Shown: positions 1 to 34,532 of the stretch, one piece after another
Position numbering within the stretch: position 1 is the first letter of the stretch
Layout of the letters: each line of letters starts with the position of its first letter
From: Dunaliella salina
Taxonomy: Eukaryota; Chlorophyta; Chlorophyceae; Chlamydomonadales; Dunaliellaceae
Reading direction: 5' to 3'
Length of the DNA: 34,532 nt
Assembly: GCA_002284615.2 (NCBI GenBank)
Contig: MU069573.1
Span: forward strand, 431,260-465,791
Made by a program: the position numbers and the translations under genes
The notes under the pieces: model-generated
Seen by the model: only the letters and a program-made list of their open reading frames with translations
Told to the model about the DNA's origin: nothing
Database searches by the model: none

Positions 1-56
<56 letters not shown>
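1..56. repeat. (TG)28 microsatellite
   Basis: Uninterrupted TG dinucleotide run at the left edge of the window. A similar run closes the right edge. No gene is visible from 57 to 957: the ORFs there are short and show no family signature. Confidence 0.98.
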
Positions 57-59
<3 letters not shown>

Positions 60-957
60 TCCTAGGGCTCGGTCAAAGCACTGAGCTGTCAAAGCTATGG
101 ACTCGAGCATCACTGCATGGCCTCATCATCAGATGAGGCAGACTTGATTTTTGTTGCATAAACTTCAAATCTTGACGCTGACGCCTGGCCTCGCGCGTCG
201 ACTTTTTTCTTTTTTATCACAAGGAGCAAAAGTCGGATCCCCAAATGGTGCACCCTATGCCTCTCGCATAGATTCCAGCTTTTTCCTGCCAAAATCAATC
301 GATTCTCTGGACCTCCGCCCCAGCCCCTCGGACCCCCTTCGGATATGCTCCTGATGAAATGCCCAACCATCGTTGTAGATCAGGCAAGCTGGGGGGGTGC
401 TTCATGAGGACCTCATTTTAGCAGGGATTTTGACTGATTCCAGGCCACCGCTCTGACCCCCCCCCCCCCAGCTCAAACTGAGTATGCAGGGTTGCTCAGA
501 AAGGTCAAATGAAAGGTCCTGCATACTCAAATTTGGCTGGTCCCACTGGTGCAAGGACTCAAACCTAGGTGCTTGACCTAAAGTGCTCACATTGAGCACC
601 ATTTGTTTTCAAGCTCATCATTGAGATTTGTTTGTAACCAAAGGCAGCCACTCCTTGGTGGACTCAAGTCGTTTTACCCACTCGTGTTCCTGACAGTGTT
701 CACTCACTCATACAGATGCCAACCTGAAACATCAGGCTTTGCTGCAGAGAGAGGAGAAAGGAAGTATTCGCAGGACCAGGGATGGGTGTAGTAAACTGGT
801 ATGGCAGATTCAGCTCGCCAACCGTTCGAAAAAGTGAGGTCCGACGAACTGTGCAAACAAGCTTTTCCCTGTGAGGCGGGAGGTCCGATCGGACGAGGGT
901 TTAGGAACGTTAACGCACATCCGACCAAGCCAAACAACTGCGACTTGACCCTACCGG

Positions 958-1043
958 TTTTCCGCCTAGGGTTTAGGGTTTAGCGGAGGAAGGAGCAACT
1001 GCTCCCAACCCGTTTTCCGCCTAGGGTTTAGGGTTTAGCGGAG
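958..1043. repeat. Two interstitial telomere-like repeats in a 55 bp tandem duplication
   Basis: The motif TAGGGTTTAGGGTTTAG occurs at 967-983 and again at 1022-1038. Both sit in the same context, CCGCC before and CGGAGG after, so this is a 55 bp tandem duplication carrying plant-type (TTTAGGG)2 units and not a telomere end. A third short occurrence lies at 30122-30140. TTTAGGG telomeres are typical of green plants and many green algae but also occur in dinoflagellates and some other protists. Confidence 0.8.
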
Positions 1044-1267
1044 GGTGCAACTGCTCCCCACCCGACCCCCTCCAATACACACATATTTACATTTATGATG
1101 AATACAAACACACATGTATTTACATATAGGGTTGGGTAGCCACCTCACCGAACTTCGTCTTCGTCCTCCAGAGTTGCGTCATATAGTGAATACCTTTCCA
1201 AAGGTCCTTAGGATGCTTTTGACCTTCTGCACCTTTTTTTTCTCACTACCCTGGTTTCTCACCTGGT

Positions 1268-1468
1268 TTGCTTCAGCGCAACTCTGTTCCACAAGGATCT
1301 AATACTGCTCATACCCCTATGCCTCCCCCTCCCCCTCCTCCCGCTCATCCCATTCCTCCTGGCACTTATTGCCTCATCTGCAACTCTACTGATCAGTGGG
1401 CGAAATCATGCCCTAATAAGACGAAGGGTTATAATGGCTTCAACAAGTTGAATGGCTCACCGAAGTAA
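1268..1468 (+). pseudogene. Gag-like proline-rich zinc-knuckle fragment
   Basis: A 66-residue open frame has a proline-rich stretch followed by a nucleocapsid-type knuckle, CLICNSTDQWAKSC. The spacing is C-X2-C-X4-Q-X4-C, that of a retroviral CCHC knuckle with the histidine replaced by glutamine. Such knuckles bind RNA in Gag proteins of retrotransposons and also occur in some cellular RNA-binding proteins. No protease or polymerase frame follows; after the stop comes a tandem repeat. The assigned start has no support, and the frame may enter through an AG splice-like site just upstream. I read it as a retroelement gag remnant; a small cellular knuckle exon is the alternative. Confidence 0.45.
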
Positions 1469-1587
1469 ACTGGCGTCAGCTTCAGATGCTTAGCCGTTTT
1501 TTGGAAACTTCCTCCTTCCTGGTGCCTCTTCAACCTCGATTTCTGCTACCGGCATGTTTCTTTGAAGGTTCTTTACCTGCTTTGGCC

Positions 1588-2530
1588 CAGGGCCTTTAAT
1601 GGTGCCAGGCACCTTCCTTCTTTAATCCAGGACCATGCGGCGCCAGGCGCCTCCTTATTTATTATCTCTTAGGCCCAGGGCCTTCTATGGTGCCAGGCAC
1701 CCTCTTTTTTCCTCGGTCCAGGACCATCCAGCGCCAGGCGACTTCTCGCATTTTACCAGAGGGGGGCAGCTGGCCAATTTGCCAGACATGCTCTTTCCCA
1801 ACTTTCTTTCTTAAATCCGATCATGCCAACCGTTTTAATTCCATAAAACGTCACGTCCACCAAAATCTCATGAAAATCGGAGGTTCCCAGGTCACTCTTT
1901 TGGCCTTAGATCACCCCAAAACGGCCCACAGCTCCAATCTGGGGCCATTTGTCATCCCCAAAAATATTTCTTTATAATCCTAATATGATATGCTAACATC
2001 CTGCATATTCAAAAAATTAGGAAAGAAAGAGGTCAAATTTTGACCTTTTTGACACCCCTTGGGCAAGTCTTTCACTAAGGGGAATGGCTGAAATCCTGAA
2101 TCTCACCAACCACTGGGTCTTTTTACTCCATTGTTTTTGCAATGATATTCTTTTATTACAAGGACTCCGAATCACTAAAAATCACCCAATTTGGTGCAGT
2201 GGCTGGTCAAATACGGAGATTTGGTGGTGAAAACTAGGGTTCATGCCGCAGCTTTTTAGCCATGTTCTCCGTCACTGGTAATATTGAAACCCTAGTATAC
2301 AGCTGGAGTCTAAATGCAGACGGAAAACAAGCTTTACAGTGAACCCAAGCTTCAATATTACCAGTTACGGGGTACATACGCAAGGAGCATGCCAAAAACA
2401 CCTTATTTTGGGCCTCAGCTTCCCCCCTCTGGTTTTTTATACTCTCTGAGGCCCAGGGCCTATTATGGCGCCAGGCACCCTCTCTTTCTGGTCTAGGGCT
2501 TTTTGACGCTAGGCGTCGTTCCCTGTTCCT
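1588..2530. repeat. ~84 bp GGCCCAGGGCC tandem repeat, three units, split by a MITE
   Basis: Units beginning GGCCCAGGGCCTT and containing GCCAGGCACC, then CCAGGACCAT, then CGCCAGGCG start near 1588, 1672 and 2451. The first two are adjacent; the third is separated from the second by the TIR element at 1756-2432. The array therefore predates that insertion and supplies its empty-site sequence. Confidence 0.8.
1756..2432 (+). mobile_element. MITE family 1, copy 1 (677 bp, GC-rich TIRs)
   Basis: The left end reads CCAGAGGGGGGCAGCTGG and the right end, reverse-complemented, CCAGAGGGGGGAAGCTGA: terminal inverted repeats of about 18 bp with few mismatches. The interior is AT-rich and non-coding, with a 7 bp palindrome GGTCAAA/TTTGACC near 2033 and a perfect 15 bp internal inverted repeat (2274-2288 against 2351-2365, arm ACTGGTAATATTGAA). 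It sits inside a tandem repeat array. The flanks are T/A-rich (TTTTA on both sides, offset), so a target-site duplication is not clear. Related copies lie at 6512-7821, 9480-9894 and 27970-28492. No transposase is present, so it is non-autonomous; the superfamily is unknown. Confidence 0.8.
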
Positions 2531-2749
2531 TGCATTAGGAACAAACTTTTGTGTTTGAGGCTCTCAGACATCACTTGCCTTTTCTGTGTTGTGTCTTCCT
2601 GAACTTTCCTGTAAAAATTGAAAGCCTCTTTCAGCCCTGCCGCTCCCAAGCTTTGCTGCGCTTTTTGGTCCCTTTGCTATTATTTCGTTCTGTAAATGCA
2701 ACATCCTCAAACATCTCACGATGCAATTGGAATAGAATTCATAGGACAG

Positions 2750-3340
2750 TTTGCCTACATCAGGCCATATTTGGCACCCATATTAGCCTGCCGCGAGCGC
2801 AAAGGATTGAAAAAGCCAAAGCCTAGCTTATTTCTTATCCAACATACCAAGTTCAGCTCCGCTTTCTGTACCCTAGCGATGCCACCCATGAAGTTACGTG
2901 CCATTTGGTTTGTGGCCGCAATCATTTTACCCTCTTGCCTCAGAGTATTTCCAGATATTTGGATTCTGAATCAGCCTCAAGCCTTCAGCCTCAAGCCTTT
3001 GTCATTGTACACAAGAATGGGTTGCCCACTGGGTGTGATGAGATGAATTTTGTTTTCTCTTTCTATCAACAGTTAGCTGTGTCTTGCCAATGTGTGCAAA
3101 GTCGTTGCATCTGTCGAATTATAAATGTAGGTAGGATGTTCAGCAATAATTTGCAAGAATCATTGTGTCGTCTGCAGAATCACAATGAGATGTCTTGGGT
3201 GTTTCTATGGTTGTGGTAGCCTTTCGTCCAGTACAGAAAATTCTGTCAATGCCTTGGGTGAAGAGAGGGCTCAGTGAGCAAGCTTGTTCCAGCCTCTTAT
3301 TTGGGGCCACTTTGCCAGACCATCTTGTCCCCATCAACAA
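2750..3340 (-). pseudogene. Non-LTR reverse transcriptase relic (palm/thumb)
   Basis: Read on the minus strand in shifting frames, this stretch carries successive landmarks of a LINE-type reverse transcriptase. A QACSLSPL block near 3270 matches the QGCPLSP palm motif. SADDTMILAN near 3155 matches the catalytic F/Y-ADD box, with the aromatic residue replaced by serine. KTKF follows near 3060, then KYLEI near 2960 (thumb, usually KYLG). Frames change after the ADD box and stops interrupt the thumb, so it cannot be translated. The N-terminal fingers are not seen. It lies downstream of the endonuclease fragment at 3560-4500 on the same strand, the wrong order for one intact element, so it is probably a separate or rearranged copy. 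Confidence 0.6.
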
Positions 3341-3449
3341 GGACATGTAATCCCCCTTAGTTAATGGCCATGGTAGCTTGTAACAAGCATTCAAGTGTCT
3401 TCATTCTTTCTAAATACTGCTTTGTTCCTCTGCAAAGAAAAAGGAAAAA

Positions 3450-3535
3450 AAACTACGTAGGCAGAGAAACTCTCCCTACACCAATTAAGGAAAAGGAGAC
3501 ACGTTGGCTCAAAAAAGAGCCGTGTGCCCCCTCCA
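3450..3535 (-). other. Structured 3' UTR of non-LTR element 1 (two hairpins)
   Basis: Downstream of the element 1 ORF on the minus strand are two stem-loops. The first spans 3499-3525: ACAC and GGCTC pair with GAGCC and GTGT around an A6 (T6 in the transcript) loop. The second spans 3457-3479: GTAGG and GAGA pair with TCTC and CCTAC around AAC. Between them is ATTAAGGAAAA, and beyond is an A-rich (T-rich in the transcript) tract. The same order, with different stem sequences, recurs in element 2 at 14654-14709. Confidence 0.6.
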
Positions 3536-3559
3536 CCACAAGGTATGAAAAAGAGAATG

Positions 3560-4500
3560 CTAATGTGGATCTGGAGGGTTACTAGAAGCACCTGGCTCTA
3601 GAACCTAGCTGTGGGAAGTATTCTTAGTTTCAATAGCGCGGCGTGTGGTGACTAGTTTGTGGGCATATTGAACAGAATGGGCATGAAGTTGTTGAGCAAG
3701 CTTCGTGGTACGCTGGTGATCCAATCCTAGTTGTTTGAATTGCTTCAGGGTATGCTCAGTCTAAATAGCTCCACCTACACCCAGGAGAATAAAGTAGATT
3801 GTAACAGCTTTAGCGTCAATAAGTTTACAAAGGTCTGCATGCTGCTGCTTTGTCGTGTTCAACTGATGCTCTGGCCTTGTGTCTTCACAGAACTTGATTT
3901 CTATTAGGTGCACATGGCGTTCGTTCACGTACCGTTCATGGGGTTGCCTCGTGCGCCTAATTCTGGTGGTCCTGCGTGAGGAGCTGCGCAAAGCGTGATG
4001 GGAATGGGTAAGAGAAACACCGTTAAAAGTATGTTTGGCATTAAAAGGGGTGATGAAAACAGCATGTGATCGACTGGAGTTGAGTCTTTTCCTCTTTGGA
4101 AGGTTGCGAGGGAAGAAGTAGGCAGGTAAAGTTCTGATTGAAGCATGTGCATGGAGTTGGAGATTGTGTTGAGAAAGCTGAAAATCGCTTCCTATGTTTG
4201 TGCGGACCAGGCCTGCCCCTACAGGGCATTTGCTGAGGGCTTTTGTAATCATTCTGCCTGCAATGTTATGGCGTTCAGTTTTCAGGTTGGAGATGACATG
4301 GTTTTTGCAGCCGGAGGGCATGTGTAGAGCGCTGTCCAAAGGATGGCAGCCTGGGAGGAGACGAGATGGATCAGTTGACCTCTTGAAACGTACTGCATGT
4401 TTTTGGTTGTAGAGAGTGCCTGTGCGGTACTGCAGGATGGTAGCTTCATGGGTACAGAAATGTTGGGCATATTTCTAAAGGCATTGCTGATTTTTTATCT
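3560..4500 (-). pseudogene. Non-LTR retrotransposon element 1, C-terminal restriction-like endonuclease
   Basis: A long minus-strand frame holds an R2-like endonuclease domain in order. First comes a damaged CCHC site ending in HMPSGC (H-X4-C, near 4325), then ERHNIAGR (the RHN motif of R2-type RLE domains, near 4270). A region matching the RPDA position follows but reads SSRSHAVFIT, with the PD altered. HLIEIKFCEDT near 3910 is the E-X-K of a PD-(D/E)XK nuclease. The frame runs through one stop after LLGVGG (near 3760), shifts once, and ends ASSNPPDPH at a TAG at 3560-3562. Element 2 ends in almost the same peptide. RLE domains nick the target site during target-primed reverse transcription. 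The 5' part is missing and abuts repeat B. Confidence 0.7.
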
Positions 4501-4589
4501 AATTGTGGTAATAAGTTTTGATAGCCTACACATGTCACAAGTTGCTTGAAGGTCAAAAATCAATCAGGTCCCAGGAAGCTAAAAAAAAA

Positions 4590-5140
4590 GGTATTGGAAC
4601 ACATGCCCAAAAACTGGGTGAACCACCCCTGACCCACCCACCCATCCCGAAACCCCCCATGCAGCAAACCTTCTTGGACAAAAAGGGTACCAATCTGCTC
4701 CTTTTTGAAATAGCTATCCATCTGCATATTCACCATACTAAAAAAGTGAGTTGCAGCAGAGGTATGGGACAAAAACTGTGCAGCGGACGCCCATGCATAC
4801 CTGCCCTTCCAGGCACCCACAATTCAATCCAAGTTGGCTTGCAAGTACTTTAACTGCCCGCCTGACTTCACCATGCATAATCACATCATACATTGTCTCT
4901 ATCCTGGAAGTTTGAAATGGTTTGCCGCATGTTCGCCTGTACCACCCCTGCCGGCCACACCCTTGCACGCATGGCACTGACTCCCAGCCATGCACACAGA
5001 CCCCCCCTTTTACTCAGTTTACCCAAAGAAGGTGACAATAGGCAGTTCTCGAGCTCAGCAATCCAAATTTGTCTTTAGAATTCTATAGAAGTGGCCCAGA
5101 AAAATTCTGGAGGGGGAGTCCCAAATTTTTGAGAAGCCCA
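4590..5140 (+). repeat. Dispersed repeat family B, copy 1
   Basis: This shares long stretches with 8340-8700 (inverted), 28679-29100 (inverted) and 32585-33140 (direct). Shared landmarks, in order, are ATGCCCAAAAACTGG, ACCCACCCACCC, the ATCATACATTGTC region, CATGTTCGCCTGTA, CACACCCTTGCACGCAT, CACAGACCCCCCC and CTGGAGGGGG. There is no coding potential and termini are not sharply defined. It may be a non-autonomous DNA element or an LTR fragment. Confidence 0.75.
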
Positions 5141-5339
5141 TTTTAGCGTAGACATTTACCTTTTTGGCCCTTGTGTTTATGATGGGCTCTCTTTCTCATC
5201 CTACAGCACGTGGAGGAGCCTTTCTTGAGGTCTGCAGGGCGGTGCGGCGGGTAGTCTTTGTTTGATGTGACGTACTATGCAAGCTTTTCAAAGCAAGGTG
5301 ACGGGTAGGCAAGTCTTACTCCGTGTGGTTTGTGATTGA

Positions 5340-5412
5340 TTCAGCCATTTCAGCAGCATACTGGAAAGAAAAGAAAACAAAGAAAAGAAAAAGAAAAGAA
5401 CAGAAAGGGGGA
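5340..5412. repeat. (GAAAA)n-like low-complexity tract
   Basis: A-rich tract of GAAAA and AAGAAA units, similar in type to the tail of non-LTR element 2 at 14516-14650. No element body is recognisable beside it. Confidence 0.6.
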
Positions 5413-5519
5413 GAAAGTGTCACAAGCAACGCCAAGAAAATGTTGTAAGCTGTTCTCTCACTGATTGATTTCAGTCACAACTCCCTTGAGTTGCAAGAGC
5501 CACAAAGCCCAGGACAGCA

Positions 5520-5755
5520 CTTGAGCATGCCATGATGCATGTGCAAGTGCAAATACTTTACCAGCGTGGACTGCTGTGTGCACTGCAGCATGCTTTGCTG
5601 CATGCTTGGCTTTGCATTTTGCTTCATGCACTGCTGCATGCATGAGTTTGCACTTAGCTGTGCGCATTAATGCATGCATCACTGCATGTATTATTGCTTG
5701 CATGGCTATGTACATTGCTGTGTGGATTACTGCATGCATTGCTATATGACATTGT
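5520..5755. repeat. 12 bp-period minisatellite (TGCATG/GCTGCA-rich)
   Basis: TGCATGCATTGCT-like units recur with a period near 12 bp. Because 12 is a multiple of three, the minus strand stays open for 123 codons (5458-5829) with a four-residue H-A periodicity. That ORF is best seen as a by-product of the repeat. From 5830 to 6511 I see no supported gene. Confidence 0.6.
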
Positions 5756-6621
5756 CGCTGCGTGCATTCTACATCGTCTTTGCTGCTTGCATTCAATTCC
5801 GTGCTCTGCAAATGCTGAGGGTGAGCCATGCAAGCTGACCCTTCTTCCTTCCACCTTTCCTTGGACCTGGAACAGAAGGGCCATGCACCAGGGATTTACC
5901 ACGTCTCAACATAACTTCCTGTGGCAGTGCATGCCTTGTTCATGCACGCAAGCATGCCAACTTGAGTAAGCCATACTTGCTCTTCCTACCAGCCTTGCTC
6001 ACTGGCACCCCTTACAGAGTCAACAGCAAGCTGTGCTCCTTAGGCCCTTCCGTCCACACAGCAGTGCGAGGTTTCGGTCCTGCTCCACATCACAAGAGCG
6101 ACCTTCTGTGCAAGCACCATTCAAGTCGCGGCGTATTTGATGAAATGCAAGAAAGCCAGCAACATTTGCTTCACATTCGCACAAAGATAAATATGACGTC
6201 GTTTGAAATGTGAGCAACTAAGCATTGAAAACATGGACGATTGACTTCAGCTTCTCCGTGGCTACCCTAATCCTGGTGGCGTTTTTGATGGCATCACCTG
6301 CTGCACCGCCCGGCCAAACAATTCCGTATGTTTTGACGAATAAGTTTGCTTGGCCTGCACACGTCAAGTTTTAGGGTGAGGGGTGTGCTGGGCGGGCCAG
6401 GGTGCTGGAAAACAGCCAAACCTAGGGGCTCACGCCCCATGAATGGGGCTTTGCCAATAAGAAAAGAAGGTAAAAGGAAAGAAGAGAAAACTATGAAGGC
6501 TGTAAACACTTCCAGAGGGGGCAGCTGGCCAATTTGCCAGACATGCTCTTTCCCTACTTTTTTTCTTAAGCCTAACCATGCCAACCATTTTCATTTATAA
6601 TAATATTTCCAAAAAAATATA

Positions 6622-6885
6622 ATGAAATTTGGAGAACCTCCAGATCACTCCCCTGACCCCAGATCACACCATCTTTATGAAGTTGAGGCTTTGCTGGACC
6701 ATAGAATTAAGAAGCAAGGCCGGTGCCAAATTCTTGAATTTTTGGTGCGCTGGAAGGGTTATTCCAGTGAGCATGACATTTGGGAACCCAGAGAGAACTT
6801 GGTGTCTTGCAACAGTTTGGTTAGGCAGTACAAGTCCTCTGTGGGACTTCCAATTTTGCCTACAGATCAGGCAAAAGATGCCTGA
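6622..6885 (+). pseudogene. Chromodomain from the integrase C-terminus of a Ty3/gypsy chromovirus
   Basis: The 87-codon frame contains a chromodomain. The first strand is YEVEALLDHR, then LEFLVRWKGY with the conserved W-K-G-Y, then DIWEPRENL, and a C-terminal helix LVRQYKSS. In chromoviruses this domain sits at the integrase C-terminus and directs integration towards methylated histone H3. The first 17 codons come from the surrounding MITE, so the ATG is artificial and the real frame begins near 6672. The rest of the integrase is missing. The stop at 6883-6885 is followed within 150 bp by a polypurine tract and an LTR start, the normal order at a gypsy 3' end. Confidence 0.8.
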
Positions 6886-7027
6886 GTTCAGTTGCTTTGG
6901 CCCATGGGCTCTGAGCGCCTTTGTGCGCGAGTCCGCACACTGGAAAATGTGTGCGGGCGGGGCGGGTCACCTGTTTGAGCTTCTTTGGTGTCTTTTCCTC
7001 CTTGGTTTCCTTGTAGATTTCTGCCAG

Positions 7028-7341
7028 GTGGGGAGGAATGTTACACAGAGTGTCTGATATGCAAGCTTTTTATGCTTGCATGGTCTGTGTTTGGTGTTTT
7101 CCAGTCTTTGACAGTTGGCGCTTCCCAGTTGTGGTAGTTAGGTGACTGGAGTCTATGGGCAGGTTCGATTCCTGCTGTCCTCTCAGTCGAAATTATTATA
7201 GAAAAATTCAAGTTTGTCATTTAGCGCCCTGAGGACATAGCCTTAACTGCCACCCAGCTGAGCTCACTCGATTGAGTCCCTTCTGCATTCCTTTCTGGGA
7301 CTTCCAGCTTTCCTGTCCCTTTCCTGCCAGCTCAACAGCTG
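7028..7341 (+). mobile_element. Chromovirus polypurine tract and truncated 3' LTR
   Basis: GGTGGGGAGGA (7028-7037) is a polypurine tract, followed at 7039 by TGTTACACAG, a typical LTR start. A perfect hairpin lies just inside (ATGCAAGC at 7059-7066 pairs with GCTTGCAT at 7074-7081). The fragment stops where MITE sequence resumes near 7342, with no LTR terminus, so it is truncated. Confidence 0.55.
7126..7175 (+). other. tRNA-like Pol III promoter remnant (possible SINE head)
   Basis: GCAGG-TTCGATT-CCTGC (7159-7175) is a perfect T-arm and contains the B-box GGTTCGATTCC. TGGTAGTTAGG (7132-7142) resembles an A-box, and AGT/ACT can pair as a short D-stem. The anticodon arm is too short and there is no acceptor stem, so it is not a functional tRNA. 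It may be tRNA-derived SINE sequence or chance within the LTR. Confidence 0.35.
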
Positions 7342-7833
7342 AAAGGCCCACAGCTCCACCCTAGGGCCATTTGCCACCCCTAAATACATTTTTTTTGATA
7401 AACCTTAGATGGAATCCTAACATCCTGCATATTCGAAAGTAGGAAAGAAGGAGGTCAAATTTTGACCTTTTTGGCACCCCTTAGGCAGCCTTGGGCAAGG
7501 TTTTCTGAGGGAAATGGCTAAAATTCGGAGTTTCACTAACCACTGGGTCTTCCACTCCATTTTTTTGCTTTTATTACAAGGACTACAATTTACTAATAAT
7601 CACCCTATTTGGTGCAGTTGGTGATCTGGAATGGAGGTTTGGCGGTAAAAACTAGGGTTCATGCTGCAGCTGAAGAGGCCTAGTCCCCCCAACTGGCACT
7701 TTACAAACTTTGATGCTGAAGGTACCAGAGAAGCGCAAATCACAAACTGCCAGCCGAGGAGAACATCTGCAGGGAGAGTGCAAAAAGCACTTGATTTTGG
7801 GCCTCAGCTGCCCCCCTCTGGAACAATTCCCAC

Positions 7834-7900
7834 CTTAAAGAAGAGGACACCCCCTAGTAGGGCCAAGGCACCGTGTGTCCCCTCCACTGGGTGCGGATGC
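7834..7900 (-). other. 3' UTR remnant of a third non-LTR copy
   Basis: CCTTAAAGAAGAGG followed by a stem (GGACAC 7845-7850 with GTGTCC 7875-7880) and CCCTCCAC resembles the spacer, first hairpin and GGTGGAGGG start of the element 1 3' UTR. The coding end beyond 7900 is too decayed to call. Confidence 0.35.
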
Positions 7901-8339
7901 CCTTGGAGGGCGAAAGAATGTGGAAAGCACCTCCGGATGTCGCTATCAGAAGGGATCTTATTTTCGATCATGATTGAGCTTTAACTTCGTAACAACAGCA
8001 CCTTAGCAGAAGCTCCTGTCATTTGTCATCTGGTTTGTTATAAGGTTACAGGGCATTTCAGCTTACACTCTTGCTCACGTCTTGCTTACGTTCAAAATTC
8101 GCTTCGGAAATACAAGTGAATGTCGGATTATGACTTGGAAATTTCGAAAATCGGTACAAAAAAGTGGTCAAGGTAAGCACTGATTGCTGGTTAAATTTTG
8201 GGGATGGCCGTTTTTCCAGAATGTGCGTGAGGCTCTATGCTGGTCGTCTCGGAATTTTGCCGCCACCAAACCTAAAGGCAGGCAGACCTAGGCGGTCTGT
8301 CGTACCCAGGAAGGAAAGGAGAACTAAATATTCGGAATC

Positions 8340-8700
8340 ATGAGCTCAAGAGCTATCGATTGGAATACAAATGAGTGGAGGCGAACATGCACCAAATCAA
8401 TTCAAAATTTCAGGATAGTGACAATGTATGATTTGTTCTTGCTTGGTGAAATCAGGAGGGCAATGTGCGGACTCATATGTCAGTTGTTGGTGCCCGGTAG
8501 GGCAGGTATGCATGGGCGTCCGCTTCTCAATTTTTGCCCCATAACTCTGCTGTGACTTAATTTTTTTAATTGCACTGAGAGTGCAGGTTGAAAGTTATTT
8601 CAAAGAGGAGCAGATTCGTACCCTTTTGGTTCTGAATGCGGCACTGGAAGGGGGTTTTTGGGAGAGGTGGTCAAGTGGGTCAAGCGCAAAATTGACAGTG
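8340..8700 (-). repeat. Dispersed repeat family B, copy 2 (inverted)
   Basis: Reverse-complement similarity to 4590-5140: GGCGAACATGCA, ACAATGTATGAT, GGTGAAATCAGGAGGGC and GCAGGTATGCATGGGCGTCCGC appear in the expected inverted order. It is more diverged than the other copies. From 8700 to 9480 I see no supported gene. Confidence 0.6.
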
Positions 8701-9479
8701 CCTTCCGGGGAAAATTTTTTGTTGTCCTGTTGTACCGCCAACAATGTGTGGTTGCGGTTGACCCTCTGCTCCTCCCAAGAAGTCCAACGCACGAACAAGC
8801 ACCGGCAACGACGCACTGCATGCTCAAAGTGGACAAGACAGCAGGCGAGATATAAAGAGTGAGAGAGGAGGATCCCTCAGAGGGTGCTACAGGTATATTG
8901 CCCCAAGTGCAGGCTGTGGCCTCCACTGGATGGCATAAAGCAGTATGACAATGCCATTGCATACCCTTTCATGATGATGAACAACTGGCCTGCCCAAAAG
9001 GGCACAGGGCTGCAGGGCGGCCTGAGCTCGCCTTCACCACAGTAGTCAGATATTTGGCGGGGATAAAATGGTGTAATGCCAGTACCCTACAAATAATTCT
9101 ACTAATTTAAGTATAAAAATCTTACTGAGAGCTCGTTTGATGCTTGCAAATTCTCAAGCAAACTCTACAGGAGAAGCATAACGATTTTTCACAAGCTTGG
9201 CGGCCTTGTGAGTGTCAACAACCCGTTTGTTGAGAAGCTCCAAAGTACAAGAATTTAGATGTCATTGCTTAAACTTTACCAAGTAAAAATTTGATCTAGG
9301 GCCTTTGAATACGGTTTGCTGGGTCAGGGATTTCTTTTTTGGAGGCCTCAGTCAAGGACATCCATAAGATGGCCGTGCTTGTGATATGAAAAGGATTAGT
9401 TTGACTGATTCTGACTGACGAAGAAGCTTCTGAAGTGGCTGTGGCTGGCGCAGAGTGCTTTAAGCCCTCCCCGGCCTTC

Positions 9480-9894
9480 TCTCTTTGTCAAAGGATGATC
9501 AGCAAATCATCTAAAAGATGTTTACATTCACCAGAAAATGGAAAAAATTGAAAGATCTCAGATCACTCCCCTCCCCTTGCATCGGCTCACTCACAAGAGG
9601 CACGCAGTTAACCTTGGGACCACTTTTTAACATGAAGCGTCATAATTCTTACATGATATGTTAACATTTTGCGTATTCAAAAAGGGAAAGAAGGAGGTCA
9701 TAGCGTAATCATTGAATACCCAATGTACTAAATGTTCTTAACACGGGATATCGCTAAAATTGTGTATCTCACCCACCACTGGGTCTTTTCAATGGCTAGC
9801 TGAGGTTTCTAAAGTTGAAAATCTCCAGTCACGGAGAACCTTCACTAAGAGCATGCACAAAACACGAAATTTGGACTCAGCTGACCCCCTCTGG
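9480..9894 (+). mobile_element. MITE family 1, copy 3 (left end lost)
   Basis: The right terminus GACTCAGCTGACCCCCTCTGG ends at 9894 and matches the right TIR of copies 1 and 2. The interior landmarks TGATATGTTAACAT, AAAGAAGGAGGTCA and CACCCACCACTGGGTCTT are shared. The left TIR is not recognisable. From 9895 to 10627 nothing is supported. Confidence 0.6.
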
Positions 9895-10627
9895 CAAAGT
9901 TGAACGGACAATAAAGTCCTCCTTGACCTTAAAACAGCCAGATGCCACATTTTATCCAATTTGCACCTTTAGAGTTTGTAATCGTACAGAATCAAAAATT
10001 AGAACCACAATGAATCACGGAAAAATGCCCAGTGATGACCTCAAGTGCCCATTCTTTTAATAAAAATATTCCTTTCTTGTTAACAGGGGTGTACATGTCA
10101 TGGGGACCGAAGATTTAATTAAAGCTTTGGCCTGCGCCGGAGGTATGGTCCGGTCAATTTGGGAAATTTTCTGGACTTAATCCGAGAGATCCCTAAATAT
10201 TTTCTATAACGCATCTCCGGTGGTCTAAGCTTTCAATCGTAAGCGTGAGCCAGGTTGTCATCTGCAGCCATGACTGGAAGAGGAGGCGTTGGCTGCAAAC
10301 TCAGGTCGCAATTGCCCCTAAATGTGGAGAACGATGACCTAACCACAACTAATTTAACCTAAACCTGACCTATACCTAAGCTAATTTTAAAGGGGGACAC
10401 ACGGATCCTAAATGGGGGGGGACTCAGACCCCTAAACTCAGGGTCACGTGGTCAAACTGTCCCGCCATTTAAGATTTTGCCAGAGGCGTCCAGGGAGAGG
10501 AACAGGCAGGAACTCCAGCAGGAGTTGCTGGCAATCCTTTAAACCCGAGTGTCAGCCTGCCGAAGGGGACAGGCATGGGCCATACAGGCAATGCCCTGAT
10601 GAGCACAAAAACCCATCCCATACAAGG

Positions 10628-11698
10628 GGTGTCGCGTGTGCTGACTTCGCTGGTTTAATTCACTGCGCCAACTAGACAGGGGAGAGATGGGTACTGAGGA
10701 GCACAGGGGTTGTGAGTTGCTGCCCCTTCTGCTAAGGCTGCTCCCCTGCGCCTCGGCCCGCGCTGCGATGAGTGCTGCGGGGCCTGAGGCTTGGTGGAAT
10801 GAATGTGTAGCTGGCGAGATTCCTAGAAGATTCCGTGAGATTCGAGACTGAAATGCAGAGCACCAGGCGCAATTGAATGCTGGCACTTGGATTGAGTGTA
10901 CCTGGACCCTGGGAGGGGCAGATGGTACTGGAAGGGTGTACCTGGACCCTGGGAGGGGCAGATGGTACTGGCTAATGCTTGGGATGCTTCCTTGCTTGAG
11001 TTCCTCCTGTACTACTCACCGGACGCAGCCTGGATATGCGCCGGGCTCTGAGTCTGACGATTGCTGGTGTAGGATGTTACACTCGAGGCTGACGGATTGA
11101 TTCAAAGAGAGAGAGAGACCAGGGTAACAAACAACCCTGACCACACAAATTAACTGCTCAGCCGAAGCCACAGGAAAATTAAGAGAGGAGAAGAAATAAT
11201 ACTTTTAGTCTTGCTGCACACAGCAGCAGCCTCAGAAGGCCTGAAGTTTATTGATGACAGAAGTCGGACTCTGACGAGTCCTCCAGCTACACAAGACACT
11301 GATGACAGAGTTGCTAAGGCACAGAAGGAGCAAAGAGGAACATAAGGACACTGAGTTGTGACTGCACAGCTGGGTCTCTACCAACAAAGGTTTGGTGCAT
11401 GGGCATGCACACTCTTGCACAAGCATCTGAAGGCTTGAAGTCTACTAGGAAACTTGCCCCCTGAGGCACAAGGCATAAAGACACACAGATACAGGTTTCC
11501 TGGCCTGTTCAGCCAGTGGCTCCATGGAATCACCAGAAGGAGACATGGTACACCAGGTTCACATGTACACAAGCTATGAGTCTCTCCAGGTTTGCAGCAG
11601 GAGCTGCAGAAGAAGCCTATGGTACAGGGTCCAAATCCCAATCACTCATGCTCCAGCTACACAAAGCGCACGCGGATGCTCTCACGCATGACAGGGGC
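10628..11698 (-). mobile_element. LTR-like repeat, copy A (inverted relative to copy B)
   Basis: Most of this segment is the reverse complement of 25057-26034. Read on the minus strand it starts TGTCATGCGTGAGAGC and contains a polyadenylation-like AATAAA (near 11252) and a TTACCCTGGTCTC block. It then reaches GAGTGTAACA (near 11068), a plausible LTR end, followed by CTCAGAGCCCGG and ~440 bp of leader-like sequence. The leader ends at CGCGACACC, exactly where copy B ends. Copy A holds ~120 bp absent from copy B, including a 40 bp tandem duplication. A 115-codon minus-strand ORF inside (10539-10886) shows no known domain. The U5 end also resembles 27615-27703. Confidence 0.65.
10896..10971. repeat. 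40 bp-period tandem duplication
   Basis: A 36 bp block starting GTGTACCTGGACCCTGGG at 10896 is repeated exactly from 10936. It lies within LTR-like copy A and is absent from copy B. Confidence 0.9.
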
Positions 11699-11750
11699 TT
11701 AACCAGGGGCATCCCAAGCCCCATATGGATAGCCCATTCCTTCTCCTCAG

Positions 11751-12382
11751 CCTGAATCTGAGGCCCCCCCTAAGCCTCTGGGGGAGCACCTCGTGTGGGC
11801 CGAGGGGGCTGGCCCCAACCCCGTTCCCCTCTATCCCTCCCGCTCCCCCTCCCCAGGCGTCAGCACCCAGCAGCGAGCGGGTCAGCAAAAAGTGGCAGCG
11901 CTCCACGCTCACTTGCCTCGTCACCCTCATTGTCACCGCCTTGCATCTGGGGCGAGCAGGTCATTAGCTGCAAGCTTCAAGAGTCCAGTGAGGGACATAT
12001 GCTAGATGCTAACTTAACTGCTCCGTTTTGGCATATGTGGTTTCACGGCACTGTGAAGTCGCTAACCATCATGCAAAATCATGCTGCATGCAACCATGCA
12101 CTGATAATTGGGGGCGCTTTCCGCTTTTTCTCCTGCAGATAAAGACAAGCAAGAGCAGAAGAATAGAAGAAGAAGTTTGAGAAGGTCGAGGAAGACAGGA
12201 AGGCCAAGGAAGTGAACAAGAGTGATTGGGTGAAGAAATATCCATCGCAGAGGTACACAACCTCGAGGGCGGAAAGGGGGGATCCTAAAGCTTTGTGTAC
12301 CCTCTGTGTGAGCGTTTTGGTAAGAGAAGCAAATTCGGCTGGCAGAATAATGTTGATGATGCTGTGGAAATATTTTGACTGA
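11751..12382 (+). other. Two exon-like segments with 3' splice-site signatures
   Basis: A pyrimidine tract plus CAG ends at 11750 and is followed by a GC-rich, proline-rich open stretch to about 11960. A second strong acceptor, CCGCTTTTTCTCCTGCAG, ends at 12138 and is followed by a lysine- and glutamate-rich stretch. That stretch continues into SDWVKKYPSQRY and DPKALCTLC (near 12220-12305). The W-x-KKYP ... C-X2-C arrangement loosely resembles zinc fingers at the N-terminus of hAT-type transposases. A frameshift near 12170 and an in-frame TAG interrupt the second segment, and no DDE or dimerisation domain follows. It could be a decayed transposase exon, a host gene fragment or chance. Function is not assigned. 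Confidence 0.25.
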
Positions 12383-12599
12383 TCATAAGGAAAGTGTGTA
12401 TCATTCAAGGGTTCACACAAGTGTGCAACAGCAGTTGATAGAAAAGCTTTGCCCATACATAGTCGGCGTGCAGCACATACAACTTTCAAGAGGATTTTAT
12501 CTGTCCAGGTGCAACGTGGTGTAATCAGGTGCAATCTGTTGCAATACATGGACCAGGCACAGGATGTTGCTGTGTTCTCTACATCTGCAGGCCTCGGAA

Positions 12600-12995
12600 A
12601 ATGGGCCCATCTTTCACACATCGATGGCAGAGCCTTCTCTCTTGGGGAATTGTTGCCAATGGGGGCCAAATGCACGTAGTTGGCAAGCCATCCAGTGCCA
12701 CTATCACATAGGAGCAACTTGTGTTCTTCACCCATGAAGTTGCACGCTTTGAATGCCAAATACTGATCAGGGTGCGCAAGAGTGTGGTTTATAGTGGGGT
12801 CAATGCCAGCAAGGTGACATGGTGACACATCACACATGTATTGACCAGATTGATGGGACATCTCCCACTCAGGTGAATGGCACCATTGGGGTGCAGCCTT
12901 TGCCCTATCTTTTTCTCGGCAGAAATTTGCAACGTGTGTTGTTCACTATGCGGCGCCGCAGAGATAAATTGTCCTGCTTGAAAGTGTCAAAGAGA
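12600..12995 (-). pseudogene. Second, decayed gypsy integrase tail with PHD-finger remnant
   Basis: On the minus strand the fragments follow the same order as the intact tail at 26.4-26.8 kb. They are NTLQI-like HTLQISAEKKI (near 12930), NGAIHLSGR (near 12895), then SPCHLAGIDPTINHTLAHPD (near 12810), equivalent to the APCYIPGVDITINPMLAQPD region. PHD pieces follow in two frames: LLLCDSGTGW, then PPLATIPQ and LCHRCVKDG. Several zinc ligands are lost (C to G in CDSG, H/C spacing broken). A 260-codon ORF overlaps it (12079-12861), but only its N-terminal fifth matches the family. The sequence differs clearly from the 26.6 kb copy, so it is an independent family member on the opposite strand. Confidence 0.65.
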
Positions 12996-13449
12996 AGCAA
13001 AGAAACTTCCTCCCCTATTGGTGGCATAGCGCATTTAGTTTAAACCAGACTAGAAATGAGAAATAAATTCTGGATCCAGCAAGCAGCGGGAATGATGTAC
13101 TTCCTAACGAAATATACCTCATGCTTTCAGATTTAAAGTCTTCAAGCACGCTAAGACGCTAGCTGATTCCTTTTAATTCCCCTTATGTGTAAGATGTATG
13201 TTGCTTTTTAACCGATAGGCAGAGAACTGTCCTTTTGCTTGTATGAATGGGAGTGGGTGGGAGTATGCCTGCGAGGTAGAAACAATTGCGGTTGTTGGGT
13301 TTCTTGTTTTTTGAGGATAAGGATAAGATCGTAGGAGCTGTTGTTATTGTTGTTCAAAGTGTCTGGCGATGTGGTGTTGTACCTTTTTGTTAAAAATCAT
13401 TTGTAGGAAATCCACGGTTTTCAATGATGGCTGGCCTGGATGACAATTA

Positions 13450-14070
13450 CCGTAGCTCCACGATCAGTTCGAAATTTAATTAATTCTGGGGTCAAAGTTC
13501 AAAATGTTTTAGCGTTCGAACTATTCGAACTCTATTCGAATTGCAAAAAATAATCATTTTTGGGGCTGAAAACGGCAAGTGCTGAAAATGGCCCCCCAGG
13601 TCCCTAGCTCGAGATCTAACCCCCTAGCTAGGTGGCTTAAGTCTGTTTTCCCCGCCCAGCGGCCCTTAGCAGACCATGCCAGGCTTGCCAAGGCCCATGC
13701 ATTAAAGAAGGAGCAGCTAGGAATGCAGAAGGATCCTGCGGGCCGTCCTCCATGTGACAGCTCAGTTGATATCGCATGCATGGGCTCCAGTTTTATTCGG
13801 CACTGCTTGTAGATTGCTGAAGAGGGATTTTGATAATGAGATGTATTCTTCTCAGAGAGCAAAAATGAGCCCAAGCCCCTTCAGCCCCCCAGCCCCTGAG
13901 CAGCAGGGAATGCAGCAGCAGCAGCAGCAGCAGCAGCTCTTTGCAGCAGCATCAGCAGTTCCCCAGCAGCATTAGCAGCCCCTCAGCAGCAGCAGTAGCC
14001 CATTCGAAGTGTTTTCCAAATTAACTTGATTATTTTTGGGGGGCCCTTCTAATTGGTCGTGGAGCTACGG
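13450..14070. mobile_element. TIR element, 621 bp (MITE family 2)
   Basis: The left end CCGTAGCTCCACGATCAGTT and the reverse complement of the right end CCGTAGCTCCACGACCAATT match at 18 of 20 positions; CAAT precedes both arms at slightly different spacing. Three TTCGAA palindromes cluster near 13515-13545 and one more lies near 14003, as subterminal repeats. The interior includes a 77-codon plus-strand ORF (13579-13812) and its 106-codon antisense, neither with a known domain. The right part carries a CAG-rich repeat (about 13912-14000). No transposase is recognised. Confidence 0.65.
13912..14000 (+). repeat. (CAG)n-rich trinucleotide repeat
   Basis: Interrupted CAG run inside the TIR element at 13450-14070. 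It encodes Q-, A- or S-rich peptides depending on frame and is not taken as coding. Confidence 0.85.
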
Positions 14071-14124
14071 CATTGTGGAAGAAAACCTTTTTGAATGCTA
14101 ATGGTTTTTCCAATGTTTCATTCG

Positions 14125-14505
14125 CGTCCTCTTGTTGAATCGCACGCGTCACAGTAGCCTTCTAGCTCTGATTCACTTGGTCCATAGGTAATGCCGCGGT
14201 CACCGGTTCCAGCCAGGTACTTGTGAACTCCCTTGGCAATGGTCCAGTGGTCGGTAGTCGGCTTGGACATGTATCTTGCCAGGGTTCCCACATCTTGTGC
14301 GGTGTCAGGTCTGGTGCAGACTTAAAGGTACAGGAGGCTACCGATTAACTCACTGTAGCCGTACATGTTGTTGTCCAGTGACTCTTTTTGCTTGGTCAAT
14401 TTGTTGGCAGGGTTCAGGGGTCTCGCCTTGGTCTTGGCGTTCTCCATGCCATACTTGTTAACCAGATTGATTCATTTTGGTCTGGCTGATCTTCAGGGTC
14501 CTCTT
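14125..14505 (-). pseudogene. Ty1/copia pol, RT-connection/RNase H N-terminal part
   Basis: This minus-strand sequence continues the copia polymerase interrupted at 15493. RTLKISQTK (near 14485) is the usual copia sequence after the RT, followed by NKYGMENAKT, GYSELIGSLLYL (near 14345), CTRPD, and SKPTTDHWTIAKGVHKYLAG (near 14240). The RNase H start is ESELEGYCDA (near 14155). A frameshift lies near 14465 and an in-frame TAA follows LLYL. Similarity ends near 14125 after YCDA, so most of RNase H and the 3' LTR are gone; the TIR element at 13450-14070 lies just beyond. The family's RNase H removes template RNA during cDNA synthesis. Confidence 0.75.
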
Positions 14506-14515
14506 GGCTCGGTCT
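14506..14515. repeat. Target-site duplication, left copy (GGCTCGGTCT)
   Basis: Identical to 15493-15502. The two copies bracket non-LTR element 2 and come from a single copia codon run (RDRA) that reads through when the insertion is removed. Confidence 0.9.
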
Positions 14516-14650
14516 TGAAAAAAAATGAAACAGAAAAGAAAAGAAAAGGAAAGAAAAGAGAAGAAAAGAAAAGAAAAGAGAAGAAAAGAAAAGATATGAA
14601 AAGAAAAGAATAGAAAAGAAAAAAAAGAAAAGAAAAGAAAAGAAAAGAAA
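14516..14650 (-). repeat. (TTTTC)n-rich tail of non-LTR element 2
   Basis: GAAAA units on the plus strand, so TTTTC units in the transcript, lie exactly between the element 3' UTR and the target-site duplication. Lysine- and glutamate-rich ORFs across it are repeat by-products. Confidence 0.85.
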
Positions 14651-14653
14651 ATT

Positions 14654-14709
14654 TTACGCAAGCCAAAGGCCGTAAGCATTAAGGGAAAACCTCTAACAAA
14701 AGTTAGAGG
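14654..14709 (-). other. Structured 3' UTR of non-LTR element 2 (two hairpins)
   Basis: A perfect 8 bp stem with an AAAA (TTTT in the transcript) tetraloop spans 14690-14709 (CCTCTAAC with GTTAGAGG). An imperfect stem spans about 14654-14675 (TTACG/AAGCC with GGC/CGTAA). Between them is ATTAAGGGAAAA, nearly identical to the ATTAAGGAAAA spacer of element 1, although the stems differ in sequence. Confidence 0.6.
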
Positions 14710-15492
14710 CCTAACTGGGATGCCCTCCACCTAAACTAAACAAAAGTAGCCTAGGAGAGAGCAAGAGACAGAACTAATGGGGATCCGNAGGATTGCTAGC
14801 CATGCCCCTGAGCGCTCGGACTTTCCTTCTTCCATCCTCAACCGCCGCCGCGCGCCCAGCAAACCCCCTCCCAGATGCCCTCTGAAAGCAAAGTGCATGT
14901 CTAGTGTTAATGATGGTGGATAACCTTTGGATGGCATGGTCCCTGAGCTTGGATGCTAGTGATTTGGCTTTTTGTTCAGAGAGGCCCAAATCTATAAGAA
15001 GTGTAATTGTAAATGGCACCGGCCACATCAATCAAGATGACGTGTAAATTCACTTTGTTGTTCCTGTTTGGATCTCTTGAGCAGCGTGTTATGGTCTAAT
15101 TATGGTATGGGAATGTTAAGCCCGTGCACGTTCTAAAGTGGTGGAGGGATGTGTGTCAGGGCAGAATTTAAGTTCGACGAGGTGAATCTCCCTATCTTCT
15201 GAGGGGATCTTGGTAGGGTCAAGGTGGGCTTGTCTGCCTGGGATGGGGCGCACAAAAAGAGCATCAGGGCGGCTTTGGTACCGAGCAGATGAGGCAGTGC
15301 CATTTTGGGAAAAACCAATCTGGAATAGCTCGAGAGGTGTTTTCAGGGGTTTGTATGCCTTGATCCAGAAGTCTGTCACGATTGCAGCCATCCATGCAAA
15401 TAATGGTTGAGCCATACCGGCCTTTACTCAGGGCTTCTACACAGAGACTAAGGGCCGCATGGCGTCTCACTCTCGGTTGATCTCCCATCCCA

Positions 15493-15502
15493 GGCTCGGT
15501 CT
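15493..15502. repeat. Target-site duplication, right copy (GGCTCGGTCT)
   Basis: Second copy of the 10 bp duplication. It lies in the copia reverse transcriptase, just after the residues FLIWEIK. Confidence 0.9.
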
Positions 15503-16284
15503 CGCTTGATCTCCCATATCAGGAAGTAGCTGGCGTCCCGAGGTCTCTTGCTTCAGAAGTTGTCATGAGGATGTCCTTCACGGCCTTCACGTTGTCCTTG
15601 TTCTTGGCAGCAACGAGGATGTCGTTCACGTATACCAGGATGTAGACGTTGTCTTCCTCCAGGTGATTGACGAATAGGCCAGCGTCTGTTTCTAACGTTG
15701 AAAATTCCATGTGCTCTAGCTCTGTCTTCAGCTTGGTATGCCAGGCTCTCGGTGCTTGCTTGAGGCCGTAGAATGCCTTTTTCAGATGGCAGACGATGTG
15801 CAGCCCACATTATTCATAGCCAGGCGGCTGAGCCATATACATGTGCTCCTCCAGCTCTTTGTTTAAGAATGCAGTCTTCACGTCCAGCTGGTTTAGCTCC
15901 AGGTCTTCTGCTGCGCTGATAGAGAGCAGTGTCCTCAAGGTGGTGCGCATGCTCACTGGGGCGTAGACTTCCTGGTAGTCGATGCCTTCATGCTGCTTGA
16001 AGCCCTTTGCGACGAGGCGTGCCTTGTATCTCCCAATGTTGCCGGCAGCGTCCTTCTTGATCTTGTAAACCCACTTGACAGGGTATTGGCCGAACGCTCT
16101 CTTGTGCTTCTTCAAGTATCCAGGTACCGTTGGCGTATAGTGATGTCATCTCTTCATCCATGGCTGCCTTCCACAGGTGAGCATCTTCTCCACTCAGTGC
16201 TTCTTTAAAGGTTGCCGGCTCCTTGAGCTCTTCTGTCGCCAATGCAGCCTTGTACCACTCGGTTGGCGGCCGATGCTCGCGCAA
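15503..16284 (-). pseudogene. Ty1/copia reverse transcriptase
   Basis: The minus strand begins with [18 protein letters not shown] (near 16165), the copia RT entry motif. It shifts frame near 16112 into [10 protein letters not shown] and [11 protein letters not shown], then reads [10 protein letters not shown] with the first catalytic aspartate (near 15880). After QPPGYE there is an in-frame TAA at 15810-15812. The same frame continues with KKAFYGLKQAPRAW and the active-site box, which reads YVND (15621-15632) where copia elements have YVDD. It then runs into a one-base shift near 15525 and FLIWEIKRDR, where the non-LTR insertion splits it. Stop, frameshift and a substituted catalytic aspartate make it inactive. 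In the family it copies element RNA into cDNA in the virus-like particle. Confidence 0.85.
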
Positions 16285-16294
16285 TGGATACCCA

Positions 16295-16666
16295 TTATCT
16301 CCCTGGTTCTGTTGCTGCTGCTGCTGGCTGTGCTGCTGCTGCTGCTGCTGCTGCTGGCTGTGCTGCTGCTGCTGCTGCTGCTGCTGCTGGCTGTGCAGCT
16401 GGCGCTGCTGATGCTGCTACTGGCTGAGCTGCTGGTGCTGCTGATGCTGATGCTTCCTCGGCTTCAGCATTTCCTTGCTGTCCATCTTCTGAGCTGCTAT
16501 CTTCTGCATCTTGAAAAGTGTCCACGCTGTGTTGGTGTTCTAGCACTGCTCCATCTTCCTGTGAGTTGCTGATGCTGCTCTTTAGGCTGTACTTGGCGCA
16601 CCTTGGTTCTTGGGAGTCTTCGTCAAACGTGACGTCTCTGCTGACAACGACCTTCTTGGTGTCCAT
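16295..16666 (-). pseudogene. Copia integrase-RT linker with poly-alanine expansion
   Basis: The frame begins with VVVSRDVTFDED (near 16645), a conserved copia motif between the integrase and the reverse transcriptase. An acidic, serine-rich spacer follows, then a CTG/CAG repeat (16310-16430, plus strand) read as alanine runs separated by QP. It stays open for 123 codons to a TGA at 16295-16297, just before the RT entry. Linkers of this type are variable in length; the alanine run is a microsatellite expansion inside the polyprotein. A leucine-rich plus-strand ORF over the same repeat is a shadow. Confidence 0.7.
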
Positions 16667-16669
16667 TCA

Positions 16670-17330
16670 TCAGGATGCAATAAGCCTTGCTTCCAGGTTC
16701 AGAGCCAACCAAGATGCCCTTTATGCTGACTGGGTCCAGCTTGTGCCGTAGTGCCTTGGAAATGTGCACGTACGCCATGGCTTCAGAGGTCCTCATCACC
16801 TAGATGTTAGGCTTGGTGCCGTAGAATAGCTTCACTGGGGTCTTGGTCTTTCCAGATGCTGGTGATCGGTTGCGAATGCAGCTAGCAGTGGCTGTTGCTT
16901 CTGACCTCATGCTGGCTGGTAGCTTAACGACCTGCAGTTCTCTGACACTCTCCATGAGGGTGCGGTTCAGGCGCTCTGCCTTGCCATTACGTTTTGGCGT
17001 GTAGGGTGCTGTGCTCTCGTGCATGATGCCTCTGGCAGCGTACAACTCCTTGAGCTCTTTGTTCAGGTACTCACTCCCTCAATCAGTATGCACCGCTTGC
17101 AGCTTGTGTCCACTGTAGTTCTCGAGCAGGTTGACGATCTCCTTCGCTGAAGGTGCAACTTCCGCTTTGCTTGCTACACGTACAACAGCGGGGAGCTTGG
17201 AGTAGTCATCCAGAAACGTTGCCACATGCTTGCTGCCTCTGAGGGATGCCTCCTGCATGGGTCCACACACGTCTATGTTTATGAGCTCCAGAGGTCGAGC
17301 TTTCTCGGACTGTGAGCTTGGGAAGGCCTG
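16670..17330 (-). pseudogene. Ty1/copia integrase core
   Basis: The frame opens with KARPLELINIDVCGPM (near 17290), holding the first catalytic aspartate, then HVATFLDDYSKL. VHTD (near 17085) holds the second, followed by an in-frame TGA at 17079-17081 and GSEYLNKEL. TAPYTPKRNGKAERLNRTLM (near 16970) carries the catalytic glutamate. The C-terminal side follows with a TAG near 16800: AYVHISKALRHKLDPVSIKG and ILVGSEPGSKAY. The zinc-binding HHCC pre-integrase segment is missing: protease sequence runs almost directly into the core near 17330, implying an internal deletion. In the family this enzyme inserts the cDNA into the genome. Confidence 0.85.
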
Positions 17331-17613
17331 CCTTAAAACTGATGTTAGCTCTTCTGCTTGCTGCTTGCTTAACTGAGAATAGGCTGGTCATGGCTTCAGG
17401 TACATTCGAGACGTCCTTGAGGATGAGATGGCTGTACTGACCATTGAACAGTCGAGTCTTGATCGCGACATCTCCGATGCCTTGGGCAGGCTCCTTGGCG
17501 TAGTTGCCAAACGTGATGAAGATGTCCTCTTCTAGGCTCCTCAGCTGGATGAACTGGGACTTGTCCAGCGTGCGATGCTTCGTTGAACCAGAGTCCAGAG
17601 AACACAGCTTTTA
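17331..17613 (-). pseudogene. Ty1/copia aspartic protease
   Basis: Just after an in-frame TAA (17611-17613) the minus strand reads LCSLDSGSTKHRTLDKSQF. The DSGS corresponds to the D-S/T-G active site of copia proteases. SLEEDIFITFGNYAKEPAQG and GDVAIKT follow, then HLILKDVSNVPEAMTSLFSV, the usual protease end (L-x-V-L-x-V-P). The frame is then intact to about 17340. The upstream gag C-terminal frame (ending TQENNQHEG) is the same one across the TAA, so one stop codon separates them. The family's protease cleaves the Gag-Pol polyprotein. Confidence 0.8.
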
Positions 17614-18407
17614 GCCCTCATGCTGGTTGTTCTCTTGGGTTGCCATGAGCGCCTCAGCTGATGTCTTCTTCTTCTCGTCATTGTCTTCCGGCACCCTGCC
17701 TTGGTGTGACCTTTTTTGTGGCAGTAGAAACACTTCTTCTCCATTTGCCATGGCTGTTGGGCTTGGACGGTGGTCTGCCGTGCTTTGTGGATACCTTCTT
17801 GAATCCTCCAGCAAGGTGGGCAGACGTCTCTTGCTCCTCTTGACGTGCCATGCGTTGCTCCACATGTAGAAGCTTGGCTTGGACTTCATCCAGATCCAGC
17901 TCCTTGTCACTTGCCTCTAAGGTGGCGACCATGGTCTCGTACTCCTTGCAAGTACTATCCAATTGAAAAGTCCAGCTAGGACGCTGAGCACGACTCCAGA
18001 CGACTTGATGTCATGTCCGGTTGCCAGCAGGTCACTTCAGATGGTCTTGGCTCTGGCAATATCTTTGGAAAGGGGCTCGGATGGTCCCTTCTAAAGGTTG
18101 TTGAGCCCCTTCTTCTGTTGAAACTTCCTGGCCACGCTCCCTGCCTTGTAGATCTTCTCCAGGGTGTCCCATGCCTCCTTGGCGGTCTTGCTCGCACCCA
18201 GCGTTGTCAAGTGGTATCCTTGACGTTGAGGCAGATGAGTGCCAGTGCCTTCTGATCCACAGGCTCTTCAGCTGTCTCACCAGTCGTTCTTTCCCATAGG
18301 CCCTTGTGGATGAGCAGGTATTTCATGCGCTTTCTCCACGTGCCGCAGTTGTCCAGGTCGAGGTGCTCGATGTCAACGCCCTTGTCCGTTGTCATGCTGC
18401 TGCTCAT
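17614..18407 (-). pseudogene. Ty1/copia gag with CCHC zinc knuckle
   Basis: An ATG at 18405-18407 opens a frame containing LDLDNCGTWRKRMKYLLIH and DQKALALICLNVKD, the copia gag N-terminal pattern. A one-base shift near 18210 leads to TTLGASKTAKEAWDTLEKIY. A TAG at 18091-18093 and a TGA at 18037-18039 interrupt it, and it continues as DLLATGHDIKSSG. After a deletion or shift near 17960, TMVATLEASDKELDLDEVQA follows. The knuckle CFYCHKKGHTKAGC (17691-17732) is a perfect C-X2-C-X4-H-X4-C but lies in another frame. No PBS or 5' LTR was recognised upstream. The family's Gag forms the particle and binds RNA. Confidence 0.8.
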
Positions 18408-18539
18408 TCTGCCGCGCCTGCTTTACCCGCAGTTGGCACCTCGAGCTGCTCAGCTGACTCTCCTCGGACGACTCTGCCTTGCTGTTCCCAGCTGAGTTTT
18501 ACATTTAATTCCAATTGAAACCACACAGAAAGAAACACA

Positions 18540-18740
18540 AAGGGTCCTTTATGTATGCCCTAAGAAGGTTCAAGGAAAAGGGAAGTTTTAGATGAACAAT
18601 CACCACCACAAAGAACGTTCTAGAAACTCACGCCACAATCACAAAGAACATAGAGTCCTTTATCCTTAACCACATAGAATGATCTGGAGTCTCACATGAC
18701 AATGACAATCATACGGAATGTTCTAGAGTCTCATGTCTGA
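18540..18740. repeat. Short diverged tandem repeat (GAATGWTCTRGAGTCTCA type)
   Basis: Phrases like AACGTTCTAGAAACTCA, ATGATCTGGAGTCTCA and ATGTTCTAGAGTCTCATG recur about every 50-60 bp with ACAATCACAAAG between them. It lies upstream of the copia gag on its strand, where a 5' LTR would be expected, but no LTR ends are visible. Confidence 0.4.
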
Positions 18741-19059
18741 TAGATGCAAACCATGAAATAACAGCTTAACGACACAGTATCACAAGGCATAAAGTTTCTT
18801 GGACGAATGGGCAGAAAGGTACACAAGTTGAGGCCTCAGAAAGAAAACACTTTTTGCTCATTTTTCGGACGGCAATTTACGGTGTAGGCAGGCACAATAG
18901 GGCAGCATACAAACAAGGAAGACCAGGAACAGCACTTCAAGGCACCCTTGGCACCTGCAAGTCTTTCTTTCTGACTACGTGATGGTTCATGGTATAAGCA
19001 GTCTTGACTGTCGGTTTTGAAGGACAGCACACAATAAGAAAAACATAAACCTCGCATCC

Positions 19060-19640
19060 TTTGCCCTTCGTGTCACACCAGTAGACCCTTAGAAACTCCT
19101 TGATTCCATGGTTCTTGTCTCCCGGCACTCCTATGCATGCATAACAGTCACAAAAACAACTGCAAGAAAGGCCTGAAGCTGATAGTGGAAGCAGTCTTGA
19201 CTATTGGCAAGGATGGACAGCACACAAACTAGCAAGACCTGAACCCCACAGCAGACCTCCTTGACTTTATGCTCCTCGTCAATCAAGACACCAAACATAC
19301 ATGTATGACAGACACAAGAAGGATGCAATTAAGAAAGACCTGAACCCCAAAGACCCGAACCCCGCATCAGTTGTTACCTTTCCTCTTACACCAGCTGGCC
19401 CTCTCAAGCCTCCTTGACTACATGCTCCTTGTTATCCAGGACTCCACATGCATGCATACAGGCGTGAGGTCACTCGAGTGTGGGCTTGTGACAGCCAAAA
19501 AAAACTACAGGAGGTTAGGCTCTGGTTGCGATTTGTCAAGTTGGAAAACCTGACAGACTAGAATACGCGGCTTACAGGTTTCCTCTTTACTGGTGAACCT
19601 TGACAGCTTCAATACCTCGACTCCATGCTCTTCGTCGGTC
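19060..19640 (-). repeat. Tandem array of four exon-like repeats
   Basis: Four diverged units centred near 19085, 19260, 19415 and 19615 share CTCCTTGACTACATGCTCCT-like sequence next to CCAG..CTCC..ATGCATGCATA. On the minus strand they read GVPGDKNHGIKEFLR, GVLIDEEHKVKEV, GVLDNKEHVVKEA and VATDEEHGVEVLK. Spacing is 150-200 bp. Similar peptides from different units suggest duplication of a coding exon. Confidence 0.45.
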
Positions 19641-20218
19641 GCCACCATACAAATCCTTGCTAACACTTTATTTCGGAGCGAGTTAAGAAAGAACATGACA
19701 GAATGTGTGTTCATTTGCTCTGATAACTCTCCTCGCCAGCTCTCCATGCAGCCATGGAAATCTGGGTAGCACCTCCCGCCGCCAAACGCATCAATGAAAG
19801 CCGAGGAACCCTGGATATTAATTCCATCCAGTTTTTGTGTGGAACAGTTGAAGGTTAGGCGCGGAGTTTCCGTCCAAAGTGCGTCAAACCGAATCAGTTG
19901 ATTCCGGGACATCACAAATTTCTTGGAAATTTGGGTATGGCCTGTTTTCGCGCACCATACATTTTCTCTTTCTTGGCCGATGCAATCATCCGGCAAACAC
20001 GAATGGATTTTTTTAATTTTAATCGTAAACTTCAACTCTGGATACATTTGCCAATGTAGCTTCTCTGTGCTTGGTGTTTTCTTACGCTGGAAAAATAAGA
20101 AGTTGACCCATTGGGGTTTCTCTGGTACTTCATTTCCAAGTACCAATATATAAGCGTTGCATTGCGAACTCTGAATTCTGCTGGCGTCTTCTATACATGG
20201 CGAGAAAAAAAAGTGCAC
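19505..20218 (-). CDS. Hypothetical ORF (237 codons), unrecognised
   Basis: This is the longest open minus-strand frame outside the retroelements. It begins at a GTG and not an ATG; the frame is open for about a dozen codons further upstream, so it may be an exon entered by splicing. The product would be soluble, with no clear signal peptide or membrane segment. It has scattered cysteines and a basic segment KFTIKIKKI. I recognise no domain. Its C-terminal part (VATDEEHGVEVLK) resembles peptides from three repeat units immediately downstream on the same strand, which suggests a host gene with duplicated exons, or a decayed element. It has no identifiable partner genes. Confidence 0.3.
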   Translation of the reverse strand: MHFFFSPCIEDASRIQSSQCNAYILVLGNEVPEKPQWVNFLFFQRKKTPSTEKLHWQMYPELKFTIKIKKIHSCLPDDCIGQERENVWCAKTGHTQISKKFVMSRNQLIRFDALWTETPRLTFNCSTQKLDGINIQGSSAFIDAFGGGRCYPDFHGCMESWRGELSEQMNTHSVMFFLNSLRNKVLARICMVATDEEHGVEVLKLSRFTSKEETCKPRILVCQVFQLDKSQPEPNLL

Positions 20219-20219
20219 A

Positions 20220-20278
20220 GAAGAGATGCAAAGAAGTTGCCTCAGGTGGAACTTTACTTAGGCAACTTTTTCCTCTTC
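20220..20278. other. Stem-loop (9 bp perfect inner stem plus 6 bp outer stem)
   Basis: AAGTTGCCT (20234-20242) pairs perfectly with AGGCAACTT (20260-20268) around a 17-base loop. GAAGAG (20220-20225) can pair with CTCTTC (20273-20278) outside it. The structure lies between the hypothetical minus-strand ORF and the gypsy element. No family assigned. Confidence 0.55.
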
Positions 20279-20690
20279 TAGTTAATACTATTATTCTATA
20301 TTTATATCTAGCCTGTGCGCCATCGGGGGCCCATACCCCTCATGACGGCCTGTGTCACGCAACTGCAGCACGCGCCATGATGGCTTTACCTTGCGATAAG
20401 GATGGCCCCTCGCCCCCCCCACCCCATCAAAAAAAGAAGAGCATCCACACTCTCAAGCATCTGGTGGCTTTTTGTGGCTTGCCAGAAACACATCCCAGCG
20501 TTTTCTTGTCCAACAGCTCTCCTGGCAATCCGCTTGGTCCTCAGCCACCCGGATCCACTGCATAAGACCCATCCTTAGACTCCTCCAGCTCTGACGAGTT
20601 CACTTTACATCCTCAGCCTGCCAATACCATCATTAGCACACCATCTTTCTTAAATTCTCGGCAGCGCCAAGACATTGGCTCACATCCACC

Positions 20691-21957
20691 ATGCGCCAGA
20701 ACCTACCAACTTTCGCTGGACTTCCTGGTTTTCTCCTCCAACGATTTCTGTATGACATCGAGTCCTGGTTCACGAATGGGCTCGCCATTCACCCGGACGC
20801 CATCACAGTGCACAACCTTTCGACCGCATCCACCTGGCATTCTCTTTGAAAGTCAAGCACAGCTGTGGTGGGAGCAGAACAGTGGCCGGCTCAAACGTAA
20901 CCACCCTGACCCCAATGGTGAAAGCCTCTTGGACAAATTCCTTAAGGCTCTGGCAGCAGAGTTTGAACACCTCCAGGAACAATCACTGGACATCCTGCTC
21001 GACACCATCTACAAATCTGCAAAACAGGACCTGGAGGATCACACCATCAATTTCCTGCGGGCATATAGACGGAACACGTTGTTAGAATCTCAGGGCTGCG
21101 CCACCTTCATCAAAAGCCGCCAAGCTGATTCTTCTCTGCAAAAGACTTCGGAACAGACCTGTCAGGAGCATCTCTACTACCGGACTTGCACTTTGGACGA
21201 TCTGGCCAACCATTTCAGCCGCCGAGGCAAGCTCAAGCGTCTCAGGGGCAGCCATGGTCACAGTTATAAGGTCGTTAACACTGGCACCGGCCCTCCTCCA
21301 AGGCCCAAGCCTGCGCCTTCTGAAGCAGATTCACCTTGCTTCATCCACGGCGCTGCACACACCATGCAAACCTGCAACCTCCTCGAGCAGATCAAGAAGC
21401 AAGAGAATTCACGCCTAAGCTCCCTTACGCCACGTAGGGCCCATGCCACAACCTCTGCAGCTGCAACCCCTGGACCTAACCCTTACGTACAACATATCCT
21501 TGCAGAGCTGCAACAAACACGACAGCAGCTAACCCAGCTCCATGTAGCCCAAGCTCCTCGCCAGTCATGGAAACCTCCTCATCCTCCGCCATCCTCTTTA
21601 CCTGTAACTTCCAACTAAGCCGGCAATTTCCCGTATTGTACCACTTGCAACAAGCACCACTTGGGGCTATGCCCAGTTCCTCCCTCATGGCCCCCCAAAG
21701 CGCAGTTCTCCAACCCCACACCTGCTCCTCTCAACACTGCTGCGAGGCCATCCACTCCCTTCAACTCCACTCTCAGCCAAGATGCACCGCCATTCCAACC
21801 CACATGTGCCACACCGCTAGCACCCAATGCCTTCGCCACCATCACTAATCCACTCACGCTTCACTGCATAGCAAACAAGGAGGACCTGCAATCAGACTTT
21901 CCTGTCTCAGCACATCTCCCAGATCATCCAGCTGACGATATCCTCATCAATCTTTAG
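20691..21957 (+). pseudogene. Ty3/gypsy-like gag with two zinc knuckles
   Basis: An ATG in a favourable context (CCACCATG) at 20691 opens a frame reading YDIESWF and HPDAITVHNLSTASTWHSL. This is interrupted by a TGA from a one-base insertion near 20848. The next frame continues QAQLWWEQNSGRLKRN, DKFLKALAAEF and EHLQEQSLDI, typical of gypsy capsid. CFIHGAAHTMQTC (21337-21375) is a knuckle with spacing C-X2-H-X3-H-X4-C. A coiled, glutamine-rich tail precedes an in-frame TAA at 21616-21618. The same frame then carries a second knuckle, CTTCNKHHLGLC (21637-21672), and stays open to a TAG at 21957. The TAA may be a mutation or a read-through site. No protease motif is visible downstream. Confidence 0.75.
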
Positions 21958-22212
21958 GAACCAGGGATGAAGTTTAACTTTTAGCCTGACGAACAGCTAG
22001 AAATCCAACATTGCTCGCTTTCATCCCCCGTCCCCAATCTACCCAACGCCAAAACCAAACTGCCCTCGCCCTTACAAGCTCCATCCTGGCCACTCAGTAA
22101 GGCACTTCAACCCTGCCACCTTCTTCATGCAGCTACTCTGCTCCACCCAAAACATCCTCCATGACGCGTAAAGACACCACCAATTTCAACAAGAGTCCTT
22201 TTAGCCTGCACC

Positions 22213-22923
22213 CCTTGACAGAGTATTCAGCTGCAACGCACCCATGGCAATCAAGCGTGGATCACAACTGAAATGGGCTTCAAGCAATTTCGACCCCACT
22301 AACATGAGAAATCATACTTTGGCGCGGACAGCATTGAATTCCTTGTACACATGATCTTCCACCAGGACCTCAGTCCAGAGCCAAGGTAGCCACCATCAAA
22401 AATCTATGGCAACCCGTGGATCTCAAGGATCGATATTCTGAGACGGGCCAGCTGAGGTACTACCGTTAATTCGTGCCCTATCGCATGCAACAGCCCTCTT
22501 TCCTCAACTCCCACGAGCGCAATTACGACGCTTACAAGGGTAAGCAATAGCCGCCCTTTGGGCCATCTAAACAAACATCTACCTGCTTGGTCGCTTCTCC
22601 TACCTTGTAACAGACCACCACCCAACATATCTCATGAATAACACCTCTCTGGGGGGGCACCACGCTCGATAGGCACTACAGCTGCAGCCAAACATATCCA
22701 TTACCCATCGTCCTGGCAGGAACAATCAGAATGCAGAAATCGCCTCATGCTTTCCACTCCTTACCACAGCTGGCACAACAGGAGCACGCTTGGACGAGGA
22801 GGAGGATTCAACACTGCCTATGCCACCTTCAGTGGATGAGGAGGAGGACTCACCATCCTCTACACCACCTTTAGTCCAAATGACTGAGCACTCACCTCAC
22901 CCCGCTTCTGCCATCATCCCACC
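22213..22923 (+). pseudogene. Ty3/gypsy-like reverse transcriptase and RNase H remnants
   Basis: QAWITTEMGF (near 22250) matches the RT region before the catalytic box. It is followed almost directly by YFGADSIEFL (near 22315), so the segment with the YVDD box is deleted. KVATIKNLWQPVDLKD and RYYR follow in another frame. A second deletion then joins to RNase H sequence: LNSHERNYDAYKG (22503-22541), a lost base, AIAALWAI, a TAA, and SYLVTDHHPTYLM (near 22610). The chain continues HHAR, a TAG at 22670-22672 where the family has tryptophan, then ALQLQ and THRPGRNNQNAE. An acidic linker (DEEED twice) leads towards the methyltransferase-like region. It is inactive. Confidence 0.8.
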
Positions 22924-22950
22924 GGAAAAAAAACAGCCTTCATAAACCCC

Positions 22951-23956
22951 ATGACTCCACTCGGCACACCTCAGTTCACCAGCATTGACACCACGTCCCT
23001 TCCTTCCATCCCAGGCTTGACAGTACTCAGGAGCCCTGCCTCTTCTGCAACAGCACCAACCCATGGCATCACCCTCTACGAGCCTTTCGGGGGCACATGC
23101 TCCGGTCTGAAAGCTACTCTCCTTGTAGGTGACCCAGATCCTGTGGCCCATGTGTCGCTGTGCATCGCCTCTGCTACTTTCACACTACCTTCCTAGCCCA
23201 ATTTCCCAATCGGTCCTCCCAAGACACGTTCATAACCCTTCCCCACGACGTGAATGACTTGCTGGCCATGATCTCTTACATTTATACCATAGTGTCACAA
23301 ATCCCCAACTCTTGGTGCCTGGCTAGGAATGCAAGGACCTGTCCCCAGCTGGTTCCAGCACAGGCCTCCATGGCACCAGAACGTCCACGTTTTACTTTCT
23401 CCTGCAACTTGTGGCAACATAACAGACACTCCATCCCAGCCATCCCTTTGCTTACATCTTTGAGAGCGCAGCAGCACATCACCCCAACCCTGCCATGCTC
23501 AGCCACATTATAACTATTTGCCGGGCAATTGGGCAACCACTCACCTCTGATGCTGCTACATGCGGCGCTGCTGCCCAGCGACTTCGCCACTGTTGGACAA
23601 GCCTGCAGCCATCCATTCAGCTACAGCAGCTTATGAATCAGCTTGCCCCCACTCCCACTGCCCAGCGTTCGGCCTCCGCCCTTGACTTGTAAGTGTGCCG
23701 CTATGTCCCGACACCCTTCACCCCAGCCATCTTCACCGGCAAGCCTATCCAAGTTCTTCCCACCCTGGTTTCTTACCCATATTCCTACAACTTCCGTGAA
23801 TTTAAACCTTCCATCTACTCAGCAGACAACACGCTCACCCAGCCAAAACCAAACGAGCGTGAGCGACTGCTTAGTTTCCACCTGGGTGCGCACCCATTCT
23901 CTCCAAGACCCAAGCGAGACAGCCGTGCCTTCCGACATGATGACCACCCTGGATGA
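22951..23956 (+). pseudogene. Cytosine-5 DNA methyltransferase-like domain in the gypsy polyprotein
   Basis: Three frames together give the landmark order of a C5 methyltransferase. Motif I-like GITLYEPFGGTCSGL (23065-23109) is the SAM-binding glycine loop. DPVA, then HRLCYF after a one-base shift, matches the motif II neighbourhood. ECKDLSPAG (23327-23353) followed by GLHG is motif IV-like with the nucleophile cysteine, in E-C instead of the usual P-C. AYIFES (near 23460) sits at motif VI (ENV). AAAQRLRHCWTSL (to 23605) is motif VIII-like (Q-x-R-x-R). A C-terminal VLPTLVSYP and NERERL follow. Stops at 23324 (TAG), 23420 (TAA) and 23690 (TAA) inactivate it. Active relatives transfer methyl groups to cytosine in DNA. 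It lies between RNase H and integrase. Confidence 0.6.
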
Positions 23957-24828
23957 AACAGCGCACACTAATGATGAGGATGCTGAGTTTGCTTTCCATG
24001 TAACCCCACACTTCTCCGCTGGCAACGGCATTACCACCACCAGACTGCCCGCTGACAGGCCCTACAGGCAGCTTGGATTGGATGCCATTAATGAGGAGGT
24101 TGAATACCAAGCCTGCCTTGTTGAGCAGCCCGCTACAAATGAAGATCCTGACCTCCAAGCAGATGAAGCCATCCAGCGCCTAGACCGCACAGCGGACATC
24201 TTTGCTGATACGTTCTCCATGCACTATCTGCGCCATGAAAAGCTGCCCAAAGGCCTAGGCAAGCAAGAGAAGGACAGGATCCTACGGCGTGCAAAGGCCG
24301 GGGGCTATGGCCAGATTTACTACATTACTTTGTACGAGATCACGAAGCAAAACCCACTACCTGATTAGCGTCCTGCCATCGTCATGAGTTGTCACGAAAA
24401 GTTCTGCTATTTTTGCGCCAAGCTCAACTTCTTAATGTTGGTTCAAGACTTCTGGTGGCATGGAATGGGGAACTAAGTACGCCAAGTGCTTCGCTCCTGC
24501 CAGGTGGGCAACCGTGCAAACGTGTCCTTCACGGCCAAGACCCCCCAGCTGCAACCGCTCCCAGTGGATGGACTGTTTTTTTGGTGGAACATTGATCTGG
24601 CTGGGCCAATGTACCCTCAGAGCCAGAATTTCTACATCTTCGTGGCAAAAGAGCAAACGTCCAAGTTCCTACTTACTGTCTTCATTCCTGACGAGAGCGC
24701 TTGCACCGTCACCCAAGCTTGCGTTGAACACATCATCTCCATTTTTAGCAGCAATGCTAAAGTGCCAGGCTGTTCCACAGGCTTCTGTTTGTGGTCAGCA
24801 GCTGCATGAAATGTGCAGGCTTAAGTTC
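23870..24828 (+). pseudogene. Ty3/gypsy-like integrase, zinc-binding and first catalytic part
   Basis: The linker LGLDAINEEVEYQ and DRILRRAKAGGYGQIYYI is followed by a TAG at 24366-24368. The same frame resumes as an H2C2-type zinc region: CHEKFCYF (second histidine replaced by tyrosine), DFWWHGM, a TAA, then RSCQVGNRAN (second cysteine replaced by glycine). The core begins LPVDGLFFWWNIDLAGPM, with the first catalytic aspartate, and continues YIFVAKEQTSKFL and FVEHI-like CVEHIIS. LHEMC near 24815 is the last recognisable point. About 1.2 kb of LTR-like sequence is then inserted, and the integrase resumes at 26031 in the same frame. The second catalytic aspartate region is not recognisable. 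Confidence 0.75.
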
Positions 24829-26034
24829 AGCCCAGCAGCCAGAAGTCGCCATGCGCAACTGTTGGGCATGGCTTTCCTTGGTTGGAAGGCTCATTTGGAC
24901 AGTGTGGACTCTGCTTGTTGTTGAAGGTCTGGAACTCCAGTCTTTCAGATACTTTCCTGCTCTCTGTTGCTGAACCTGTCCTCTTTCTCTGCTTGTCGTG
25001 CTTCTCTCAGTCTGAACTTTGTGGTAGGGGGGTCATACGGTCTGCGCATCTATGTGGCCCCTTTTGTCATGCGTGAGAGCATCCGCGTGCGCTTCGTGTA
25101 GCTGGAGTATGAGTGATTGGGATTTAGCTCCTGTACCATAGGCATCTTCTGCAGCTCCTGCTGCAAACTTAGAGAGACTCCTAGCTTGTGTGCATGTGAA
25201 CCTGGTGTACCATGTCTCCTTTTGGTGACTCCATGGAGTCACTGGCTGAACAGTCCAGGAAAACTGTATCTGTGTATCTTTATGCCTTGTGCCGCAGGGG
25301 GGCAAGTTATCCAAGTAGACTTCAAGCCTTCAGATGCTTATGCAAGTGTGTGCATGCCCATGCACCAAACCTTTGTTAGTAGAGACCCAGCTGTGCAGTC
25401 CTCTGTTCTGCTTTGCAAGCTCCTGTGAGAGCAACTCAGTGTCCTTGTGTTCCTCTCTGCTCCTTCTGTGCCTTAGCAACTCTGTCATCAGTGTCTTGTG
25501 TAGCTGGAGGACTCGTCAGAGTCCGACTTCCGTCATCAATAAACTTGAGGCCTTCTGAGGCTGCTGCTGTGTGCAGTAAGACTTGAAGTATTATTTCCTT
25601 TTATCTCTTGATTTTCCTGTGGCTTCGGCTGAGCAATTAGTTTGTGTGGTCAGGGTTGTTTGTTACCCTGGTCTCTCTCTCTTTGAATCAATTCGTCGTC
25701 CCCGAGTGTAACAACCACAAGCCATCATCAGACTCAGAGCCCGGCGTATATTCAGGCTGCGTCCGCTAAATTCAAGCGCCAGCATTCAATTGCACCAGGT
25801 GCTCTGCATCACAGCCTCGAATCTCACGGAATCTCTTAGGAATCTTGCTAGCCACACATCCATTCCACCAAGCCTCAGGCCCCGCAGCACTCATCGCAGC
25901 GCGGGCCGAGGCGCAGAGGAGCAGCCTTAGCAGAAGGGGCAGCAACTCATAACCCCTGTGCTCCTCAGTACCAATCTCTACCCTGTCTAGTTGGCGCAAT
26001 GAATTGAACCAGCGAAGTCAACACACGCGACACC
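24829..26034 (+). mobile_element. LTR-like repeat, copy B, inserted in the integrase
   Basis: From 25057 to 26034 this is the inverted partner of 10628-11698. It starts near TGTCATGCGTGAGAGC (25065), has AATAAA near 25538, and a plausible LTR end CGAGTGTAACA near 25710. A PBS-like CTCAGAGCCCGG follows, then a leader ending CGCGACACC. The 24829-25056 part is not in copy A and may be the LTR 5' portion: TGTTGGGCATGG near 24867 would pair with a GTAACA end. Integrase codons resume immediately (HHRLSSPN from 26031). A second LTR is not seen, so the insert is either truncated or not a simple solo LTR. CAACTG occurs on both sides (about 24862 and 26051), but a target-site duplication is unproven. 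Confidence 0.6.
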
Positions 26035-26564
26035 ATCGCCTATCTTCCCCCAACTGCTCCCATTCTGACGGCCTTGCTGTGAGAGCTGTCTGGACCATCA
26101 AGAAAGAACTGCGCAAACACCTGGTCACCAACTCACATCAAAGCTTGGACAAAAAGCTACCCTGGATTATGCTGGCGTACAAGTGCAGTGTGAGGGAGGC
26201 CGCCAAGCTCACGCCCTACGAGGTAGTGTTCGCGCGCAAGCTCGAAATCCCATCAGCCGCTGCTGCAGCGCTTGCCATCCCAGTCAAGCTGGACAGCGTT
26301 GAAGACCTATGGCAGCTGTGCTGCACCTGAGCACAAGCGGCCAAGAGATCCAGCATCATCATTGCACAGAACATCCACATCGTTCAACACCATGACGACC
26401 TGCAATACGCCAGGCTACGAGGAGGTGGCTATACTCCCCGGATGCTGCAGTTTAAGAGGCGATCTGGTGTACCTAAAGTTTCGCAACCGGGACCATTAAG
26501 CTACAAATGCAGGTCCAACTTCGCATCTACAAGGTCCTTCTCCCCACCAGCAGTAAACTGTAAC
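26031..26564 (+). pseudogene. Ty3/gypsy-like integrase, C-terminal part
   Basis: The frame resumes HHRLSSPN and SDGLAVRAVWTIKKELRKH. Where gypsy integrases have the catalytic glutamate (DGLAER), this copy has valine. LPWIMLAYKCSV and LTPYEVVFARKLEIPS are the typical end of the catalytic core. After a stop at 26328-26330 and a shift come IVQHHDDLQYARLRGGGY, GDLVYLKF and LQMQVQLRIYKVL, the C-terminal DNA-binding (GPY/F-like) region. It meets an in-frame TAA near 26564 and then continues as the PHD-containing tail. The same tail organisation is seen, more decayed, on the minus strand at 12600-12995. Confidence 0.75.
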
Positions 26565-26839
26565 GGCTCGACGGCCGCATTATAACCACCAACGTACGCA
26601 ACTGTGCCCCATGCTACATCCCAGGCGTCGACATCACCATCAACCCCATGCTTGCTCAACCAGACGCCAACCTGACTTGTGAGATCTGCCACTTGCCGAA
26701 CAAGGAGAACCAAACGCTGCTGTGCGACGCGTGCAGCGTGGGCTTCCACATGGACTGTTTGACGCCTCCTCTCGGCTGTATTCCGAAGGGTGCCTGGGTT
26801 TGCCCAATCTGCAATGAAGACGGCGTGACCCAGGATTAA
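26565..26839 (+). pseudogene. PHD finger at the integrase C-terminus, all zinc ligands intact
   Basis: After VRNCAPCYIPGVDITINP and LAQPDANL comes a complete C4HC3 PHD finger (26678-26812): CEIC, CDAC, H-x2-C in FHMDCL, and CPIC. The conserved tryptophan lies two residues before the last pair (WVCPIC) and leucine-rich LTPPL after the histidine. PHD fingers bind the histone H3 tail, often according to lysine-4 methylation. At an integrase C-terminus it occupies the place of the chromodomain in chromoviruses, so chromatin-guided integration is the obvious inference. The frame ends VTQD at a TAA at 26837-26839. This domain is undamaged while the upstream enzymes are broken. Confidence 0.85.
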
Positions 26840-27101
26840 GTACAACAGCTGGAGGACATAAAGGACAACCAGCCGCTACGACATCAGATGCGGAGAGCAC
26901 TCCTGACCCAGAGCCAACGACAGTGCTGACCGCCCTGGCTGCGGACTGGCCAGTGATGGCCCCAAGTGACGGCATTCCGGCCAGGACATTCTCCCGACAT
27001 CCGAACGCAGTCCCAGATGAAAGCGTTTCAGCTTTGACTGCGCACGGAGTCACCAGAAGACAAGCCCTGGAGATGGACCAGCAGGACTTGAGAAGAGAAA
27101 T
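26840..27101 (+). other. Gypsy element 3' region up to a polypurine-like tract
   Basis: A 60-codon open stretch (26923-27105) has no domain I recognise. It ends in GAGAAGAGAAA followed by TGTAGC at 27102, a plausible polypurine tract and LTR start. Confidence 0.35.
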
Positions 27102-27703
27102 GTAGCACTGCCAGGCAGGCGTTTGAAAATGCAGGCCAACTCCCAACGGTATCCCGCCTGCATTTGGAAGGAATACATCTCCTGCTTAGCAGCGCAGGAC
27201 AAAGGAATAAGCGCAGCAACTGCACGCGTCAGCTGTCATGCGTGTGCTTGTCATGGTGCTGTAAGCGTAGCAGTGTACTCTGGAATCATCCTTCTGACCT
27301 GGGCGTACAGTTATGGCTTTCCTCCTGTGCATCATTCTTTTAATTTATGCCAATGCCTGTGTGACGTTAACTGTGTGTAAAATTGCTGCCATCTCACTTC
27401 TGATGCCTGAAGTGTGGTGTGAGGGGGGTGATCATCCCCTTGCACAGTGTCGTGAGCTGAGGCTTTGTGAGCTGTTTTCTTCATAGCATTTTCCTGGATT
27501 TCTGGCAGGCTCGCCAGATCACGAATGATGATAACTTTTGAGCAATGTGAACTTAGAACCTCAAGCCATCAAAGGCCTTAACTGCCGACAGCATGGCTCT
27601 AAAAGATCTGTGTATTATTGCTAAGATTTTCCTGTGGCCTCGTTTGTGATTTGGTTTGTGTGGATCAAATTTTCTGTTTAATCTTTACTTTGAGTCAGTT
27701 TAA
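27102..27703 (+). mobile_element. Probable 3' LTR of the gypsy element
   Basis: It starts TGTAGCACTGCC after a purine tract and ends GTTTAACA (27703). Its right part (CATCAA, AGGCCTT, GATTTTCCTGTGGC, GGTTTGTGTGG, TTTGA-TCA, TAACA) follows the same order as the U5 region of LTR-like copies A and B, though diverged. No matching 5' LTR is seen upstream of 20691. From 27704 to 27969 there is a partial MITE-1-like stretch (TAATATCCTAGCCTGCATGT). Confidence 0.4.
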
Positions 27704-27969
27704 CAACTGGTAACCACACACCCGCCAAGAAGGCTCCGAGCTCACCCGCCTTCAAGGACGTGTGTCCAGCTTGGTACGCCTGTAGCAGGCCTTTTTTTTT
27801 CCGTTTTTGCAGAACCAAGGTTTTAATACTGCGAAAGGTATTCCCCTTCAGATGAACAGATAAGTCTACATGTTGGCACCAATTTCAAAAACCTTTTTTT
27901 TTTCTCGTTATAATCGTGTAATATCCTAGCCTGCATGTTCAAAAGTAAAAAAAGGAAGAGGCCAACTTT

Positions 27970-28492
27970 TCAGAGGGGGCTATCTGAGGCCCCAAATCAG
28001 GTGTTTTCTGCATGCCTTTTTAGTATGCTCCTACCTATAGCAACCTATCATAGCTTCTCCGTAATGGGCAGAATTAAAGCATGATTACCTCTGTTAGAAC
28101 TAGCTTTAGAAACCTGTCAGTTACTGAGGACTTGCCTATTCAGCCACGGTGCGAACCCTAGTGTTTGCCACCAGAATTCCTTATTTGATCACCAACAGCA
28201 GAAATTGGGTGAATTTTCGTTATTTGGGGTCCCTGTACCAAAAAGATAACATAGCAATTGCAAAAATGGAGTTACAAAAAGCAACAAATGTGGGTTTTCG
28301 CCCCATGTTGCTATAGCTCAGTCTATTTAAGAACACAGGGCGACTTACACAAACCTATGTACATGCTCTGGCAGGTTCTAAATCCACACTCTAGAGCTAA
28401 GATTGCCCCAATCACGATGTGGCTGTGAGTGCGTGCACTTTAAATTTTGGAAAGGAGCATATTTGGAGATTCGCTCAGATAGCCCCCTTTGA
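27970..28492 (-). mobile_element. MITE family 1, copy 4 (inverted)
   Basis: The left edge TCAGAGGGGGCTATCTGAGGCCCC is the reversed right end of the family, and the right edge GCTCAGATAGCCCCCTTTGA the reversed left end. Interior landmarks run in inverted order: CTTCTCCGTAAT, GAACCCTAGT, AAATTGGGTGA and GGAAAGGAGCAT. It interrupts another, plus-oriented fragment of the same family at about 27900-27969. Confidence 0.7.
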
Positions 28493-28678
28493 AATTTCTT
28501 TTAGACAATTAATAAACGATTCGACAAGGGTATGGGCGTGGTGGTCAAAACGAAGGCTTGCGCTGCGGCTCATTTGGCTGGTACACCGGAAACAGCAGCT
28601 GAGGAACCAAAAGGAGCCCACGACTGGAAACCACCAGCTTTTGAGAACCAATCAAAAGCATGCAAAACATTCAATAGT

Positions 28679-29100
28679 TTATGGTTCCAATCGGAGAAGG
28701 TCGGTGGGGGTGGGTGGTCGAGGGGGGTCTGGACTTTTTGGGACCTCCCCTCCAGAAAATTTTTGGGATAATTTCACGAAATTCTAAATAAACCACCGGA
28801 TACCAGAGTTCAAGAACTGCCTATTGGCACCCTCTCTGGGTAAATTGAGTAAAAGGGGCGGTCTGTGTGCATGGCTGGGAGTCAGTGCCATGCGCGCAAG
28901 GGTGTGGGCGGCAGGGGGTGTAGAGGCGAACATGCGGCAAACCAGTTCAAACTTCCAGGATAGAGACAATGTATGATGCGATTATGCATGGTGAAGTCAG
29001 AAGGGCAATTAGTGGACTTGCACGCCAGTTGTGGGTGCCTCGAAGGGGATTTTAGGTTGGGTGGGTGGGTCAAGGGGGGCCCATCCAGTTTTGGGCATAC
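28679..29100 (-). repeat. Dispersed repeat family B, copy 3 (inverted)
   Basis: Close reverse-complement match to 4590-5140, including GGCGAACATGCGGCAAACC, AGAGACAATGTATGATG and GGGTGGGTGGGTCA. It shares with copy 4 an extended end running to TCTCCGATTGGA. From 29101 to 32500 I see no supported gene; ORFs there are short and unsupported. Confidence 0.75.
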
Positions 29101-30121
29101 GTTCCACTACTTTTTTTTATGCCTCCTGCAATAGAGGAAAAAAGTGAAGATGATACTACGCGCAACAATCCAGAGTTTCCCAATGTCTTTTACAATCGCC
29201 CATCTTTCAAAGCTTGGAAAGCTCTTAAGTTTGACCTCAATGCAAAGCGCAGACTTGGAAAAATACAGACTTAGCATGCTGCCGTTTCTGTCAAGATTGC
29301 TATAAAATCTGGAAAAAGGAGGTTGGGGCTTTTACAAACCTCGAAGTTCCCATTCGTGTGGAAGGATGTCGAGAGGACCATAAAGGGAAGGAAGGGTCTC
29401 GGGTGGGGATGAAACCCAAGAGGGGTCCAAATCGACTTTTCCTTCATTCCCCGAGGCCTAACCTTGCTAGAAGAGCAGCGACATCTTGAGCGGAAAAATT
29501 TGTGAAGAAGGCCGCCTAGTCAAGGACTCCTTCATATTGCTGAGCAGCTCTTTCACAGAAGAGAACCTCCCTGTCTCTGTTAGTACAATGTTCCTGATCA
29601 AGCTAGATGCATTTTCCCTACTCTATGAGAAGTTTGAAGTGCGATGATCATTGTAATCCAAGCTTGAGCCATGGTGCTGTGTACAGCAAAAAAAGACCAG
29701 AAGTTTGGCAAGGTTTGCCGGTGTAATCAGGAGCAACTCCTTCCCTCCTGTGCTTCCAGTAATTTTCGAATTTCAGGTGCATGGGCTGTATTTTCCACGC
29801 CTAGAAAAACGTCGCCAACAAAGGTTATGGGGGCAGCAGGGGGTTGACTTGCCAATGCTCTCAGGGACAGCACGCAGCTTAGCGTTGTGACTCAAATCTC
29901 TAAATAGTTAAGCCCAAAGGGCCCTGCTAGATTGAGTTAGGAAGTCCTGCCCTATGAATAGTTTAGGGCTTTAACATACAGAGTTTTGAGAATATGCGTG
30001 TACGTGCACCATGTTGTAGCTAAAGAGAAAGCCTATGGGCTTAGGGGCATTAGCTTGCAGAAACAGTCAATTTGGGTGCCAGCAAGAACAATGGTCGCTT
30101 AGCTCATTCAGGTTGGGCTAG

Positions 30122-30140
30122 AGGGTTTAGGGTTTAAACC
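30122..30140. repeat. Short telomere-like motif
   Basis: AGGGTTTAGGGTTTAAACC, two plant-type telomere units. Isolated and too short to mark a chromosome end. Confidence 0.6.
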
Positions 30141-32504
30141 AAAAAGCAAGAACTTTGGAGGAATTAGCTGCAGCAACTTTGAGGAGCCCAGCAGCTCCTC
30201 CCTGGCGCCCATCATGGCAGCCCGCGGTGTCAATGTTGATGATGACAACCCCAGGCATCGGCCAGGACAAACAGGGGGCGCGGAGGTGGCCTATCGGGGC
30301 CAGGACAGGCTTTCCTGCTTTCGTGCTCCTGTCCGTGCGATGAAAATCCGACAAGCACCAGGGGCCCTCAGTACAACCCAAAATCACTTGCAATATTACC
30401 AGCAGGCTCCCCAAACACTCGCTGCTGCAGTCTGGGCCCAAGCAGGGTCCCTCAGAAAATGGCCAGTACCAAAAGTCACCAAGAAGTGCAGGTATGGGGC
30501 AAAGCTGATGCTCCTTAACTACTAAAATATTAAAAGAGAAACATCTGTTCCCTCAAAACATGCACTGGTGTGCCCAAATGAGAGAAATGCATGTTTTTGA
30601 TGCACAGAGCTCCACCTGAGCCGCACCTAGGTGTCCTTCGCACTTCCCCAATAAGCCAGACTAGCCCTTTCCCTCAAACAAGCAATCTCTCATACTCAGA
30701 AGTGGGTTAAACGTGTCCGGCAGTATATCATCCATTTTTGGCACAGGATTGGGGGCCTGACCCTGAGCAAACACTGGTGCATTCTGATGCATTTGCCCAA
30801 ACCGAGTTGCGTGTTAATGTGCACACTTTTTTATATTCTTGTAATTCAATTCTATCAAGCTTGGAATCAAGAATAGGGATGCAGCAAGCCTTGTCTGTTA
30901 GATATTGCAGCTACACAGCAAGCAAATGCAATTATCAAATTGATTTGTTCCTACAAGGAAACCTCATTTAGGACACACACAGGGCTTTATGTTGATAGAA
31001 GGACTAAATCACCTCAGGCTTCAATCATTTTGCTTCGTTTGCAGTCCATTTGATGCAGCGACCATATGAATGCAAGAAAATGCTGATATTTATTGAAATG
31101 TTGTAGCCATCATGGCTGCATGGTTTCGACCTCATTAGCCTTTGTTTGACCAGCCAAGAAAGCTGCCGCAGCAGACGCTCTTTCCGCCCTCCTCCACATC
31201 GTTCGTGAAACAAAGGCATCAGTAGACATACTTGGAACGTGTAGGATGCGACTTCATTTGGTGATAACCGCTCAGACTGCATACTGCCTCATTGGCTCCT
31301 CCAGCTTACTGCTCCCTGCTTGGCGAGGCGATCATCATGATTGGATGTACGTCATCATATGTGTGATGAGCATGTGTGTGCAGGGTGAAGCAGGAGACCT
31401 GGGGGGCTAGAAAGGGCACTAACTACAGGGGTACTGCTGGAGGGGGTAAAATTAGGGGAACCCCTAGGGGAACCCCTTGGACGACACGAGAGCCTCACCA
31501 GAGGGAGTTCCAGGGGTTCTCCCTGGAACCTTAGCCTTTCTGCTGTCATCCTCCTCTCTTTCTCGTTGCTGGACTCGTCTTCTATCTCTACCTGTGCTTA
31601 ATTCTCAGTCCGGTCTTTGAAGATGGGTCGTACGTGATTATGCTTGCCTATACAAATTGTTGATATTGACGTATACATGCTTACGCTAGAAATGGCGAAT
31701 TTATTTGCCAGACGCCAGAAAATGTTTTGGTAAATCGCTCAGACACCCTTTGAGTGGCCTTCGTACGACTTCCACAGAAAGCTGCATTGCACTGAGCCAC
31801 TCAGGACCTTTCTCTTTTGAAATTTAATATCTGTTGGCCTTGAAGGGTGTGGGGGGTAGCCGGGACCCCCTAGCAAGGTCCCTTCCAAACTTCCCCCCCC
31901 CTCCCCAAAATAACCCTCCAAATTCGCAAATACATGCGACGTACACGTATCCACGTGCATATACGCGTTACGGCTAAGCCCAAACCTGCGTTTGACCCAT
32001 CCCCACTGGACTTCGAGATAAATGCACCAATTTGGCTCCCTTGTTTAATTGATGTGGGAAGCTCTCTATTTTCCAGAACACAGGCTTAAATGGGTTCAGC
32101 ATGGCAAGGTTTAAATAGACTAAAGGCTAAAGCTTTCCCTCTTCCTTGAGCACTCCTAGGCTAAGATGGTCCACTTCATGGTTGATAGTCCTTTTTTTTT
32201 CAGTTTCAGTATTCATGGACTGCCGTGCCACACCTTGATGCTTTGCCTCCCCGCGCATACAGTGGAGGCAGAAGTATGGCCATTTGAGACTCACCTGGAA
32301 ACAGGACATCTTGCACAGATACTGGCACATCTGCTAGAAAATGAATTTGCTCATGACTTGGTTAAAGAATCCATACAGAGGGCAACGCCAATTTTGCTTG
32401 TGATCGCTTTGTTTCCATTATCCTATACCTAGTGTAGGCTTAGAGGACCTTCAGGGAGGTTCAGGGGCCCCTTGTGCTTGTCCAATGTGCCCGGAACAGA
32501 GTCA

Positions 32505-32575
32505 GGAACCAGTACAGAGAGAGTAGGAGTCGAACCCCGGACCTCCTAATTTGAGGCAAGATTCCGACCAAAAAA
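32505..32575 (-). other. tRNA-like B-box remnant
   Basis: On the minus strand GGTTCGACTCC (32526-32536) fits the Pol III B-box consensus. CCTC/GAGG upstream could form an anticodon-like stem. T-stem pairing is incomplete and no acceptor stem is present, so it is not a tRNA gene; a SINE fragment is possible. Confidence 0.25.
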
Positions 32576-32584
32576 AGCAGGGGG

Positions 32585-33140
32585 AAGAAGAAATCTTCCC
32601 ATGGAAGGCATATGTACATTTTGGGTCGACTCACCCACCCACCCCAAACACCCCTTCCAGTGCCCCAATCCAGACAAACAGGGTACCTACCTGCTCCCCT
32701 TTGAGTTCCCCATCCATCTGCGTCTAAATAGTGAGTCCAAATAGTGAGTTGCAGTAGAGTTATCAGACAACCTGTGATATTGCCCTTCCAGGCACCCCAT
32801 CCCTGGCTTGCAGTCCATGAACTGCCTCCCAGCTTCATCATGCAATTACGCGTCATACAGAGTCACAATAAAGGGAGCTTGGATTGATTTGCTGCATGTT
32901 GGCCTATACACCCCATGCTGCCCACACCCTTGTACGCATAACACTGACTCCAGTCATGCACATAGACCCCCCCTTTGACTCAATTTGCACAAAGAAGGTG
33001 CCAATGGACAACTCTTGAGCATAAGAATCCGATAATATATTCAAAGTTCTGTGGAAGTGGCGCAGTTAAAACCTGGAGGGGGGTCTCCCAAAAGCTCTGG
33101 ACCCCTTTACCACCACCCCCCCCTCCTCCGATTGGACTCA
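32585..33140 (+). repeat. Dispersed repeat family B, copy 4
   Basis: Direct copy of 4590-5140: CACCCACCCACCCC, GGTACCTACCTGCTCCC, AGAGTCACAATA, CACACCCTTGTACGCAT, CATAGACCCCCCC, CTGGAGGGGGGTC. The right end reaches TCCTCCGATTGGA, as in copy 3. Confidence 0.7.
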
Positions 33141-33392
33141 TATATGTACCGACCGATACCCCTTGATCTAAAGATTCCGAATATAAAATTCTCAATCGGA
33201 TTGACATATGCCGTCCAATACACGAACTCTTCCCTCCTGAAAAAAGTCATTATTTTTTCGGTTAGCCCGGACCCCCTTTCATAAACCTTCTGGAGTCCTT
33301 CATGTTACACATCTGTCAGGGATGGGAGGCATGGAGGTGAGACCCAGGGGTGTTTTCCAGTTGGGTGCCACGGGTGATCTCAAATTTGACCA

Positions 33393-33483
33393 CCTTGCCC
33401 ACCAAAAGACATAATAAACAGCGTACCATTAAATTAGGAAGTTCATTTCCTACTATTTTTATTTTGTCTTTCGGTGGGCAAGG
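33393..33483. repeat. Foldback inverted repeat (26 bp arms, 39-base loop)
   Basis: CCTTGCCCACCAAAAGACAT (from 33393) continuing to 33418 pairs with 33458-33483 with two mismatches in 26 positions. The RNA would form a long hairpin. It may be a small foldback element or a hairpin RNA source. From 33484 to 34434 nothing is supported. Confidence 0.8.
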
Positions 33484-34432
33484 GAGATCTATGCCAGATC
33501 AAAGTTTGGCAGGGGAAGATTTGGGAACTTCGACCCCAAAATTTGTTCAATTTAAGCATAAATATGATTAAAGACACTTAAGAATCCACACCCCTAGTGG
33601 AACCTCCGGCCCCTGTGCGTGTGTGCAACATAGGCAGCAAACATTAGATTTGCAACACAAACGTGCCTTCTAAATGGATTAACGCGTTTCAAATGTTAAT
33701 ATCACCACACGCATTCGTTTTTACGAGGTATGAACGCCTCTCAGCCTTTTTTGCAGAGCACTGTTCCTGAAACATCCTAACGAGCACGAAACTCACGTCT
33801 GCTCGTATGGATTAGAACGGTGCCCAGGGCGCCCGACTCCAGTTCCGCTTACTCCTCTCAAAACACACTCCTGGAGACCGCAGATCGCCTGCAGATCAAT
33901 CTGGGAAGAATGAATGCTCGTGAAATGAAAAAAAAATGAAACCTCTGCCCTCTGCCAAATTTTTATGGCCCAGCTCGCAAAACCACGTTTCCGCTGCAGA
34001 CGTAGATCAGTACGCTAAGACTTACATACTACTACCACCTCTCATGTCCGAGAAAAAAGCAATTGTACCACCCGATTTTTATGGGCTGAGGTGGCTACGA
34101 TGGTTTCTGACAACGGATTCCGGATACCGAATAATTTGGAAAATCTCATGGGAAGTGCTCTATGAGTGAAAAGAGGTTATGGTGCTCAGAGGTCCATTGT
34201 TAGGTAAACCTCCCAGACGTTCTTGCCCACCCTAATCCAGCTAGACCACCTATTGAATCCATTTCTTTAACAATGGTGTCTGCTATATCACTGCTACACA
34301 CCCAAGAGTAAATTGGAACAGATGAGGTAGGTTGAAAATCCCCATTTTTCACCATGGTTTTGCCCCTTTTTCCCCTTTTGGAGCATCCTGGCCTAGGTAA
34401 CGGATTTAATAGTGCCCTTCTTGGTTGTGTCT

Positions 34433-34532
<100 letters not shown>

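Follow-up and report, generated by a model that had tools for sequence, protein, structure and literature searches.

The closest described system is KnitGypsy-Dnmt3 of the charophyte Klebsormidium nitens, an LTR retrotransposon of the Gypsy class with a Dnmt3-type cytosine-5 methyltransferase (C5-MTase) in its Pol, reported together with DNA methyltransferases (DNMTs) in retrotransposons of Symbiodinium (de Mendoza et al. 2018, PMC5890265). KnitGypsy-Dnmt3 is described there as intronless and under purifying selection (Ka/Ks < 0.2), with its key functional residues conserved. The Symbiodinium elements SymbioDIRS-Dnmt3 and SymbioLINE-Dnmt likewise bear a C5-MTase, in the DIRS case in one Pol frame with the reverse transcriptase (RT), but are of the DIRS and LINE classes and have a tyrosine recombinase or an endonuclease and no DDE integrase (PMC5890265). 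A 2025 survey reports retrotransposon-embedded DNMT3 in streptophytes and dinoflagellates, and a separate ChloroDNMT group; its name for the LTR elements is Copia, in contrast to the Gypsy of the 2018 paper (PMC12344493; PMC5890265). According to a review, one comparison found DNMT3/DRM homologues only in Cyanidioschyzon and Klebsormidium, and the same review also names a diatom DNMT3 (PMC9861306). The C5-MTases described from chlorophytes, ChloroDNMT (PMC12344493) and the Chlorophyta DNMT6-like enzymes (PMC10538959), are host genes, often with a PWWP domain. The element studied here is, like KnitGypsy-Dnmt3, a Gypsy element with the enzyme in Pol; compared by description, it differs in its probable host, in a Glu–Cys (E–C) pair in motif IV and in a PHD finger after the integrase, the term "PHD" being absent from the main text of PMC5890265. 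A retrotransposon-borne DNMT is thus known already, while the E–C motif, the PHD companion and the probable chlorophyte host group look new, if unproven as such. The host group is judged new from a limited literature, in which the reported lineages are streptophytes (including the charophyte) and dinoflagellates, and on the condition that the host is called correctly.

We analyzed a stretch of 34,532 nucleotides (hereafter the window), which belongs to contig C138 of a 285-Mb genome made up of 1403 contigs. The host is probably a green alga, perhaps Dunaliella, which is a chlorophyte. An LHCII exon of this genome, located with a plant LHCII sequence, scored 159.6 bits over 71 residues against PDB chain 7pi0_G, the best of the LHCII chains, followed by 7pi0_Y from that entry (126.8 bits) and 9is4_G (125.9 bits); by summed score, some multi-domain LHCI chains of 9vfj stood higher. 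For a second exon, chains of the 7pi0 group were once more at the top of the LHCII chains. Entry 7PI0 is a photosystem II structure of Dunaliella. A first-pass annotation had proposed from the letters alone that sequences like motifs I, IV, VI and VIII of a C5-MTase occur here in the right order in a Ty3/Gypsy element, following RNase H and preceding the integrase, in a copy broken by stops and frameshifts, and had pointed to precedents in a charophyte and in dinoflagellates, which are indeed those reported in PMC5890265. A three-frame reading found all four motifs in order, with motif I at ~23068–23109 in frame +1 and the E–C pair at 23327–23332; the sequence F-E-S and the block of motif VIII are read in frame +2. 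The damage was also as claimed, amounting to two frame changes and three in-frame stops (23324, 23420 and 23690). When compared with the window by tblastn, the MTase domain of a copy on contig C1276 matched collinearly in three frames (22984–23130, 23139–23261 and 23258–23878, E = 2.9e-60), and the Pol frame of the same copy from RT to linker was also collinear (E = 1.1e-89). The parts of the element are the following.

20566–21850, plus strand: putative Gag region, degraded; open stretch 20566–21618 and on, name inferred from position
22306–22478, plus strand: end of RT and connection, fragments in two frames (tblastn, C1276 Pol frame)
22503–22885, plus strand: Ty3/Gypsy RNase H in fragments, with the tail that follows it (tblastn, C727 RT–RNase H frame)
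22942–23881, plus strand: degraded C5-MTase domain (C1276 tblastn and motif reading; other copies reach PF00145), consisting of a motif I part (22942–23130), a middle part (23139–23261) and a motifs IV–IX part (23258–23881)
23895–24287, plus strand: linker between MTase and integrase, open in one frame (C1276 Pol residues 835–974, E = 2.9e-10; ORF 23637–24368)
24300–24764, plus strand: integrase, zinc-binding domain plus the beginning of the core (C1276 integrase residues 14–170, E = 1.5e-35)
25959–26468, plus strand: remaining integrase core and C-terminal part (C1276 integrase residues 167–335, E = 1.7e-69)
26678–26812, plus strand: PHD finger, end of Pol (PF00628, E = 1.9e-10, 41 bits against a cut-off of 24)

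Within the putative Gag region, 21622–21843 matched a frame that precedes Pol in the C1276 copy (E = 1.5e-8), and comparison with Pfam gave subthreshold matches only. The RT end was recovered with the C1276 Pol frame as 22306–22380 and 22350–22478 (tblastn, E = 1.6e-5 and 2.1e-4), the C727 frame giving a similar result. For RNase H, a region that corresponds to PF17917/PF17919 in other copies, the C727 frame matched 22503–22544 and 22574–22885 (E = 1.7e-26) and the C1276 frame matched in pieces within 22503–22873. RNase H upstream and the two integrase pieces downstream place the MTase domain where it had been proposed to lie. Residues 745 and 835 of the C1276 copy abut at 23878/23895, so that ~89 residues, among them the motif X stretch, are missing from the window copy. 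The zinc-domain frame of the copy on C110 matched 24243–24611 (tblastn, E = 2.1e-34), the window integrase stayed below the PF00665 cut-off (0.0054), and the integrase is split by ~1.2 kb of other sequence (24765–25958). Farther downstream, 26501–26830 matched the C1276 copy (tblastn), with the PHD finger inside. A search for LTRs flanking the window copy, meant also for dating, found none, and no LTR pair was recognized at two other loci, L076 (9.9 kb, one gap) and L077 (9.7 kb, near-tandem repeats only). The closest DNA matches of the window copy lie on C277 and C754 and are broken. The window copy, of a Ty3/Gypsy LTR retrotransposon, is dead and can no longer do the job proposed below for its family.

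The window holds further repeat-like sequence. Parts of the insert that splits the integrase, such as a frame with LGFSSCTIG, resemble frames of L039 and L076 by eye, and the insert looks like another repeat. A second Gypsy-like remnant lies on the minus strand at 12549–13028. It matched the region of the integrase C-terminus and PHD in the copies on C110 (E = 6e-8) and C1276 (E = 7e-8), and its longest frame gave no match in Pfam. A degraded element at ~15.1–18.0 kb, also on the minus strand, has frames that look Ty1/Copia-like by eye and a long poly-Q at ~16.3–16.5 kb, and 16920–17318 weakly matched the C1276 integrase (E = 9e-8). The two ends of the window (34426–34532 and 1–56) consist of simple repeats, and one end matches the other.

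The search with the C5-MTase profile PF00145 that the first-pass annotation had suggested gave a divided answer, and the proposal survived this check once other copies were included. The MTase pieces of the window itself did not match the profile and, as they are too broken for it, better-preserved copies were sought. A protein search of the same genome with one window frame gave at least 31 matches including the window, 26 of the 31 lacking an internal stop; the other 30 were 38–73% identical, and at least 22 further places, some of them partial, were spread over 21 contigs. We scanned 13 copies with PF00145, and 11 of them matched at E <= 0.1 (best 1.7e-6). The copy on C373, which has RNase H and MTase in one open frame of 714 residues, scored 28.1 bits for the domain alone and 26.3 bits for the full frame, above the cut-off of 22; the copies on C265, C110, C321 and C1016 scored 22.0, 19.7, 18.6 and 13.3 bits, respectively, and those on C1276 and C21 gave no match. 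The DNA methyltransferase families of PHROG were matched by C373 (7.1e-10) and C1276 (1.4e-4), and the NCBIfam model TIGR00675 by two of three copies, far below its cut-off. The architecture can be read without interruption elsewhere: in the C110 copy an open frame runs from RNase H across the MTase to the integrase zinc domain, and in the C1276 copy one runs from RT across the MTase, followed by integrase and PHD in a next frame that overlaps it. The domain order of the latter (RVT_1, RT_RNaseH, then H2C2 and rve) is collinear with the fragments in the window. Several other copies also show motif VI as ENV, the R-x-R of motif VIII, the F-x-G of motif I and motif X.

Comparison with structures gave matches that are weak but of one kind. 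The whole C373 frame, searched at E <= 0.1, matched only RT/RNase H chains in the PDB. With the domain, DNMT3 chains made up 18 of 20 matches for alignment A1 (E <= 1), 17 of 17 for A2, 17 of 18 for A3 and 13 of 14 for the C373 domain (E <= 10), with best E values of 0.06 for A1, which is the best overall, and 0.15 for A2. In these matches, motifs I, IV, VI and VIII of the DNMT3A/DNMT3B catalytic domain are collinear with the domain of the element. One could still read the segment as an ordinary Gypsy linker whose MTase likeness arose by chance in C-rich, biased sequence: the strand is C-rich, the window pieces miss PF00145 and the PDB matches are weak. This account has to face copies above the PF00145 cut-off, a PHROG match at 7.1e-10, PDB matches that fall almost exclusively on DNMT3 catalytic domains and have their motifs collinear, and sister elements that lack the segment (see below). 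We rejected chance likeness on the PF00145 and PHROG matches of other copies together with the C1276 matches to the window, and regard it as refuted. The stretch 22942–23881 is confirmed as a decayed C5-MTase domain, lying in a Ty3/Gypsy element after RNase H and before the integrase.

Beyond this genome, a tblastn search of phages with the C373 domain gave no match. Two peptide patterns from alignment A3, which see close relatives only, picked out 9 stretches in viral contigs and 24 in genome contigs from prokaryotic and viral collections, none of which was confirmed. Within the genome, L016 and L030 (C3, ~699127–700429) are two adjoining MTase segments that are identical over the 121 codons compared, representing a local duplication or an assembly error.

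In C5-MTases, the catalytic cysteine of motif IV is usually preceded by proline (P–C). The first-pass annotation had pointed out that the window has E–C instead, and the pair proved to be shared. We scanned motif IV at 25 loci, of which 18 gave 19 readable places, five had no readable motif IV and two repeated places already counted. The residue before the cysteine was glutamate in 18 of the 19 places, aspartate in one and proline in none, and E–C is thus a trait of the family. The cysteine itself was present in all 19, as the scan pattern demanded (C-x-D-L-S, with which losses of the cysteine would go unseen), and it is invariant in alignment A1. The F-E-S sequence, which had been listed as the motif VI of the enzyme, fared differently: where readable, the relatives have ENV or ENI, and F-E-S therefore reflects the decay of the window copy. 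The cysteine, the glutamate of motif VI, the R-x-R of motif VIII and the glycines of motifs I and X are kept in many copies. Glutamate in the place of proline may alter or abolish the chemistry of the enzyme. At locus L026 (C948) and at 23324 in the window, a stop stands directly before the E–C pair, the two copies belonging to different subfamilies.

The same genome contains a sister Gypsy lineage with the same order of RNase H and integrase (C633, C583, C133, C776 and others). A search with RNase H gave 150 scored matches, and we compared the DNA around the best 30 of them, 18 in the MTase clade and 12 in the sister clade. The two clades split at 100/100 in a tree of RNase H, which has no outgroup and does not include the window copy, and the RNase H of the 12 sister loci showed 54–59% identity. 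Among these best 30 matches, the MTase was found downstream of RNase H in 15 of the 18 MTase-clade loci, with C61 having the first part only; of the remaining three, C1087 reaches the contig end and C603 and C1187 lose similarity right after RNase H. None of the 12 sister loci had the MTase within 1.5 kb after RNase H, and 11 had an integrase within that distance, the twelfth (C163) running into other sequence and a gap. No integrase match was found within 1.5 kb of the 18 MTase-clade loci, as expected because the MTase domain sits in between. The distance from the end of RNase H to the integrase zinc domain was 679 residues in C110, in comparison with 211 in C633 and 231 in C583, the last figure resting on a zinc match that is truncated where the query stops.

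The flanks of the linker are similar by eye in the two lineages, and one insertion of the MTase domain is the simplest reading. The domain would then have been gained by this lineage. The converse, a domain ancestral to both lineages and lost by the sisters, is allowed by a tree whose polarity is open to either direction for want of an outgroup. It sits badly with the sisters, which keep a linker of 211–231 residues with no MTase trace seen there, and to our knowledge Gypsy elements are generally without an MTase domain; we consider ancestral presence improbable.

The PHD finger has a different distribution from the MTase. PF00628 was matched in other copies of the MTase lineage (C110 2.4e-12, C1276 1.2e-11, C321 2.6e-11), and a PHD-like finger was found at the same place by pattern and by eye in all three sisters examined (C583, C133 and C776, one with an internal stop). 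The finger is therefore probably older than the MTase, and we rejected the idea that it came as part of the MTase capture. The Chlamydomonas element REM1 has a PHD finger in its integrase.

To assess selection on the domain, we computed Ka/Ks by the Nei–Gojobori method for 11 of the 13 segments in alignment A2 (55 pairs); trimming to open stretches may bias the ratios low, and two of the segments adjoin on C3. Between subfamilies Ks exceeded 1 and was saturated (infinite in five pairs), and weight was therefore put on the 17 pairs within subfamilies. Ka/Ks was 0.05–0.25 in 15 of these and 0.60 in one with a Ks of 0.04, and it was undefined in one identical pair. The values for RNase H (nine loci, 36 pairs) were 0.05–0.24 in most pairs, with one of 0.65 and two saturated. 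This suggests that the MTase domain has been under purifying selection and was kept much like RNase H. The Ks of 0.04–0.09 between some copies suggests that some subfamilies were active fairly recently.

As to the source of the domain, the PDB matches suggest, rather than show, a DNMT3 origin; DNMT3 has P–C in motif IV, whereas the domain here has E–C. The chlorophyte ChloroDNMT and DNMT6-like genes are a possible host source. An independent capture would not be needed if the MTase shared ancestry with the charophyte KnitGypsy-Dnmt3 element. The two elements are of the same class and have the enzyme in Pol (PMC5890265), and the DNMT3-like PDB matches would agree with common descent; still, we think this origin rather unlikely.

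Our main reading is that of a Ty3/Gypsy lineage whose Pol holds a C5-MTase, placed after RNase H and ahead of the integrase zinc domain, as well as a PHD finger downstream of the integrase, and which would methylate its own cDNA; we give this explanation as a whole a probability of roughly 85%. The MTase would be made as part of Pol and travel in the particle with the reverse transcriptase and the integrase. It could methylate cytosines of the new cDNA of the element, before or at integration, and the methylated copy would then resemble host DNA or enter a tolerated chromatin state. The PHD finger may read histone tails and so help to pick the insertion site. Methylation of the own cDNA seems the most likely activity by analogy with SymbioDIRS-Dnmt3, the domain of which methylates CG in yeast (PMC5890265). 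The domain of KnitGypsy-Dnmt3 gave no methylation in yeast, in a test that the authors call inconclusive (PMC5890265). Taken alone, DNA as the substrate of the enzyme, a point argued from this analogy, falls slightly short of an even chance in our judgment, with the doubt coming from the E–C pair and from base composition, which gives no support.

We computed the observed-to-expected ratio of CpG (CpG o/e) for the element (0.54), the rest of the window (0.46–0.51), the MTase domains of eight copies (0.34–0.61) and six host LHC loci (0.39; L070–L075). Over RNase H, the ratio was 0.44–0.64 in the 18 loci of the MTase clade and 0.28–0.58 in the 12 sister loci, which are if anything lower. CpG depletion as a trace of self-methylation was rejected, as no signal was specific to the element. 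Throughout the window and the LHC loci, a CpG o/e of ~0.4–0.55 comes with an excess of TpG/CpA, which would fit widespread CpG methylation of this genome.

The same composition, with no sign of DNA self-methylation, is what one would expect of a C5-MTase relative that leaves DNA alone and methylates RNA, or that only binds SAM or nucleic acid and thereby aids particle assembly or reverse transcription. A motif IV with E–C in 18 places, D–C in one and P–C in none, held under purifying selection, points the same way, and RNA methylation has also been proposed for SymbioLINE-Dnmt (PMC5890265). A structural role alone, however, needs neither the cysteine nor the motif VI glutamate, the R-x-R or the glycines of motifs I and X, all of which are kept in many copies, and we judge a protein that does not methylate DNA to be unlikely, more so than descent from the KnitGypsy-Dnmt3 element. 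Returning to the C5-MTase carried in Pol, a more specific version of the main reading, which is conceivable but doubtful, is that a DNMT3-like enzyme was captured in a chlorophyte and its E–C pair kept by selection, with a Pol that, through its PHD finger, would read histone marks and write methylation on DNA or on RNA:DNA hybrids at insertion.

A charophyte and dinoflagellates have been reported to harbor retrotransposons with a DNA methyltransferase of their own (PMC5890265; PMC12344493), and the family described here is a probable chlorophyte case. As MTase-free sisters occur in the same genome, both states of one Pol architecture are found together, so that copies that carry the domain can be compared directly with copies that lack it. 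In its nearly fixed E–C pair, the family offers a natural experiment on the need for the motif IV proline.
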